Assembly: GCF_002197845.1 (NCBI RefSeq)
Contig: NZ_NIDE01000004.1
Location: 1,240,001-1,304,000 of the forward strand
Direction: 5' to 3'
Source of the DNA: Fimbriiglobus ruber
GTDB taxonomy: Bacteria > Planctomycetota > Planctomycetia > Gemmatales > Gemmataceae
Length of the DNA: 64,000 bases
Shown here piece after piece: positions 1 through 64,000 of the stretch. Each line of letters starts with the position of its first letter. Within the stretch, counting starts at the first letter, position 1. Position numbers and translations under genes: made by a program. The notes under the pieces are model-generated. The model did no database searches, was not told the origin of the DNA, and saw nothing but the letters and a program-made list of their open reading frames with translations.

Positions 1-1
1 C

Positions 2-297
2 CAAATCCGACGGATCGGCAAGGAACTCAACGCGTTCGTCGGACTATTCCGCGACTGCGTTCGCAGTTCGCCGGGGTTCGCTCTGGGGTGTGTCTACGTC
101 CAGGGCTTGTTCTCGGATTTGGGGCCGAAAGACCGTGGAGACCATCGCCCTGAAATTTGCCACGCCGCCGCGAACTCTCCGGCGTTTGCTGGAATCGATC
201 AAGTGGGACGGCCCCGGGGTTCGCGACCGCTGCCAGCGGCTCATCGCCTAGGATCATGCCCACACCGAGGCGATTGGGTGCATTGATGAATCGAGTT
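2..297 (+). pseudogene. Broken IS701-type transposase remnant (N-terminal part)
   Basis: Translation from base 2 resembles the N-terminal part of DDE transposases of the IS701/IS4 kind, with a stretch reading ELNAFVGLFRDC. Around base 125 the frame must shift to continue with RKTVETIAL, and it then reaches a TAG stop at 249-251 inside the conserved segment. Beyond the stop the frame still reads HTEAIGCIDES, the region holding the first catalytic Asp. Similarity ends near 297 at the junction with a DUF1501 fragment. One frameshift, one stop and a truncation mean it cannot make an active transposase. Family assignment is from recalled similarity. Confidence 0.6.
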
Positions 298-304
298 CGA
301 TCGC

Positions 305-580
305 ATGCCGCGGATCAGTGCCCAGGTCGGGCGCGACCACTGGCCGCAGGTCAATTGTGCGGTGATGGCCGGCGACGGCAGGCGGACCGGCCAGGTGATC
401 GGGGCGGCCGACCGGATTGTCGGCGAAGCGGTCGCCCGGCCGGTCACGTTCGGCGAGATCTACGCAACCCTCTATCGCAACCTCGGGATCGACGCGAACC
501 GGGCGACGGTCAACGACCTCGAAGGTCGGCCGCAGCATTTGGTCGAGGACAATTCGGCGCCACTGAAAGAGGTCGTCTGA
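305..580 (+). pseudogene. C-terminal fragment of a DUF1501 (sulfatase-like) protein
   Basis: The 91 codons carry the typical end of planctomycete DUF1501 proteins: VGRDHWPQVNCAVMAG, then RTGQVIGAADR, a segment reading EIYATLYRNLGID, and GRPQHLVEDN before the stop. Full-length members are secreted proteins of roughly 400-480 residues, so about four fifths is missing. The fragment begins immediately after the broken transposase, which suggests that the mobile element or a later deletion truncated the gene. The ATG at 305 is probably not a true start; no ribosome binding site precedes it. Confidence 0.65.
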
Positions 581-582
581 TG

Positions 583-898
583 AGGTTGGTGGCGCATCGC
601 TTTGAGCAAGTCGTAACCGGCTGCACTGCGATAATTCGCGGTCGGGCGCGGGGCACGTTGTTGCCCACCGCAATGGTAGAGGACGCTTACGCGTCCGTTT
701 TTCAACGCATCTTCGCTTTCCCCTTCCGAGAAGCCGGTGCGATAACACCGGCATTATCCCTCCCTACCACTCGCGCGGATCGTATGCGTCGGCACGGATC
801 GGTTTGCTGAGGATTGCGGGTGATGATTGTGAAAGGTAGAGTCGAAAAAAGGACGTAGGCCACTGATATGACGGTTCGGCTATCTAGAGGGCGTCTCA
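583..898. other. Intergenic stretch, no gene seen
   Basis: About 315 bases between the DUF1501 fragment and the next gene. No frame has a convincing start with a ribosome binding site, and no clear hairpin terminator was seen. An AGAGGG ribosome binding site lies at its right end for the gene at 899. Confidence 0.5.
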
Positions 899-1402
899 AT
901 GCGGTACACAATCCTGACGGGTGTCATTGCCCTACTGGCTTCGGCTCCGGTCGCAACGGCTCAATCTCCGGCGAAGGAAGCGGGTACTGTCAGCTGGCAA
1001 TATTACTCCGGCACCAGCGCTGTCGGCAGCCCGATCCAGCCGGCGGAAGCGAAAGCGAACATCCGCTGTTCCGTCATTTCCTCGGACGGGGATGGCGACT
1101 GGGTCTGCCTGTACGTGGCCGCGGTTCCCAAGTCCGTATTACCCGGCAACGCGAGTGCGGACACCTGTCGCCCGGTCGGGAAAGACGGAAAGCCGTTCAA
1201 ACTGACTAACACAGCCCTGCTGCCCGATCACGACACCACGCAATTGGTCCCCTTCGACAGCGGCAACACCGAGGCGGCCTACAAATTGGTGATCAAGAAG
1301 GACGGGAGCATCAGCATCGAAACGATCCGGCCCACCTTCGCCGGCGAAACGAGCATGACCGCAGCCGCGTCTGTGTGCTGGTACGTGTCTAAGAAAAAAT
1401 AA
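899..1402 (+). CDS. Secreted protein of unknown function, 167 aa
   Basis: The product starts with a signal peptide (MRYTILTGVIALLASAPVATA) with probable cleavage after the AxA motif near residue 21. The mature part is about 145 residues, mixed polar, with three cysteines that could pair outside the cytoplasm (in RCSV, VCLY and DTCRP) and a further Cys near the C terminus before a lysine-rich end. The start is supported by AGAGGG eight bases upstream. No family was recognised. It stands alone, followed by a degraded reading frame and a terminator. Confidence 0.7.
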   Translation: MRYTILTGVIALLASAPVATAQSPAKEAGTVSWQYYSGTSAVGSPIQPAEAKANIRCSVISSDGDGDWVCLYVAAVPKSVLPGNASADTCRPVGKDGKPFKLTNTALLPDHDTTQLVPFDSGNTEAAYKLVIKKDGSISIETIRPTFAGETSMTAAASVCWYVSKKK

Positions 1403-1526
1403 GGCGTATGTTCGAAGTTGAAGCAAAGTATTTCGTATCGGCAGCGAGAGATAAGTTTGCCACGGCATCTTCTGTTGGTGTGAAACAAAGAAACCTGCCA
1501 CTCGGCCTCTCCTTCCTGTGTGGTAG

Positions 1527-1685
1527 GTTCTCGCCGGGTTCGGCCTGGAGACTGTCAAAGCCGTCAAGGAGGTCATCGATACCCGCAGACTTGAACCCAT
1601 TACCGCCGCTATCACCCTCGTGGAAAAATACGGGGTCGGTGGCGTTAATTCGGCCTTGGGGGTCGTGGGGCTGTTCAAAGAGTAG
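1527..1685 (+). pseudogene. Start-less reading frame, probable gene remnant
   Basis: Between a TAG at 1524-1526 and a TAG at 1683-1685 there is an open frame of 52 codons without ATG. It reads as a plausible helical protein tail, containing LETVKAVKEVIDTRRLEP and ending in ALGVVGLFKE. A Rho-independent terminator follows 11 bases after the stop, as expected for the end of a real transcription unit. Either this is the tail of a decayed gene or it starts at an unusual codon. No family recognised. Confidence 0.35.
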
Positions 1686-1696
1686 AAACGAATGAG

Positions 1697-1729
1697 CCTC
1701 CCGTATTGGTTATCCGGGAGGTTTCTTTA
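1697..1729 (+). terminator. Rho-independent terminator
   Basis: Stem CCTCCCG (1697-1703) pairs with CGGGAGG (1715-1721) across an 11-base loop and is followed by TTTCTTTA. It ends the unit containing the secreted protein and the start-less frame. Confidence 0.75.
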
Positions 1730-1754
1730 TTTGAGCAACGGCCAACGTATCTAA

Positions 1755-1961
1755 TCACTTCTTTGCCGGTCTCAAGCGGATATTGAGGTCGTATCTTCGC
1801 TTGGGTTGCCAGGTATTGTCTTGATCCAATTTCTGAAATCGTTCCCTGTCCCGTTCAGTTAGAAACCGTGGCGATAGGGACCAATCGGCCTTTAGATAGG
1901 TACAAATTGGGTTAACGGTGTTGGCAAGATAAGCCATTACTACCCAAGCACACATTCCCAT
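1755..1961 (-). CDS. Small protein of unknown function, 68 aa
   Basis: A 68-residue product with a hydrophobic N-terminal stretch (MGMCAWVVMAYLANTV) that could be a membrane or export segment, and a basic, charged C-terminal half ending in RLRPAKK. The start has a strong ribosome binding site: AAAGAGGTG five bases before the ATG. No family recognised. It lies on the minus strand between the terminator on its left and another small minus-strand gene on its right. Confidence 0.55.
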   Translation of the reverse strand: MGMCAWVVMAYLANTVNPICTYLKADWSLSPRFLTERDRERFQKLDQDNTWQPKRRYDLNIRLRPAKK

Positions 1962-2044
1962 TTTTCACCTCTTTACGACTCCCTCTACCTCGTGACGGTT
2001 TTCTTGACTAGGCCAGTTCTTCGACCATCGACTTTATGCCGTCC

Positions 2045-2335
2045 TTAGTTACTCCAGGTCCATTCTTCCCGTTCCTGCCATACGACTCGTAACAGTAGTG
2101 CCGTTGCCCAGACCGTGTAGTCCTCTGGTGTCCCTGCGCCATCCCATAGACTTTCTTTCATAATCGGCTTGCCATTTAATTGTACGCTTCCGATTAACTT
2201 AGGCTGGTCCCGGTCGCCACCGTCCCACACGTTCCCATCTGCTGAAGCGTAGATGGCTCGGCCCTGCTTGCTACCGAGAAAATACACCGCACCAACCCTA
2301 AAAAGCCAGTGTGTCTCGCCCACTTCAGGTTCCAT
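2045..2335 (-). CDS. Small protein of unknown function, 96 aa
   Basis: Product of 96 residues with no membrane segment; it is rich in Trp, Gly and acidic residues ([25 protein letters not shown]) and looks like a compact beta-rich domain. The ATG at 2335 has only a weak purine-rich site upstream. It is divergent from the oxidoreductase gene, and the two start codons are about 30 bases apart, leaving little promoter room. It could be a real lineage-specific gene or a chance frame. Confidence 0.45.
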
Positions 2336-2367
2336 CTCGCAGCCCTTATTCTTGTGGAGTCTTTTTC

Positions 2368-3471
2368 ATGTACCCGGAACCCCAACTTAACTACTTGCCC
2401 CGTTTGCCCCACCGTAAGGACTGGCGGATCGGCTGTGCCGGGGCCGGGTTCATCATGCGGGACTGTCACCTCGTCGCGTACCGGAACGCCGGGTTCAATC
2501 CCGTCGCCATCGCCTCGCGAAACCCGGCCACCGCCCGCGAAGCGGCCGACCGCCACGCCATTGCCACCGTTCACGAAACAATCGACGAGTTGCTCGCGAA
2601 CTCCGAGGTCGAAATCCTCGACGTGGCGGTCCCGCCGGCCGCCCAACCCGACCTGATTCGCCGTGCCGTGGAACTCGGTCGCGGGCGACTCCGCGGCATC
2701 CTCGCGCAGAAGCCGCTCGCCCTGGCGGTCGCCGACGCGAAGGATCTCGTCGCGCGGTGTGCGGACGCCGGGATCATGTTGGCCGTGAACCAGAACATGC
2801 GGTTCGACCAATCGGTCCGGGCGGCGAAAGACATCCTCACTCGCGGCTGGCTCGGCGAGCCCGTTTTTGCGAGTATCGACATGCGGGCGATCCCGCACTG
2901 GATGCCGTGGGCCGAAGGGTTGCCGAGCCTCTCGACGTTCGTCATGTCGATTCACCACCTCGACACCTTCCGCTACTGGCTCGGAACGCCCGATCGCGTC
3001 CTCGCCAGCACCCGACCCGACCCGCGGACGACGTTCGCCCACAAGGACGGCATTAACCTGTATATCCTCGAATACGATACCGGCCCCCGGGCTGCCGCCT
3101 GGGACGACGTGTGGACCGGCCCCACCAAGGAGGGCGTGGCCGGGGACATCTTTATCCGCTGGCGGATCGAGGGGACGGACGGACTGGCTCAGGGTACGAT
3201 CGGCTGGCCGAGTTACCCGGCTCGCACGCCGAGCACACTAGAATTCAGCTCGCGGCAACAGCCCGGGTATTGGTTGCGTCCACGGTGGGAGGAAGTCTGG
3301 TTCCCAGACGCATTCGTGGGCACAATGGCCCAGCTTTTGTGTGCGGTCGAAGACGGCACGGAGCCCGAGATCGGCGGCCGCGATAACGTCGAAACGATCG
3401 CGTTATGCGAGGCAGTTTTCGCCGCCGCCACGCAGCACCGCGTAACGACGGTGAAAGAGTTCTTGAAGTGA
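2368..3471 (+). CDS. Gfo/Idh/MocA-family NAD(P)-dependent oxidoreductase
   Basis: Cytoplasmic dehydrogenase-type protein of 367 residues. The N-terminal Rossmann fold shows [17 protein letters not shown] for dinucleotide binding, followed by NPVAIASRN. The segment [11 protein letters not shown] matches the EKP motif region of the family with Gln in place of Glu. The C-terminal alpha/beta domain carries [11 protein letters not shown] with the usual substrate-binding His. Members act on sugars, inositol or similar polyols; the substrate is unknown here. The ATG at 2368 was chosen over an upstream one because GTGGAG precedes it and the family begins about there. It converges with the kinase gene across a hairpin. 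Confidence 0.85.
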
Positions 3472-3475
3472 ACGA

Positions 3476-3507
3476 CGATGCCAGGGAAGGAATGTTCCCT
3501 GGCATCG
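3476..3507. terminator. Hairpin between convergent genes
   Basis: A perfect 13-base stem (3476-3488 with 3495-3507) and a six-base loop sit just after the oxidoreductase stop and 15 bases before the kinase stop. There is no T run on either side, so it may act as a bidirectional 3-prime-end structure rather than a classic terminator. Confidence 0.55.
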
Positions 3508-3521
3508 CCCAAGGCGCCACA

Positions 3522-6500
3522 CTACTCCACCAACGGCACCCACCCGGTCACGTCGAATCGGGCGTGCGGGTTAGTTTCGAGGTTGGTCGCCGCTTGGTGG
3601 TAGGCTTCCCAACAGGGTTCGAGCAGGCGGAATAGGTCGGCCGTTCGCAGACACCCTTGCTCGCGGCAGAAGAGCAGGTCGGTCACGGCCCCGCGGACGG
3701 GCACCGTCGTGGCCGACGGAACGGCTTTCGTCACTTCCTCGGCGTACCTCAATCCGGCCGTGCTGTCCGGGAGCATCACGAACGTCCGCTCTTCCTCACT
3801 CGGCCCGGTTACGAGCGGGGCCGCTGCCCGAATGTAGCTCGCGACCCGGCGATTGATGTCGCCCGGACCGGCTCCCGCGGCAGACAATTCCACCTCGGTG
3901 ACGTCCTCGCACGGGAGGAGGTTCGTCAGGTAGGCTGTCGCCTGCTCGACCATCGGGCCGGCCAGGAAGGGGAACAGTTCGGACGACGCCCGGCACGCGC
4001 CGACGAGGCCGCCCCGCGGGTCGATCACGAGCCGCGTCAGGATCAGTTCCAGGCGCGGCGGCTTGTCCGGCGGTAGTTGGGCGAGCAATTCGCTAGCCGA
4101 TCGGTCCAGGTGGTCTTCCCCGAATGGGAGGACCACCCGCATCGTGTTCGACCCCTGGAGCGTATTCGGCACGCCCTCCTCCGACTCGGCGTGCGGCTCC
4201 TGGCCGCCGGTGACGGTCGATCCGGTCCCCGGGAGTAAAACCTGGGCTTCCATCGCCGTGGCCAGATCTGCCAGCTGCTCCCGGGCGAACGCCAAGTCGC
4301 GGAGCTTGTCTTCGAACCAGACGCCTAACCGTCGGTAAAACTGGGCCGTGACCGATGCCAGGTCTTCCTGGATGCGGACGTCCGCGAAGATCTTGATCTT
4401 TTCCGCGACGGCCCGGAGCGACCGTCCGATCCGGCTCCCGAACAGCCCGAACGACGGCCCGCCCTCGCTCACCCCGACACACCCCTCGACCGCGGCCTGG
4501 GCGTCGTTCCGGGCTCGGACTCGCGCGTCGCCGAATCCGGCGAGTTGCTTTTCCGTCGCGGTGGAAGCTTCGGCGCAGGCGGCAATCAGTTGTCGGACGA
4601 TCGTTTCCGTCGCGGCCAACCGCGGCCCGGCCAGTTCGTCCAGTGGGCGGAGGAGTTCCGTCAACTCGTTACACCACGCGTCGAGCGATCGACGGAGCCC
4701 CTGGTCGAGAGCCCGGCTCAAACGGCCGCGGCGGAACGGACTGTCGGCGTCCGTCGTCGCTTCCATTCCGAGCCAGTCCCGCGTCTGGTCCCAGGCCGAG
4801 ACCGCCCACCCGGGCGGGTCGGCGGTGCGGGCGGCGTCGGACGCCTGACGCGCCAGATTACAGGCCCACGCCTTCATGCCCTCGACCGGGTTCCCGTCCA
4901 CCCCGATCGCGGCTTCTGCGGCGACGAACACGCGGACCTCTTCCGGGGTCAGCCGCGGGTCGGTCAGGATGTGGTTCAAAATCCGTTCGGCTTCGTCCGG
5001 CAGCGCGGGCACGCGCTCGGCTGTCCACCCGCGGAGGAAGCGGACGCAAAGCTGCCGGGCGGCTGACCGCAGGAGCAGGCCCCGCGGATACCAGACGCCG
5101 AACGTGCCGAACCCGCGGAACGGGGTCCGCCCGAACGGAACACCCCCGCGGCGGATCTTTTCGAGACCCGTCCCGAGTGGCGTCGTCAGGTCGTGGGTCA
5201 GATACCCGGCCAGGTGCGAAAGGGTGTCGCGGAACGCTTCCGAGGTCCGCTGGGCCATCGGGAGCAGGTACGTGGCGTTAAACGGCAGCCCGCTGGCGTC
5301 CACCTGCGGACCTTCCGGCCCGCCGTACTGGGCGGCGAACGATACGTCGGGGTCGGCGTAGTGGTTCAGTTCGGTCAGGGTGGCAAAGATGTTGGACAGT
5401 TCGGCCGGCGGCGAGGTCGGGTCGTCCGGGGCGCCGGCGAAGACGAACGCCGTGACCGGCGCGTCCGGAATATTGAACCGTTCCAGCTCCCGCCGGACCG
5501 CGTGCCCGAGGTCGAGGAGAAGCCCGCTCGACCCGCCGCTCGCGCTCGCCAGTACGTAAACGCTCGGCACCTTGGTCCGAACCGTCAGGCCCGTCTGGTT
5601 GGACGACTGAGATACCGCTTCGGGGTGCGTAGCGAACTGGATCTCGTGCCTGAGCCGGGTCATGAACCGGAGGTAGTGGTCGCAGAAAGCCAGCCGACCG
5701 AGGGCGCGGGAGCCGTCGGACCGGAGCGACCGGGGGATCGCGTACAGTTTTTCCCGCGGCAGCCAGTCGAGGATTTGGTCGAGCTGCCGACGGCGGTATC
5801 CCGTGACCGGTTGCAGCGGGGCGTGGAATAGGTGATCGGGCAGGAGGGCGGCGTCCGCCGGTCCGGACGCGACTTTGGCCGGGGCGTCCGGGTCGGTATC
5901 CACGTAAATGAAGCGGATACACGGAACCAGCGAGAGTTCACCGACCCGGTCGAGGAGCCGGCAGCGGACGTGCTGGAGGGCGCGGCGGCCGAACGACCCG
6001 ATCCCGATGAGGATAACCGGCCGCAACACGCCCTCTTCCGGGCGGAAGCTGACCGACATGCTCATCGACTGGTTGGCCGGGAATGGGGTCACCGGCGGGC
6101 GGTAACTGGTCTTCTTCGTGATCGGAAGCGGCGTCCCGTTAGTGCCCTTCGATTTGTGGATTCGGGCAACGGGAGTAGACGGAGTGCCCGTGTCGGACGG
6201 CGCGTTCGAGCGGGTCCGAATGGGTGCCGGCGTTTCGACGATACTGCCGTCGCTCGTCGCGTCGGCCGGGTCCGCACGGAGCGGGCCGCCGGTGATCGCG
6301 CGGACGAACGCCGCGCACGAGGGGAACCGGTCGTCCGGGTTCTTGGCCATGGCGCGGGCGACGGCGGCCCGGTCGGGTTCGGGGAGTCCGCTGAGGTCCG
6401 GCGCCTCGGACATGTGCTGGAGGGCGAGCTGCCGGATGTTCTTGCCGTCGAACGGCCGGTGCCCGGTCAGCATCTCGGTGTACAACACCGCCAGACTGTA

Positions 6501-7103
6501 CTGGTCCGTGTGTTCGGAAATCTTGTTGGTGAACGTTTCGGGGGCCGCGTAGACCGGCGTGATCCCGCCCATGAGGCCGGAATAACTCTGTCGCTCTAAA
6601 TGTTTGACCAGCCCGAAGTCCGCGACTTTGACCCGATCCGCAATCAGGAACAAATTCTTCGGCTTCACGTCCAAGTGCTGGAGGTTGTGCTTCTGAATCA
6701 GGTGATCGAGCCCCTCGGCGGCGTCGGCCATGAGGCCCAGGAGAACGTCCCGCGGAATTCCGGGCCGCCCCGTTTGCTGGTACTCCAAGAGAAGATCGTG
6801 CAGGCTCTTATCCGCCAACTCCATGACGATCAGCAGCTCGCCGCCGACGATCTCGATCCGGTCCATGGAAAGGACGAACGGGTGCCGGACCGCCTTGACG
6901 CGTTCGAGGGCTTTCAGCTCTTGTTCGGCTTTGTGCGAGTCGTCGTCGAGGGTGTTGAGGTTGCCGTAGACGAATTTGATCGCCTTGTTGATGCCGCCCG
7001 GCGCGACGCATTTCCAAACTTCCCCGAACCCGCCGGTGCCGAGCGGTTCGACGAGCCGGTAGCCGGGGATCGGTTCGGTTTCGGGTTCGCGCAACCAGTT
7101 CAT
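3522..7103 (-). CDS. Serine/threonine protein kinase fused to a tubulin-like domain
   Basis: A 1193-residue cytoplasmic protein. The kinase domain (about 13-270) has the glycine loop GTGGFGEVW (22-30), the ATP-binding Lys43 in AIKFV, the catalytic loop HLDVKPKN with Asp145 and Asn150, and DFG at 162-164. It is a non-RD type, with Leu where Arg usually precedes the catalytic Asp. A Pro/Ser/Thr-rich linker (about 275-355) leads to a second domain starting VILIGIGSFGRRAL (363-376) and containing ASGGSSGLLLDLG (521-533), which matches the nucleotide-binding glycine signatures of the bacterial tubulin-like Pfam family. The rest (to 1193) is helical. No transmembrane segment was seen, unlike many bacterial kinases of this type. 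It is transcribed alone. Confidence 0.85.
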   Translation of the reverse strand: MNWLREPETEPIPGYRLVEPLGTGGFGEVWKCVAPGGINKAIKFVYGNLNTLDDDSHKAEQELKALERVKAVRHPFVLSMDRIEIVGGELLIVMELADKSLHDLLLEYQQTGRPGIPRDVLLGLMADAAEGLDHLIQKHNLQHLDVKPKNLFLIADRVKVADFGLVKHLERQSYSGLMGGITPVYAAPETFTNKISEHTDQYSLAVLYTEMLTGHRPFDGKNIRQLALQHMSEAPDLSGLPEPDRAAVARAMAKNPDDRFPSCAAFVRAITGGPLRADPADATSDGSIVETPAPIRTRSNAPSDTGTPSTPVARIHKSKGTNGTPLPITKKTSYRPPVTPFPANQSMSMSVSFRPEEGVLRPVILIGIGSFGRRALQHVRCRLLDRVGELSLVPCIRFIYVDTDPDAPAKVASGPADAALLPDHLFHAPLQPVTGYRRRQLDQILDWLPREKLYAIPRSLRSDGSRALGRLAFCDHYLRFMTRLRHEIQFATHPEAVSQSSNQTGLTVRTKVPSVYVLASASGGSSGLLLDLGHAVRRELERFNIPDAPVTAFVFAGAPDDPTSPPAELSNIFATLTELNHYADPDVSFAAQYGGPEGPQVDASGLPFNATYLLPMAQRTSEAFRDTLSHLAGYLTHDLTTPLGTGLEKIRRGGVPFGRTPFRGFGTFGVWYPRGLLLRSAARQLCVRFLRGWTAERVPALPDEAERILNHILTDPRLTPEEVRVFVAAEAAIGVDGNPVEGMKAWACNLARQASDAARTADPPGWAVSAWDQTRDWLGMEATTDADSPFRRGRLSRALDQGLRRSLDAWCNELTELLRPLDELAGPRLAATETIVRQLIAACAEASTATEKQLAGFGDARVRARNDAQAAVEGCVGVSEGGPSFGLFGSRIGRSLRAVAEKIKIFADVRIQEDLASVTAQFYRRLGVWFEDKLRDLAFAREQLADLATAMEAQVLLPGTGSTVTGGQEPHAESEEGVPNTLQGSNTMRVVLPFGEDHLDRSASELLAQLPPDKPPRLELILTRLVIDPRGGLVGACRASSELFPFLAGPMVEQATAYLTNLLPCEDVTEVELSAAGAGPGDINRRVASYIRAAAPLVTGPSEEERTFVMLPDSTAGLRYAEEVTKAVPSATTVPVRGAVTDLLFCREQGCLRTADLFRLLEPCWEAYHQAATNLETNPHARFDVTGWVPLVE

Positions 7104-7551
7104 GATGCCACCGGTACAGAGGTCGGGTCCGGGCTACCGGCTCGCCGGTGGGGCGGACCGGTGTAGTGATTCTGGTCGACCGCGATGGAAAGAATCGGCC
7201 CGCCCGGGCGACGCGGGCGGAACCAGCCTGATGATTTACGCGGCACTCCTACACCGGAATCCGGGCAAGCTTAGATCACAGCCTTCATCCCGTCCAAGAA
7301 TCGGACCGGATTCACACCCTTAACGACCTCCTGCGACAGCTGAACTTTTCGGGTGAGCAGTCTGGGTGACAACGCGGAATCGGTTATGGTTGCCCTGATG
7401 CATCGGTGCGCGATGCCCTCATTTTTCCGGACTCGGCGCGTAAATTGATTTGGTCGATACACTTGTGCCCGGTATTGCGGGCTCATTTCTTGGAACCAAG
7501 AGCGATCTCTGGCTGACGAAAAAACCGGCGACCGGGGCCGCGGTTCAGATA
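7104..7551. other. Intergenic stretch beside an insertion sequence
   Basis: About 450 bases between the kinase start and the left end of the ISAzo13-type element. A minus-strand frame reads KVQLSQEVVKGVNPVRFLDG near 7271-7350 and may be the tail of a decayed gene, but no family was recognised. No terminator or promoter stood out. Confidence 0.4.
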
Positions 7552-7580
7552 AGGGACTCGGAAAGTAATAATTATCCCAG
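7552..7580. repeat. Left terminal inverted repeat of the ISAzo13-type element
   Basis: Begins AGGGACTCGGAAAG and ends TATCCCAG; pairs with 8832-8860 with five mismatches. Confidence 0.75.
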
Positions 7581-8779
7581 CCGCAAACTTGGTCCGTCGA
7601 TATCGAGGAACCATTTTCCGAGTTCGGCATCGCGTGTCACGTGTTTCTCGACCACTTTCATTTGGCGTGGCGAGAGACGAATGCCTTTCCTGTAGGTCCC
7701 ACACAGCAGCTCGACTTCGGGCTTTTTGCCGTTCCACGTCATGGTTCGGGCAAATTCCAGAACCGCGTCCACATCGTCCAACAGTTCGCCGTTCCAGTGG
7801 TTTTCCAAGATGCCCCAGCAATGTTCGATCGCGTTGTACTTGCTGTGGTACGGCGGGTAATAGGCCAGCCGAATCCGCAACGCCTGGTCCCGCGCAAACT
7901 GCACCATCCGCTTCAAAAACTGTGTGCGTCGACTGTGAAGCTCGGGGCCGTTGTCCTGGTTGATCACCAGCGTATCCACACGTGGGAACCGCTGACGGTT
8001 GCTCCCCCACCACCGTTCCAACACATCGACGATGAAGTCACTCGTGACCGCCGACGCCGTGAAATACAAGTGCAGGTCGTCCCATTGCGGCAAAAAGATC
8101 CCAAACGGATTCAATATCCCTTTCGGTTGGAAATCGTGGTCCGCCCCCTTCCGCTCCAGCCGATTCTTGCCTCCACGCGAAAAATCGCCGATTTTCACGG
8201 CGGCCTTGGCATCCCACGACAAACGCAACACCGTTTCCGCTTCGTCCGCGGACCGATTGACCACTTTCAACTTCGCGAAGATGGCGTCGGTCTGCTTGAT
8301 CTTTTTTTGGGTTTGCACTTGGCCACCTTGGTCAGGTGAAACCCCAAGTCATTGAGCTTCGTGCGCAATGTCCGCGGCGTCGGCAGTTCCGCCGTCTGAT
8401 ATCCCTTCTGTTCGATCAGTTGCCGGCGCAGTTCTTCCGCCGTCAACCGCGTGTACAATCGCCGATTGCGAAACTGTGGGTCCGTTTGACTGAATCCTTT
8501 GGCGATGTCCCGGATGTCGGCGAGCAAACGCGGCAATTTCTCCTCGGCGCGGGCGCGGCCGCGTGCCGTGGGGGCGTCGCAACAGGTGATACCGGACCGC
8601 AGTTCGTGCATCCCCTTACGAATCGTCACGCGATTCCAGCCGAACTCCGTTTCGGCCCGCCGCTGTCCGCCTGCTCCCAACGACTGAACCGTCCGCGCCA
8701 TGAACAGCCGGCGCTGCGAGCCGCGAAGCATTCTTGCCGTTTCGGCGAGAGTGGCTTTGAACCCATCCGTAAGTTCCAT
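7572..8779 (-). CDS. ISAzo13-family transposase, two frames joined by a -1 shift
   Basis: Frame A starts at the ATG at 8779 (MELTDGFKATLAE, preceded by GGGAGGAG) and holds the helix-turn-helix part with LTAEELRRQLIEQKGY and LRTKLNDLGFHLTKVAKC. Frame B (to 7572) holds the catalytic core: LSWDAKAAVK, NQDNGPELHSRRTQFL and YYPPYHSKYNAIEHCWG, the DDE-type signatures of the family. The frames join at a run of seven A followed by G (8308-8301): a one-base backward slip yields KPKKKIKQTDAIF, matching what I recall of intact relatives. Either programmed -1 frameshifting produces the full enzyme of about 400 residues, or a one-base deletion inactivated it. Confidence 0.75.
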
Positions 8780-8831
8780 GTTCTTGCTCCTCCCACGAGT
8801 GGAGAAGCAATATACCAATCAACCTCGGAGT

Positions 8832-8860
8832 CTGGGATATCTATTTCTTTCCGGGTTCCT
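8832..8860. repeat. Right terminal inverted repeat of the ISAzo13-type element
   Basis: Begins CTGGGATATC and ends GGGTTCCT; pairs with 7552-7580 with five mismatches. Confidence 0.75.
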
Positions 8861-8997
8861 AAGAACGAAGGGCTCCAACCTCATGTCCTGGCCCTTATGG
8901 AGAACGGATCAGTGGCACGAAAGGCGCCGCGCGTGATTCGTTTCCGTCGTCCGACTCGTCAGAATGGTCAGGATCGCGCAGGGTCCAACGTCATCGA

Positions 8998-10458
8998 CTA
9001 CTCGAACGGGAACAGGGGCGTGCGGCGGTGCCGGAACGAGAACTGAGACAGGTCTGCGGACGTCACTCCCGGCGTGTTGACGCGAATCAAAGTCCGGCAG
9101 ACCGGGGCGTAAGCGGCAACTGGAGCATGAACGCCCTTAGCGACCAGGACGCGGTAGAGTTGGGGGTCGAGACCGAATGCCGTGAGCTGCCGCAAACTGA
9201 AGGGGGCGGTGCGGCGGCTCGTTAACATCAGCGTCAGGCCGGTGTCGGTGCTGACGACAGCGGTCGGTCCCTGATCGTAGTGGCGTAAACCGCCGTGTCG
9301 GGCTTCGATCTCTTCAAAGTGGCCATCGAACAACCCGTGGACCGTGAACGGTGCGACGATCGGCTCGCCGTGCCGGTCGTCGGTCTTGCCGCCGACCGCC
9401 AGCGTCAGCGTTGCGCCAACTCCAGCCCGGTTGCAGACGGCGACCGCTTCGGGGTCGTTGAGGCAGGCGAAACTCGGGCCGACTCGTTGGGTCAGGAGTT
9501 CGCGCGGGAGAATGGTAGCGTCCGCCGGCGAGCCGCCGCCGACATTATCTCCCATGTCGAGTAGGCAGACCGGGGCTGGCGCGGTCGCCGCGCGGGTGAC
9601 AGCGACCGCCGGGGATATCAGTCGGCCGCGAAAGTCTTCGCGATGATCCCACCACCAGCCCCCGAGTTCGTCCGCGTATTGCCGGGCCAGTGCCGGATCG
9701 TTGTCCGTTACCACGATCGCACTGGCCCCCATTTCGGGCACGTCGGCGTAGGGGAAGCCGAGATTGAGACTGACGGAAAGCACGCCCGGTCGTCGGCGGA
9801 TGTCGTCCGCCACGGCGTACAACTCGCGGCACGGCGATTCGGCGGTCGCCTGGGCTTCGATGTTCACGACCAGGGGCGGGAACGTCGCGGCCGCGGTCGG
9901 AATCACGTCGCCGCGGAGTGTTCGGGCGAGGAGGGCAGCCGCTTCCCGACCCCGATCCCGCTGATCGGTGTGCGGGTTGCGCCGGTACGAGACGAGCGCG
10001 GATGCGGCGTCTGCCATTCGTGGGGAGAGGTTGCAGTGCAAGTCGAGCGTTCCGATTACCGGAATGCTCAGCCCCACTAACTCCTTCACTCGACTCATCC
10101 ACAACCCGTCAAAGTCGAGCGCGTTTTCCGCGACCGCCGCGCCGTGCGGGGCGAGCAGGTAGGCGTCGAGCGGCCCGGCGCTGCGGACCGCGCCGATCAA
10201 TTGCTCCACCAGAGCGTCAGATGCGGTCGCCTCAATGGTTCCGGACGGCATGGTCCAGGCGGCGAACAGCGGAACCGCTTCAATTCGGTCCTCACCAAGT
10301 TGGTCGAAGAAGCCGCCAATTTCGTGATGCGTGCCGGCGAGTGCGTCACGGATCGCCGGCCCGGTCATCAACCGATCACACTCGAACGCCGACAAGGGAG
10401 TGCGCCCAGTCGCGAACGTGTTCGATTCGTGCATGAGCGAGATGATGCCGACGCGCAA
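8998..10458 (-). CDS. M81-family (MlrC-like) metallopeptidase
   Basis: A 486-residue cytoplasmic protein of the family named after microcystinase C. Family signatures are RVGIISLMHESNTF at the N terminus, APHGAAVAENALDFDG, GTLDLHCNLSPRM and VSYRRNPHTDQRDRG, which supply the Asp and His residues expected to bind zinc; the C-terminal MlrC domain follows, with LLDMGDNVGGGSPAD. The start is taken as the TTG at 10458 because GGGAG lies nine bases upstream and the protein then begins at the conserved strand; an upstream ATG at 10509 adds an unconserved leader. Divergent from an IclR regulator, which suggests control by it. True substrate unknown; most members are not toxin-degrading. Confidence 0.85.
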   Translation of the reverse strand: MRVGIISLMHESNTFATGRTPLSAFECDRLMTGPAIRDALAGTHHEIGGFFDQLGEDRIEAVPLFAAWTMPSGTIEATASDALVEQLIGAVRSAGPLDAYLLAPHGAAVAENALDFDGLWMSRVKELVGLSIPVIGTLDLHCNLSPRMADAASALVSYRRNPHTDQRDRGREAAALLARTLRGDVIPTAAATFPPLVVNIEAQATAESPCRELYAVADDIRRRPGVLSVSLNLGFPYADVPEMGASAIVVTDNDPALARQYADELGGWWWDHREDFRGRLISPAVAVTRAATAPAPVCLLDMGDNVGGGSPADATILPRELLTQRVGPSFACLNDPEAVAVCNRAGVGATLTLAVGGKTDDRHGEPIVAPFTVHGLFDGHFEEIEARHGGLRHYDQGPTAVVSTDTGLTLMLTSRRTAPFSLRQLTAFGLDPQLYRVLVAKGVHAPVAAYAPVCRTLIRVNTPGVTSADLSQFSFRHRRTPLFPFE

Positions 10459-10551
10459 GGTAGAACTCCCGGATTTTGGACAAAGGCTAACACCGCAAGC
10501 CATCGGCAACGGGGATACAAATCGGGAGGGTAGGTTTCACAGTCTCGAAAC

Positions 10552-10581
10552 TTGACATTCCATTAAACGGAACGATATCCT
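10552..10581 (+). promoter_or_regulatory. Predicted sigma-70 promoter of the IclR-type gene
   Basis: TTGACA at 10552-10557 and TATCCT at 10576-10581, spaced 18 bases. Transcription would begin about three bases before the GTG at 10591, so the messenger would be nearly leaderless, and indeed no ribosome binding site precedes the GTG. Confidence 0.6.
10558..10572. promoter_or_regulatory. Predicted IclR-type operator
   Basis: TTCCATTAAACGGAA is a near-perfect dyad (one mismatched pair) of the kind bound by IclR-family dimers. It fills the spacer between the -35 and -10 boxes, so a bound regulator would block polymerase; this suggests autorepression and possibly control of the divergent M81 gene. 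Confidence 0.6.
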
Positions 10582-10590
10582 GATCACATC

Positions 10591-11343
10591 GTGGAATCAA
10601 GCATCTTGCTCAAGCTGTTCGGTCTGCTCGAAGCGACGGCCGGCCACAAGGATGGGCGGCCGCTGGCCGAACTGGCCGCCGAGGTCGGGTTGGCCAAGCC
10701 GACGGCGCACCGCATTTTGAAGACGCTCGTCGCCCTCGGATACATGGAGCGTGTCGGGAACGGGGTTTATCGGCAGACGCAGCGCATCCGCCGGCTGGTC
10801 TCGGACGCGGACGACCGCCGGCTCGTCCGCGCGGCCGACAAACCGCTCCGTGATCTGTGGGAGCGGTCGGGCGAGACGGTGAACCTCGGCACGCTGCGAC
10901 AGGGCAAGATCGTCTACCTCACGGTCCTCGAAAGTCGCCAACCCTTGCGCCGGACGGTCAGCCCGACGATGACCGACCCGTTCGCCTGTACCGCGCTGGG
11001 GCGGGCGATCGCCGCCTACCTGCCGGACGAACGGCTCGCGTACCTGCTGAAAACCACGCCACTTGAAAAACGGACGCCGCACACGGTTGTTGACCAAACC
11101 GCACTCAAAAAACTGATCGCCGCCACAAAGGTCACGGGTGTCGCGACGGAAGAAGATGAAACGGACCTCGGCGTGATGTGCGTCGGGGCGCCGGTCTTCG
11201 ACCGCTCCGGCGTCGCCGCTGCCGTCAGCCTGTCGGCGCCGACTGCCCGGGCCACCGCCGCGAGCCGCGAACGGTGGGCCGAGTGGGTGAAAGCCACCGC
11301 AGAGCAAATAACCGCCCGCTTGACTCAACCCGCCGAGGATTAG
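10591..11343 (+). CDS. IclR-family transcriptional regulator
   Basis: DNA-binding regulator of 250 residues. The N-terminal winged helix-turn-helix (about 8-65) shows LAELAAEVGLAKPTAHRILK and VALGYMERVGNGVYR. The C-terminal effector domain (about 80-245) has the usual small-molecule fold with DPFACTALGRAIAAYL and VATEEDETDLGVMCVGAPV. Translation starts with GTG directly downstream of a promoter containing a dyad operator. It is followed after three bases by an RraA-like gene, and an M81 peptidase is divergent; the three probably handle one metabolite, identity unknown. Confidence 0.88.
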   Translation: MESSILLKLFGLLEATAGHKDGRPLAELAAEVGLAKPTAHRILKTLVALGYMERVGNGVYRQTQRIRRLVSDADDRRLVRAADKPLRDLWERSGETVNLGTLRQGKIVYLTVLESRQPLRRTVSPTMTDPFACTALGRAIAAYLPDERLAYLLKTTPLEKRTPHTVVDQTALKKLIAATKVTGVATEEDETDLGVMCVGAPVFDRSGVAAAVSLSAPTARATAASRERWAEWVKATAEQITARLTQPAED

Positions 11344-11346
11344 ACC

Positions 11347-12039
11347 GTGTCGCAAGCCCCGTCAAACGAGCCGACTTCGCCGTCCGTACCCGTCATCACC
11401 CTGGCCGGGATGCGGGCGTGCTTCACCGCGGCCGTCGTGTGCGACGCCCTCGACGCGGAAGGCTACCCGCGGCAATCGCCCCGCATCCGCCTCGAACCGC
11501 TAACGACCGACGGGGTTCTGATCGGTCGCTGCAAGACGACGCTGTGGGCGGACATGGCCCACAACGACCCGCGGCCCTACGAACTCGAACTCCGCGCGGT
11601 CGACTCGTGCCGCCCGGACGACGTGCTGATTTGTGCCGCGGGCGGTTCAATGCGATCCGGCGTCTGGGGCGAGTTGCTCAGTACGGCCGCGCGCAACGCC
11701 GGATGTGTCGGCGTCGTTGTGGACGGGGCCGTCCGCGACGTCGTGCGCATGCGGCACATGCAATTTCCCGCGTTCGCGAAGGGAACAGTCATTTACGACA
11801 GCAAGGACCGGCAGCGGGTGATCGATTTCGACGTGCCGGTCGAAATCGACGGCGTGACATTCGCACCGGGCGACCTCGTAGTGGCCGACGCGGACGGGGT
11901 GGTGGTCGTGCCGCGCGCGGTCGAGGGAAAGGTCATTCGTCGGGCCTGGGAAAAGGTCCACGCCGAGACCGAGGTGCGCGAAGCCATCCGAAACGGTATG
12001 AAAGCCACGGAAGCGTTTCAGAGATACGGCGTGCTGTAA
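11347..12039 (+). CDS. RraA-family protein (HMG/CHA aldolase-like)
   Basis: A 230-residue cytoplasmic protein of the RraA / 4-hydroxy-4-methyl-2-oxoglutarate aldolase superfamily. The signature is GGSMRSGVWGELLSTAA followed by GVVVDGAVRDV, in which the Arg-Asp pair and neighbouring acidic residues bind pyruvate and a divalent metal in the aldolases. FDVPVEIDGVTFAPGDLVVAD is also typical. True RraA proteins, which bind RNase E, are shorter; the additional N-terminal part and the pairing with an IclR regulator favour a catabolic aldolase or decarboxylase role (inference). GTG start three bases after the IclR stop, so co-transcription is likely. Confidence 0.8.
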   Translation: MSQAPSNEPTSPSVPVITLAGMRACFTAAVVCDALDAEGYPRQSPRIRLEPLTTDGVLIGRCKTTLWADMAHNDPRPYELELRAVDSCRPDDVLICAAGGSMRSGVWGELLSTAARNAGCVGVVVDGAVRDVVRMRHMQFPAFAKGTVIYDSKDRQRVIDFDVPVEIDGVTFAPGDLVVADADGVVVVPRAVEGKVIRRAWEKVHAETEVREAIRNGMKATEAFQRYGVL

Positions 12040-12070
12040 CACGGTGGGAAGTGTTCGCACGCCATCCACG

Positions 12071-13801
12071 TTATTTGCCAGGGAGCGGCGGCAGTGAAGG
12101 GATCGCCGGTTCTCCGGACGGAGATGCTGGCGTCGCCGGAACGACAGGTGCGTTCGGGCGTGGCGCACCGCTCGGCGACGAACCCGTGCCCGTTCCCAAA
12201 ATCGGAGCGGGCGGGCTGGGAACAGCTGCCGGGGCTGGCGCGGGGCTCGGAGTGGTCGGAGTGGTCGGAGTGGTCGGCGGCGGCGGGTTCGGGCTCGCCT
12301 GCGCCGGTCGCTCGGACTCGACCACCCGGGACTGCGGGCCGCCCACGCCCTGGACCTTCTCGATGATTGCGTTGGGCGTCTCCAGGTCGATGATCACTTC
12401 TTTCTCGTAAACATGGACCCCGGAGTTCGATGCCTTATCGGTTGCCCGAATACGGACATAAAACTTCCAGAGGTTCTTGTCTTCGACTTCCCAGACGTAC
12501 CGGCCGGTATGGGCGATCGGCTCTGGCGTGATGGTCTTCCACTCGCCGGACATCTTGTCCGGCGAGTATTCCAACACGATCGGGGCCGGGAGCAGGTTCT
12601 TGTCCGTCGCCTGCCACTGAATCTCGACCCGCGGCCCCGTCACGCCGCCGGGAGAGACGCGAACGCTGTCGATCTTCACGAACGGCTTGACGGTATCGAC
12701 TTCGATCAGGAACTGGGCCGGTTCGTTCGTCTGTGGATCGGGTCGCTTGCCGCCGGCGCCGTTGACCGGAACGACGATGAATCCGTAGAGCCCGTCCGCG
12801 GTGGCCGAATACGGGATCTTGATGGCCGGGTCGCGGTCGCCGGGCTGAATGTTAACCGCTTGCGTTTTGTCCAGTGTCCAGGTTCTTTTCTTGTCGTCCT
12901 GCACCCACAAGGCCGCCTGCTTGACGCCCGACCGGGTCACGTGCGTCAGTTTCGATTCGACGGTCAATTCGCGGGTATTAACGAAGCTGATCTCGGGTCG
13001 CTGGATGTCAGCCGTGTTAGCAAATCCGTTCGGCTGGCTGGCTCGCGAGGGTGGGAACGGGTCTCGGCCGCCGGTGTCGCCACGGATCGATCCGTCGTTG
13101 GTGAGACCGCCTCCGCCACCCGAGGCGGCCCCGGTGGCGGCAATCGTCACGACACGGGAGGCCATTTCCAATCCGGCCCGGTCGCGAGCGACCACGCGGA
13201 CTTCGAGCGGCACGTCCGTCGTCCGCAAGCCGGTGTACGTGTAGCTGTCACGGGCGCGGAACGGGCGCGGGGTGAACGGCGTCCACCGCTGCTGCCCCTG
13301 CCACCGCACCTCGACCTGGACCGCGTCCGCGGCCAGGTTCTCGTCCTGCACGTCCCACTCGATCGTCGTCCCGCCGGCTGCCGCGACACGGACCGTCGGC
13401 GGCCGGGTGTCGAAGATGATCCGGTATTGGGCCGTCAGTTCGGCGTCCCGCGGGTTCACGTCGTTGTCCGCGTAGACGAACTGGAGCGCGAAATCATACT
13501 CCCCGTCGGCCGGGCTGACGTACCGGAACCCGTAACGCTTCTTGTCCGCGTCGATCAGGTCGAGGTCGTTGACCCCGCGTTCCGTGATCAGTTTGAACCG
13601 CCCGCGGTCGGGGGCGGCGTAGAACCGGAGTTTCGTCGGGGCCGGACTCTGTTTCTTGATCTCTTCGACCGGCACCGGGAACTGGATTTCCCGCAGGGGC
13701 CAATACCGCGGGTCGGGGCCGGCCGCCTGAGCGCGCGTCGGCAGGACGGTGGCGGCGACCGCCAGCAGCACCCCCGCGAAAACGCACACCCGTTGGAGCA
13801 T
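12071..13801 (-). CDS. Secreted multi-domain protein with Pro-rich tail, 576 aa
   Basis: Signal peptide at 1-26 (MLQRVCVFAGVLLAVAATVL, then an AQA cleavage site). The mature protein is beta-rich: segments such as DGEYDFALQFVYADND and the repeated pattern of a domain closing with VVARDRAG, VVPVNGAGG and RIRATDKASN look like three or four Ig/fibronectin-like domains. The last 70 residues are Pro/Thr/Ala repeats (PPPPTTPTTPTTPSP), a likely wall- or matrix-spanning tail. No catalytic motif was recognised. It converges with the RraA gene, the two stops being 31 bases apart. Confidence 0.7.
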   Translation of the reverse strand: MLQRVCVFAGVLLAVAATVLPTRAQAAGPDPRYWPLREIQFPVPVEEIKKQSPAPTKLRFYAAPDRGRFKLITERGVNDLDLIDADKKRYGFRYVSPADGEYDFALQFVYADNDVNPRDAELTAQYRIIFDTRPPTVRVAAAGGTTIEWDVQDENLAADAVQVEVRWQGQQRWTPFTPRPFRARDSYTYTGLRTTDVPLEVRVVARDRAGLEMASRVVTIAATGAASGGGGGLTNDGSIRGDTGGRDPFPPSRASQPNGFANTADIQRPEISFVNTRELTVESKLTHVTRSGVKQAALWVQDDKKRTWTLDKTQAVNIQPGDRDPAIKIPYSATADGLYGFIVVPVNGAGGKRPDPQTNEPAQFLIEVDTVKPFVKIDSVRVSPGGVTGPRVEIQWQATDKNLLPAPIVLEYSPDKMSGEWKTITPEPIAHTGRYVWEVEDKNLWKFYVRIRATDKASNSGVHVYEKEVIIDLETPNAIIEKVQGVGGPQSRVVESERPAQASPNPPPPTTPTTPTTPSPAPAPAAVPSPPAPILGTGTGSSPSGAPRPNAPVVPATPASPSGEPAIPSLPPLPGK

Positions 13802-14060
13802 GACGGACTCCTACACCGAACACCGGACCCTATTGGAATTCCATCGAGCGGGGGGGCCAAGCGACTTGAACGATTCGCCCGGGAAGTGTCAGACGGGGTA
13901 ATTTGGAGAAGAGATACTTACGCAAACACCCACTTGGTTTGGCGGGATCGGAGAAATCCCCGATGCTGGTACGCGCGAAAGACCAGCAAATGCGGAGAAA
14001 ACCGTTATTTCGTGCGATAGTAAAAGCTACGAGTCGATGTGCTTTTTCGACTTTCAGCGG

Positions 14061-14519
14061 TCATAAAATCGGTGCGGATGTCGCGACCATATTCGGGTCG
14101 AGAACAGTCAGACCGGGGTAGCGTGTGAAATCAGCGACATTAAATGTGAGGATTCGAGTGACGCCGTGCGTACGCATGGCTGCGACGTAGCGGGCGTCGT
14201 GGGCCGGTTTCCCCTGGCAGGCGTTGGCGGTGACGACGACCCGCCACTCGGTAAAAAGCATTGGGTCGTCGTTGAGGACAGGGAATGTGTCCACGAGGTC
14301 ACAGACGGTTTGATCGCATTCAATCGGTGACAGGCCGAGACCGTTGTTGGCGACGGGTCGAGTGGCGACGACCCAAAACTCGTAGATAGCCTGGGGAACG
14401 GTGCGGAGTGTCCAACCCTGAGTGCGGAGGGCAACCAGGGCTGTTACCGCGACCGGGTGTTGAATCGCCGTCGTGTCGATGAATCGGAGGAGGACGTTGA
14501 CATCGAGAACGACAATCAT
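14061..14519 (-). CDS. PIN-domain protein, VapC-type toxin
   Basis: A 152-residue PIN-domain protein. The four acidic residues expected for a magnesium-dependent ribonuclease are present: Asp6 in VVLDVNVLLRF, the Glu in QAIYEFWVV, the Asp in PAHDARYVAAM and the Asp in FNVADFTRYPG. Its ATG overlaps the stop of the upstream antitoxin gene by four bases (ATGA), the usual order and coupling of VapBC modules. Target RNA unknown. Confidence 0.85.
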   Translation of the reverse strand: MIVVLDVNVLLRFIDTTAIQHPVAVTALVALRTQGWTLRTVPQAIYEFWVVATRPVANNGLGLSPIECDQTVCDLVDTFPVLNDDPMLFTEWRVVVTANACQGKPAHDARYVAAMRTHGVTRILTFNVADFTRYPGLTVLDPNMVATSAPIL

Positions 14520-14782
14520 TCGCCGCGTCCCTCATAGATGCTCTCGCGGCTAACGTCTGCCTGGAACCCGGGCGGGTAGCGGTGGGCACGGCTTGCGGCG
14601 TTGGCAAGCAGTTCATCGAATCGCTGTTTCCACTGGTCGTAAGGGAGATCACCTGGTGGTATCGGCCCTTGATCGCCCCGTTCGAGCAGGTGTGCAACGA
14701 GAGTATCGGTCGAGATACCGAGCGACGAGGCCCGGTGTGAAAGCCGTTGGTAAGCATCATCGGGAATGGTGATGGTCGGCAT
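14516..14782 (-). CDS. Antitoxin partner of the PIN-domain toxin
   Basis: An 88-residue protein with a short N-terminal beta strand and two helices (MPTITIPDDAYQRLSHRA, then GISTDTLVAHLLERG), consistent with a ribbon-helix-helix DNA-binding antitoxin, and a disordered C-terminal tail that would neutralise the toxin. GAGGG lies seven bases before the ATG. It directly precedes and overlaps the toxin gene, so the pair is probably autoregulated as one operon. Confidence 0.75.
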   Translation of the reverse strand: MPTITIPDDAYQRLSHRASSLGISTDTLVAHLLERGDQGPIPPGDLPYDQWKQRFDELLANAASRAHRYPPGFQADVSRESIYEGRGE

Positions 14783-14884
14783 GGTCGGCCCTCATTCTGT
14801 CGTCCCCTCCGATTAATGTACCCGCTTGTCTGAACAATGGAACCCGGGGCACCAACCACCACCATTTCCACCGGCCACAACCCC

Positions 14885-14921
14885 CTCCACGCACGGGCGA
14901 TTACGTCGCCCGTGCGTGGAG
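14885..14921. terminator. Perfect 16-bp hairpin after the HTTM gene
   Basis: Arms 14885-14900 and 14906-14921 pair perfectly around a five-base loop. It lies just downstream of the minus-strand HTTM gene and upstream of nothing on the plus strand. No T run follows, so it may stabilise the 3-prime end or be a dispersed dyad. Confidence 0.5.
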
Positions 14922-14935
14922 TCTCGGCAATCCAG

Positions 14936-16954
14936 TTACTTACCAGCGCCCGTCTTCTGCAACGTGGCCGCGGGCGCAACCGAAACACTTCCGGTCAACA
15001 CCCGCACGATCGCCCCGGACGCGCCGGGTACGAGCAGCAGCCACCGGAGCGGGCGAGCCCAGGCGAGCCGCGACAAGAGGGCGTCGACCGCTTCCCGGCC
15101 GGTCAGCTCCCGCCCGTCGGCGACGACCCGCACCTCATCCGCCGAGCCGCCCGGGGTTTGTTCGATCCGCTCGACCTGATTGTCGAAGTCGAGCGCCCGG
15201 ATCAGTGCCGCCGCCCGGAGCTGTGCGGTGGCACCCGCAGCTAACCTGACGAGGAACCGGCCGCTTTTCGCACCGGTCTCCCGGTATCCGAACAGACGGT
15301 CGCGGATCGCCGCCCCGGGCAGGTAGCTGATGAGCAGGGTCATCATTAACAGGCTAAAGATCCACAACCCCATGAATATGGCGACGCCGGCGTGGAACAT
15401 GAAGCCGAACAGAAGGATGTACGGCCGGGCCCGCGACCAGACCAGGAATGGGATGCCGAGTTCCGCGATGAGCGTGAACGCGACGCCGAACGCCGCCAGG
15501 AGCGCGTACACCGGGCGGTGCGAGACCGTTTCGCGGAGCAGGTATTCGTACCAGCGGAAGTGGACGAGCGTGAACTCGGGGTTGACGAGCGTGTCCCAGT
15601 ACGCGTTCGTATTCCACCAGGCGCCGCCCTTCAATTTCGACATCCCGGCGGCCGCGTAAATGAAACAGCAGTGGACCTGAATCATCCGCTGGATCAGGCC
15701 GGCGATGACCGTCCGCGGCGGCACTTCCAGGTATAACGCCGTGGCCGCGTCGATCGTTCCGGTCCGGGCCAGACTGGCCCGCGCGGCCCGGTAGCGGCAA
15801 ACGAGCCGGTCGACCGACAGGGCCGCCCCGCAGTTCGCGAACATTAGGTAGAACAGCAGGATGTTCATCATCGTGTCCATCCCGAACAGCACCTGCTGCG
15901 TCCGGTGGATGTAGCTGATCGCGGCCAGCCACGTCAGGACCGCCGTGACCCGGGTACAGAACCCGATCGTGAACAGGAAGATGATGACCAGGGTCACGCC
16001 GTGGGCGACGTACATCCCGACCGGGTCGGTGACGTAATACCACAGCGAGAAGATCGGCGCCCCGGTCCGGTACGCGACCCGCCTCTCGGTGTGCCAATAC
16101 TCCATGTAATCGAGCTGGCTGGCCCGTTCGGTCGGGTCGACTTCGGTCAGGTTGCGGAGGAACCGCAGGAACGCCCCGCGCTGGGCGAAGTCCATCTCGG
16201 ACAGGTGGTTGATGACGTACTTCTGGTAGTCCGGGGCGAGCGGGTTGTCCTTGGGAGGGGGCGGCGGGAGGCTGAGGTAGAACGATTCGATCTCGTCCGC
16301 GACGGCCGCCCGCTCGTCCGTCGTGAGGTCGGTAACGATGGCCGGCGGCATCACTTTGTCGCGGGTCTTGTCCCACAGGTCGACGGAGCGGACCTTGCCG
16401 AGTTCATTCCGGCGGACGTTCGCGTCGTCGCTCAACGTCAACACGAATCCGAGCCCGTCGTTGACGGTGACGCCGTTCAGACTCCGTTGTAAGCGGTCCA
16501 GATACCGGAGCGCGTGATCGAGTTCGGGCCGCGTGGGGTACTTATCGAGTAGCGAGCGCATGTACGCCATCACCGCCCGCCGGCGGTGCGGGTATTCGGG
16601 GACGTAAGTGGATAACTCGATTTCCGTCCCCATGCCCGGGCGGTGCAATTGGGGTTGGGCACCTTCGGGCAGGTACGGAATCTTGGCCGGAACTTCCCAG
16701 TCGAGCGGCCCGAGGATGTTCGGCGTCTCGGTCCGTTCGCGGTTAATGTACTTGAGCCCGTACCACCCGTCCGGGCCGAAAAAGGCCCGGAGGTCGAACG
16801 AATAGGCCAGGTGGACGTACAAGACGAGGCACCCGGTCACGATCCGCAGGAACCCGAGGGTCGTCGGGTCGCCCGGGGTGAACCAGAAGTCGCGCCACAC
16901 GCGCCACGGCCCGCGGGCCGGCGCAGATCGATTATCGGTCACGGCCGCCTCCAT
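14936..16954 (-). CDS. HTTM-domain membrane protein (vitamin K-dependent carboxylase-like)
   Basis: A 672-residue integral membrane protein. A first membrane helix lies near 33-55 (TLGFLRIVTGCLVLYVHLAY) followed by a conserved FFGPDGWYG motif, then about 220 soluble residues, then a bundle of helices (about 290-550) including MFANCGAALSVDRL, and a soluble C-terminal part. The HTTM family comprises bacterial relatives of vitamin K-dependent gamma-carboxylase; most have unknown substrates. The start overlaps the end of the upstream membrane-protein gene by 16 bases, so the two are translationally coupled. The long soluble insert after the first helix is unusual compared with short HTTM proteins. 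Confidence 0.8.
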   Translation of the reverse strand: MEAAVTDNRSAPARGPWRVWRDFWFTPGDPTTLGFLRIVTGCLVLYVHLAYSFDLRAFFGPDGWYGLKYINRERTETPNILGPLDWEVPAKIPYLPEGAQPQLHRPGMGTEIELSTYVPEYPHRRRAVMAYMRSLLDKYPTRPELDHALRYLDRLQRSLNGVTVNDGLGFVLTLSDDANVRRNELGKVRSVDLWDKTRDKVMPPAIVTDLTTDERAAVADEIESFYLSLPPPPPKDNPLAPDYQKYVINHLSEMDFAQRGAFLRFLRNLTEVDPTERASQLDYMEYWHTERRVAYRTGAPIFSLWYYVTDPVGMYVAHGVTLVIIFLFTIGFCTRVTAVLTWLAAISYIHRTQQVLFGMDTMMNILLFYLMFANCGAALSVDRLVCRYRAARASLARTGTIDAATALYLEVPPRTVIAGLIQRMIQVHCCFIYAAAGMSKLKGGAWWNTNAYWDTLVNPEFTLVHFRWYEYLLRETVSHRPVYALLAAFGVAFTLIAELGIPFLVWSRARPYILLFGFMFHAGVAIFMGLWIFSLLMMTLLISYLPGAAIRDRLFGYRETGAKSGRFLVRLAAGATAQLRAAALIRALDFDNQVERIEQTPGGSADEVRVVADGRELTGREAVDALLSRLAWARPLRWLLLVPGASGAIVRVLTGSVSVAPAATLQKTGAGK

Positions 16955-18183
16955 TCGAATTCATACCCGGCGTGCAAAGACAGGTAATCCGTGTAATCCT
17001 TCCAATTCGGGTCGCCCGGGGGTGCAGGTGTTGTCTTGGGAACGATCGGAACGAGCCAGAACAACATCGGGTCCTGCGGGTCGATCAGCGTCCCGTCCGG
17101 GGCGTATTCGCCGACGAAATACGGGCGGTACAGGGTAGGGTGGAACGGGTCGAGGTCGTTCAACACGAACTGGGAGACTGGCACGACCCGGTGCTCGATC
17201 CGGTACATCTTCATACTTTTGACCGTCCGCCCCGGGCCCGATAATTCGACCGCCAGGTGGTGTGCGTAAGACGGCAAGAGGTATCGGCTGACGCCGGGTT
17301 GGGGAACCTTGTACTGGGTAAACTCCGGGTCGGTGTCGAACGGGGCGAGCGGGATACGTTCCTTGCCGTTCAACCCCACAGCCGCCCGTTCCCGCCGCTG
17401 GCGAACATCCAGCCATTCGAACGATTGCGCGGTCTGCATCGTCCCGGACACCATCTCGGTGAGCGACAGGCGCCGGTAGTAGGTGAGGCCGAGGGGGTCT
17501 TTGTAGTGCTCGTGCCGGTCCGGAAGGATAATCCACTCGTGAACGGTTTTTTTCTTTCCGGTGGCCGGATCGACTTCATCAAGTTCGTATTCGAGGAGAA
17601 CGAACAGGAGGCTCGCGGGCCCCGGCTCCGGCGAATAGAAGTGGTACGCATTCCGCAGATATACGAACGCCAGATATGGGGTGTAAACTCTGTGTGCGAC
17701 CTGGTTTGTGATCCACGGGGTCGGCTCGGGCCACGTCACCGCGCACAAGATACCGACGAACTGGTAGATCACCATCCCGGACACGGCGATCAGGCGATAC
17801 GTCAATGGTGCCGCCGCGAGGACGCTGCCGAGCGTGGCCACGCCCGTCATCGCCCGGGCGAGGAGGCGGCCCGAATCCCAGTGCTGCGGGATGCCGATCA
17901 CGGCCGCGAGCAGGACGGCAACGGCCGCGATCGCCCACGCCTTCCACAGGCCGGGGCTCATCGAGATCGCCGACCCGGCGACGAGGGCGCCGCCAGCGAC
18001 CAGCACGAGTCGCACGGTCGACTGCGGACCGGGTTCGTCGTGGCCGGTCGCCACGGCGATGCCCCCGATTGCGGCCGCCGCAGCGGACAGGCCCAGGCCG
18101 ACGAGACCGACGCGGTACACCGATCCCGGTTCGGGGGGCGGTAACACTTCCTGAGATTGCAAAACAGCGGAGCCCGGGTCCAT
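16939..18183 (-). CDS. Membrane protein coupled to the HTTM gene, 414 aa
   Basis: The N-terminal 190 residues form about six hydrophobic helices (for example VGLVGLGLSAAAAAIGGIAV and AWAIAAVAVLLAAVIGI); the C-terminal 220 residues are soluble, with many aromatic residues (YLRNAYHFYSPEPGPASLL, LDPFHPTLYRPYFVGEY). The start was placed at the ATG at 18183, which has GGAGGAAG upstream; the frame is open further but the extra part looks non-coding. Its 3-prime end overlaps the HTTM gene start, and the pair is likely one two-subunit membrane system. No family name recognised. Confidence 0.75.
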   Translation of the reverse strand: MDPGSAVLQSQEVLPPPEPGSVYRVGLVGLGLSAAAAAIGGIAVATGHDEPGPQSTVRLVLVAGGALVAGSAISMSPGLWKAWAIAAVAVLLAAVIGIPQHWDSGRLLARAMTGVATLGSVLAAAPLTYRLIAVSGMVIYQFVGILCAVTWPEPTPWITNQVAHRVYTPYLAFVYLRNAYHFYSPEPGPASLLFVLLEYELDEVDPATGKKKTVHEWIILPDRHEHYKDPLGLTYYRRLSLTEMVSGTMQTAQSFEWLDVRQRRERAAVGLNGKERIPLAPFDTDPEFTQYKVPQPGVSRYLLPSYAHHLAVELSGPGRTVKSMKMYRIEHRVVPVSQFVLNDLDPFHPTLYRPYFVGEYAPDGTLIDPQDPMLFWLVPIVPKTTPAPPGDPNWKDYTDYLSLHAGYEFEWRRP

Positions 18184-18833
18184 AGGTTCTTCCTCCGATC
18201 CACATGCCGGGCGGTCGGCCCGGAACCAAGTCGCCGTCGATAAAATCGAGCCGCGGTCGCGCGTACCTTCGAGACCGCGCTCGTAACCGCGAAGGATATC
18301 CGGCCGAATGCGTGCAAAGTGGGTCGTTGCCGGGAACTTCACGACGCATTCTCGGGCGCGGAACCGCGGAGAAACCGTGTCGCTTGATCCCACCATCAGG
18401 ATACCCGATTCGCGGGCGCATTCACTGGTAGAACGGTCAACGCCCGGGAGTGTTGGGCGCGGCCGCAATGCGGCAGTCGGAGCGACCGCGCGAACCCAAT
18501 CAGAATTCGTTCGGGGCGAGTTGAGGGGGCCGTCCGCGACTGTTGTAACGACTGATACGAGTTACCCATATCCCGTCGGCGTGCAACTCTCGCAAATCTT
18601 CGCAGCTAACCCAGTTTCACTCTTGACCGTCGATGGGGAGGGTTTTAGTATCCCCTTCGTTGGCTAGCTCAATACGCCAGTTTATCTGTTTCGCCCCATT
18701 TACCGGATCGGTGTGTAACGGATTCCGCCCAAAAATAGCCGACGCTCGGAGGCATGGGCGGTTTTTTTGTTTCCGTTTCGGGTTCCCGGATCGTTCGGGT
18801 GACTCGTTCCAAGGGATCGGGAGAGAGAACGCG
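18184..18833. other. Intergenic region between divergent genes
   Basis: About 650 bases separating the minus-strand membrane gene from the plus-strand Cys-rich gene. It holds a candidate promoter at 18623-18651. A short GGCGGTTTTTTTG tract near 18762 is T-rich but lacks a clear stem. No coding frame with a good start was seen. Confidence 0.5.
18623..18651 (+). promoter_or_regulatory. Candidate sigma-70 promoter
   Basis: TTGACC (18623-18628), 17-base spacer, TAGTAT (18646-18651). It would give a leader of about 180 bases before the Cys-rich gene at 18834. Matches to consensus are five of six and four of six. Confidence 0.35.
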
Positions 18834-19397
18834 ATGTACACTATGGTCCTCATGATGGCGGTTTCCGGGTCCGGCGACGTGTCCGGGTTCGGCTGGCGGT
18901 CCGGCTGTCAAGGGACGGCCGTCGCCTCGTCTTGCTACGGCTCGACCGTTGCCGCGGCTCCGGCCTGCTGCGGGACGGCGGCCCCGGTCGCCTCTTGCTA
19001 CGGCTCGTCCTACGGCTCCTGCTACGGCTCGTCCTACGGCTCCTGCTACAGCACGACGAGCTGCCACGGCAGCCGCAGCGGCGGCTTCCTCGGCCTCGGT
19101 CTCTGCCACAAGCACAGCTGCACCGGCTACGCCGCGTCCAGCTGCTACGGGTCCGCCCCTTCCACCGGCTGCACCGGGTACTCGACCGGGTATTCCACCG
19201 GCTGCTACGGCTCCGCCATGGCTGCCCCGATCATGACCGCCCCGGTCATCGCCGACTGCGCGGCTCCGCCGACCATGGTTGCCCCGCCGGCCGCCGCCCC
19301 GGCCGCGATGCCGGCCGCCCCGGCCCCGGTCGCCGAACCGGCCAAGAAGCCCGACGCTCCGGCCGCCCCCGCGAAGAAGCCGGCCTCCGACGAGTGA
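18834..19397 (+). CDS. Cys/Tyr/Ser/Gly-rich repeat protein, 187 aa
   Basis: Short hydrophobic N terminus (MYTMVLMMAVSGSG) followed by repeats built on CYGSSYGS (about residues 55-80) and variants such as TGYSTGYSTGCYGS, giving around 20 cysteines. The last 60 residues change to Ala/Pro-rich sequence with Lys pairs (EPAKKPDAPAAPAKKPASDE). The composition suggests a cross-linked surface or matrix protein, but function is unknown. The ATG at 18834 follows GGGAGAGAG. A strong terminator lies 50 bases after the stop, so it is a single-gene unit. Confidence 0.75.
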   Translation: MYTMVLMMAVSGSGDVSGFGWRSGCQGTAVASSCYGSTVAAAPACCGTAAPVASCYGSSYGSCYGSSYGSCYSTTSCHGSRSGGFLGLGLCHKHSCTGYAASSCYGSAPSTGCTGYSTGYSTGCYGSAMAAPIMTAPVIADCAAPPTMVAPPAAAPAAMPAAPAPVAEPAKKPDAPAAPAKKPASDE

Positions 19398-19445
19398 TTG
19401 TGATTCGCGACGTCGGCCCGGTCGACTCGCCCGGGTTTGACGCCG

Positions 19446-19492
19446 ACCGCCGGGGCGGACACCACCAGTGGTGTCCGCCCCGGCGGTGTTTT
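19446..19492 (+). terminator. Strong Rho-independent terminator
   Basis: Perfect 19-base stem (19446-19464 with 19469-19487), four-base loop CCAG, then GTTTTG. It ends the Cys-rich gene. Confidence 0.85.
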
Positions 19493-19781
19493 GTACCACT
19501 CACGACCGCCGGATTTCGATCGTCACGTCGTATCTCGTGGAATCGTAAGAATCGCCGTCTCGAATGCGTTCTCGTCTCGGCCGGTTTCCATGTGCCTCGG
19601 CAGCTCCACGGTATTCGTCTTGATACCGCGAACCACCCGGTTCGGGTCGGCGAACGCCGTTGTGCGAGACCAGTTGAGAGGCTTATAATCCGCCCATCAG
19701 CGGGGTCTACGCACCGTGACGGAGCGCACCAATGTTCGACTCGTTTGACACTCCTCCCGGGCCTCATCCGGCGGATCGGGT
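19493..19781. other. Intergenic stretch, nothing recognised
   Basis: About 290 bases between the terminator and the DUF2617-like gene; together with the terminator the gene-free span is 384 bases. No frame with a supported start, and no further hairpin with a T run was seen. Confidence 0.4.
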
Positions 19782-20336
19782 ATGAATCACCCGATCATTC
19801 GCCCGCGGGTCGCCGACCTGGAATTCCGCGTCTACGATCGCCCGCTTCACCCCGAGTTGTTCGAGACGCTCGCGCTCCGACGGGTCCGGCGGGACGGGTA
19901 TTCGTTGGCCGTGCGCATGATCCCGACCGGGCACGTCCTGGAATGGGCGAAGGGCGACGCGTATCTCGCCGAAATGACGACGACGACGGATCAACCACTC
20001 CCCGCCCACGGGCGTCGGCTGGCGCACCCGTTCCGGGGCGAAAAGCGAGGGCGGTACGAGGTCGCGCCCGGCGTCCGGTATCAAATGAATTTGCAGGTCG
20101 AGGTGTTAGCGCCCGAAGTGTTCCTTCACGTCCACGAAGAGTTGATCGCGGACGGCGCGAAGCGGGGCCTGCTGTTCCACTTCCGGCCCCATTACCGGCT
20201 GGGGTTATCCCCGATCGGGTACGTGACCGTCGAACCGGTACCATCCGGCCTATGCGTCGCCGCGTTCCACACGTTCCCGGACGAATTCGCGGTCGTCAAA
20301 ACGCAATCGTTGATCGAGGCGGTGCCCGTCCAATAG
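19782..20336 (+). CDS. DUF2617-like protein, 184 aa
   Basis: Soluble protein of 184 residues starting MNHPIIRPRVADLEFRVYDR, with RPLHPELFETLALRRVRRDGY and a C-terminal half containing EVFLHVHEELIADGAKRGL and FHTFPDEFAVVKTQSLIE. This pattern matches my memory of the DUF2617 family in planctomycetes and actinobacteria, whose function is not known. No signal peptide or membrane helix. It converges with a minus-strand zinc-ribbon gene ending at 20403. Confidence 0.65.
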   Translation: MNHPIIRPRVADLEFRVYDRPLHPELFETLALRRVRRDGYSLAVRMIPTGHVLEWAKGDAYLAEMTTTTDQPLPAHGRRLAHPFRGEKRGRYEVAPGVRYQMNLQVEVLAPEVFLHVHEELIADGAKRGLLFHFRPHYRLGLSPIGYVTVEPVPSGLCVAAFHTFPDEFAVVKTQSLIEAVPVQ

Positions 20337-20402
20337 TCTTCGATCCGAACGGATTTCGGTGTACGTGCCACCATTAACAGGGAGCACGAGCCAATGCGTA
20401 CG

Positions 20403-22010
20403 TCAATTCTTCTTGGGCACCTTGATGAGGTCGATGCCCTTGTTGGACAGCATCACGATCTGGTGACCGGCGGGGTGGACCAGGAATTGCCAGACGCTGG
20501 CGGGAGGGGTGTACAACTGGTACTCATTCTTCTTGATCCCCGCGAACGTGTAGAGAAGGAATTCGTGCTGGCTGTTCTGCGCGTAAATGTAGTCGGCCTT
20601 GGGGTCGATCCCCACAGCCTGGGGGAATTGGCCCGAGTCCAAAATACATTCGTATTTGCCGAACGAGTCTACCGGATAAACCGGCGTCACGAACTCTTGA
20701 CCTTGAAACAGGTTGTAGGCGTTTGGGAGGCAGACGAACTTCGAGTCCGGGCTGAACGCGAAACCGGCAGAACCCGTCGGTACACGTGCCCTCCCAGCCG
20801 ACGACCCGGTTTTGAGTTCCTGGTACTGGAGTTTGCCGCCCTTGAACGAGAACCGGTTCAAAGCCGTACCACCCCCCTCGGTAAAAACGTGGGCACCGTC
20901 CGGGGTCACGGCCGGGGTGTCCAGGCAGATTCCCCGCAGCGCCGGTGGCACGGGCCACGGTACGGCCTTTTTCTGCACCAAGTCCACGACATACAGCGTC
21001 TGATTCTGGTACGTGGCCTGGCCCAGTTGGCCGACATCGCCGATGTCGCAAGCGACCGCCAGTGTCAGGCCCGGTGCCGAGGCCGCTAATTTGAGCTTGG
21101 GCACGGGGATCTTGGTTTTGACCTCGAATGTGACGGGATCAACCACCCAGATCACTTCGGCGGCGGGGTCGGACAGAAGCACTCCTTGGGCGGAAATCGA
21201 CATCCAGCCGAAAAGCCGCTCGAAATCTTTCTGCTTCGTGACCTTGAGGTCGGGGCAGGAGACGCGGCGCAGAATGCCGGTGCCGGCCTCGATGATCAGA
21301 TATTCCGAGCCCTTCGCGTCGGCCCACAGCATGCACGGCTTAATCGGCCCGATACCCGACACCCGGAGCGTGGTCACCTTCAGGTCGCCGACCGTGCGCG
21401 GGGAGTCCTCTTCCGCGTTCTTGTCGATCATCTTCGGGCGGTCGTCCTTCTTGGGCCGCTCGATTTCCTTTACGGGCACATCAGGCCTCGCCCGGGGCGC
21501 TTCAGGTTTCTTCGTTTGGACCTCGCGTTCTTTAACGTCTTCTCGGAGCGCGTCGAGTTCCTTCCGGAGTGCGTCGTTCTCTTTCCGAAGTGACTGGTCT
21601 TCGTTCTTGAGGGCCGCATTTTCTTTCTTGAGAGACGCATTTTCTTCGCCGCACCGGCTCTGTGGTTCAGGTGACGCGAGCGGACTCGGGTTGGCAGCGG
21701 CCGTGTCGTGTCCGGCCTGCGGCGAAGAGCCTGGCTTGCCCTTCCAGAGAAGCACCGCGATCGTGACGATCAGGGCGCCGTTCAGCAGAATCAGTCCGAG
21801 TCCCGCAATTGGCAAGAAAGGCCACCGGTTCCGGGCAACCGGTGCCGGTGGTGACGGTGGCCCGAGTTCGACCCCGTTTCGTACGGCCACGCCCGCACTG
21901 GTAATGATCATCCGTTGGCCGCATTTGGGACACGTCGTCTTGCGGCCGCGCATCTTCTCGGCCAACTGGTAGGGCGCGGCACAGGCGGGACATGTGATCG
22001 AAAGTGGCAT
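20403..22010 (-). CDS. MJ0042-type zinc-ribbon, membrane-anchored beta-propeller-like protein
   Basis: Product of 535 residues. N-terminal zinc ribbon with two CxxC pairs (ITCPACAAPYQLAEK and TTCPKCGQRM), one membrane helix near 65-90 (AGLGLILLNGALIVTIAVLL), then a charged coiled coil (about 115-180: EENASLKKENAALKNEDQSL) and a C-terminal region of repeated strands (VVDPVTFEVKTKIPVPK, FAFSPDSKFVCLPNAYN) resembling a propeller of WD40 or similar type. The start is the ATG at 22010, with GAGGGG upstream, where the zinc ribbon begins. The topology suggests a cytoplasmic zinc ribbon and an extracytoplasmic propeller. Function unknown. Confidence 0.7.
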   Translation of the reverse strand: MPLSITCPACAAPYQLAEKMRGRKTTCPKCGQRMIITSAGVAVRNGVELGPPSPPAPVARNRWPFLPIAGLGLILLNGALIVTIAVLLWKGKPGSSPQAGHDTAAANPSPLASPEPQSRCGEENASLKKENAALKNEDQSLRKENDALRKELDALREDVKEREVQTKKPEAPRARPDVPVKEIERPKKDDRPKMIDKNAEEDSPRTVGDLKVTTLRVSGIGPIKPCMLWADAKGSEYLIIEAGTGILRRVSCPDLKVTKQKDFERLFGWMSISAQGVLLSDPAAEVIWVVDPVTFEVKTKIPVPKLKLAASAPGLTLAVACDIGDVGQLGQATYQNQTLYVVDLVQKKAVPWPVPPALRGICLDTPAVTPDGAHVFTEGGGTALNRFSFKGGKLQYQELKTGSSAGRARVPTGSAGFAFSPDSKFVCLPNAYNLFQGQEFVTPVYPVDSFGKYECILDSGQFPQAVGIDPKADYIYAQNSQHEFLLYTFAGIKKNEYQLYTPPASVWQFLVHPAGHQIVMLSNKGIDLIKVPKKN

Positions 22011-22221
22011 GCCTATGCCCCTCGCGGTCGGCGGTACGAGCGGCAAAAGCGGGTGCCACCCTGAGAGGGCGATTTCCGTCGCCATGTATCAGACGGCAAG
22101 TTTTCGATTCACGCAACAGAAATGGTCGGCCGGCGAATTTCCCGCCGCCAAATTTCTGAACAGTTTCCGTGACCGGCGGACATCATATTGGTGGAACCCC
22201 ACCCTCGGCCGGAGCCCCCGG

Positions 22222-24012
22222 ATGCCAATCCGCCTTCGTTCCCCGGCTCGACTGATCCCCACTGGCGACGACGACCGCGCGCTGCTGGCCCGCTTCGCCA
22301 GGACCGGCGATCAGACTGCCTTCGCGACCCTCGTTCAGCGGCACGGCCCGCTCGTCCTGGGCGTCTGCCGGCGGGTACTCCGCGACCCGCACCGGGCGGA
22401 CGACGCATTCCAGGCTGTTTTCCTTGTTCTGGCGAAGCGGGCCGGAGCGGTCGCGGCCGGGCCGTCGCTGGCGAACTGGCTCTTCGGCGTCGCCCGCCGC
22501 GTGTCGCTGGCCGCGCGGCGGGACGACCGGCGGTGGACCCGTCGGCAGAAGCGGGGGGCCAAGGAAGGGGAAAAGACGGACCAAGCGGCGACCCCGGACG
22601 CCGCGACAACCCAGCCGGCCGAATGGGACGACCTGCTCGGCTCGCTCGACGATGAACTGGCCCGCTTACCGGACGCGCTTCGGGCGGCGGTGCTGGAGTG
22701 CTACTTCCGGGAGAAAACGCAGGACGAGGCCGCACGCACGCTCGGCTGGAGCGTGAGTACGCTTCGCCGGCGTCTCGACCGCGCGAAGGATTTACTGCGC
22801 GTCCGTCTGACGGCCCGCGGGGCGACGTTCGGGGCCGCCCTGATCGCCGGCGCGGTCGCCGCGTCGGCCGCGACCGCGAGCGTCGTGCCGGCACTCGTGC
22901 AGGCGACAGCGACGGTGGGCGTCGCCGGTCGGGCCGGTGGTTCCGTCGCGGCTTCAATCACTCGTTTAGCAAAGGGAGGAACAAGAATGTCACTGGCAAC
23001 AAAACTCGGCCTCGGCGGCCTTGCGGTCGGGACCGTCGCCCTCGGCGTCAGTTTCGGCGCAGGCGTGTGGTCGTCGGACCCGCAGGCGCCCCGAAATGAC
23101 CTGCCCGCGGCCGTCGCCCCGCAGACTGCGGTCGCGGCGGCTGAAGACCCGCCCGCGGTGGTCGTGAAGCCGACTCCCGTGGAAAAACCGGGGGTGCCCG
23201 CGAAACCAACTGAAGTGCCCCGCGTGACCACACCACCCGTCATTCCGGCGCAGCCACCCCTTATTCCGGCACAGCCACCGAAGGGGTCGGTGCAACCACC
23301 GGCCTTGGGCAATGAATGGGCCACGATCACGGGCCGCGTCAAGATGACGAATCCGCCCGAAAAGCGAAGCATCGCGGTAGTCGCGGATAAAGAACACTGC
23401 TTGTCGAGAGGCGCTCAGTTTTACGAAGACCTGATCGTGAATCCCAAGAACGGAGGCGTGAAGTACGTCATTGTTTGGCTCCGTCCGGATTCGGTGGATC
23501 GCAAAGACCCGTTCCCGAAAGATCGGATTCACCCGGACCTCATCCGGGCCACGTCCAAGAACCACGTCATCGACCAGCCGTGCTGCCAGTTCGTCCCTCG
23601 CGTCCTGGCAGCACGGGTCGGTGATACCCTGGAGATTAAGAACAGCGCTCCGGTCCCGCACAACATCAATTTCAGCAGTGACGATCAAGCGTTTAACGTC
23701 ACGATTCCGCCCGGCCAGTTTCACAAGTTAGAAAGGCCGCTTGTGGCCCAGGCCACGCCGATCCCGTTCAAGTGCGACATTCACCCCTGGATGGCTGGCC
23801 GGCTCCGGGTATTTGAACACCCGTATTTCGCGGTCACGGACGACGACGGCAAGTTCGAGATCAAGAACGCCCCAATCGGCAAGTGGCGGCTGGTCGTCTG
23901 GCAGGAGAACGGCTTCCACAAAGGCCGCGCGGGCATACTTGGTGAGCCGATCGAAGTGAAGAGCGGCGGCGTGGAAATGCCGCCCGTGGAACTGGAGCTG
24001 CCGAAGCCGTAA
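22222..24012 (+). CDS. ECF sigma factor fused to membrane anchor and amicyanin-like cupredoxin domain
   Basis: A 596-residue fusion. Residues 1-195 are an ECF sigma factor: region 2 contains RVLRDPHRADDAFQAVFLVL, region 4 contains YFREKTQDEAARTLGWSVST. Two hydrophobic segments follow (about 203-232 and 262-283), then a Pro-rich linker with repeated IPAQPP (about 335-362). The C-terminal domain has a type 1 copper site: His480 in VPHNINF, Cys518, His521 and Met524 in CDIHPWMAG, the C-x2-H-x2-M spacing known from amicyanin; it ends with a carboxypeptidase-regulatory-like beta domain. Copper or redox state outside the membrane could thus be coupled to transcription without a separate anti-sigma factor (inference). 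Start: ATG at 22222 after GGAG; the upstream frame extension lacks support. Confidence 0.85.
   Translation: MPIRLRSPARLIPTGDDDRALLARFARTGDQTAFATLVQRHGPLVLGVCRRVLRDPHRADDAFQAVFLVLAKRAGAVAAGPSLANWLFGVARRVSLAARRDDRRWTRRQKRGAKEGEKTDQAATPDAATTQPAEWDDLLGSLDDELARLPDALRAAVLECYFREKTQDEAARTLGWSVSTLRRRLDRAKDLLRVRLTARGATFGAALIAGAVAASAATASVVPALVQATATVGVAGRAGGSVAASITRLAKGGTRMSLATKLGLGGLAVGTVALGVSFGAGVWSSDPQAPRNDLPAAVAPQTAVAAAEDPPAVVVKPTPVEKPGVPAKPTEVPRVTTPPVIPAQPPLIPAQPPKGSVQPPALGNEWATITGRVKMTNPPEKRSIAVVADKEHCLSRGAQFYEDLIVNPKNGGVKYVIVWLRPDSVDRKDPFPKDRIHPDLIRATSKNHVIDQPCCQFVPRVLAARVGDTLEIKNSAPVPHNINFSSDDQAFNVTIPPGQFHKLERPLVAQATPIPFKCDIHPWMAGRLRVFEHPYFAVTDDDGKFEIKNAPIGKWRLVVWQENGFHKGRAGILGEPIEVKSGGVEMPPVELELPKP
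22974..22989 (+). promoter_or_regulatory. Internal ribosome binding site and ATG within the sigma-cupredoxin gene
   Basis: GGGAGG at 22974-22979 with seven bases to an in-frame ATG at 22987 (residue 256, MSLATKLGLGG), right before the second hydrophobic segment. This could give a separate 341-residue membrane-anchored copper protein from the same gene. Confidence 0.45.
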
Positions 24013-24033
24013 TTGGCGAACAAGTGCAGCAAC

Positions 24034-24087
24034 GCGACGGCCGGCGGCCCACCAGTCAGAGGGATGGGCCGCCGGCCGTCGCTTTTG
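24034..24087 (+). terminator. Rho-independent terminator after the sigma-cupredoxin gene
   Basis: Perfect 18-base stem (24034-24051 with 24065-24082) and 13-base loop followed by TTTTGG, 21 bases after the stop codon. Confidence 0.85.
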
Positions 24088-24686
24088 GATACGAGAACGA
24101 TTGGCTACGCGGTTCGCCTGCTGATAGCAGAGGAACGCGGTGGCACTATGCACCATGCCAGCAATTCTTGCCTCATATTCTAGCCTGAAAATCCTAGTTC
24201 TTCAGCAAAATTACGCGATTAAGACTGTAAGATCGATTGGGCTAAATGCGGCAAGTTGTTGCTGCACATGGCTATTGGTTCTTCTTTGAGACCAAGTTCG
24301 TTTTGCGGCATTGAAACTGCGTATCTCTATCACGAATGTGACAGTATTTCTAACGATAGAAAATATATTAAATGTTTGTGTGAAATGCTGAGTGCGAGGC
24401 TTCCCGCCGCCAAATTGTCGGAATTCCGGAAAAAAGTATGTTCTTCGTTCCTTACACGGCTAACGGATAAGTTAGGGAATTCTCTCCACGCCAATTGTTT
24501 ATCCCGCCAGATTTCTTCGCAATATCAGTTTTGTCCGATTTGGACGATCTTTTATTGGACTCATGATTGCACAGCTAACGGTACGGACTGTGAACCCCAC
24601 CGGATATCCGCCCCACGATTTTGCGATCGTGGCACAAATTTAACTCTCGTGATTTTATCGGTTTTCCCACTGACCAGGAGAAACAC
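24088..24686. other. AT-rich intergenic region
   Basis: About 600 bases clearly richer in A and T than the surrounding genes, especially 24170-24600. A plus-strand frame is open across 24256-24729 but lacks a ribosome binding site and has unlikely composition. This region is the upstream leader of the DUF1559 gene and may hold its promoter; no strong -35/-10 pair was singled out. Confidence 0.5.
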
Positions 24687-25706
24687 ATGTCTCGGAGAAG
24701 CCCCAGATACCACCAGGCATTCACGCTAATCGAACTTCTGGTCGTGATCGCGATCATTGCCATCCTGATCGGCTTGCTCTTGCCGGCCGTCCAGAAGGTC
24801 CGCGAAGCTGCGGCGAGAGCCCAATGTGTGAATAATCTCAAACAGTTGGGGTTGGCCTGTCAGAACTTTCATGGCACCTATAACCACTTCCCGCCCCTCT
24901 ACGGCAGCCTGAGCGGTTACCAGTCTGTGGTTACGAGTACAACTGGTTTTTGCAACATCCATTTCTGGCTCTTGCCGTATATCGAACAGCAGAACCTTTA
25001 CAACACTTGCTTCACGGGAAGTTACTACAACCAGTCCCTGGTGGGGAACTCGATCGTCAAGACCTTTCAGTGCCCGTCGGACCCCAGCTGGAATAACGGC
25101 CTTGCTCTTTCGACTCTGGGAAGCGGCCCGGTTTCCTGTTATGGAGCAAACGCACAGGCGTTCGCCCAGTGGAGCGGATCGTCCGGTCAGGTGACGTGTA
25201 CCAACCAGGGACCGGGTGGGGATATCGATGCCAACGCGGCAACTGCCCAGAGTACGATCGCCCAGTTCAGTGACGGAACCTCGAACACGATCGTTTTCAC
25301 GGATAAGTTGGCGAACTGCGGCACTCCCTACCCGGGCGATTACTGGGGAGCTGCGAACATCTGGACGGCCTCACAAGGGTACACAACCTCGCCAAACACG
25401 AACAATTATCTTTCCAGCAGCCAGCCGTTTATTGCGGCAATCTGGCAGTCCTACAACCCGATGCCGGGCTCTGCCACTGCCGGGGGGCAGGACTTCAGCG
25501 GGGTGACCGTTACCATTCAGGCGGCCACTACCCAATGGTCGAGCAACACTTGCGACGGACGCATCGCTTCCGCAGGTCACACCGGGGGAGCAAACGTCGG
25601 CCTCTGCGACGGGAGCGTCCGGATGGTCCCGTACTCAATCAATGTCTTCACCTGGTGGTATGCTTTGACCCCCCAGGGAGGCGAAGTGATGGGAAGCGAC
25701 TGGTGA
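24687..25706 (+). CDS. DUF1559 prepilin-like protein
   Basis: A 339-residue member of the DUF1559 family that is expanded in planctomycetes. The type IV prepilin-like N terminus reads [16 protein letters not shown] (about 13-28) with the conserved Phe and Glu5 of the N-methylation site and one membrane helix, followed by [15 protein letters not shown]. The C-terminal signature [14 protein letters not shown] is present ([19 protein letters not shown]). These proteins are presumed to be exported pseudopilins of unknown role. The ATG at 24687 has AGGAG at the right distance. A small lipoprotein gene follows, a pairing common for this family. Confidence 0.93.
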
Positions 25707-25812
25707 GTTAGCCGTCGCTTCTCGATGTCGCTGCAACGCCGAAGGGAATGCAACTTCGGCATTGCCTGTTGATGGATTCATTTACATCACAACCCACTTC
25801 CAGAGATCGTTC

Positions 25813-26217
25813 ATGCAGAGGAAGCTTTCGGGAAGATGGAGACGAGCGATTTGCTTGATTTCCGTGTTCCTTTCGTCGCTGACTCTGGCTTCGTGCGGAG
25901 CCAAGAGTACGAAGAGTACGACCGGCGTCTCACTCTCGGGAAAAGTCACCATCAAGGGAAACCCGGTCGTGGGGTATATTCTTGTCGAATCGGAGACGGG
26001 CGGAAATGCAGCCCGATCCCCCTTTGACGCTGATGGCTCGTACATCATTTCGAGTGCGCCCCTCGGCAAGGTGAAGGTCAAGGTCAACCTCTCACCGCGG
26101 CACATGCACAAGGAATCCGATAAGAAGGGACTACCCACGCCAAAGGAGTCTGTACGCGCGTTGCCGGCTATCGATCTGCACGATGGCAAGAACGAGTTCA
26201 GTGTGGACCTTCAATGA
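25813..26217 (+). CDS. Small lipoprotein with carboxypeptidase-regulatory-like domain
   Basis: Product of 134 residues. Lipoprotein signal peptide: basic start MQRKLSGRWRRAI, hydrophobic core, and lipobox LASC with Cys near residue 32. The mature domain is a short beta sandwich (VSLSGKVTIKGNPVVGYI, then FDADGSYIISSAPLGKVKVKV), the pattern of transthyretin/carboxypeptidase-regulatory-like domains. An upstream ATG at 25762 is possible but places the signal peptide internally. It follows the DUF1559 gene by about 100 bases and is probably co-transcribed. Confidence 0.75.
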   Translation: MQRKLSGRWRRAICLISVFLSSLTLASCGAKSTKSTTGVSLSGKVTIKGNPVVGYILVESETGGNAARSPFDADGSYIISSAPLGKVKVKVNLSPRHMHKESDKKGLPTPKESVRALPAIDLHDGKNEFSVDLQ

Positions 26218-26596
26218 AAAGGGGTTTTTTGTGCGCATGATCAGAAGAAGCCAATGCGCATCGCTTCGTCCGGATAGTGAGGTGGTTGCGACGGATCACC
26301 AGGGGATGTTGCCAAGGAGCAACGTCTTGGACGTACCGGAGAAGCCGGGGCGTGGTCGTGGACGAGAGGGATGGGATCATCCCGGCGGGTGTGGCGGCAA
26401 ATGATCCTGAGGCCAGAGCAATCGCCATCGTACTTTCGCCGAGTCTTGGCGGTTCATTCCCGAACGGTTTGCCGCGGTTGAATCATTTAATCGTCGGCTC
26501 GGTGATTACTCTCGACATTTCCCCACAGCTTACGCATCCCGGTCAATACTCATTCCGATAGACATGCGGTCGCCTGCGATGACTCGTTTGATCTGC
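26218..26596. other. Intergenic region between convergent genes
   Basis: About 380 bases. No supported coding frame, and no clear stem-loop with a T run was found. It separates the lipoprotein gene from the minus-strand membrane partner of an ECF sigma factor. Confidence 0.4.
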
Positions 26597-27793
26597 CTAC
26601 CATCCGCGGTGGAAACCGCTCCTTTGCAGTCTCCCGCTCCCGCCGCCATGCTTGTTGTTCGATTGTTTGAAGCCTTTCAAGATGCCTTCGAGCAACTTGG
26701 TACGTGGGTCGTTCGCGGGGGGAGCCTTCGCTTGAACGTTGGGCGCGGGCGGACCGGGGTTCGGAATGCCCGGCAAGTCATGGGCACCCATATGCTTCGG
26801 GGGCGTGCCGTCGATGAGCTTATAATCGGCGTCCACGTGACCGTGGAGGTCGTACGCGTTATCGGCTAACGTCCCATTCTCGGCCAAAGAAAACGTCAGG
26901 GTGCCGACCACCGTGCCGTTGATCTTTCGTTTGAAAACGGCGGACTGGATGGCCATCGTCTCGGGGTCAATAACCAGATCCACTTTTTGATACCGAATAG
27001 ACTCTTTGGATTGAGTCGGCTTGGGAGTTGCGGCAATACGTATCCGTTCGCCTGGGGTTCCGGTGCCCTCTTTCTGGAGGTCGTATTCGGACAGGAGTTC
27101 GTTCAGCATCGTGAGAACGCGGAGGCTCATCAAGTCGCTGTACTTCCTGATGGGCGCGTTCTCCTCGGATGCGTCGTACACGAGCACTTGTTTCCGGTTC
27201 ACGGCGACCCAGACCTGACCGTTCCGGCTCTGCCCCCACGCGGTCGTCTTGTTGTTTTCGTCGGGAGTTTCCACGTAGAACTGGTCGCCCCGCGTCCAGA
27301 GGCGCGACAGCTGTGGGGCGGATTCTAGTTTTAACTGGTTCAGGGCCGCGTCGTCCCACTCGGCCCGCACGTCGTAACGACGGTCGGTCGGGGCGGTGTG
27401 GGTCGCGCGGGCTAATTCGAGAATGTCTGACGCCGACGTTGGCGTGCCGACCACGACCGGCTTATCGTGCGGGTCGCCGCCGGACAACAAGACGAACAGG
27501 ACGACGCACGCGGCAACAAGTGACCCGACACCGACACCGACTCCGCCGACGGCGAACCAAAGTGCCTTCCGCCCGAGGGCCGGGCGAACCGGCGAGTCGT
27601 CCGAGTCACGATAGTCTTGCCGGGTTTCTATCGGCTGCCCGTCGTTCGACAGCACGGCCGCGTGGACCCGGGCCAAGATAGCCTCCGGGTTCACGCCCGC
27701 CGCTTCGCGGTCGAGGTGCGCGCGGACCACCCGTTCGATCTCGGTCTCGGCGTCGCCCGCGGGCGAGGGGGTCGGGTTAGGGGTCGTCGTCAC
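26597..27793 (-). CDS. Membrane protein, probable anti-sigma partner of an ECF factor
   Basis: Product of 398 residues, GTG start overlapping the sigma-factor stop by four bases (GTGA). The cytoplasmic N-terminal part (1-75) is short and charged; one membrane helix lies near 76-103 (FAVGGVGVGVGSLVAACVVL). The extracytoplasmic part (about 110-340) has a beta-rich fold with PQLSRLWTRGDQFYVET and QVDLVIDPETMAIQSAV-like strands, resembling outer-membrane lipoprotein-sorting or LolA-like folds (weak). The tail is Pro/Lys/Gly-rich. Position and topology suggest an anti-sigma or signal-sensing partner; no zinc-binding anti-sigma motif is visible. Confidence 0.65.
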   Translation of the reverse strand: MTTTPNPTPSPAGDAETEIERVVRAHLDREAAGVNPEAILARVHAAVLSNDGQPIETRQDYRDSDDSPVRPALGRKALWFAVGGVGVGVGSLVAACVVLFVLLSGGDPHDKPVVVGTPTSASDILELARATHTAPTDRRYDVRAEWDDAALNQLKLESAPQLSRLWTRGDQFYVETPDENNKTTAWGQSRNGQVWVAVNRKQVLVYDASEENAPIRKYSDLMSLRVLTMLNELLSEYDLQKEGTGTPGERIRIAATPKPTQSKESIRYQKVDLVIDPETMAIQSAVFKRKINGTVVGTLTFSLAENGTLADNAYDLHGHVDADYKLIDGTPPKHMGAHDLPGIPNPGPPAPNVQAKAPPANDPRTKLLEGILKGFKQSNNKHGGGSGRLQRSGFHRGW

Positions 27794-28341
27794 GGTACGG
27801 TGTCTCCCCCGAGGTACGGGGCGAGGTACGCGGCCAAGGCTTGCCTGGCGCGGTGGACCAACACTCCGGCGTACGTGGGCGTTACATCCAGAATTTCGGC
27901 AATTTCCTGCTGCGTGTACCCGAGACTCTTCAATTCCAGGGCCGCCCGCTGCTGCGTCGGCAACAACTTCAGCCCGGTCGCGACCGCCGCGCTCAGTTCG
28001 CTGTGCGCGAGCCGGTCCCCCGGCGCCGCGGCGCGGTAGTCGACCGGGTCGTCATTCCGCTCGTCCCCGCTCTCGGGGTCGGTGCGAACGAAACGAAACA
28101 TCGGCCGCCGCCGGGCGCGGAGGTTAATACACGCGTTCGTTACGGCCCGCAGTAGCAGCTTTAAACCGTCGCGAGGGAGGTCGTACACGTCTGCCTTGGC
28201 GAGTAACCGGCAGTAGCAATCCTGTACGATGTCCTCCGCGTCGTCAACGTTCCGAAGCAGTGACCTGGCATACGCGACCGCTCTGGGTGCCGTTTCTAGC
28301 ACCCAGGCGTCAAGGTCGGCGTCCGGAGAGTCTTGGGCCAC
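27790..28341 (-). CDS. ECF-type RNA polymerase sigma factor, 183 aa
   Basis: Region 2 (about 14-85) contains ARSLLRNVDDAEDIVQDCYC, the -10 recognition and core-binding part; region 4 (about 125-175) contains LLPTQQRAALELKSLGYTQQ and EIAEILDVTPTYAGVLVHRA, the -35-binding helix-turn-helix. Length is normal for group 4 factors. The GTG start at 28341 has AGGAG seven bases upstream. It is coupled by a four-base overlap to a membrane protein gene likely to control it. Confidence 0.88.
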   Translation of the reverse strand: MAQDSPDADLDAWVLETAPRAVAYARSLLRNVDDAEDIVQDCYCRLLAKADVYDLPRDGLKLLLRAVTNACINLRARRRPMFRFVRTDPESGDERNDDPVDYRAAAPGDRLAHSELSAAVATGLKLLPTQQRAALELKSLGYTQQEIAEILDVTPTYAGVLVHRARQALAAYLAPYLGGDTVP

Positions 28342-28964
28342 GCTCCGCTCCTGCGGATCGCTCGGGGAGAAAACACACGGATTACTTAGATGTTACAGGG
28401 TGTGCCGCAGTAAACGGTAGCGAAGCGAATCCGGAGCCCACCTGTACGGTCCCAACGCCTTGAAAATGCAGGAGATTTGATCGGTCGCGGGCGTCGTCCC
28501 GCGGTCGACATTTTTGCCCGCGGATGGCGAAATGGGTTCCGAAGGGTCGGGAACCATGATGCTTGATTGCGACGGCACAATAACACTCAACAAGAAGAGA
28601 CAAATGTAACGTCAGCCAGCTGCCGGAAATGCTCTCGGTTGCGATGGCAGTTCCATTCACGGATAGGCCGCGCGGAACCTGCAAACAATGGGTAGGAAGG
28701 GGTGATTGACTCATTGGAGTTCTATCCGAGTTTGCCATCCGCCTGATACGAGAGCCGAGGCCGAGACGTTTCCCAACGTGCCACTGTCTGTCCTGGAATC
28801 ATCACCCCCGTGTATTTTCGCGTTGTTGTGGCGGTCTGCCAATCGTGACACGACCCGATTGCGAGGAAATCTTATTCCGGTGGGCTCCCAACAAGTAAAA
28901 CACCGGCGGGGCTCGCCCGCCCTGAAGTTTCCGCCCGCTCACCTTTCCCACCGGAGTTCCGATC
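28342..28964. other. Intergenic region between divergent genes
   Basis: About 620 bases between the ECF sigma operon and the DUF1080 gene. Several minus-strand frames are open but start without ribosome binding sites and have no protein-like character. It should contain both divergent promoters; none could be assigned with confidence. Confidence 0.4.
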
Positions 28965-29624
28965 GTGACGAAGCGCCTTTCCTGCCTCTCGTTTGCCGCA
29001 CTGGCGGTGGTAGTCGCGGTGTCCGCCGTCCGCGCCGACGAGCCGAAGAAGACCGGAGACCAGGTCAACCTGCTCGACGGCGACCTCACCAAGCACTGGT
29101 TTACCAAGGGGAACTGGTCGCTCGACAAGGACGGCGTCGCCACCCTGACCCCGCGGCCGGGCGAGTCCGGCTGGACGCGGTGGGGCTCCTACCTCTGGTC
29201 GAAAAAGACCTACGAAGATTTCGAGATCGAATTCGAATACACCGTCCAGAAGAACGGGAACAGCGGCTTCTACTTCCGCGTCGGCGACGTGAACGACCCG
29301 GTCGCGAAGGGGATCGAGGTGCAGATTTACGACTCGGGCAGCAAGCCGGCCGACGCGAAACTCACCGACCACGACAGCGGCGGCATCATCCCGGGCGTCC
29401 CCCCGACCAAGAACGCGGCCAAGCCCGCGGGCGAGTGGAACAAATTCCACATCACTTCCAAGAACGACCAGTTAACCGTAGTGTTGAACGGCGTCACGGT
29501 CAACGAACTCAACCTGGCGGATTCCAAGGTCAAGGACCGGCCGAAGGTCGGCAACATCGGTTTCCAGGACCACGGCCTCCCGCTTTCACTGCGGAACATC
29601 AAGATCCGCGAACTCGCCAAGTAA
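28965..29624 (+). CDS. Secreted DUF1080 (3-keto-disaccharide hydrolase-like) protein
   Basis: Product of 219 residues with a signal peptide (MTKRLSCLSFAALAVVVAVS, cleavage near ADE at 24-26). The mature part is a concanavalin-like beta sandwich of the DUF1080 family: VNLLDGDLTKHWFTKG at the start, WGSYLWSKKTYEDFEIEFEY, NGNSGFYFRVGD and a C-terminal VGNIGFQDHGLPLSLRNIKI. The family is abundant in planctomycetes and some members cleave 3-keto-glycosides outside the cytoplasm. It stands alone, followed by a very long palindrome. Confidence 0.9.
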   Translation: MTKRLSCLSFAALAVVVAVSAVRADEPKKTGDQVNLLDGDLTKHWFTKGNWSLDKDGVATLTPRPGESGWTRWGSYLWSKKTYEDFEIEFEYTVQKNGNSGFYFRVGDVNDPVAKGIEVQIYDSGSKPADAKLTDHDSGGIIPGVPPTKNAAKPAGEWNKFHITSKNDQLTVVLNGVTVNELNLADSKVKDRPKVGNIGFQDHGLPLSLRNIKIRELAK

Positions 29625-29671
29625 GGCGTTCGGCAGTTGATAGCTGACCATTCCAACCAACCTGTGGAACT

Positions 29672-29734
29672 CCTCGTGGCACGGCCTTCCAGGACGTGAT
29701 TGGAATTCACGTCCTGGAAGGCCGTGCCACGAGG
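29672..29734. repeat. Perfect 28-bp palindrome
   Basis: Arms 29672-29699 and 29707-29734 are exact reverse complements separated by seven bases. It lies 50 bases after the DUF1080 gene and has no T run. Core GGCACGGCCTTCCAGGACGTG resembles the style of the dyads at 37371 and 42130. Confidence 0.8.
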
Positions 29735-29742
29735 CTGTCGAG

Positions 29743-29805
29743 CCTTGGCCGACGTGAAGCATTTTTTGCATTTATTGCGATGAAACCCCTGTTTTAGGAC
29801 CGGCG
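29743..29805 (+). repeat. Direct repeat, intact copy
   Basis: Runs from CCTTGGCCGACGTGAAGC through GCATTTATTGCG to GTTTTAGGACCGGCG. A second copy starts at 29825 and is interrupted by the IS5-type element, resuming at 30814. Confidence 0.8.
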
Positions 29806-30731
29806 CGTCTCTGCGACTGCCGAACCTTGGCCGACGTGGAGCATTTTTGCATTTATTGCGCTGAGAGCCTGTCCGGGAAGACTATTTTGATGCAACTCTA
29901 TATTTAAACGGGGATAACGCTCTTGTGGATCCATGCGATTGAGGATCAGCTGGATTGACCGCACACGGATCATGGATTCGCTGGAACTATTCAGTCGCTC
30001 ATAATTACGACTCAACCGCCGGGCCCGCCCGAGCCACCCGAACGTCCGCTCGACGACCCACCGCTTGGGTAACAGGGTGAACCCCTTCACCCCGTCCGGT
30101 CGGCGGACGATGACGAGTTCCCATCCGAGTTCCGGGTGGCCGTCCTTCCACCCGTTCAGGGTATGGTTGTGATACTTCCCGTCGGCCCACACGACCTTCA
30201 ACCGCGGGTACGCCTCCCGGTCCAACGATTCGAGTACGGTCGGGGCCGCGGCCGCGTCGTCGACGTGCCCGGCGGTCACCGCCACGACCATCAACAGGCC
30301 CAGCGTATCGACCACGATCGACCGCTTCCGGCCCTGGATTTTCTTGCCCGCGTCATACCCGTTCCCGCCCGCGTGTTCGGTCCCCTTGACCGACTGGCTG
30401 TCGATGCTCGCGGCGCTCGGGGTCCGCTCGTGGCTCGGGGCGTGGACTTCCCGATACCCCTCCCGGAGGACATCCAGGAGTTCTTGCCAGGTACCGTCGT
30501 CCCGCCACTGGGAGAAGTACTCGTACACCGTACTCTTGGCCGGGAAGTCGTGCGGGAGCATCGACCACTGACACCCCGATCGGTTCACGTACAGGATCGC
30601 GTTCATCACCTCCCGGAGGTCCACCGACCGGGGCCGCCCCCCGGCCGGGCGGCGGGCAAGACGACTTGAATGATCTCCCATTGGAGGTCGGTCAAATCCG
30701 TCGGGTACGGTTTGCGAACGGTCGCGTCCAT
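29794..30731 (-). CDS. IS5-type transposase in two frames joined by a -1 slippery site
   Basis: Frame A starts at the ATG at 30731 (MDATVRKPYPTDLTDLQWEI, AGGAG upstream) and stops at 30606. Frame B carries PRSVDLREVMNAILYVNRSG, the catalytic DSQSVKGTE, VVWADGKYHNHTL and RWVVERTFGWLGRARRLS, a DDE-type active site. The zero frame passes CCG GGG GGC at 30643-30636; a one-base slip on the heptamer G GGG GGC gives RPGGRPRSVDL, the sequence I recall for uninterrupted relatives. Total about 310 residues. The frame has no stop inside the element and runs about 70 bases past the left inverted repeat to 29794, so the last 24 residues come from flanking DNA. Confidence 0.75.
29865..29880. repeat. Left inverted repeat of the IS5-type element
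   Basis: GAGCCTGTCCGGGAAG; pairs with 30798-30813 with three mismatches. Confidence 0.7.
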
Positions 30732-30797
30732 GACCTCGCTCCTGGAGTACGAAGGAGCAACTAACTTAAAATAGCCGCACTACTTACGGCAAGGTCA

Positions 30798-30813
30798 CTT
30801 TTCGGACAGCCTC
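30798..30813. repeat. Right inverted repeat of the IS5-type element
   Basis: CTTTTCGGACAGCCTC; pairs with 29865-29880 with three mismatches. Confidence 0.7.
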
Positions 30814-30838
30814 TGAAACCCCTGTTTTAGGACCGGCG

Positions 30839-31570
30839 GATCGCCACAGTTATCGGACGGGCGCATGGGTTCTTGTCGATAGTGCCACCCCGTTGTGCAT
30901 TTCATTTCGCTGTGGCGTATTCACACCGATCCGATTTCGGGCAGTAGACCGAAGCTCACGCGGTTCAAAGGCGCGTCGACCTACTTCTCATTCCTGAAAC
31001 TCTTGGCCCTCAGACGCTTGGTTTGTTTTGAGCAATTTCCTTGGCGTTGCCAACTGTACCCTCTCACAACAAACAGGGGCACGGGCTGGCGGCGTGGGTC
31101 TATCGCGCCGATCCGGTATCGGCACGGCCGTGGCCCCGTTCATCTACACGTTGTTTTGATATTTCTCGGGGAAGTAATCGGTACGTCTAAAGTCTGTCGC
31201 GCGGTGGGGGCAGGTCAAGATCATTCAAGAGATAGTAATCAGACCGAGAGATAACAGGGATTGTAGCAGTTGCCGCAGTCGCAGCCGAATGACCGGCTGC
31301 GGAAAATCTGCGGATTGACCGAATTACCCTGGTAGCTGTTGCCGATATCTGATATTGCTCAGACAGCACTGAGACTTCATTCCACCGGATCGCTTGGGCG
31401 GCGGCAAGCGGGAGTCGGATGCGAGTTCGGGCCCCGGATCGTCTCGTTTTCCCCACCCAACCGACGCGGGCTTCGGCGGTAGACGCGGTCACCTCTCCGT
31501 CGCGCGGGTCGGTACGGGGTGTAAAAAAAGCGGGTCGGAATCGACCCAGTTCCAGAAGGACTATGACCCT
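30839..31570. other. Intergenic region with a start-less Cys-rich frame
   Basis: About 730 bases between the repeat/IS region and the methyltransferase gene. On the minus strand 31239-31358 is a stop-bounded frame without ATG that ends in SFGCDCGNCYNPCYLSV; it may be a remnant. Otherwise no supported gene or terminator was seen. The promoter of the polysaccharide block presumably lies in its right part. Confidence 0.4.
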
Positions 31571-32740
31571 ATGAACCCGGGACTTTCGCTCGCTCGGCAG
31601 TCGGTCACCTCCGAACAAGCCCCACACGTGACCCTCGCCCGGTGTGAGGTGCCAGAAGACGTTACGAAAGTCCTCCAACTGGTCGGGGAAGGTAAGCGCG
31701 TATTGTCCCTGGGGGACGCCGACGTCGGTCTGTTGCGGGCTTTGGAAGCGCAGGGCTGTGAGATCACCCGTACCCCGGTCGACCGAACCGACCGGCGGGA
31801 TAACGCCCCGACCCCCGTTCAGACGTCGGACGACTTCGACGTCGTACTCGCCGTCAACACGCTCGAACACGTTCGCGATCCGCTCGCGCTCTTAAAAGAC
31901 GTAAAAAAGAAGGTCAGAAGGGACGGCTTCCTCGTCGCCCGCGTCCCGAACGTCGCGCACGGCAGCGTCCGCCTGGCCATTCTCACCGGCCGCTTCCCGT
32001 TCGCGGACGGGTACGAACCGGTCCGCTTTTTTACCTACGAGTCGCTGGTCGCCCTGTTCGAAAAGGCCGGCTTTGCCATCGGGGTCATCGAGCGGCAGGA
32101 GGCGGACGTGACCCCGCCCGACGGGCCGGCCGAAGCCGGTACGGCGGACTTGCTGGAAAAATTGTCGGCCGCGCCGGAGTTCCGCACGCTGCAATTCGTG
32201 GTCGTGGCGTACCCGCTCCCGTCGCCCGGGCTCGGGTGGCTCCAGACCCGCCTCCGCGCGCTCGCCGAGCAAAACGCCGTCGCGACCCGGGAGGCCGCGG
32301 AATTTCGCCAGGATCTGGCCGCGATCAAGGGCCACGTCCAGTTGCTCATCGAGCAACAAGAGTCGTCCCTCCGCCGCGAGCGACAATTGCAGGCCAAGGT
32401 GCTGGAAGTCCACGACCAACTCGCCCGCCGGGACGAGGAATTGCGGGCCGCCCACCGCGGCGCCCAGGAGTCGGCCGCCCGGTCGGACGCGGCGGATTCC
32501 GAACTCGCCCGCCGGGAAAAATATGCGTTCGAATTGCTGCGGGAATTAGAGAAAATGACCCGGTACAAGGATGAGTTGGAGGCCGGGTTGGGAATCCTGT
32601 CCCGGAATAAAGATGAGTTGGAGGTCCGGTTGGTCACCGTGTCCCGGCAGAAGGACGAAGTGGAAGCGCGGTTAGCCCGATTTCGCCGCAGTCTCCCCGG
32701 CCGGGTTTACCGTTTCATTCGCGGACTTTGGAAGAAATAA
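31571..32740 (+). CDS. Class I SAM-dependent methyltransferase with C-terminal coiled coil
   Basis: Product of 389 residues. The N-terminal 210 residues have the Rossmann-like methyltransferase fold: a degenerate motif I VLSLGDADVGLLRALEAQG, then FDVVLAVNTLEHVRDPLALL and FLVARVPNVAHGSVRLA. From about 225 to 375 the protein is a long charged coiled coil (AIKGHVQLLIEQQESSLRRE, RRDEELRAAHRGAQESA), including the repeat RNKDELEVRL/RQKDEVEARL. This layout is common for methyltransferases acting on surface polysaccharides, where the coil sets chain length or scaffolds other enzymes. Start chosen at the ATG at 31571. First gene of a six-gene same-strand envelope block. Confidence 0.8.
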   Translation: MNPGLSLARQSVTSEQAPHVTLARCEVPEDVTKVLQLVGEGKRVLSLGDADVGLLRALEAQGCEITRTPVDRTDRRDNAPTPVQTSDDFDVVLAVNTLEHVRDPLALLKDVKKKVRRDGFLVARVPNVAHGSVRLAILTGRFPFADGYEPVRFFTYESLVALFEKAGFAIGVIERQEADVTPPDGPAEAGTADLLEKLSAAPEFRTLQFVVVAYPLPSPGLGWLQTRLRALAEQNAVATREAAEFRQDLAAIKGHVQLLIEQQESSLRRERQLQAKVLEVHDQLARRDEELRAAHRGAQESAARSDAADSELARREKYAFELLRELEKMTRYKDELEAGLGILSRNKDELEVRLVTVSRQKDEVEARLARFRRSLPGRVYRFIRGLWKK

Positions 32741-32858
32741 GAGGTCCCGCCGAAATCCCGTTGAGCCGCCTTAGCTTTCCGATGCGGATTCGGGGTTTGT
32801 ACCAGGACTTCTGTCAGCGACGGGACGCGGACTCTGTTTCCGGGGGAGGCAAAGGGCT

Positions 32859-33818
32859 ATGCCGCGGTGTTCGATCATTATTCCGGTCTACAACAAAGCG
32901 CACCTCACACGACAGTGTTTGGACCGCCTGTTCGCCGTCACCTCGCCGTCGACCTCGTTTGAAGTCGTCGTCGTGGACGACGCTTCGCGCGACGCGACGC
33001 CCCAAATGCTGGCCGGTTACGGCGACCGCGTCCGGGTGGTGACGCACGCCCAAAATAAGGCGTTCGCGACGTCGTGCAACGACGGCGCTCTCTACGCCAC
33101 GGGCGATTACCTGGTGTTCCTCAATAACGACACGATCCCGTACGTCGGGTGGCTGGACGCCCTCGTCCGGTACGCCGAGGTTCGGCCCAAAGTCGGCCTG
33201 GTGGGCAACAAACTCCTGTTCCCGGACGGCACGATCCAGCACGCGGGCATGGCCTTCGGCCAGGACCGCCAGCCCCGCCACATCTACGTCAACTTCCCGG
33301 CCGACCACCCGGCAGTTAACAAGGCCCGGCGGATGCAAGCCGTGACCGGGGCCTGTAACCTCATCCCCCGCGAGGTGTTCGCCGCGACGGGCGGGTTCGA
33401 CCCCGGCTTCATCAACGGGTACGAGGACGTCGACCTGTGTTTGCGGGTCGGCGGTCTGGGGTACGAGGTCCACTACTGCCCCGAGAGTGTTCTCATTCAC
33501 CTCGAAGGCGTGTCCGAGGGGCGGTTCAAGTTCGAGGCGCACAGCGCCCGGCTCTTCCGCGAGCGGTGGTGGGCGTCGATCCGCCCGGACGACCTCAACT
33601 ATTTCCTGGACGATGGTCTCATTCGCATCAATTATTTCCCGAACTACGTGGAGTTCTACGTCTCACCGGAACTGGGATTCGTTGTGGGGAAAGACGGGTT
33701 CGCGGACGCCGAGCGGGTTCTGTGCCAGCGGGCCAAGCAGGTGTACGAGTTGGTCCGCGAAAACGTCACCATGCGGGCGAGCGGCATCCCGGGTCGGCTG
33801 CCGGCCGGCGCGACGTGA
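32859..33818 (+). CDS. Family 2 glycosyltransferase
   Basis: A 319-residue GT-A enzyme. It begins with CSIIIPVYNKAHLTRQCLDR, binds nucleotide sugar through VVVVDDASRD and the FLNNDTIPYVGWLD segment (the DXD-equivalent), and has the acceptor-side motif GGFDPGFINGYEDVDLCLRV, in which ED acts as general base in this family. Of normal length and without membrane helices, so cytoplasmic. GGGGGAGG precedes the ATG. It probably adds a sugar to the polysaccharide or LPS made by this gene block. Confidence 0.9.
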   Translation: MPRCSIIIPVYNKAHLTRQCLDRLFAVTSPSTSFEVVVVDDASRDATPQMLAGYGDRVRVVTHAQNKAFATSCNDGALYATGDYLVFLNNDTIPYVGWLDALVRYAEVRPKVGLVGNKLLFPDGTIQHAGMAFGQDRQPRHIYVNFPADHPAVNKARRMQAVTGACNLIPREVFAATGGFDPGFINGYEDVDLCLRVGGLGYEVHYCPESVLIHLEGVSEGRFKFEAHSARLFRERWWASIRPDDLNYFLDDGLIRINYFPNYVEFYVSPELGFVVGKDGFADAERVLCQRAKQVYELVRENVTMRASGIPGRLPAGAT

Positions 33819-33882
33819 CCACCCTTCGGCGGCGGAACGGACCCCGCGGTCTCCAATCACCTGCGCGGACGAGGACGACGAC

Positions 33883-36069
33883 GTGACCACCGATTCGAGT
33901 GCGGCCCGCGACCGGTTGACGTTCTGCACGGCCGGCCCGAAGCGCGACCTGGCCCAGATCCGGACCCTCGCCAGTTCGGTCCGCCAGTACCACCCCGGCG
34001 CCCGATTCTGCGCCCTGATTCTCGATCAGCCGGACGGCTATTTTCGCCCCGAAGGCGAACCGTTTCCTGTCCTGACGACGGACGACCTGTACGACGGCGG
34101 CTCGCCATCGTATCGGTTCCGTTTCACGGCGGACGAGTTGCGGCATGCGGTCAAGCCCGCCTTGATGACCTACTTGTTTCGCCGCTCGGGCGCCCGGACG
34201 GTCGTTTATCTCGACCCCGAACTCCGGCTCGTGCAAAACCTCCGCACGCTGGCGGGGTTGTTGGATCGCCACCCGATCGTCACGACTTTTTTCCTCGACC
34301 CGCCCGACAACTCGGTCTTCGCGCGTCAACCGGCCCCCCCGGCGGGCGGATTTCCGCCACCGGCCATCGCGCCGGGCGTCGAAAACCCACCGTTCATCGC
34401 CCTGAACCGCGGCCCGACGGCGGACAGTTTTTTGACCGACTGGCGCGGCCAAATCGAAGGCGTCACGAAGCCGGGACAGCAAGACCCGTTCACCGATCAG
34501 AAATGGATCGACCCACTATCGGGCTGTCTGCGCCGGTTCGCGCGGCTCAGTTCGGACTGGCCCTACAGCTGGGGGGTGTTCGATAACGGGGTGGCAGTCG
34601 GGGACTTCGTCCGCCGGTGTTACAACAAACTCGGTGCGGCCGCCGCGGAGTACGGCGACCCGTTTCAAACGGCCGGCCCGAACAGCTTCTATAACTGGCT
34701 GACCTCGTTTTCCGGATCGAACCTCCCCCCCCTCGTTCAGACGATTTACGAAGACCGGAAAGACCTCCACTACCATTTCCCGAACATCGCCGGGGCCGAC
34801 AGGACCGGGTACCTCGAATGGGCGGCTAACTGGGCGGCCCACAACCACCTCCTCGACCCGGCGCTGTTGTTGCCCGTGCGGGCCGCGCTCGGGCTGCCGG
34901 TCCCGGCCGCGGGCAAGGGTCGGTGGACGACCGATTCGTACCGCCCCCCCAACAAGTCATTCGGCGTGAACGTCGTCGGCTTCCTCCGGTCCGAGAAAGG
35001 GCTCGGCGAGGCGTGCCGGGCGACGATCCGGGCCATCCGGCAGGTCGACATCCCGTACGCGTTGAATAACTGGGAGGACGGCGGGTCGATCAACGGGGAC
35101 ACCTCGTTGACCGGACTGATTCGCGAAAACCCCTACCCGATCAACCTCGTTCACATGAACGCGCACGAGTGTTCGTACATCGCGCGCGACACGCCGTGGT
35201 ACTACCAGGGGCGGTACAACATCGGGTTTTGGAACTGGGAGTTGGAATGGTTCCCGGAACAGTGGCGGGACAGTTTCAATTACTTCGATGAAATCTGGGC
35301 TCCGTCCGCGTTCACCCAAGCCTCGCTCGCGCGGGTGTCGCCGGTCCCGGTCCACCGCATCCCGTTCTCGATCACGGCCCCCCCACTCCTCCCCGGGGCA
35401 CCCGGGCGCGACCGGTTCGGGCTCCCGAAGGATACGTTCGTCTTTTTGTTCTCGTTCGATTTTCACAGCTACTTCGCCCGCAAGAACCCGCTCGCCGTGA
35501 TCGAGGCATTCCACCGCGCGTTCCCGACCCGGCGCGACGTGGTACTCGCCCTCAAACCCCTTCGCTGCGATGCCGCTCCGAAGGAATTCGCCGAAGTCTT
35601 GATCGCCTGCCGCGGCCGGCCGAACATCCGCATCCTCCGCGAAGTCCTGTCCCGGGACGACCTGGTCGCGCTCGTGCGGGCGACCGACGCGTACGTCAGC
35701 CTGCACCGGAGCGAAGGGTTCGGCCTGCCGCTGGCCGAGGCGATGTCGCTCGGCAAACCGGTGATCGCGACCAACTATTCCGCCAACGTCGACTATTTGA
35801 ACGAGACCAACGGGTTCCCGGTCCGGTACAAGATGATCGCCATCGACCAGGACTACGGGCCGTACCGCCGGGGGGCGGAGTGGGCGGACGCCGACGTCGA
35901 CCACGCCGCCGAGCAGATGCGGCGCGTGGTCGAATACCCGGAGCAGACGGCCCGGATCGCCGCCCGCGCCCGCGACGACACGGCCAAAAATCTGAGCCCG
36001 GCGGCGGTCGGTCGGATGATCCTCGCCCGCCTCAACGCGATCCAATACTCGGGGCGGGTGGCCGCGTAA
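33883..36069 (+). CDS. Large glycosyltransferase with C-terminal GT4-type domain, 728 aa
   Basis: The N-terminal half (about 1-300) begins DRLTFCTAGPKRDLAQIRTL and has YLFRRSGARTVVYLDPELRL, like GT-A sugar-nucleotide enzymes of the GT8 style. The C-terminal half (about 355-725) is a GT-B enzyme: FLRSEKGLGEACRATIRAIR, FLFSFDFHSYFARKNPLAVI, then the GT4 signature HRSEGFGLPLAEAMSLGKPV with the E-x7-E pair. Two active sites in one chain would allow two sequential sugar transfers. The GTG start at 33883 follows GAGGACG; an open frame extends upstream but overlaps the previous gene. No membrane segment seen. Confidence 0.8.
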   Translation: MTTDSSAARDRLTFCTAGPKRDLAQIRTLASSVRQYHPGARFCALILDQPDGYFRPEGEPFPVLTTDDLYDGGSPSYRFRFTADELRHAVKPALMTYLFRRSGARTVVYLDPELRLVQNLRTLAGLLDRHPIVTTFFLDPPDNSVFARQPAPPAGGFPPPAIAPGVENPPFIALNRGPTADSFLTDWRGQIEGVTKPGQQDPFTDQKWIDPLSGCLRRFARLSSDWPYSWGVFDNGVAVGDFVRRCYNKLGAAAAEYGDPFQTAGPNSFYNWLTSFSGSNLPPLVQTIYEDRKDLHYHFPNIAGADRTGYLEWAANWAAHNHLLDPALLLPVRAALGLPVPAAGKGRWTTDSYRPPNKSFGVNVVGFLRSEKGLGEACRATIRAIRQVDIPYALNNWEDGGSINGDTSLTGLIRENPYPINLVHMNAHECSYIARDTPWYYQGRYNIGFWNWELEWFPEQWRDSFNYFDEIWAPSAFTQASLARVSPVPVHRIPFSITAPPLLPGAPGRDRFGLPKDTFVFLFSFDFHSYFARKNPLAVIEAFHRAFPTRRDVVLALKPLRCDAAPKEFAEVLIACRGRPNIRILREVLSRDDLVALVRATDAYVSLHRSEGFGLPLAEAMSLGKPVIATNYSANVDYLNETNGFPVRYKMIAIDQDYGPYRRGAEWADADVDHAAEQMRRVVEYPEQTARIAARARDDTAKNLSPAAVGRMILARLNAIQYSGRVAA

Positions 36070-36173
36070 CTCATTGGAGCGTTCGGGCTTCCGGAGCCCG
36101 GTTCGGTCGCCGTTGCAATTCCCGCGGCGGCGGCTATAGTCCCGACAGATCTCCATGACCTGCGGGACGTTCG

Positions 36174-37229
36174 ATGACTTTCCCTGCGACCGCCCGTTCT
36201 GCGGGCTTCGACCGGCTGGCATTCGCCTGCGGCGTTCTTCGTTCCGAGGCGGCGTCGTTGACCGTCGTCGCCGGCCGCCTCGACCGTTCCTTCGAAAAAG
36301 TCGTGGAAGTTATCCTCGACTCCCGCGGGCGGGTCGCGGTCACCGGCATCGGTAAATCGGCCGACGTCGGGCAGAAACTCGTCGGGACGTTCAATTCCAC
36401 CGGCACCCGCGCTTACCAACTCGACGCCACCCGCGCCGTCCACGGCGACCTCGGCATGGTTCACCCGGACGACGTCGCCCTACTCCTCTCGCACAGCGGC
36501 GAGAGCGAGGAACTCGTCCGCCTGCTCGGCCCGCTCCAGAAACTCGCGGCGGCGGTCGTCGCCGTCACGAGTAATGCGACGTCGACTCTCGCCCGCGCCG
36601 CGGACGCCGCGCTGGTGTACGGGCCGATCGTGGAGGCCTGCCCGCTCAGCCTTGCTCCCAGCACGAGTACCACGGTCATGATCGCGCTGGGGGACGCCCT
36701 CGCGTTCACGCTCAGCGAGTCGCGGCAGTTCACCGCCGAGCAGTTCGCCGAATTTCACCCGGCCGGGAGTTTGGGGCGGCAACTCGCCACGGTCGAACAG
36801 TACATGCGCCGCGGCTCCGAGTTGCGTATCGCGGCCGCGTCGGACTCGGTCCGGCAGGTGTTCGCCCGGGTTCGCCACAGCGGCCGGCGGACCGGGGCGG
36901 TCATGCTCGCGGACGAAGCCGGCCGACTCGTCGGCCTCTTCACCGACAGCGACCTCGCCCGCCTGTTCGAGTCGCACGCGGACGCGGCGTTCGACCGGCC
37001 GATCGCCGACGTCATGACGCGAAACCCGATCACACTTCCCCGCGCGGCCCGAATGGCCGAGGCTCTGACCCTTCTTCGCGCCCGAAAAATCAGCGAGCTT
37101 CCCGTCGTGGACGAGGACGACCGACCGGTCGGCATGCTCGACATAACCGATCTCATCGGCATCGACCCCGACGGCGTTCCGTCCGCCCCGCGCCCGGCGC
37201 TGCGCGTCGTCGGCCACCCCCGGGATTAA
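36174..37229 (+). CDS. kdsD: Arabinose-5-phosphate isomerase (KdsD/KpsF/GutQ family)
   Basis: Converts ribulose 5-phosphate to arabinose 5-phosphate, the first step of Kdo synthesis. The SIS domain (about 30-185) shows VAVTGIGKSADVGQKLVGTF, LLLSHSGESEELV and LAPSTSTTVMIALGDALA, and EFHPAGSLGRQL closes it. Two CBS domains follow (about 215-340) ending SELPVVDEDDRPVGMLDITD. Length (351) is slightly above the usual 320-330. The kdsC gene follows after about 220 bases containing a dyad repeat. Together they indicate that this organism makes Kdo-containing LPS. Confidence 0.93.
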   Translation: MTFPATARSAGFDRLAFACGVLRSEAASLTVVAGRLDRSFEKVVEVILDSRGRVAVTGIGKSADVGQKLVGTFNSTGTRAYQLDATRAVHGDLGMVHPDDVALLLSHSGESEELVRLLGPLQKLAAAVVAVTSNATSTLARAADAALVYGPIVEACPLSLAPSTSTTVMIALGDALAFTLSESRQFTAEQFAEFHPAGSLGRQLATVEQYMRRGSELRIAAASDSVRQVFARVRHSGRRTGAVMLADEAGRLVGLFTDSDLARLFESHADAAFDRPIADVMTRNPITLPRAARMAEALTLLRARKISELPVVDEDDRPVGMLDITDLIGIDPDGVPSAPRPALRVVGHPRD

Positions 37230-37370
37230 CAAGCCGCCCCCCCCGGCGGATCGGCCCGCCCCTTCGATCTCAGACTAACCCGGGCCATGAAACCGGGGTT
37301 GGAGGGAGTTTTTGCGCTTTTTGCGCCTTCCATCGTGTTTGCTGACGGTGGATGGAATAGGACATCAATG

Positions 37371-37427
37371 TGGCGGCACGTTTCCAACGTGCCCCTGCGC
37401 CCCTGGCACGTTGGAAACGTGCCACCA
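37371..37427. repeat. Dyad repeat between kdsD and kdsC
   Basis: Arms 37371-37393 and 37405-37427 pair at 22 of 23 positions, and the pairing extends imperfectly outward. The core GTGGCGGCACGTTTCCA recurs at 42131-42147, so this is a member of a dispersed family. Confidence 0.75.
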
Positions 37428-37452
37428 CATTTGATGGTCGCGTAAACCGGTT

Positions 37453-38037
37453 GTGTCTATCACGACGGTTAGGCCGTTCGCCCGTTACCTCTCTCGACTT
37501 TATTCAGGTGACTTCTTGACGGACCGCGTCGCCAAGGTGGAACTGTTGTTGCTCGATGTCGATGGCGTTCTCACCGACGGGTCCATCGTTTACTCCAACT
37601 CCGGCGAGGAGTTAAAGCGATTTCATGTCCGCGACGGGTCCGGGTTGAAGTTGTGGCGGGCGGCGGGTAAACGGGCCGCGATCGTGTCTGGCCGGACGTC
37701 CCCCGCCGTCTCGCGCCGGGCGTCCGAACTCGGGGTCGAACCGGTACTCCAGGGGCGCGAGGATAAACTCGCCGCGTTCGAGAAAGTCCTTGCCGCGACG
37801 GGGGTAACACCCGATCAAGTGTGTGCGATCGGGGACGACCTGGCGGACCTGCCCGTTCTCGTGCGGTGCGGGGTCGCGGTCGCGGTCGCCGACGCGTGCC
37901 CGGAGGTGCGGGCCGCGGCCAATTATGTTACGATAATGCCCGGCGGTCACGGTGCCGTCCGGGACGCCATTGAATGGCTGTTGAAGGTCGCCGGCCGTTG
38001 GGACGAACTCATTACCCGCTACCGGCCCGCGGGTTGA
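37453..38037 (+). CDS. kdsC: 3-deoxy-D-manno-octulosonate 8-phosphate phosphatase
   Basis: HAD-superfamily phosphatase of 194 residues that releases Kdo from Kdo 8-phosphate. Motif I is LLLLDVDGVLTDGSI with the nucleophile Asp and acid/base Asp; motif II is AAIVSGRTSPAVSRRA; motif III/IV is VCAIGDDLADLPVL; the family segment RFHVRDGSGLKLWRAAG and the C-terminal GGHGAVRD are present. The GTG at 37453 has no good ribosome binding site; a TTG at 37516 with AGGTGA upstream is an alternative start that trims about 20 residues. Located between kdsD and an LptC-position gene. Confidence 0.92.
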   Translation: MSITTVRPFARYLSRLYSGDFLTDRVAKVELLLLDVDGVLTDGSIVYSNSGEELKRFHVRDGSGLKLWRAAGKRAAIVSGRTSPAVSRRASELGVEPVLQGREDKLAAFEKVLAATGVTPDQVCAIGDDLADLPVLVRCGVAVAVADACPEVRAAANYVTIMPGGHGAVRDAIEWLLKVAGRWDELITRYRPAG

Positions 38038-38073
38038 TCGCGAGTCGAACCGACCGCGAGAGGAGAGGCTGTC

Positions 38074-41000
38074 GTGTGGACGCCGCGCCGCATCGGGTTT
38101 CTGCTCCTGGGGATGGTCGCGTTCACGACCGCGTACGTCATTTACGCCCGCGCGCTCGGCGGGGTGGACGGTCTGCCCGAGCTTCCTCCCCGCTACCTCC
38201 CGCAACACAACGGGACAACCCAGCCGGTAATACCCGACGGTAACGGCATTTCCCCGACTTACGCCCAACTCTATCGGGCGTTCGGGCAGGGTTGCCTGGA
38301 AGTCGTCGACGACATCTCATACAAGCTCCGCATCGAACGGCGGGACAAGGGGCTCGTCTTCGCCTGCGGGCAACCCGACTACGGCCAACCGCCGAGTAAA
38401 TTCGTTCCGGTCTCCCCGTTCAGTCTGGCCTTTTTCGGCAAGCAAAATCCCAACGCGTTGCCGGGCGAAGTTCAGGAAATTAGTACGCTGCACTCCGACC
38501 GGGCCATTCTCCAGTTCGACCGCCCCGTGTCCGGGGTACGGGACATGACCGAGGCCAAACTCCTCGGCATCCAGTTGGACAGCATTCCGGACATGCCGAG
38601 CCGCGACCCGCGGCGCGGCCGCATCTGGGTCACGAACAACCAAAAATCGTCCGACCCCGGTCAGTTCATGGAGTTCCGCACCCCCGGCCCGCTTTTCTAC
38701 CAGTCGACCGACGAACCCGACCAGCCCGCGCGGGCGGACGCGCCGCAGATTTGGACGGCCGCCGCCGTCGAGATGATCGACCGGCGGAACCTCCCCCGCC
38801 CGCTCCGCTCGACGAACTACGCGACCGCCACGACCGCCGGGGACGATTTCCAGAACACGTCGAACGCCCTGGCGGACATCATGCTCGGGTTCACGCTCCC
38901 GCCCCCGACGGTCACGGCCGACGGGATGAAGATTTACCTCCGCCGCGAGACCGGCGGCGGAAACACCAGCGGGAGCAGCTACAGCGGGGTCCGCCTGATC
39001 GAACTGCCCGATCGGGTCAACATGCATTTGTGGACCTCCGCCGGGTCCGCGTTTCCGGGGTCGTCGGACGGGGGCGAGACGCCGGTGGTCGTGCCCGACC
39101 CCCCGCTCGCGGCTACGGCGCTGGCCGGCGGCCTGCTCGACGCCGCCGCGGCGTGGCGGAAAATGAACGAGAAAACGTTGTTGGAGATCACCACGCCCGG
39201 CATGTTCCGGTTCGACATGCAGACGAACATCGCGAGATTCGAGACGACGGTGGACCAAAACCTGGGCTTGCCCAATCAGGTGAGCGTGACCCGGCACTCG
39301 GCCAACGGCACGAAGGACCACTTGTTCTGCCGCATACTGCAGATCGAATTCGAGAACGAGTCGAATACACCTGCCAAGCCCGGGAGCCCGCCGCCGAAAC
39401 CCGCGAACACGTCAAAAGAAAGCGGGATGAAGATCAAGAAGGTCACCGCGACCGGCGATTACGTTTACGTGTCCGTCGAAGCGGAACAGCTCATTGCACA
39501 AGGGAATGAGCTGATTTACACGATCGAACCGAACGGCCTGAAGTCGACCACCGTTCTGCGCGGCACGCCCGTGTACGCCGTCCGGGACAAAAACGAGCTG
39601 ACGGGCGGACAAAAAACGCCGGCCGTGACCGGTGAGATCGTACTGGTCAGCACGGAGCCGCCCCCCGAACCCAAATCGAAGCCGGCGGAGCCCAAATCGA
39701 AGCCGGAACCCAAGGCTGAGACCGTGGCCAAGCGAGACGCCACGCCCAAGCCAAAGAAACAGACGACGATCAACGTCAACGGTGCGGGCGAGATCAAGCT
39801 GTTCGACCACGCGACGAACGAAACGTCCCTCCGGGCCACCTGGGGGCGGTGCCTGATTCATGAGAAAGTGGTCGTCGGGAACGCCGAGCAGGACTTGCTG
39901 AAATTCGAAGGGAACGGCGGGTTCTACGACGTCAAAGCCAACACCAAGATTACTGCCGAGCGCCTCTGGCTGTGGCTGGCCCCCGCGCCGCCCGCACCGG
40001 GCGACGAAAAGCCGAAGGATAAATCGCCCGCAGGTGGTGGTGCATTTGGAGGGTCGTCGCAGTCCTTGCCGCAACGCCTGCTCGCCGTCGGCGACGTGAA
40101 ATCGGATTCGGCGGACCTGATCATCGGAATGCCGGATCAACCTCCCGTCGACCAACTCAACGTCTGGTTCCGAGACACTCTGCCTCCCCCCGAACCTGTG
40201 GCGGCCACCGCCACGGCGGGCGCTGGGGCGACACCGGGTTCGCCGCCCGCGGCTGCACCGGTGCCGGGTCCTACGGGGACTACGCCGCCGGTGGCGGCGG
40301 CTACCGCTCCTCCGCCCGTCGCCCCGGCTGCCCCGGGCGAGAAGGGGTCCGAGCCGAAACTGGTCGTCCCAGTTGCGCCCGATCAGGTGGCGGCCAAGCC
40401 CGATGCGAAACCGAAGGCGCCGGAAAAGGCACCGGAGCCGGAGAAGTCCAAGCCGATCGTACTCTCCGCCCGGGAGATTGATAGCTGGGTCGTTCGCTAC
40501 CCGGTCAAAACCCCGCCACCGGCTGCCAAGCCGGACGCCCCGGTCGACCCCGCGGCCGAGCCGGTTAAACCGTCGACGTCTCTGAAATACGAGATGGAGC
40601 GGACCAACTGCCGGGACCGCGTGCGCGTCACACAGGAGCCGAGCGATCCCGTGAAGAACCCCCGCGGCCTCGACATCACGGGCGTCAAGATGAACATCGA
40701 CCAGTCCCGGGCCGGCGGGGTGATGACCGTGTACGGGACGCCGGCCGCCATCGCGCGGGTCATTTTCGAAGACATGACGCTTTACGGCCCGGTCGTGGTC
40801 ATCAACCAACCGGACAACTCGGTGGCCGTGGACGGGATCGGGACACTCGTGATGCCGAGTTCGTCGGGAACGCCCGGCGGGGGCTCGGCCGACCGGCCGA
40901 ACGAGATGATTATTAACTGGATGACGTCGATGCGGTTTTTCGGGGCCAAGCAGACCGCGGAGTTCCTCGGCCAGGTCACGGCGGTCCAACAGCCGACCCG

Positions 41001-42066
41001 CGAATTCTTTCTCCCGAAGCGGGAGATCGCCCCGGGCCCGCGGTCCGTGGTACGCGTGTCCGCCCGCCCGGAACCGTCATCGCTGCAACCCGCGGCCGCC
41101 GTCAGTGATGGTACGTGGACCCGCCGGTCGCTCTGGTGCTACCGGCTCGACGTCACGTTCGACCGTCCGATCTATTTCAACAACTTCAAACGCACGTCAA
41201 AGTCGGGTCCGAAGCGCCCCCCCAAGATCGGGCCGGACGGCAAACCGGAGCCCGAGGACGAGAGCGCGAAGCTCAAGACCGCGGTCGGCATCCCGATGCC
41301 GGCCGACGAGGCGGCCAAGTTCAACGGCCGCGCGCCGACCGACGTCATCATCCTGGACGAGACGATCGACAAGCGGAACAAGTGGGTCAAAGTCCAGCGC
41401 ATCGTCGGGACGCAGATCGATCTCAGGAACGAACCGAAAGAACAGCAGGTGATCGCCAACGGCCCGGGCGAAGTCCGGCTCCTGAAGCACGAAGACGAGG
41501 ACTCGGGGCAGGGCCCGGGTCCGGGCGCCCGGACCCAGGCTAACACCCCGCCCAAGAAGACCGACCCGAAGGCCAAGCAGGTGATGAAACTGACGATCGT
41601 GAAGTTCAACTTCCGCATGGTCGGCGTCGACAAGGCGGGCGTTTATCAAGAAGCCACGTTCGACGGCGACGGAACCAAGGTCTGGCAGACGCCCACCGAG
41701 AACCTGTACCTGACGTTCCCCGACCACCAACCGCCCAAGGACCACGTATTTTTGTCTTGCTCGGAGTTGCTGCGGGTTTCGAGTTCCAAGCCGGACAAAG
41801 ACGGCCCGACGGACCAGCGCATGGAAGCCCTGGGCAACGGCGTGTTCGACAACGGCGAGTATCAGGGGACGGCGTCCCGGATCACAAACGACGGGAACAT
41901 AACGGTCCTCGAAGGCAGCGACAAGCGCATGGCCGAGCTGTCGCCCGTTCGCAGGGGGGTCGGCAACTCGGAGTCGACGCGGGCGCGGAAGATTTTCTAT
42001 TACAAAGACGGCCGGATATTCGGCGACGAAAGTGGTACGGGCTCGTTCCAGACGAGACCGAAATAG
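38074..42066 (+). CDS. Membrane-anchored 1330-aa protein, candidate LptC/LptA-like LPS transport factor
   Basis: GTG start preceded by GGAGAGG. One N-terminal membrane helix (about 5-27, FLLLGMVAFTTAYVIYARAL), then more than 1280 residues predicted extracytoplasmic and rich in beta strands. Segments recall the jellyroll repeats of OstA/LptA-like domains: LKSTTVLRGTPVYAVRDKNE, GGVMTVYGTPAAIARVIFED and RMEALGNGVFDNGEYQGTAS, where A/V-G-x-hydrophobic and strand-Asn-Gly patterns recur. Pro/Ala/Lys-rich linkers (about 530-565 and 705-805) separate the modules. In proteobacteria kdsD and kdsC are followed by lptC and lptA; the same place here, plus the single anchor, suggests a periplasmic LPS bridge. 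The assignment is inference; similarity is weak. Confidence 0.6.
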   Translation: MWTPRRIGFLLLGMVAFTTAYVIYARALGGVDGLPELPPRYLPQHNGTTQPVIPDGNGISPTYAQLYRAFGQGCLEVVDDISYKLRIERRDKGLVFACGQPDYGQPPSKFVPVSPFSLAFFGKQNPNALPGEVQEISTLHSDRAILQFDRPVSGVRDMTEAKLLGIQLDSIPDMPSRDPRRGRIWVTNNQKSSDPGQFMEFRTPGPLFYQSTDEPDQPARADAPQIWTAAAVEMIDRRNLPRPLRSTNYATATTAGDDFQNTSNALADIMLGFTLPPPTVTADGMKIYLRRETGGGNTSGSSYSGVRLIELPDRVNMHLWTSAGSAFPGSSDGGETPVVVPDPPLAATALAGGLLDAAAAWRKMNEKTLLEITTPGMFRFDMQTNIARFETTVDQNLGLPNQVSVTRHSANGTKDHLFCRILQIEFENESNTPAKPGSPPPKPANTSKESGMKIKKVTATGDYVYVSVEAEQLIAQGNELIYTIEPNGLKSTTVLRGTPVYAVRDKNELTGGQKTPAVTGEIVLVSTEPPPEPKSKPAEPKSKPEPKAETVAKRDATPKPKKQTTINVNGAGEIKLFDHATNETSLRATWGRCLIHEKVVVGNAEQDLLKFEGNGGFYDVKANTKITAERLWLWLAPAPPAPGDEKPKDKSPAGGGAFGGSSQSLPQRLLAVGDVKSDSADLIIGMPDQPPVDQLNVWFRDTLPPPEPVAATATAGAGATPGSPPAAAPVPGPTGTTPPVAAATAPPPVAPAAPGEKGSEPKLVVPVAPDQVAAKPDAKPKAPEKAPEPEKSKPIVLSAREIDSWVVRYPVKTPPPAAKPDAPVDPAAEPVKPSTSLKYEMERTNCRDRVRVTQEPSDPVKNPRGLDITGVKMNIDQSRAGGVMTVYGTPAAIARVIFEDMTLYGPVVVINQPDNSVAVDGIGTLVMPSSSGTPGGGSADRPNEMIINWMTSMRFFGAKQTAEFLGQVTAVQQPTREFFLPKREIAPGPRSVVRVSARPEPSSLQPAAAVSDGTWTRRSLWCYRLDVTFDRPIYFNNFKRTSKSGPKRPPKIGPDGKPEPEDESAKLKTAVGIPMPADEAAKFNGRAPTDVIILDETIDKRNKWVKVQRIVGTQIDLRNEPKEQQVIANGPGEVRLLKHEDEDSGQGPGPGARTQANTPPKKTDPKAKQVMKLTIVKFNFRMVGVDKAGVYQEATFDGDGTKVWQTPTENLYLTFPDHQPPKDHVFLSCSELLRVSSSKPDKDGPTDQRMEALGNGVFDNGEYQGTASRITNDGNITVLEGSDKRMAELSPVRRGVGNSESTRARKIFYYKDGRIFGDESGTGSFQTRPK

Positions 42067-42129
42067 TAGCAGTCCTTGAGGTGTTCTCAACCTCGACCGC
42101 TCCCACCGTCCGTCTAAATTCGGACGGTA

Positions 42130-42209
42130 TGTGGCGGCACGTTTCCAATTGCCGATGTGCTGTCTGGGCCGGGGTGGTTGAACGGGCACGCTGGAAACGT
42201 GCCCCCACA
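42130..42209. repeat. Dyad repeat related to the one at 37371
   Basis: Arms 42130-42147 and 42192-42209 pair at 17 of 18 positions across a 44-base centre. Left arm shares GTGGCGGCACGTTTCCA with the repeat at 37371. Confidence 0.75.
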
Positions 42210-42279
42210 ATCGTTTTGCGTGCCGTCTTTGCCGCTGGAAGCGCGGCACGCAATAGCATGTCCTACCAAATCCAACACA

Positions 42280-43116
42280 TCACGGGGCGGGCATGGCACC
42301 CGGCACGAGGAACGAAGTGTCGCCCTCGCCCTTGTCGAACGGCTTGGTCCACTCGCCGTAGGCCGGGTTCGGGAAGATGATCCAGTCGGTGCCGAACTTC
42401 GTGCGGGTCTTGTCGACCGCCGCCTTGCGACCCGGGATGCCCGCCTGGGCGTCGTATTTAAACATTTCGTCGAAATCCCGGAGGTTGTCCCCGAGGTAGA
42501 GAAACACGTCGAACTTCGTGGCCGCGGTGGCACGGCGGGCGGTTTTGTCGCTGGTCGTGGTGACGAGCAAAAGTTGATCGTCTGGGACGTCGATCTCCAG
42601 ACGGGCGAGAGCCTTTTTCGTGGCCACCCGGTACTTCTCGCTCCGGTTGGAGATGTAGAACGGGGCGATTTTGAGCCCCTTCAACTTGTCGATGAAATCC
42701 TTCGCGCCAGGGACGAGTTCGACATTTCCCGAGTACTTGTCTTCCCACTCGTCCCACAGCCGCTGGTCGTAGGCGAGCCCGCTGCGAATCAACATCACTT
42801 GGAAGCCGGCGTTGTCGAGGACCGTTTCGTCGAGGTCGAGAATGACGGCCGGCGGGCGGCCCGGCGTGTTCTTGTCCTTGGCCCACTGGTCGACCCGAGC
42901 GGTCGCGAGGGCGTACGCCTGGAAGCAGCAGGCCCGGTACTCCGCCGACGTCTCCATGTACAGGTTCGCGTCCAGCCCGCGGTAGGTCGGGACTTCCTTC
43001 TTGAAGGCCGGGGGCGCTTGCGCCGGCGACCGCAGGGCCGCGGTCGCCACGACCCCGACGACCAGGCCCGTCGCACACAAGGCGAGTGAGCGAACCGCGG
43101 AACGAATCGTGGGCAA
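42280..43116 (-). CDS. Secreted HAD phosphatase, acid phosphatase / e(P4)-like
   Basis: Product of 278 residues with an N-terminal export segment (MPTIRSAVRSLALCATGLVV, to about residue 32). HAD class B/C-type phosphatase: motif I is AVILDLDETVLDNAGF (nucleophile and acid Asp), motif II is FYISNRSEKYRVATK, and the acidic motif is FLYLGDNLRDFDEMF. YRACCFQAYALATARVDQWA is also typical of the e(P4) lipoprotein group. It dephosphorylates small phosphomonoesters outside the cytoplasm. The start is TTG at 43116, supported by AGGAGAG six bases upstream. Usual lipobox Cys absent, so probably soluble or anchored by the signal helix. Confidence 0.88.
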   Translation of the reverse strand: MPTIRSAVRSLALCATGLVVGVVATAALRSPAQAPPAFKKEVPTYRGLDANLYMETSAEYRACCFQAYALATARVDQWAKDKNTPGRPPAVILDLDETVLDNAGFQVMLIRSGLAYDQRLWDEWEDKYSGNVELVPGAKDFIDKLKGLKIAPFYISNRSEKYRVATKKALARLEIDVPDDQLLLVTTTSDKTARRATAATKFDVFLYLGDNLRDFDEMFKYDAQAGIPGRKAAVDKTRTKFGTDWIIFPNPAYGEWTKPFDKGEGDTSFLVPGAMPAP

Positions 43117-43180
43117 GGAACTCTCCTGCTGATCGGGGAACGCCCAGGTCGGTGGCCCGGCGGGGTGGATGCGAGATGGT

Positions 43181-43216
43181 AAAACAGACCCGCCCGGGAG
43201 ACAAATCCCGGGCGGG
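43181..43216 (-). terminator. Rho-independent terminator, minus strand
   Basis: Perfect 11-base stem (43189-43199 with 43206-43216) followed, on the minus strand, by TCTGTTTTA. It ends transcription of the HemW-like gene before the phosphatase. Confidence 0.7.
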
Positions 43217-43587
43217 GTGCGTCGATCGCGGGCTGGACGTCGGCATCACACCGACCGGCGCCGGGCACGGCGGACCGCGGCTCTGAGGGGCCGTTCGGTC
43301 CGGGGATGGACGGGCTGTTCGCCTGCCCACCGTTCGGCAGCTTGGCAACCATCGGTTATCCGGTGGGGGCACCGAACCGAAGGCCCATCGCTTTGCGCCC
43401 CCGTCTTTCGAGCGGGTTTGCCTTTGTCGCAATGAGTGCGGCGTTGGTGCCGCGGCGCGACCCTGCCGATCGACTCCGGCCGCGCCACAAAAACTGACGC
43501 GACCGTGAAAGTAGAATTTACCGGTTGCGCAAGATCGTCGCTACGGGAAATCAGTGATTTTTGGCCGCACATGCGAAACGTGGTGGG
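43217..43587. other. Intergenic stretch between two minus-strand genes
   Basis: About 370 bases upstream of the terminator at 43181-43216. Open frames here have no start with a ribosome binding site. Likely 3-prime untranslated or decayed sequence; nothing recognised. Confidence 0.4.
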
Positions 43588-44808
43588 CTACACCGTGGTG
43601 GTTGAATCCGCCGGATTCGCCATCATCAATTCCTCGATCACGCCGTCCGCCACGCACTTGCCGCGGCGCGTGAGTATCACGCCCGTGCCGGTGTCGTCCA
43701 GCAATCCGTGGGCGATGAGCCCGGTCATGCGGTCGCCGAGAAGCGCGTCGAGGTCGAAACCGGTCTGGATGAGGAAGCGATCCCGGGCGATACCGTCGGC
43801 CCGGCGGAGTTGGGTGCCCACGGTCTCGAACGCGCGGTCGCGCGGCCCGAGGCATTCGGTCTGGAACGTCGGCGGCTCGCCGGACAGCACCTTGCGGACG
43901 TACAATTTCGTGTCCCGGACGTTCAATTCCCGGTGTCCCCGAACGTACCGTGCGGCCCCGACGCCGGAGCCGTAATACGCCTCGTTCGCCCAGTACCGCT
44001 GGTTGTGAACGGACCGCCGGCCGGGCCGCGCGAAGTTCGAGATCTCGTAGTGTTCGAACCCGGCCCCGCCGAGCCGGTCGATCGCGTGCAAATACATCTC
44101 CAGTTCGACGTCCTCGCTCACCGGCCGCACCCGTCCGCGTTCGCGGTCTTTCCAGAGCGGCGTGCCTTTTTCGTAAGTGAGCCCGTAAGTCGAGAGGTGG
44201 TCGGGGGCGAACGACAGGGCCGTCCGCAAATCGGCCTCCCACTCGGCGGGCGTCTGGCCCGGGGCGCCGAAGATCAGGTCGAACGACAGCGCCGGGATGT
44301 GCCGCCGCACCGCGTCCACGACCCGCGGGACGTCGCCCGCCCCGTGCCGCCGCTCGAGCGCGGCGAGGACGTGGGCGTGGAACGATTGCACGCCGGTACT
44401 GATCCGGTTCACCCCGAACGAGGCGAGAATACGGGCCTTCTCCTCGTCGAGGCTCTCGGGCGTCGACTCGATGGTGAATTCCGCGGCCGCGCCGGGCGGC
44501 GGCGCGAGCGGGTGCTGCCGCGTGACGAGGTCGAGGAGGCGGGCGAGTTGGCGGGCGTCGAGGTACGTGGGCGTGCCCCCGCCGATGAAGAGGCTTTCGA
44601 CGGGAGCGGGCCCGCCGGCCGCGCGGAATTCGAGTTCGAGCGCGTCGAGGTAAAGCTCGATGAGGTGGTCTTGCCCGGCCGCGACGGCGAAATCGCAATA
44701 CCCGCAGTGGTGCCCGCAAAACGGCACGTGGACGTATGCCGTGCGCGGTTCGATCCACGGGGGGGCGGCAGGTGGCAAGAGTTCGACGGGCGGACGGGTG
44801 GTGTTCAC
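43588..44808 (-). CDS. hemW: HemW-like radical SAM protein
   Basis: A 406-residue radical SAM enzyme long annotated as oxygen-independent coproporphyrinogen oxidase and now regarded as the heme chaperone HemW. The cluster motif is CGHHCGYCDF (Cys31, Cys35, Cys38), followed by SLFIGGGTPTYLDARQL, FTIESTPESLDEEKARILA, NRISTGVQSFHAHVLA and LSFDLIFGAPGQTPAEWEAD. The C-terminal HemN domain includes HYEISNFARPGRRSVHNQRYW. As in HemW, there is no fourth Cys in the CxxxCxxC region, unlike the C-x2-C extension of HemN. GTG start with a poor ribosome binding site. Confidence 0.87.
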   Translation of the reverse strand: MNTTRPPVELLPPAAPPWIEPRTAYVHVPFCGHHCGYCDFAVAAGQDHLIELYLDALELEFRAAGGPAPVESLFIGGGTPTYLDARQLARLLDLVTRQHPLAPPPGAAAEFTIESTPESLDEEKARILASFGVNRISTGVQSFHAHVLAALERRHGAGDVPRVVDAVRRHIPALSFDLIFGAPGQTPAEWEADLRTALSFAPDHLSTYGLTYEKGTPLWKDRERGRVRPVSEDVELEMYLHAIDRLGGAGFEHYEISNFARPGRRSVHNQRYWANEAYYGSGVGAARYVRGHRELNVRDTKLYVRKVLSGEPPTFQTECLGPRDRAFETVGTQLRRADGIARDRFLIQTGFDLDALLGDRMTGLIAHGLLDDTGTGVILTRRGKCVADGVIEELMMANPADSTTTV

Positions 44809-44840
44809 GAAGTCATGTTATTCAGGCGGCCCGCGGTCTC

Positions 44841-44881
44841 AAAACAAAGCGGGCCGGGCGACTCGCGGGAGTCGCCCGGCC
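44841..44881 (-). terminator. Rho-independent terminator, minus strand
   Basis: Perfect 13-base stem (44852-44864 with 44869-44881), loop of four, followed on the minus strand by GCTTTGTTTT. It ends the IMP dehydrogenase transcription unit. Confidence 0.8.
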
Positions 44882-44908
44882 TGTCAGTCTGGTTCTCGCG
44901 GCCACCGA

Positions 44909-45994
44909 CTACGGGGCGATGAGCGCCACGCCGACGATCGCACCCGCACCGAGGGTCGCCCCGAACAGGTCGATCTCCGGCGGGTACAAGTAGTAGGGGA
45001 CCGGATCGCCCGGCGGGCAGAGGCCCGCGCTGGTGTCGAACCGTTCGCGCGGGTTCGACGCCAGGTGTGCCGGCCAGAGTAAGAAGTCCTTGTAGAAGTA
45101 CAGGGCGGACACCACCGGCTGGACGTACCCGAGATCCCACCCGTACCGTTCGGTGTTCCGGTCCTCGAACAGGAGCCGGCGGTGGACGACGAAGCCCGGC
45201 TCGATCCGCCCTTGGATCGGCGGGTACATCACGGTCTTGGGCTGGTACGGGGTGCCTTCCGGGACGAGCGACTTGCTGTCCGGCGCGTGGTAATAAGCGG
45301 CCAGATCCTCCGGCGACTGCGGCTTCTCCTTGTCTTCCTTCTTCCGCTGCTTTTCTTCCTCGATGAGTTCATCCAGGATGCGGCGCTTCACCAGGGGTTC
45401 AGACTGCATCTGGAACGCCCGATCGCGGGTGAGCGACCGGAACGATTCGGACGTGAGCGTCGGGTCGGCTTTTTTGGTCTCGGGGTCGACCTTGCTGCGG
45501 CCGCTCGCGTCCGGCTTGCCATCCGCTTCCGCCGCGGGCGGTTGCCCTTTGGGCGCCTGGCGGGCGACCGGCATCGACCGCGTCGGCGTTCTCGTGGCCG
45601 GCCCGGTCGCGCCCGGCACCGGCGGCAGGTCCGTCACCGGCGGCAGACTGGTACCGGCCGACGCCGGGGCGGGAGTGGCGTCGACCGGCGCGTCGCTGCC
45701 GGCCGGCTTTTGGAAGATCACGACCCGGCCCTGGACGGGGGCACGGGATTCGGGCGCCGGGCCGTCGGCCGTGGCGACCCGCGGGAGCGGGCCGGGCGTC
45801 GGGGGCAAGGAACCGGGCTGCACCGACACCGGCGGCAGGGCCGGGTACGGGTTCCACTGCACCGGCGCCGGGACCGTCGGGTCGGCGCCGGGGACCGGCG
45901 TCGGCGCCGGGGCACCCGAAGGTGGGGCCTGCGCGACCGCGGCCGCGGCGACCGCGGCCAGGACGGCGAGACTAGTCCCCGTCCGCGTGGGCAT
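44909..45994 (-). CDS. Secreted Pro-rich protein of unknown function, 361 aa
   Basis: Signal peptide at 1-21 ([17 protein letters not shown]). Residues 25-180 are Pro/Ala/Thr-rich and probably unstructured. A charged helical segment ([20 protein letters not shown], about 235-255) precedes a C-terminal domain of about 110 residues containing [20 protein letters not shown] and [20 protein letters not shown], which looks like an outer-membrane or surface domain. The start ATG at 45994 overlaps the end of the IMP dehydrogenase gene by 23 bases, indicating co-translation. No family recognised. Confidence 0.7.
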
Positions 45995-47462
45995 AGTCAG
46001 CCACGCTGTAATTCGGCGACTCTTGCGTAATAGCGATGTCATGCGGGTGGCTCTCCTGCACCGAGGCGGCACTGACCTGAATGAACCGAGCGCGGGTGCG
46101 CAGTTCCTCCAGCGTTTTCGCCCCCACGTACCCCATCCCGGACCTTAGCCCACCGACCAACTGGAACACGAACCTGGCCATCTGGCCCTTGAACGGAACC
46201 CGGCCTTCGACGCCTTCGGGGACCAATTTCCCGTTCGCCCCGGAGCCGGACACCTTGTCGCCCTGTTGGTACCGGTCGGCCGACCCGGCCATCATGGCCC
46301 CCATCGACCCCATCCCGCGGTACGACTTGAACGTCCGCCCGCGGTACAGGATCGTCTGCCCGGGGCTCTCCTCCAGTCCGGCGAACAGACCGCCGATCAT
46401 GACCGAGAACGCGCCGCCGGCCAGGGCCTTGGTGATGTCGCCGGAATACCGGATGCCGCCGTCCGCGATCAAGGGGATTCCGGTCCCGTTCAACCCTTTT
46501 GCCGCGTACGCGATCGCGGACATTTGGGGAACCCCGACGCCGGACACGATCCGCGTCGTGCAGATCGACCCCGGCCCGATCCCGACCTTGACCCCGTCAG
46601 CACCGGCGTCCGCCAGCGCCCGAGCCCCTTCGACGGTAGCCACGTTCCCCGCGATCACGTCGATCGCGTACCGCTTTTTCAGCTCGCGGACCGTCTCGAC
46701 CACGTTCCGGGAGTGGCCGTGGGCGGAATCGACCACCAGCACATCCACTCCCGCCCGGATCAGCGAATCGGCCCGCTCGTATTCCCGCACCCCGATCGCC
46801 GCGCCCACCCGGAGGCGGCCCCGCGGATCTTTACACGCGTGCGGGAAGTTTTCCGTTTTTTCAATGTCCTTGATCGTGATTAACCCTTTCAGCCGGTATT
46901 CATCGTCTACCAGGAGAAGTTTCTCCACCTTATTTTTCGTCAGGATTTGCTCGGCCTGGGTCAGTGTGGTCTGCTCCGGAGCCGTGACCAGGTTGTCTTT
47001 GGTCATCACGTCCGCGATCTTTTGGGTATTTTCGGTCAGGAATTTCAGGTCGCGGCGCGTCAGGATCCCTTTCAGGTAGCCGTCGATTGTAATCGGTACA
47101 CCGCTGATGTGGTGCTGCTGCATGATGTGCCGGGCCGTGCCGACGGTCTCGTCCGGCGTGAGTGTGATCGGGTCCGTGATGATCCCGTTTTCGCTCCGCT
47201 TAACTTTGTCTACTTCACGGGTTTGCGCGGCGACGTTCAGGTTCTTGTGGATGATCCCGATCCCCCCCTCTTGCGCGAGCGCGATGGCCAGTTCGCTCTC
47301 CGTCACGGTGTCCATCGGGGACGACAGGATCGGGATGTTCATCCGCACGTTCCGGGTCAGCCACGTGCGGACGTCGACGTCCTTCGGGACCACGTCGCTG
47401 TACCCCGGTTCGAGCAACACATCGTCGAAGGTGATGCCTTGGTAAGCGATGCGGTCGTGCAT
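45972..47462 (-). CDS. guaB: IMP dehydrogenase
   Basis: Oxidises IMP to XMP with NAD in guanine nucleotide synthesis. The start [20 protein letters not shown] (ATG at 47462) is the family N terminus. Two CBS domains (about 95-215) contain [16 protein letters not shown] and [19 protein letters not shown]. The catalytic loop reads [17 protein letters not shown] with the nucleophilic Cys, the phosphate-binding part is [17 protein letters not shown], and the flap has [11 protein letters not shown]. At 496 residues it has the usual length. A secreted-protein gene overlaps its 3-prime end. Confidence 0.96.
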
Positions 47463-47642
47463 GAACGCGGCTCCGGCGAATCGTGGTCGTGAAACGAGAT
47501 GGGGAATTATAGGAAATGGGCAAGAATTCGGTCGACGGCTCTGAGTAGAAATCGCCTCGAATTGCGTCAATTTTGTTCGACTAGTCATTTGTCAAATAAA
47601 ACATGCGCCCGAAGCGTCCCATAAAAGCATAAATCGAAAGCA

Positions 47643-48146
47643 TTACGAGACGCGATCTTCCGCCTGAACTGGCAGGAACTTGAGCCCTTCGGACACCAAA
47701 TCTAGCAATGCGACGGTGAACGAGTCCGTGTCGTGCAGGGCTCCCGGGTTGATACGTCGGGTTTGGTCTTCGTAGCGGTCGGTCGGGATGTGAGAGTGGC
47801 CCGAGAACAGGTAATCCGGTCCGGCGGCGAGGAGCCTGCGGACGTCCGTGTGCATGTGCCCGTGGGTGACGGCCACGCGTTTGCCGGCCAGAAGTATTTC
47901 ACCGCCCCATTCCAGGCAAACGGCTCCGGTCTCCACGGCGGCACGCCGCAATTCCGGCACGCGATCGGCGTCGTGGTTACCGAATACGAAATAGCACGGC
48001 AGAACCGCACACGCCTTCACGATCTCGGGGCCGGCCAGATCGCCGCAATGGATCAGTACGTCGGCGCCGTGGTCTTTCAGTAGCTGAACCGCGAGTCGGG
48101 TCCGGGCGAGTTGATCGTGCGTGTCGGACAGAATCCCCAACCGCAT
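47643..48146 (-). CDS. YfcE-type metallophosphoesterase
   Basis: A 167-residue calcineurin-like phosphodiesterase. All five metal-binding motifs are visible: LSDTHDQLAR (D-x-H), IHCGDLAG (GD), YFVFGNHDADRV (GNHD), VTHGHMHTD (GH) and FSGHSHIPT (GHxH). The size and INPGALHDTDSF match the YfcE/MJ0936 group, which cleaves small phosphodiesters in vitro; the natural substrate is not known. It lies between guaB and a zinc-ribbon membrane protein. Confidence 0.9.
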   Translation of the reverse strand: MRLGILSDTHDQLARTRLAVQLLKDHGADVLIHCGDLAGPEIVKACAVLPCYFVFGNHDADRVPELRRAAVETGAVCLEWGGEILLAGKRVAVTHGHMHTDVRRLLAAGPDYLFSGHSHIPTDRYEDQTRRINPGALHDTDSFTVALLDLVSEGLKFLPVQAEDRVS

Positions 48147-48168
48147 CGAAGTGCCCCACGCGACTCGT

Positions 48169-49122
48169 TCACCACTCCGCCCGTTCCGTCATTCCGACCC
48201 GCAACGCGGCTAACACGCGGGCGTATTTCCAACAGAGTACGAGGCCCGTTACGGCACAAAAGACCAGGAGACCGGCGACGACGTACCACGCGTCGTCGGG
48301 CAGCGCGGACAGGGTCAATCGGGCGGGCGGCGGGGGAATTTCGTGGCGGGCGAGGAGGACGACCGCGACCCCGGTCAGGCAGACCCCGCCGGAGACGGCG
48401 ACCACGGCGAACGCCGCCCAGAGTGTGTAGCGGGCCACCCGGTAAGCGGCTTCCCGTCCGCTCGTCTCGGTCAGGATGCCGACCCAGGCGAACAGGACGC
48501 CGAACTCTAGCAGCGCCCCGGCCAGCCAGGTGACTCGGCCGATCGTGACGAATGCCTCGATCACGCCCCGCGTTTCTCGTGGGGGAAGGCCGAGTATCAA
48601 CGGCGTACAGGCCGTCGCGTACCCGACCCAGCGGAGCAGGACCGCGAACCGTGCCGCCGTCACCCACCCCGCCGCCCGGACTGCTGCCGCCGCTGGCTCG
48701 CACCGCCGGTACCCGACCCAGCGGAGCCACGTCCGGCCCGTCACGAGGGCGAGGTCAACCACCCAGATCGTCATCAGGAAAGCGCGGAGGTCGCCGAAGT
48801 CGCGCTCGACCACCCGGGCCGGGCCCAACTCCGAGACGCAGTAGCCGATGGCGACGGCCGCCAGCGACCACTCGATCAGGAACAGAGCCAAACTCAACTG
48901 GAGGTATCGTGCCCCGAGTCGCGCGGCCGTGACGGCATTGACGGCGATCAGCGGCGGGTCGTCGACGTCGGATTCAAAGGGGTGCGGGCGGTGGGGGACG
49001 CGGACGCCTTCGCCGCAGCGGTGGCAGCCGATCGCGGTCCCGGCTTCGGTACACGGCGCACGAAGTCCGGCCCCGCACCCGGGGCAGCAGAACCGCACGG
49101 ACACCCGCGCCGCTCCCAGCAT
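48169..49122 (-). CDS. Zinc-ribbon integral membrane protein, 317 aa
   Basis: The N terminus (about 8-40) has two CxxC pairs, FCCPGCGAGLRAP and IGCHRCGEGV, forming a zinc ribbon. Six or seven hydrophobic helices follow (for example LSLALFLIEWSLAAVAIGYC, AWYVVAGLLVFCAVTGLVLC). The ATG at 49122 was chosen because the zinc ribbon starts there and GGGGGGT precedes it; a longer frame upstream has no support. The gene lies 41 bases after a larger zinc-ribbon membrane gene on the same strand, so the two are likely one operon of paralogous design. Function unknown. Confidence 0.7.
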   Translation of the reverse strand: MLGAARVSVRFCCPGCGAGLRAPCTEAGTAIGCHRCGEGVRVPHRPHPFESDVDDPPLIAVNAVTAARLGARYLQLSLALFLIEWSLAAVAIGYCVSELGPARVVERDFGDLRAFLMTIWVVDLALVTGRTWLRWVGYRRCEPAAAAVRAAGWVTAARFAVLLRWVGYATACTPLILGLPPRETRGVIEAFVTIGRVTWLAGALLEFGVLFAWVGILTETSGREAAYRVARYTLWAAFAVVAVSGGVCLTGVAVVLLARHEIPPPPARLTLSALPDDAWYVVAGLLVFCAVTGLVLCWKYARVLAALRVGMTERAEW

Positions 49123-49163
49123 GACTTTACCCCCCGCCGACACCTGCTCAACCCGCCGGGCCG

Positions 49164-50516
49164 TTAAGCCGGCGTCGGGTCGTTGTACTCCAGCCACGTC
49201 CAGATCGCCCGTCGACCGCCGCCCACGAGCCGGGCGTACCAGAACCACACCACCAACCCCGCGAACGCAAAGAGCCCGGGCCCGATCAGCGTCTTATGCT
49301 CCCCGAGCTTGTTCAGGGTGGGCCAAAAGTACTCGTTGGCGGCGCTGCGAATCGGGACCGGATACATGGCGGCCACGAGGAGAGTGGCCGCGAAAATCGC
49401 GCCGACGAGCCCGGCGAATACGAGGAACCGGGAGCCGCGACCGGCGAGCGGACGGTCCCGCAACGAAGCCCCCATCCGCCCGAGCGCGACCACGAACCAG
49501 AGTTCGGCCAGCGGCCAACACGTTAGCACGACGATCAACCCGGCCCGCTGGATCTTCCCAGTAGTCTCGTCGTCGAGTATGAGAGCCCGGTTAAAGACCG
49601 TCGGAAATTCTCGCACCGCGTCCGATACACTCGCTTTTTTCAGAACGTGTTCGTTGAAATCGTCCGGGGCGAACAACACCCGGGGCACGAACCCGGTCGC
49701 GACCTGACCGCCGACCGGGAAAAGGAACGCGATGAGCCCGAGGACGGCCAACAGCGTCGCGACGGCGGACGCGAGTGCCAGCCCGGACCCGAACGACGAC
49801 CTGGGAGCGTTGGCCACGCCGAACCGGCCCAGGATCATCGCCAGCGAGCCGAGGAGTACCGGAACCGTCACCACGGCCGTTCGGATTTCGACGTCCGCCG
49901 GCAGGTCGACGATGTTGGCGTACCCCGGGTTGTGCGACGGAATTTTCGTCCCGAAGTGCCCGGCGACCGCGATCCCGACCAACCCGAGGACCGGCAACAG
50001 GAACAAGAACAAGGCGAAGCGCACCCACCACAACCCGCGGCGGGCCCGCCGCCACGCGCGGGCGTCTTGCGCGACGTCCCCTTCCGGCGGGCGGCCCGGT
50101 TTCGCAAAGGGGTCGGAGTGCTTCCGCGGCTCCTGCGGCCCGAACGACGGCTGCGACCCCACGACGCTCGACCCGCGGCGGGCGTCCGGCGCGGGCTTCA
50201 CGCCGAACGACGACTTCCGCAAGTCCGGCGGCGGCGGGAGTACGCTGCTTTGAGAAACTTCGGGAACCCCGTCGCCCGAGTGCCCGCCCGAGTGTTGCGA
50301 CCGGAACAGTGCGTCAGCCGACGGGCGGTCCTGGGGGATGCCCCCGTGGTGCCCGAAGGATAAACCCGAGCCGGGCGCGTGGGCCTGCTCCTGCGGGGCG
50401 TCGGCCGGGATGGCCAGGACCGTCCCGCAGGTCGGGCACTTGCCCCGCTTGCCGCCCGCGTCGTCGGGGGCGTGGAGAACCCCCTGGCATTTCGGGCACG
50501 TGACCTTGATCGGCAT
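49164..50516 (-). CDS. MJ0042-type zinc-ribbon membrane protein, 450 aa
   Basis: Starts MPIKVTCPKCQGVLHAP with a zinc ribbon of two CxxC pairs (second pair GKCPTCGTVLAI), then about 110 Pro/Ser/Gly-rich residues, then five or six membrane helices between about 165 and 440 (VRFALFLFLLPVLGLVGIAV, GLALASAVATLLAVLGLIAF, LIGPGLFAFAGLVVWFWYAR). The start ATG at 50516 has GAGG seven bases upstream. Cytoplasmic zinc ribbon plus polytopic membrane part is a recurrent planctomycete design with no assigned function. Confidence 0.72.
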   Translation of the reverse strand: MPIKVTCPKCQGVLHAPDDAGGKRGKCPTCGTVLAIPADAPQEQAHAPGSGLSFGHHGGIPQDRPSADALFRSQHSGGHSGDGVPEVSQSSVLPPPPDLRKSSFGVKPAPDARRGSSVVGSQPSFGPQEPRKHSDPFAKPGRPPEGDVAQDARAWRRARRGLWWVRFALFLFLLPVLGLVGIAVAGHFGTKIPSHNPGYANIVDLPADVEIRTAVVTVPVLLGSLAMILGRFGVANAPRSSFGSGLALASAVATLLAVLGLIAFLFPVGGQVATGFVPRVLFAPDDFNEHVLKKASVSDAVREFPTVFNRALILDDETTGKIQRAGLIVVLTCWPLAELWFVVALGRMGASLRDRPLAGRGSRFLVFAGLVGAIFAATLLVAAMYPVPIRSAANEYFWPTLNKLGEHKTLIGPGLFAFAGLVVWFWYARLVGGGRRAIWTWLEYNDPTPA

Positions 50517-50696
50517 GGACGACCTCGGGGGCCGGGCAATATTATGAGGGAGCGATTCTGACCGGTTCATACAGTTTAGCGGCTATCGCGGGCGCTTGCA
50601 TCCGACGGCCGATTAAACGGCCCCGGCGCGAGAAGAACCACCGACCCGGTACCGCCGCGGACTTTCCGCACGTTTGGTCCGGCCGCTGTGCCCGCA

Positions 50697-50957
50697 CTAT
50701 ACCCGAGGTTCCGGACGTTTCCAGTTCGGGTCGTAATCCTGCGAGAACGTCTGTTGGATGGCTTCCGCCCGCCCGCCGTGCTGTTCGAGCAGTTGGGCGA
50801 TCGCCCGGCGAATTTTCTGCACCCGCGGGTCGTTCTCAACGGTCGCCGTGTTCGTGCCCCGGTCGATCCGGTCCAGAATAGCCGCCACATCAAGCAGCCG
50901 GCACCGGGCTTCGAGAAAGTACGCGTCAAGGGCTTGGGCGGCGGGTAGCGGGGTCAT
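50697..50957 (-). CDS. Small soluble protein of unknown function, 86 aa
   Basis: Largely helical, with LPAAQALDAYFLEARCRLLD, VAAILDRIDRG and RVQKIRRAIAQLLEQHGGRA, and a short polar tail ending KRPEPRV. Looks like a real conserved small protein but no family name came to mind. The ATG at 50957 was preferred to a TTG at 50984. It sits between a membrane protein gene and larE, all on the minus strand. Confidence 0.6.
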   Translation of the reverse strand: MTPLPAAQALDAYFLEARCRLLDVAAILDRIDRGTNTATVENDPRVQKIRRAIAQLLEQHGGRAEAIQQTFSQDYDPNWKRPEPRV

Positions 50958-51021
50958 GGCGGTTCGCAGGTGGGGTGAAGACAAGGGCAGAGAAGGCAGG
51001 GTGGGAAGGAAGGATCACAAC

Positions 51022-51924
51022 CTACCCTGTGGGGCCGCCTGCCCCGGCGAGCGAGTATCGGGTTTTGATTTCGAGCGACACCAAATCGTTCAAGCTGCCG
51101 GATCGAAACCCATCCAGATCGAGGGAGACGTACTTAAACCCAAGCTGTTTCAACACCCGGGCGACGTCGCCGCGGACCGGGTCGGTCGCGAATCGGGCGA
51201 CTTCCGCGAGCGGGACTTCGATGCGGGCCAGGTCGCCCTCGTGGTAGCGAACGCGGCACTCGCGGAGCCCGAGCGATCGCAGGTGGGCCTCGGCCCGCTC
51301 GACACGTTCGGTTCGTTCCGGCGTCACCGCCAGTCCGGGCGCGAGGCGGCTGGAGAGGCACGGGGAGGCCGGCTTGTCCCAGGCCGGCAACCCCCACGCC
51401 CGGGCCACCGCCCGAACGTCGGCCTTCGTAAACCCGGCTTCCTGAAGTGGGTGGCGAACGAGGTGTTCGGCGGCCGCGACCAGCCCGGGCCGGTAATCGC
51501 CCTGATCGTCGAGGTTCGCACCGCTGCACATGACCGGCACGCCCAGGTCCGGGAGCAGGGTCTCGATCCGCGTGTAGAGTTCGGATTTGCAGTGGTAACA
51601 CCGCGCGCCGTCGTTCTTTTGGTAGTCCGGGTTGTCGAACTCGTGCGTCGGGACGACCACGTGACGGATGCCGATCAACTCCGCGAGCCGCCGGGCATCC
51701 GTGAGTTCGGACCGTGGGACACTTGGGCTGTCCGCGGTCACAGCCACCGCCCGATCCCCAAGTGCCATCTGCGCGGCCGCGGCTACCACCGCGCTATCCA
51801 CCCCACCACTGAATGCGACCGCCGCGCCGCCCAAATCGCGCAAGATCCTGAGCAGGTGGTCACGCTTGACGGCGACACCTGGGGCGAGTTCGGCAGCGGA
51901 CGGTGCGAGTCTGGGTGTGTTCAT
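51022..51924 (-). CDS. larE: LarE-type ATP-dependent sacrificial sulfur transferase
   Basis: A 300-residue PP-loop enzyme. The PP-loop is FSGGVDSAV (SGGVDS at 39-44). RCYHCKSELYTRI and GANLDDQGDYRPGL are family signatures, and Cys189 in KPASPCLSSRLAPG matches the sacrificial cysteine (Cys176 in the Lactobacillus enzyme) that donates sulfur to the nickel-pincer nucleotide of lactate racemase. No larA, larB or larC lies in this window, so either they are elsewhere or the protein serves another thiolation. ATG start at 51924. Confidence 0.9.
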   Translation of the reverse strand: MNTPRLAPSAAELAPGVAVKRDHLLRILRDLGGAAVAFSGGVDSAVVAAAAQMALGDRAVAVTADSPSVPRSELTDARRLAELIGIRHVVVPTHEFDNPDYQKNDGARCYHCKSELYTRIETLLPDLGVPVMCSGANLDDQGDYRPGLVAAAEHLVRHPLQEAGFTKADVRAVARAWGLPAWDKPASPCLSSRLAPGLAVTPERTERVERAEAHLRSLGLRECRVRYHEGDLARIEVPLAEVARFATDPVRGDVARVLKQLGFKYVSLDLDGFRSGSLNDLVSLEIKTRYSLAGAGGPTG

Positions 51925-51987
51925 GGCTCAATTCAGTATAAACCCGCGGCGGACTCGGACAACAGACGTGCGAGACACCGTTCCGCA

Positions 51988-52872
51988 TCACGACGCTCCA
52001 CCCGCGGCACCATCGGACTCGCCCCGAGTCGCCCGGCGGAATGCAGACCGCATTTCCCGGGCCACCGGCCCCTCGCGGCCCGCGCCCACCGGCCGGCCGT
52101 CGAGCGACGCCACCGCGATGACCTCGGCCGCCGTCCCGACAATAAACGCCTCCTCGGCGCCGGCCACGTCTGCACGCGTCAATGTCTGCTCGGCGACTTC
52201 ACGACCCGTCGCCCGAACCAGGTCGAACAATGCTCCGCGCGTCACCGGATCGGGCGGGCCGACACCTGGGGGCGGCGTTCGGACGACGCCTCCAGACACA
52301 ACAAATAACGACCCCTCAACGGTGCCGACGACTTCCCCGCTGCCCATGAGAACCAAGGCGTCCAAGCAGCCGGCGCGAAGGGCCTCGGCCTTCTGTAGCA
52401 CGGCAGCGACGTTGCCGAGCGTTTGTGGGTAAGGTGGCGCCAACCCGATGGGATGACGCGGCGTGGCGGCAGTCACGAGCGTCAGGCCAAACTCGTACAA
52501 CTCGCGCGGGAACGTCACCACATCTTCGGCGATGACGATCACGGATGGCGTACACTTCCGCGGGTCGAGCCCGAGCGTTCCGGCGCCGCGGGTCACGATT
52601 ACACGGACGTACCCGTAGGTCCGGTTGTTAGCCCGAACCGTTTCGGCGACCGTAGTCGAGAGGGCATCCGGGGAGAACGGGATCGAGATACCGAGACACG
52701 CGGCCGACGCGCACAGCCGCGCGACGTGTTCGGTCAGGCGGAACACTTGCCCACCGTAAATACGCATCCCTTCCCAGACGCCGTCGCCGAACAGGAAGCC
52801 GTGGTCGAACAGGCCGACCTTCGCGTCGTTCTTGTCGACCAGTTTGCCGTCGATCCAGATTTTCGCGGACAT
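51988..52872 (-). CDS. Class IV aminotransferase-fold protein lacking the catalytic lysine
   Basis: A 294-residue homologue of branched-chain aminotransferase and aminodeoxychorismate lyase. Family features: IWIDGKLVDKNDAKVGLFDH, FGDGVWEGMRIYGGQVFRL, VRVIVTRGAGTLGLDPRKC and VGTAAEVIAVASLDGR. However, at the position of the PLP-binding Lys (KxxGNY in E. coli IlvE, KSLNYL in others) the sequence is YPQTLGNV, with Gln150; the following Tyr is Val or Asn, and the Glu that contacts the PLP ring (EGTGxN or EGAGEN) is replaced, reading VVGTVEGSLF. The frame is intact. It is probably not a transaminase. ATG start at 52872. Confidence 0.8.
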   Translation of the reverse strand: MSAKIWIDGKLVDKNDAKVGLFDHGFLFGDGVWEGMRIYGGQVFRLTEHVARLCASAACLGISIPFSPDALSTTVAETVRANNRTYGYVRVIVTRGAGTLGLDPRKCTPSVIVIAEDVVTFPRELYEFGLTLVTAATPRHPIGLAPPYPQTLGNVAAVLQKAEALRAGCLDALVLMGSGEVVGTVEGSLFVVSGGVVRTPPPGVGPPDPVTRGALFDLVRATGREVAEQTLTRADVAGAEEAFIVGTAAEVIAVASLDGRPVGAGREGPVAREMRSAFRRATRGESDGAAGGAS

Positions 52873-52932
52873 GAGAGAAGTGTACGCGCCCCGTCCAACA
52901 AGGCACATCGTTGGAAGCAGCCGCGGAAATCA

Positions 52933-53062
52933 GGATTGCCACAAAGAGGCACAAAAAGACACAAAAATAAGACACACTATCGATAAAAATCACCGACACC
53001 TGACTTCGCTCCGGTCTGGATTTCCTTTTTTTGTGCGTTTTTGTGCCTCTTTGTGGCAATCC
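52933..53062. repeat. Long inverted repeat with 35-base arms
   Basis: Arms 52933-52967 and 53028-53062 pair at 33 of 35 positions around a 60-base centre. Each arm contains GCCACAAAGAGGCACAAAAA or its complement. It lies between the LolD-type gene stop and the aminotransferase start. Confidence 0.8.
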
Positions 53063-53069
53063 TTGGGTT

Positions 53070-53798
53070 TCACACGGCGGCGCTCAGCAGCCGCGGTCGA
53101 AAGGAGCCGGGGGTGTCCTCCACGACCTGGCCGTGCGACATCTTGACCACGCGGTCAGTGACGGCGGCGATTTCCAGGTTGTGCGTGACCATGACGATGG
53201 TGACGCCGTCGTCCCGGTTCAACTCGCGGAGCAGGCGGACGATGTCGCCGCCGTTCTCCACGTCCAGGTTGCCGGTTGGCTCGTCCGCGAGGAGGACGCG
53301 GGGGCGGGTGAGCAGCGCCCGGGCGACGGCCGCCCGCTGCATTTCGCCGCCGGACAGCTCGCGGGGCTTGTGCCGCAGCCGGTGGCCCAGGCCGACGCGA
53401 TTCAGTATCTCCTCGGCCCGCAACCGCCACTGTGCCCGCGTCCGCAGCCAGCCGAAGACCGACTGGCCGATGAACGCCGGCATCAGGACGTTGTCGAGCG
53501 TCGTGAGTTCGGGCAGCAGGTGGTAGAACTGGAAGACGAAGCCGAACGTCTTGTTCCGCAGGGCATCCCGCTCCCTGCTGCGGAGGTTGTCGACGCGGCG
53601 GCCGTCCAGGGAAATCGTCCCGGTGTCCGGGGCGTCGAGCGTGCCCAGCAGGTGCAGGAGCGTACTCTTCCCGGACCCGGACGCGCCCACGATGCTCAAG
53701 AATTCCCCGTCGGCGACGGACAGGTTTAACCCCTGTAGCACTTTCACCGTGTCCGCGTGGCGGCGGTAGCTCTTGAACAGGTTCTCGGCGACGAGCAT
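53070..53798 (-). CDS. lolD: LolD-type ABC transporter ATP-binding protein
   Basis: A 242-residue ATPase. Walker A is VGASGSGKSTLLHLL, the Q-loop region is FGFVFQFYHLLPEL (the LolD/MacB-type F-Q-x-x-x-L-L-P motif), the signature is LSGGEMQRAAVARAL and Walker B is VLLADEPTGNLD, followed by the H-loop VTHNLE. It would power the FtsX-like permease encoded just upstream, releasing lipoproteins from the inner membrane as LolCDE does; other MacB-type roles are possible. A pair of hairpins separates the two genes. Confidence 0.88.
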   Translation of the reverse strand: MLVAENLFKSYRRHADTVKVLQGLNLSVADGEFLSIVGASGSGKSTLLHLLGTLDAPDTGTISLDGRRVDNLRSRERDALRNKTFGFVFQFYHLLPELTTLDNVLMPAFIGQSVFGWLRTRAQWRLRAEEILNRVGLGHRLRHKPRELSGGEMQRAAVARALLTRPRVLLADEPTGNLDVENGGDIVRLLRELNRDDGVTIVMVTHNLEIAAVTDRVVKMSHGQVVEDTPGSFRPRLLSAAV

Positions 53799-53836
53799 CG
53801 GTTCTCCAGGCGTCTGAATCGATTTAACAGGCGGGG

Positions 53837-53877
53837 CCGCCGTCCCGGCGGTCCAAGAGACAGGCGAGACGCCTGTC
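53837..53877. repeat. Two small hairpins between permease and ATPase genes
   Basis: CCGCCG (53837-53842) pairs with CGGCGG (53846-53851), and GACAGGCG (53859-53866) pairs with CGCCTGTC (53870-53877). No T run. They may tune expression of the downstream ATPase gene or be dispersed repeats. Confidence 0.5.
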
Positions 53878-53899
53878 CCACCAGACGGACCACTGATGC

Positions 53900-55576
53900 T
53901 TACTCGAATCGCAGCGCGCGGACCGGGTGTAAGCGGGCCGCGCGGAAGGCCGGGAGGACGCTGAACAAGACGGCCGTGATCACCGCCCCGGCGTTAATGA
54001 TCACAATGCTGAGCGGCTCGACGTTGGTCGGGATCTTGTCGAAGTAATAAATACTTCGGTCGAAGATCTGTTGCCCGGTAAGCATCGAGAGGGCCGCTTC
54101 GAGTTCATTGATGTACTCCGTGATGAGCAACCCGAGCACGGTACCGAGGAGCGACCCGACCAGTCCGAGCAACAAGCCGTAACTCAGGAAAATACTCATT
54201 ACGCCCTGGTTCGACGCGCCCAGGGATTTGAGTACGCCGATGTCCCGGTACTTCTCCGAGACGATCATGGAGAAGATCGCGAGGACGCTGAACCCGGACA
54301 CGCCGACGATCATGAACAAGAGGATGTTCAGAATCTTCCGCTCGATATCGATGGCTGCCAGGAGCGGTCCCTGGTGTTGCTGCCAGGTCATCACCCGGGC
54401 TTCCTCGGGTCCGACCAAACTCTGAAGGTCCGGCACGATCGACTTGTTCACGAGCCACGAATCCTTCGCCACGCCGTCTTTGAGCTTCATCTGGATCACG
54501 TTGACCCGCCCGTCCATGCCGCGCATCCGCTGGAGTTCTTCGAGCGGGACGTAAACGAAACTGCCGTCGTACTCGCTCATGTCGGACTTGAAGCAGTCGC
54601 ACACGGCGAACGACCCGAACACCACTTTGTCCCCGGTCGCCCCCACAGTGGCGAGCAGGACGTCGTCGCCTTCTTTGAGCAGATCGATCTCCCGCACGAC
54701 CCCGTTCGCGTCCGGGTACCGCGGGTGGGCGATCGAGTAGCCGAGGATGACGCCGGGCAACCGCGGCGGCGGGGGCGCGGGGATGTCCGGCGGCGGCAGC
54801 ACGAGCGGCGGCGGGACCGGTGCGACTGGAATTTCGAAGGCGCCGTCGGGTTTCGGCTTCGGCAACGCCCCCCCCGGGATGACTGGAATGACCGGCGCCG
54901 GGAGGGCGCCCGCGGACGGGCTCGGGGGGGTATCGAACGGTGAGAATTCGGCAGGAGTCGGTTGCGGCCCCACGACCAACGGCGGGGCCGGTGTTGTGGG
55001 GAAAGGTCCGTTGTTGGGAATCGGGAAGCCCGCCGGTTGGGCCGGGCCGAACGGGTGGTTCTCGATCTCGGCCATATTCCGAAGCCACTCGGCCCGTTCC
55101 TTGGCCTTGGGCGTCAACTCAAAGCTCGGCGTACCGCTCCACCCTTCCTTCGGGTTCTGGCGGACGAGGTAGTCGGCGAAGCGGCCGACGGCCGCGTGCT
55201 TCGCGGGGTCGACGCCGATCAGCCGGACGTGCTTGGTAATCGGGATTTTGCGGCCGATCCGGTCCCGGACCTGGAACTGGAGGAGGGCGAACACCTCGAC
55301 CGTCGGCGACATCGCTTCGACGTGTTGCCCGGCCGGGGACGCGGCGATCCGGGCCATGAGATGTTCGGGCCGCTCGTCGAGCCCGTCCGCCCGGTCGGTC
55401 TCGCACATGACGTCCGCCAGGATGCCGTGCAGGCGGTCCCGGAGTTTGTTGCTGAACCCGCTCATGACACTGTTCACGACGATGAGCGTGGCCACCCCGA
55501 GCATCACGCTGACGATGCAAACGAACGCCAGATACCGCGTGCGCAGGTAGCGCAGGCAGAGGAACAATTTGTACAC
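53900..55576 (-). CDS. LolC/LolE-type FtsX-like permease with Pro-rich insert
   Basis: A 558-residue membrane protein. The first helix (about 15-38) begins FVCIVSVMLGVATLIVVNSV and is followed by SGFSNKLRDRLHGI, the LolC/E signature region. A large extracytoplasmic domain follows (about 45-415), and three helices end the protein (about 430-545), with YRDIGVLKSLGASNQGVMSI, the FtsX coupling motif, and LPAFRAARLHPVRALRFE at the C terminus. About 120 residues inside the extracytoplasmic domain (roughly 175-290) are Pro/Ala-rich, which is not typical of LolC or LolE. GTG start. A single permease suggests a homodimer with LolD. Confidence 0.85.
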   Translation of the reverse strand: MYKLFLCLRYLRTRYLAFVCIVSVMLGVATLIVVNSVMSGFSNKLRDRLHGILADVMCETDRADGLDERPEHLMARIAASPAGQHVEAMSPTVEVFALLQFQVRDRIGRKIPITKHVRLIGVDPAKHAAVGRFADYLVRQNPKEGWSGTPSFELTPKAKERAEWLRNMAEIENHPFGPAQPAGFPIPNNGPFPTTPAPPLVVGPQPTPAEFSPFDTPPSPSAGALPAPVIPVIPGGALPKPKPDGAFEIPVAPVPPPLVLPPPDIPAPPPPRLPGVILGYSIAHPRYPDANGVVREIDLLKEGDDVLLATVGATGDKVVFGSFAVCDCFKSDMSEYDGSFVYVPLEELQRMRGMDGRVNVIQMKLKDGVAKDSWLVNKSIVPDLQSLVGPEEARVMTWQQHQGPLLAAIDIERKILNILLFMIVGVSGFSVLAIFSMIVSEKYRDIGVLKSLGASNQGVMSIFLSYGLLLGLVGSLLGTVLGLLITEYINELEAALSMLTGQQIFDRSIYYFDKIPTNVEPLSIVIINAGAVITAVLFSVLPAFRAARLHPVRALRFE

Positions 55577-56084
55577 GGGCGTCCTTCCCGGGGGTGCAGA
55601 TCAGTCGCGGCGTGGTTCTAGCAAAACCGGGGGGCCTGTGAAAGGGCAAGTTCGCCCTTGTGGAAGGCCGGAATTCGTCGCCGTGGGTGAACGTGGGGGA
55701 AAGCGAAGAATGCGGTCCCGAGAAAAAAACGAATTAACGTCCGACACCTGGAATTCGTGCCCTGAGCGGCACCAAATTCGCCACGAAAGCCGGGTTTGAC
55801 CCGGAGAAATTCGCGTGTTCGTCCGGCGACAGACTATAATAACAGTGTTGAGTTCATTTGTTGATGCCTTCCCCTTCCCGAGAGTTACCTCTTCGGATCC
55901 GGCGGACATCACCCGTGCCGGTCGGGCGGTTGTCGTCCCACCCACAGGGTTTCCGGCGGAATCTTCTCCCCAAAAAATTCGGGCCGTCACGCCCTCGATT
56001 TCCTGCTGCTGCCTGGCAGTAGGTTCGGGTACGTTCTCGCTCCCGAAACCGGCGGAAGACAACTCGTATCGAATGGAACCTATT
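55577..56084. other. Intergenic region between divergent genes
   Basis: About 500 bases between the LolC-type gene and the SlyD-like gene. A TATAAT at 55835-55840 could be the -10 of the plus-strand gene, giving a leader of about 240 bases, but its -35 is poor. Frames open on both strands have no supported start. Confidence 0.4.
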
Positions 56085-56546
56085 ATGCGCACGACAAAGA
56101 CGGGCGACCGGATTCTGGTCCACTACATCAAGCGCTTCGAGGAAGGAACGGAAGTGTCGTCCCGGACCCGCGGGGACGACCCGATGGAAGTGACCGTCGG
56201 CACCCCCCACAAACGATTACCCGGGCTGAACCGGGAACTGGTCGGCCTGGCTCCGGGCCAAGACGTCGTGGTCACCATTCCCCCCGGACGACCTTACGGG
56301 GCGGTCGACCCCGAGCGCGTCCTGCGGCTGGCCCGGAAACGGTTCCCGGAGGACCAAAACTTCCCCGTCGGTCAGTTGGTGCGGTTCACGGGCAAATCCG
56401 GGCGGGCGCGGTCCGTTCGGGTCGTGAGTGTTGCCGAGCAACACGTGGTGGTCGACACCAACCACCCCCGGGCCGGGCAAGGGCTCGAGTTGGAGATCGA
56501 ACTGGTCGCTTTCCTGGCCCCGACGCCCGAAACGGCAACGTCGTGA
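56085..56546 (+). CDS. SlyD-like FKBP-type peptidyl-prolyl isomerase
   Basis: About 153 residues. The FKBP half-barrel is interrupted by the insert-in-flap domain: GDRILVHYIKRFEEGTEVSS, then VGTPHKRLPGLNRELVGLAP (the position of LIPGLExALxGM in the family), GQDVVVTIPPGRPYGAVDPE and VVVDTNHPRAGQGLELEIEL (the DxNHPLAGxxLxFxV motif). It catalyses proline isomerisation and chaperones folding. The His-rich metal-binding tail of E. coli SlyD is absent. The ATG at 56085 was chosen because the domain begins there; the frame is open 270 bases upstream. Confidence 0.85.
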   Translation: MRTTKTGDRILVHYIKRFEEGTEVSSRTRGDDPMEVTVGTPHKRLPGLNRELVGLAPGQDVVVTIPPGRPYGAVDPERVLRLARKRFPEDQNFPVGQLVRFTGKSGRARSVRVVSVAEQHVVVDTNHPRAGQGLELEIELVAFLAPTPETATS

Positions 56547-56599
56547 CCAGCTGTGGCCGGGCGCCCGTCCCCAACTCTCCTAATCCCACGAGGTAATCC

Positions 56600-57349
56600 G
56601 TGGCCCGGCCGACATCCGCAGACCTGCCGAATACTAACCTGTTGTTGGCCTACGTGGCCGACCTGGAACTGGAGGTGGATCGCCTGCGGAAGCAGGCCGA
56701 CTACCTCCGGCACGAGGCCCGGGATACGGTCCGGCGCGTCCTTTCCCTGTGTGCCGCCCCGAACGCGGGAGCCGTCCCGCCCGCCCTGGCGGAATTTGAG
56801 GCGACCGCCCGCCACCTCGGTGCCGTCGTCCGCGACCTGCACGACCCGCCCGGCTACCACCCCGCCCACGACCAGGTGATCGCCATCGCGGTCCGCCCGC
56901 TGGCCGAGCAGGTATTCCGGTGGCAACAGCGCCTGACCGGGCGCGCCGAAGTGACCCTGCGGTTGGGGTTGGAAGCCGACCACGTCGAGTGGTTCCCGGC
57001 CCGATTGCGCCACATCCTCGACAACCTGTTCTCGAACGCCTTCCGCTACCGCGACCCGATCAAGTCCGAGGCGTGGGTGTTCCTCGGTCTGCGGGCGACC
57101 GACTCGGAATACGAGTTTCGGGTGTCGGACAACGGGATGGGTCTGCCGGCGGGGCACGCGTTCCAGGCGGCCGAACTGTTGTCCCGGGCGGCCCCGGTGC
57201 GGGAAGCCGGCGTGGGCGTCGGGCTGTCGGTGGTCAAACTGTTGGTCGAGCAAAGTGGAGGTACGTTAACTGTGCGTTCCGAGGACGGTCGGGGGACGGA
57301 CTTCGTTCTCACCTTGCCCCGGTACGACATGGCTGATTTTCTGACGTGA
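56600..57349 (+). CDS. Histidine-kinase-like ATPase without a clear H box
   Basis: A 249-residue soluble protein. An N-terminal helix or coiled coil (LLLAYVADLELEVDRLRKQA) leads to a region where a dimerisation and phosphoacceptor domain would sit; only RHLGAVVRDLHD resembles it, and no standard H-E motif is present. The C-terminal HATPase domain (about 135-245) is complete: N box HILDNLFSNAFRYRD, G1 DNGMGL, G2 GVGVGLSVVKLLVEQSGG. No sensor or membrane segment. GTG start after GAGG. Could be a cytoplasmic kinase partnered with an unseen phosphotransfer protein, or an anti-sigma-like ATPase. Confidence 0.75.
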   Translation: MARPTSADLPNTNLLLAYVADLELEVDRLRKQADYLRHEARDTVRRVLSLCAAPNAGAVPPALAEFEATARHLGAVVRDLHDPPGYHPAHDQVIAIAVRPLAEQVFRWQQRLTGRAEVTLRLGLEADHVEWFPARLRHILDNLFSNAFRYRDPIKSEAWVFLGLRATDSEYEFRVSDNGMGLPAGHAFQAAELLSRAAPVREAGVGVGLSVVKLLVEQSGGTLTVRSEDGRGTDFVLTLPRYDMADFLT

Positions 57350-57394
57350 GAACCTTCGGCCGAATCGGTCTGGCCGCCTCTCCTATCCTCCATC

Positions 57395-57426
57395 CGCGGG
57401 CCGACCGCTCAACCGGTCGGCCCGCG
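57395..57426. terminator. Perfect 12-bp hairpin after the HATPase gene
   Basis: Arms 57395-57406 and 57415-57426 pair perfectly around eight bases. No T run; terminator function is uncertain. Confidence 0.5.
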
Positions 57427-57443
57427 AATCCGCTACGGTAACC

Positions 57444-58265
57444 ATGCACATTCAAGTCGATTGCGAGATCGCTCTCGCCTTCCCCGAACCGGCGGCCGTC
57501 ATCCTGATGCTGTCGCTGCACCCGTCGATCGCCCCGGCCGCCCGGGGGTCCGAGCGACTTGAGGTTGATCCCGCGGTCGGGCTGCACCGATTCACCGACG
57601 TGTACGGGAATCGGTGCGCGCGGGTGTTCGTCCCGGCGGGGCGGGCGGTGTTCCGCCATTTCGCGGTGGTCGAGAACTCCGGTCTGCCGGACGCCCAGGT
57701 GTGGAACGCCCACCAGCACCTCGTGCAAGAGTTGCCGGACGACGCCCTGTTGTTCCTGCTCGCCAGCCGGTATTGCGAAGTCGATAGTGAGTTGAAGGAG
57801 ACCGCCTGGGCCATGTTCGGCACCCTGCCGGCCGGGTGGTCTTTGGTCCGCGCGGTTTGCACGTTCGTCCACCAGCACGTCCGGTTCGACTACTTGCAGG
57901 CACGGGCGAATCGGACGGCTCTGGACGTGTACCGGGAGCGGGTCGGCGTGTGCCGGGACTTCACCCATCTGGCGGTGACCCTGTGCCGGTGTCTGAACAT
58001 CCCGGCCCGGTATTGCACCGGGTATCTGGGCGACATCGGCGTCCCGGTTGTCCCCGAGCCGATGGACGTCAGTGCCTGGTTCGAGGTTTACCTCGGCGGC
58101 CAGTGGCACACGTTCGACGCCCGGCACAACGTTCCCCGGATCGGCCGGGTGGTGGTCGCCCGCGGCCGGGACGCGGCGGACGTCGCCCTGACGACGGCGT
58201 TCGGGGTGAACCGGCTGGAGACGTTCCGGGTCGGGACGATTGAGGTGGCGGGGCCGTCTCGGTGA
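57444..58265 (+). CDS. Transglutaminase-like cysteine protease-fold protein
   Basis: A 273-residue soluble protein of the bacterial transglutaminase-like superfamily. The N-terminal beta domain (about 1-85) includes LHPSIAPAARGSERLEVDP and FTDVYGNRCARVFVPAG; the catalytic part has the Cys in RERVGVCRDFTHLAVTLCR, then IPARYCTGYLGDIGVP, MDVSAWFEVYLGGQWHTFD and ARHNVPRIGRVVVARGRDA. In this subgroup Ser occupies the place of the usual His before AWFEV, and the ARHN His may serve. Members are predicted amidases or proteases of unknown substrate. The preceding kinase-like gene is on the same strand. Confidence 0.85.
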   Translation: MHIQVDCEIALAFPEPAAVILMLSLHPSIAPAARGSERLEVDPAVGLHRFTDVYGNRCARVFVPAGRAVFRHFAVVENSGLPDAQVWNAHQHLVQELPDDALLFLLASRYCEVDSELKETAWAMFGTLPAGWSLVRAVCTFVHQHVRFDYLQARANRTALDVYRERVGVCRDFTHLAVTLCRCLNIPARYCTGYLGDIGVPVVPEPMDVSAWFEVYLGGQWHTFDARHNVPRIGRVVVARGRDAADVALTTAFGVNRLETFRVGTIEVAGPSR

Positions 58266-58276
58266 GTCGCCCGTGG

Positions 58277-58699
58277 TCACTCCCCGGGCAACTTTCCACC
58301 GGGGGTCAGATTATTGATCACGTCCGGCAAATGTCGGGCGAGTTTCGCGACCAAATCGTCGACCGACAGCCCGGACGCCCGGGCCATCTCGCCCAACTTG
58401 TCTTCCCCGATCCCGTCCCTGACCTGATCCGGCGTGATCGACTGGTTCGCACCCGTCCCGACCCAGGAATTAAAGACCCCGTCGAGCCCTTTGCCTTTGA
58501 ACCGTTCTCGTAGCACGCCCAGGGCCACCCCGAGCGCGCCGGACGCGAGTGACCCGCCGCCCGTCGGGGCGCCTGGGTCTGGTGCCGTCGTGGTCCCCTG
58601 TCCCTTTTGTCCGAGCAGGACGCCCAGTACCAGTTCCACGATTTTCGCCCGGTCGCCCATTCCAAACAAATTAAGAATAAACTGAACGAGAGTGTTCAT
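58277..58699 (-). CDS. YidB/DUF937-like protein, 140 aa
   Basis: Starts MNTLVQFILNLFGMGDRAKI with GGGAG upstream of the ATG at 58699. A Gly/Thr-rich linker follows (about 33-50), then LGVALGVLRERFKGKGLDGV, NSWVGTGANQSITPDQVRDG and LSVDDLVAKLARHLPDVINN, and the tail ends in TPGGKLPG. These match the YidB/DUF937 family, which is widespread and of unknown function. It converges with the transglutaminase-like gene with an 11-base gap. Confidence 0.82.
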   Translation of the reverse strand: MNTLVQFILNLFGMGDRAKIVELVLGVLLGQKGQGTTTAPDPGAPTGGGSLASGALGVALGVLRERFKGKGLDGVFNSWVGTGANQSITPDQVRDGIGEDKLGEMARASGLSVDDLVAKLARHLPDVINNLTPGGKLPGE

Positions 58700-58938
58700 C
58701 CGTTTCTCCCAAGTGAGCCCGTGATGCGAATGGGTTAAAATCGTATTCTCGCAATAATTTACTGTGCCCCGTGTTACGCGGACATGCTGCGTGGCAAATC
58801 CGTCCGCGAGAAACGGCTTGCGGGCCGGTTCCACGGGTTCGTTCCGGCGACACGATTGGCGAGAAACGTGTCCTACTCATCTGGTAACGACAGCGCGGGT
58901 ATAATTGCGGTGTCGTCTAGAAGCCCGGGGGGTGCGTC

Positions 58939-60105
58939 GTGTCACATTCGTTGTCGCGGGTGCAAGCGGCGGCGCTCGGCGTCGTCGTGTTAATCGCCCT
59001 CGCCGCCGGCGGGGTCGGGCTGGCGCGGGTCGCCGCCCGCCAGGGGTTGTGGGCGGACACGGTCGAGGTGACCGTCGGGTTCCCCGAGGTCCACGACGTT
59101 TCCCCGGGTACGCCCGTTCGTATCCGCGGCGTCGACGCCGGGCAGGTCGTGGCGATCGAGTACCCGGACCACGACGGGGACGGCGCGAACGTCACCCTCC
59201 GCCTGCGGGTCGAAGGGAAGTACGCCGGACGGCTATACGCGGACGCGGCGGCCCAGATTCACTCGACCGGCTTGCTCGGAGCCAAAGTGATCGCGGTCAC
59301 CCCCGGGACGCCGGCCGCCGGCCCGCTCCAGGACGGCCGCCTCCGCGCAACCGAGGCGCCGGACCTCGCCCAGGCCGCCGCCAAACTCGGGGCGGCTGCC
59401 GGAAAGATCGGCGATGTGGCCGACGAAGCCAAGCAGTTCGTGAAGGACGTCCGCGGCGGGAACGGGACACTCGGCCGGCTCGTGAAAGACGACGATCTTT
59501 ACCAGGACATCAAGGGGCTGACGACCGACGCCAGGCAGATGGTCCGCCGCGGCGACCAGGCCCTCGGCAAGGTCGACGGGAAGGTCCAGGACGTTCAACG
59601 GTTCGTGGACGACGGCCGCGAGACCCTGCGGTCCGTCCGCCAGGGGACGGACGCGATCCAGCGGATGCCGATCATCCGCGGGTACGTCGAGGACGCGACC
59701 GCCGCCCTCGTCCGCCCGTCGTGCCGCCGCGAGGCCGTGACGTACAGCACGGCGGACATCTTCGAGCCCGGCACGGCGATCCTGACCGACGCCGGCCGCG
59801 ACCACCTCGCCTTCGTGGTGAACTGGTTGAAGGGCGTGCAGAACGACAAGGCGGAACTCGCCGTGGCGGCCGTGTGCGACCCGAACGACCCCTCCCAGAC
59901 GGCCGCCTCGGCTGCCGAGCTGACGCGCAAGCAGAGCGAGGCGGTGACCGAATACTTAAAAGCCCGCGGGGTTTATAAGATAGGTTGGTGGTCCCGCCGC
60001 AAAGTCGCGACCGTCGGGCTCGGGTTCGGCCCGTCCCCGGTCGTCGAGAAGCAGCCGGTCCCGCCGTCGTACGTCCAGGTGGTGTTGTTCACGCCCCAGA
60101 GTTGA
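58939..60105 (+). CDS. MCE/MlaD-domain protein with OmpA-like C-terminal domain
   Basis: A 388-residue protein. One N-terminal membrane helix (about 10-32, ALGVVVLIALAAGGVGLARV). The MCE domain (about 38-130) reads VEVTVGFPEVHDVSPGTPVR, IRGVDAGQVVAIEYP and IHSTGLLGAKVIAV. A helical segment (about 145-255) with DARQMVRRGDQALGKVDGKV follows, and the C-terminal 130 residues resemble an OmpA-like domain (FEPGTAILTDAGRDHLAFVV, TRKQSEAVTEYLKARGVYKI). MCE proteins form lipid-transport rings or tubes; the OmpA-like tail could bind peptidoglycan or act at the outer membrane. No ABC permease or ATPase is adjacent. GTG start. Confidence 0.82.
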   Translation: MSHSLSRVQAAALGVVVLIALAAGGVGLARVAARQGLWADTVEVTVGFPEVHDVSPGTPVRIRGVDAGQVVAIEYPDHDGDGANVTLRLRVEGKYAGRLYADAAAQIHSTGLLGAKVIAVTPGTPAAGPLQDGRLRATEAPDLAQAAAKLGAAAGKIGDVADEAKQFVKDVRGGNGTLGRLVKDDDLYQDIKGLTTDARQMVRRGDQALGKVDGKVQDVQRFVDDGRETLRSVRQGTDAIQRMPIIRGYVEDATAALVRPSCRREAVTYSTADIFEPGTAILTDAGRDHLAFVVNWLKGVQNDKAELAVAAVCDPNDPSQTAASAAELTRKQSEAVTEYLKARGVYKIGWWSRRKVATVGLGFGPSPVVEKQPVPPSYVQVVLFTPQS

Positions 60106-60188
60106 CGGGTGGCATGACATCGTTTCCGGCCGATTCGGATTCATCGCACGGCGGACTCGGGCACTCTGTTCCGGGCGCAGGAGGTCGC

Positions 60189-61115
60189 GTGACACCCCAA
60201 CTCGAACTGCCCGCGCCGACCGCGCCCGAGGCCGCCCGGGTTACGCTGCTTTATCACTTTTGCCGGCTCCAACTGCCGGCCGTCGTCGTCGCCGAGTCGG
60301 CGTTCCGCACCCACCTCGACCGCACGTTCCGGATTTACGCCCCCAAGGCCGGCGGGCCGGTCACCTGGGCCGGATACCTCGACGGGCTCTACGCCCTCGA
60401 CTGGCTGGTGTGCGTCGGCTGCCTGGCGGGTCAGACGCCGGCGTGGGAATTGCTCTTCGCCGCGCGGACCGGCCGCACCGACTGTCTTCTGGTTGATGCC
60501 TTGCGCGCCCGGGCCTGCCGACTTTACCCGCGGGACGAAGAAAAACAGGACAGTGCGGTGACCGAGTTCTGGAGCCAGCTGATCGTCCCCGAGGGCGAGC
60601 GCGGCACCCCCGTTCTCGCCCGTTACGACGGCCAGCGGCCGCTCGCCCCGTGGCTCATCCGCGTCTTTCAGAACTGGCACCTGTCGAAACTCCGGGCGCA
60701 GTCCGGCGTGTCCGCCCTGCCGGACGACGACATCGCCATGCCGATCCCGCCGGTCTCGAACGCCGATACCCGGTGGCACGAATCGTTCTGTGCCGCCGCC
60801 CGGGACTGGCTCGGCGCGGTGTCCGAGAGCGAGCGGTTGATTCTCGGCCTGCGGTGGCGGTACCGGATGAGCCAGCGGGACGTGGCCCACCTGCTTGGCG
60901 TCCACGAGGGGACGATCTCCCGCCAGACGGACAAACTCCGCGACAAATCGTTGGAAATCATCGGCCACCGCCTGGTCGCCGACGGCTGGACCGGCGACGA
61001 CCTCGAAGGGTTCATCCTGACCGAGATGGGCGGGTTGCTCGTCGACGAACCCAGCCTGTCCGCCGACCAACTCGGCCGGATGCTCGCGGCCCGGGGCAAA
61101 AAGCTGCCGGTGTAG
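60189..61115 (+). CDS. Atypical sigma-70-like factor, 308 aa
   Basis: The C-terminal part (about 210-270) is a sigma region 4: VSESERLILGLRWRYRMSQR followed by DVAHLLGVHEGTISRQTDKL, a helix-turn-helix. The N-terminal part has scattered features of region 2 (APEAARVTLLYHFCRL, VVVAESAFRTHLDRTFRIY, LIRVFQNWHLSKLRAQ) but a weak -10-recognition motif. GTG start at 60189 with AGGAGG just upstream; an ATG at 60114 would add 25 residues. The last 40 residues (FILTEMGGLLVDEPSLSADQ) form a tail not seen in ordinary ECF factors. No anti-sigma gene adjacent. Confidence 0.72.
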   Translation: MTPQLELPAPTAPEAARVTLLYHFCRLQLPAVVVAESAFRTHLDRTFRIYAPKAGGPVTWAGYLDGLYALDWLVCVGCLAGQTPAWELLFAARTGRTDCLLVDALRARACRLYPRDEEKQDSAVTEFWSQLIVPEGERGTPVLARYDGQRPLAPWLIRVFQNWHLSKLRAQSGVSALPDDDIAMPIPPVSNADTRWHESFCAAARDWLGAVSESERLILGLRWRYRMSQRDVAHLLGVHEGTISRQTDKLRDKSLEIIGHRLVADGWTGDDLEGFILTEMGGLLVDEPSLSADQLGRMLAARGKKLPV

Positions 61116-61217
61116 CGGGACACGACTCTCATCACTTCGTCTTCTGTGGCCTCCGGTTCGCCGCCCCGCTCTCCGGTTCGTAGCGTATCGGGACGCGACA
61201 CCGCCGGAGTTATCTCG

Positions 61218-63017
61218 ATGCCGTTCCCCCGCGCCGTTCCCATTCTTCTCGTATTCCTGGCGGCCGCCGGCGTCGCGCTGGCCGCCCTTCCGGCACCGCC
61301 CCCGGCTCCGCTTCCCTCGACGGCGGCGGACGTGCCCGAGCCGCTGCCGAAGGTCAAGCTCGCGGTCCTGGTCGTGTTCGATCAAATGCGGGGCGACTAC
61401 GTCGACAAGTGGCGACCGCTGTTCGGGGCCGGCGGCTTCCGGCGGATGCAGGCCGACGGGGCGTGGTTCGTCGACTGCCACTATCCATACGGCACGACCA
61501 CAACCGGCCCGGGGCACGCCTCCATCCTCGCCGGGTGCGCGGCCGACCGGCACGGGATCGTGAACAACGAATGGTTCGACCGGGCGGCGGGCAAAGGCCA
61601 ATACTGTGCCGCTTCCACGCGGTACTCCCTGATCCCACCGACGCCGGTACCGGTGGGCTCCAAGGCGAAGGCCGGCGGGTGCCCCGATTTCTTCCACGCC
61701 GACACGCTGGCCGACGTGGTCAAGGCGGGCGGCGACGGCGGAAAGGTGTTCGGTCTGTCGCTGAAAGACCGCTCGGCAGTCCTGCCGACCGGAAAGAACC
61801 CGGACGGCGTGTACTGGTTCGAGGGGCGGTTCGTGACCTCGACGTACTACCGGGACGGCGTCCACCCGTGGGTCGCCGCGTTCAACAAGTCGGGCTTCGC
61901 GGAGAGCTTCTTCGGCAGGCTCTGGAACAAACTCCGGTCCGATATTGACTACGAGAAGTATTCGGGTCCCGACAACGGTCTCGGCGAAGGGAGCGGGGCG
62001 GCCCAGGGCAAGACGTTCCCGCACCCGACCACTGGCGGCAAGACCGAACTCGGCCCGGAGTATTACGAGGCCCTGGCCAAGTCGCCCTTCGGCAGCGAAG
62101 TCCTCCTCGCGCTGGCCAAAACGTGTATCCTCGAAGAAAAACTCGGCCAGCGTGACACGTCCGACCTGCTCACTGTAAGCTTTTCCTCGAACGACCTGAT
62201 CGGTCACACCTGGGGACCGGACTCCCAGGAAGTTCTCGACGTCACCCTCCGCTCGGACGTGATTATGGCCGACCTGCTCTCGTTCCTGGACGAGACCGTC
62301 GGCCCGGGCAACTTTGCCGTCCTGGTGACAGCCGATCACGGGATCTGCCCGATCCCCGAGGTGTCGGTCGCGAAAGGGCGGGACGCTGGGCGGCTGTCAT
62401 CGCGTTCGCTCGTCGAGGGGGTCAAGGGGGCCGAAGGGGCCGAAAAGTTCCTGCAAGAGGTGTACGGCCACGCTCCTCTCGCAATGGGCGTGTCCGGAGG
62501 TGAGGTACTTCCGGGGGCGACATCCCAGGGGAGCCAAGGCAAGTGGATCGAAGCATTTTCGCCGCCGAACGTTTATCTGAATCGACGGCACCTGGCCGAG
62601 CGAAACATCAACCCCAGCGAGGCGGCGGACAAACTCGCCGGCTGGCTGCGCACCCAACCCGGCATTGAACGGGCTTACTCGCGATCGCAGCTGCTCGACC
62701 CGCTGGCGCCGGCGAGTCCCACCCTTACGCGGACGCGGGCGTCGTTCGACCCGGCTCGGAGCGGGGACGTACTGTTCGTAATCAAGCCGTATTACCTGAT
62801 CGACGTCCCCACCGCCGGCACCACGCACGGGACGCCGCACGAGTACGACACGCACACCCCGTTTCTGGTGTACGGCCCCGGCCTGACCGGCGGCCCGCCC
62901 CGTACCGAACCCGTCACCCCGCTCCACGCGGCTCCGGTCCTCGCCGCGTACCTGGGCGTTCGGCCGCCGAAGGACTGTCAATACGGGGTGCCGCGGACGC
63001 TGGCGCGGCCCTGGTAG
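61218..63017 (+). CDS. PafA-type alkaline phosphatase / phosphodiesterase superfamily protein
   Basis: A 599-residue secreted enzyme. Signal peptide at 1-23 (VPILLVFLAAAGVALAALPA). The alkaline phosphatase fold shows metal Asp in VLVVFDQMRGDYVDKW, the nucleophile Thr in YPYGTTTTGPGHASILAG, SFSSNDLIGHTWGPDS and VTADHGICPIPE for the second metal set, and a C-terminal HGTPHEYDTHTPFLVYGPG. Thr as nucleophile and the length match PafA of Flavobacteria. It hydrolyses phosphate esters in the periplasm. ATG at 61218 chosen because the signal peptide starts there; GGAG lies upstream. No Pho box was recognised. Confidence 0.88.
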   Translation: MPFPRAVPILLVFLAAAGVALAALPAPPPAPLPSTAADVPEPLPKVKLAVLVVFDQMRGDYVDKWRPLFGAGGFRRMQADGAWFVDCHYPYGTTTTGPGHASILAGCAADRHGIVNNEWFDRAAGKGQYCAASTRYSLIPPTPVPVGSKAKAGGCPDFFHADTLADVVKAGGDGGKVFGLSLKDRSAVLPTGKNPDGVYWFEGRFVTSTYYRDGVHPWVAAFNKSGFAESFFGRLWNKLRSDIDYEKYSGPDNGLGEGSGAAQGKTFPHPTTGGKTELGPEYYEALAKSPFGSEVLLALAKTCILEEKLGQRDTSDLLTVSFSSNDLIGHTWGPDSQEVLDVTLRSDVIMADLLSFLDETVGPGNFAVLVTADHGICPIPEVSVAKGRDAGRLSSRSLVEGVKGAEGAEKFLQEVYGHAPLAMGVSGGEVLPGATSQGSQGKWIEAFSPPNVYLNRRHLAERNINPSEAADKLAGWLRTQPGIERAYSRSQLLDPLAPASPTLTRTRASFDPARSGDVLFVIKPYYLIDVPTAGTTHGTPHEYDTHTPFLVYGPGLTGGPPRTEPVTPLHAAPVLAAYLGVRPPKDCQYGVPRTLARPW

Positions 63018-63254
63018 AATCGGGCCGGGCGCGCCCTTATCAATTACCGCATCTCAAAAGAGATCAAAGTCGCTCTTTTGATGGCGAATACCCAGCCATG
63101 GGTTTTTAGTGGAGTAGCGGAGGGGCAGGGACTCTGCCGCCTCCGCCCACGTCAAACCGGATCTGTACGGGGAGGCGGCCCAGCGATGCGGCTGCGGTCA
63201 AGTTGACCGCGCGCCGGGTTGGGGGTTCCCCTCTGGTGCCCGAATCAACTCCGG
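63018..63254. other. Intergenic stretch before the integrase remnant
   Basis: About 240 bases with a small perfect dyad (63054-63062 with 63073-63081, nine bases, no T run). Together with the remnant the span to 63430 has no intact gene. No tRNA-like cloverleaf was recognised. Confidence 0.4.
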
Positions 63255-63390
63255 CACACGTTCCCGACCTAGGCCGCCCAAGTGCGGCTCGGACACGCGC
63301 AGGTAGACGTCACCCAAATTTACGCCGAGCGGGACGAACAGTTCGCGCTCGAAGTGGCCGCGAAGATGGGGTGCCCTCCTCCTCCGCTTA
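63255..63390 (+). pseudogene. C-terminal remnant of a tyrosine recombinase (integrase)
   Basis: The frame reads HTFPT, a TAG stop at 63270-63272, then AAQVRLGHAQVDVTQIYAER with the conserved LGH and the catalytic Tyr in TQIYAE, and DEQFALEVAAKMG. This is the end of phage-type integrases (usually RHTFAT...QxxLGHxxxxxTQxYxH). Upstream catalytic parts are missing and the stop interrupts the block, so it is a decayed fragment. Its real end is uncertain; the frame stays open to 63467. Confidence 0.65.
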
Positions 63391-63430
63391 GCAAGGACAG
63401 GGGAAAAACTCGAAGCTACCGGAGAATCGC

Positions 63431-64000
63431 ATGGCGAGGAATTTTGAAGGCAAAATCGTTCTGGTGACCGGCGGCACGTCCGGCATTGGCAAGGCGACCG
63501 CCATCGCCTTCGCGGGCGCGGGGGCCAAAGTCGTCGTCACCGGCCGCCGCGAAAAGGAAGGGAAGCAAGTCGTTGCCGAGATCGAGCGGGACGGTGGCAC
63601 CGCCGCCTTTTTCCAAGCCGACTTCTCGAAGGAGATCGAGGTGAAGGCGGCCGTCGATTTCGTCGCGGCGACCTTCGGGCGGCTGGATGTCGCCTTTAAC
63701 AACGCGGGTGTCGAATCCGTGGACCCGCTGTCCGAGATCACCGAGCAGAAATACCGGGCGATTTTCGACATCAACGTCTGGGGCGTACTCAGTGCGATGA
63801 AGCACGAGATCGCCGCCATGCTCAAAACCGGCGGCGGAGCCATCGTCAACACGTCGAGTACCTTCGGTCATGTGGGCGCCGCGCAGGTGACGATCTATGT
63901 CGCGTCCAAGCACGCGGTCGAAGGGATGACCAAGTGCGTCGCCCTGGAATTCGCCAAACAGAATATCCGTGTCAACACGATTTCGCCCGCGGCGATCGAT
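63431..64000 (+). CDS. Short-chain dehydrogenase/reductase, partial (cut by window end)
   Basis: The first 190 residues of an SDR enzyme. Cofactor site TGGTSGIG at 13-20, structural motif FNNAGVES (NNAG), the catalytic Ser in IVNTSSTFGHVGA, and the active-site Tyr-x3-Lys in IYVASKHAVEGM. RVNTISPAAID follows and the frame is open at the window edge. GGAG lies six bases before the ATG at 63431. NAD(P)-dependent; the substrate cannot be told. SDRs are usually about 250 residues, so some 60 codons should lie beyond. Confidence 0.92.
   Translation, partial: MARNFEGKIVLVTGGTSGIGKATAIAFAGAGAKVVVTGRREKEGKQVVAEIERDGGTAAFFQADFSKEIEVKAAVDFVAATFGRLDVAFNNAGVESVDPLSEITEQKYRAIFDINVWGVLSAMKHEIAAMLKTGGGAIVNTSSTFGHVGAAQVTIYVASKHAVEGMTKCVALEFAKQNIRVNTISPAAID

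Follow-up and report, generated by a model that had tools for sequence, protein, structure and literature searches.

A single gene of Fimbriiglobus ruber (22222..24012, + strand, 596 amino acids) encodes an ECF sigma factor followed by a membrane segment, a Pro-rich linker and a cupredoxin domain, an order found in one frame in 18 further Gemmataceae genomes. Positions are those of the window, the whole stretch of 64,000 nucleotides that was analysed, from a genome of 12.4 Mb. A sequence-only reading had proposed one frame joining sigma regions 2 and 4, two hydrophobic segments, a Pro-rich linker and a domain with type 1 copper ligands; the frame is uninterrupted from its ATG (22222) to its stop (24010-24012), and three of the other genomes that carry the same order (G044, G051 and G081) are single-contig assemblies, so that the fusion architecture is real with near certainty. 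The suspected novelty may also hold: no description of such a fusion between a cupredoxin and a sigma factor was found in the open-licence papers searched. The reading favoured here, at slightly under an even chance, is that the outer domain of a membrane-tethered, ECF57-like sigma factor reports the state of a cupredoxin system and that the factor would regulate itself.

Both sigma regions exceed their Pfam cut-offs, including region 2 (residues 37-104; 22330..22533, +; PF04542 Sigma70_r2, E = 1.5e-10) and region 4 (residues 141-190; 22642..22791, +; PF08281 Sigma70_r4_2, E = 6.5e-9). With no region 3 recognised between them, this is the arrangement of an ECF sigma factor, and the NCBIfam sigma70-ECF model (TIGR02937) scores the protein at 76.9 bits against a cut-off of 42.9. 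In the portion of PMC8999054 used here, group ECF57 is described as having a long C-terminal extension, often of WD40 type, and two conserved cysteines suggested to link sigma2 and sigma4. The sigma part resembles this group, with one cysteine in each of the two regions, a comparison with the published description and not of matched positions; C49 and C160 are kept in 19/19 fused proteins and in 37/43 and 42/43 paralogues, respectively. The WD40-like extension, common but not universal in ECF57, is absent from the fusion protein, which has the cupredoxin tail instead. Within the window genome, the sigma part has 74 matches, 47 of which (the window's included) have an E value of 1.6e-23 or better.

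Two hydrophobic segments had been read from the sequence and both are present in the window, where they are about equally hydrophobic: residues 208-226 (22843..22899, +; uncharged, mean hydropathy 1.85) and residues 264-282 (23011..23067, +; mean hydropathy 1.71). Among the relatives, however, only the second resembles a conserved membrane helix, with a hydropathy of 1.7-2.7 in 17 of 18 rows (L047 excluded), while the best stretch for the first segment contains Arg in 11 of 18 rows. Between the segments, K/R outnumber D/E in 13 of the 17 usable rows (window, 5 to 0); in the other four, the two are equally frequent. The conservation of the second segment and the excess of K/R before it point to a topology in which the sigma part is inside, a single helix spans the membrane and the cupredoxin is outside; if both hydrophobic segments span, the cupredoxin would be inside. 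The full-length model has pLDDT <50 across the membrane part, and the Pro-rich linker, also as first read (residues 283-362; 23068..23307, +), has pLDDT <50 up to residue 347. ECF factors of Tuwongella have been found in Triton- and SDS-soluble fractions, according to the portion of PMC8567305 used here.

Upstream of the gene is a promoter-like element, CTGAACA-N15-GGACATCATA (22156..22187, +), that ends 34 nt 5' of the ATG. In the form TGARCA-N15-GGACATSATA (at 22157 in the window), the element precedes 15 of the 19 fused genes, with no mismatch in 11 and one mismatch in four, and is missing before L034, L041, L042 and L052, which are four of the six fusions with an intact predicted copper site. 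Scanning the window genome with the 15-nt gap fixed returned one site without mismatch, none with one or two mismatches and 25 with three mismatches, compared to 32 in a reversed control; with no second close site and a three-mismatch count under the control, a regulon of the element in this genome was rejected. A site with two mismatches and a 16-nt gap occurs at 38852 of the window, and no copy was found in the upstream region of the stand-alone cupredoxin gene of the same genome. Across ten other genomes, eight of nine sites with 0-1 mismatch are upstream of a fused gene; the ninth (G084:C3:4656849-4656879, +), with one mismatch, lies within open frames. Allowing up to two mismatches in these ten genomes gave 54 sites (26 in the reversed control), with 8 preceding a fused gene and 46 elsewhere. 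For 22 of these 46 (L138-L159), none was near a sigma or cupredoxin relative, and some fell inside frames by a frame heuristic. A recurring two-mismatch element with an exact second half precedes a Ser/Thr-kinase-like frame in G081 (L151:1501, +) and G065 (L153:1501, -), and is also listed for G090. There may be further weak targets. Three nearby sigma paralogues (L062, L063 and L070) have the TGARCA half in common, followed by a different downstream half. Its position before the fused genes suggests that the element may be an autoregulated promoter.

The C-terminal domain (residues 363-596; 23308..24009, +), predicted to be extracytoplasmic, was modelled by AlphaFold with a mean pLDDT of 95.5. 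It is longer than amicyanin, consisting of a beta-rich N-terminal part, a cupredoxin core (residues 445-531, model residues 83-169; 23554..23814, +) and a tail that includes a C-terminal beta part (residues 535-582; 23824..23967, +) with sub-threshold Pfam matches to fn3_3 and CarboxypepD_reg, the latter being matched by 36 of the 47 relatives with E values no higher than 0.01. Searched as a single sequence, the domain gives weak matches (Pfam Copper-bind, E = 0.1, below cut-off; amicyanin, E = 0.086), but a profile of 47 sequences searched against the PDB identifies amicyanin at E = 9.6e-7, with the H-N and C-x2-H-x2-M motifs aligned to those of amicyanin, such that the cupredoxin assignment failed by the Pfam family and succeeded by profile. 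Structural searches of the modelled domain agree, with Foldseek returning amicyanin (E = 4.5e-6) and VIA-align returning a Bacillus Cupredoxin_1 protein as its best match (4hcf; Z = 11.1, rmsd 1.8 over 84 residues) and amicyanin rows at Z = 9.3-10.0; the pilin BcpA, last among the 50 matches listed, also reaches 9.2. The predicted fold is that of a cupredoxin beta-sandwich. The model for amicyanin proper (NCBIfam TIGR02657) does not match the window domain at E 0.01 and matches 12 of the 47 relatives at that level or better, and the domain is a member of a wider planctomycete cupredoxin family rather than an amicyanin proper. Copper-bind (PF00127) has no match at E 0.001 in the window genome; as the profile built from the 47 relatives finds two full-length copies there, the Pfam model is too narrow. 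The fused domain is 75-76% identical to the stand-alone gene of its own genome.

The ligands claimed for a type 1 copper site, H480 (23659..23661, +) and C518, H521 and M524 (23773..23793, +), align as described with the C-x2-H-x2-M spacing of amicyanin, and homology and fold together suggest that they converge on a complete site in the window domain. The motif C-x2-H-x-[WF]-M occurs in a forward frame at 76 of 80 named loci, and the four ligands are kept in 35/35 stand-alone rows, with L060 counted as stand-alone. Fused copies retain all four in 6/19 cases (the window, L034, L035, L041, L042 and L052) and have lost ligands in 13/19, a count that leaves out three partial rows (L055, L057 and L058; one intact, two lost) and the doubtful frame L008_8, in which the ligands are not kept. 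The 13 site-less fusions form a single clade (support 100/99) and the loss may have been one event. Two further residues, C393 (23398..23400, +) and C455 (23584..23586, +), are possible disulfide partners and are both Cys in 35/35 stand-alone rows, in five of the six intact fusions (not L035) and in 0/13 site-less fusions; their conservation in all stand-alone rows fits a disulfide formed in an oxidising compartment.

The distribution of intact sites bears on the possibility that the protein is a direct sensor of copper or redox state, in which a change at H480/C518/H521/M524 would release the sigma factor to transcribe copper or redox genes. The full ligand set in the window and five other fusions is consistent with this, as is the cupredoxin tree, where the window domain is sister to the stand-alone copy of its own genome (100/98), meaning that the site was kept or renewed. 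However, the ligands are gone in 13 of the 19 fusions, so copper at this position cannot serve the protein family as its general signal. Further, the lack of a second close element in the window genome leaves no copper regulon visible, and no copper families were found among the ten neighbours of the fusion gene scanned with Pfam (four of which lack any Pfam match). Direct sensing is judged unlikely, and of the copper-sensor proposal in the sequence-only reading, the complete predicted site in the window stands, while copper sensing by the fusions in general does not.

In the window, the fusion gene is followed on its 3' side by a DUF1559 pseudopilin-like gene (24621..25706, +; PF07596, N_methyl). 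A second, ordinary ECF sigma gene (27790..28341, -) is located within 26597-28341, and its end overlaps a gene for a 398-aa protein that matched no Pfam family and has, by eye, one hydrophobic segment and an anti-sigma-like look. An IS4/5-type transposase (DDE_Tnp_1, DUF4096) is encoded at 29794..30681 (-). Frames beside the other fused genes, among those listed and named by eye, include undecaprenyl-diphosphatase-like, cysteine-desulfurase-like and pseudopilin-like examples.

The fusion was observed in the window and at loci L034-L049, L052 and L054, distributed across genus codes g1, g17, g33, g34, g38 and g39, with all relatives in family code f1. Named records for these loci are from Gemmata, Limnoglobus, Fimbriiglobus and Gemmataceae MAGs, and include Limnoglobus roseus PX52 and Gemmata sp. 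IIL30. At one additional locus (L061, in G079), the contig ends just past the beginning of the cupredoxin part. The domain profile matches 90 of 95 Gemmataceae genomes (E 0.001) and 123 of 392 genomes of the phylum (E 1e-30), and no sigma fusions outside the Gemmataceae were seen among the best 80 of 230 loci and 8 further long frames.

The two parts of the protein have different histories. For the cupredoxin, L034 groups with stand-alone copies of its genus (99/94), and L041 and L042 group with one of theirs (99/95). A single clade of fused cupredoxin domains was rejected with and without L052 (p-AU = 0.0004 in both cases), as was a clade of the window, L034, L041 and L042 alone (p-AU = 0.0009); a single clade of sigma parts including L052 (from G040) was also rejected (p = 0.008), all of these values being from quick trees with groups defined after the first trees were viewed, and indicative only. 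Without L052, the sigma parts of the fusions fall together on a single side of one quick-tree branch (support 82). A more careful sigma tree pairs L052 with L064 (100/96) and places an own-genome paralogue, L075, among the fused rows (82/81); L075 has no cupredoxin match in its stretch. A single origin of all fusions was rejected for the cupredoxin domain and likewise for the sigma part when G040 is included. These results suggest one main sigma lineage whose cupredoxin tail was swapped with stand-alone copies or fused anew from them. L052 is a separate fusion, and the window domain could derive from gene conversion or from a fresh fusion.

Stand-alone cupredoxins are also the immediate neighbours of most fusions. 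For the 13 site-less fusions and L035, an intact stand-alone copy is the next gene on the same strand in 14/14 cases. Between the stop of the fused gene and the ATG at the signal-peptide-like start of the stand-alone protein there are 4-67 nt in 12 of the 14, and 201 and 315 nt in the remaining two; the copy is 32-67 nt downstream in 11 of the 13 site-less fusions. For these 14 relatives, the idea of a one-protein route from outside the membrane to transcription is too simple. No stand-alone copy was seen beside the window gene, L034, L041, L042 or L052 within the stretches examined. The other cupredoxin copy in the window genome is on contig C1, unlinked to the fusion gene, and, as in two other genomes, this unlinked copy adjoins inositol-monophosphatase-like and ROK-kinase-like genes. 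In G040, a gene for a 1531-aa multihaem cytochrome (L251:1195-6581, +), which has eight CxxCH motifs in addition to cytochrome c matches, overlaps at its end with the beginning of the stand-alone cupredoxin gene, and a cytochrome-b C-terminal match, just above cut-off, adjoins the pair. Relatives of the 1531-aa cytochrome occur in 16 of the 88 locus records carrying the domain (L160-L247); L234 matches weakly (24% identity), and L209 and L251 come from a single contig. Based on these relatives and the gene layout in G040, the stand-alone cupredoxin family may be a respiratory redox carrier.

This arrangement is what a sensor of partner occupancy might produce, in which the outer domain would mimic the stand-alone cupredoxin and dock on its putative partner. 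Whether that partner is free or occupied would determine the activity of the sigma factor; copper would not be needed, which would allow the site to be lost. The members of the site-less clade directly precede an intact stand-alone copy, and the fused domain appears to have been swapped with stand-alone copies, or fused anew from them, more than once, which is in keeping with mimicry. Against it, the 13 losses are perhaps one event and the window has an intact site with its stand-alone copy unlinked, making partner occupancy by itself an improbable explanation.

It is also conceivable that the C-terminal domain is an anchor or stabilising tail only, with the sigma factor controlled by expression, a kinase or another partner. 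Ten paralogues from other genomes bear very different tails (three WD40, three with none recognised and one each of Poly_export, FecR_C, DUF1549 and planctomycete cytochrome c with a caspase-like part), and control of this other kind could also apply to further planctomycete ECF factors, whose tails vary. The last of these tails (L066:90-3185, +; genome G020), with its caspase-like and PSCyt1 domains, is another redox-type tail. However, at least two sigma lineages acquired a cupredoxin tail, the history of the domain is non-clonal and its fold is conserved, so that an inert tail is held to be less probable again than either form of sensing. An artefact, whether a frameshift or a chimeric assembly merging two genes, has nothing in its favour except the sub-cut-off Copper-bind match of the single sequence, and the repetition of the order in the other genomes, single-contig assemblies included, reduces its chance to almost nil.

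Reporting on the cupredoxin system by a tethered sigma factor, the favoured reading, would draw on elements of both forms of sensing. The ECF57-like sigma factor would be held at the cytoplasmic membrane, its C-terminal domain on the outer face, and this outer domain would duplicate a cupredoxin that the bacterium itself secretes and that may serve as a respiratory redox carrier. In proteins with an intact site, such as that of the window, the outer domain could report its own redox or copper state; in those that have lost it, the outer domain could report the occupancy of a docking partner shared with the stand-alone cupredoxin. The signal might be passed inward by proteolytic release or through a change of conformation that sets the sigma part free. 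Once active, the sigma part would use the conserved upstream element to transcribe the operon to which its gene belongs; in most relatives, the intact stand-alone cupredoxin gene seems to lie in this operon. A narrower version, to which only a minor share of confidence is given, is a private feedback loop by imitation, where the sigma factor would carry, in renewed form and sometimes without the copper site, the cupredoxin secreted from its own operon or genome, would gauge with it how well the redox carrier or its docking partner is supplied, and would drive essentially no promoter but its own.

If the topology is as predicted, a change on the outer side of the membrane could alter transcription without an intermediary. 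With the copper site gone from most of the fused relatives, copper itself may not be the signal. The tail in this case can be named and has known chemistry, and the gene has a candidate promoter and, in many relatives, an intact partner gene directly downstream; with named strains available, the signal, the release step and the target are directly testable. One clade without the copper site, set against others that keep it, amounts to a natural experiment.

Several known systems share parts of this design. Amicyanin and other small cupredoxins (PDB 1sfd and 4hcf) share the fold and the ligand set (His / Cys-x2-His-x2-Met), but the core identity is about 20-24% and the fusion has extra N- and C-terminal parts and an attached sigma factor. 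CorE of Myxococcus xanthus, as described in the portions of PMC3107203 and PMC8999054 used here, is likewise an ECF sigma factor with a metal site in its own C-terminal extension and responds to copper; unlike the fusion, it has a cytoplasmic Cys-rich domain, lacks a cupredoxin and regulates several copper genes. The Cys-rich C-terminal domain and the CXC in the sigma2-sigma4 linker that mark CorE-type factors are not found in the fusion, where, by eye, residues 105-140 contain no Cys and the entire C-terminal domain contains four. With ECF57, as portrayed in the same portion of PMC8999054, the fusion has in common the long C-terminal extension and two conserved cysteines, and three of the ten related paralogues have WD40 tails, but its own tail is a membrane-anchored cupredoxin and not WD40. 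A similar overall order is described in that portion of PMC8999054 for ECF52, represented by SCO4117 of Streptomyces coelicolor, in which a sigma factor is followed by a membrane part, a Pro-rich periplasmic stretch and an extracytoplasmic binding domain, and for which proteolytic activation was proposed; SCO4117 differs in its zinc-finger anti-sigma-like part, in a binding domain directed at carbohydrate and in belonging to another phylum.
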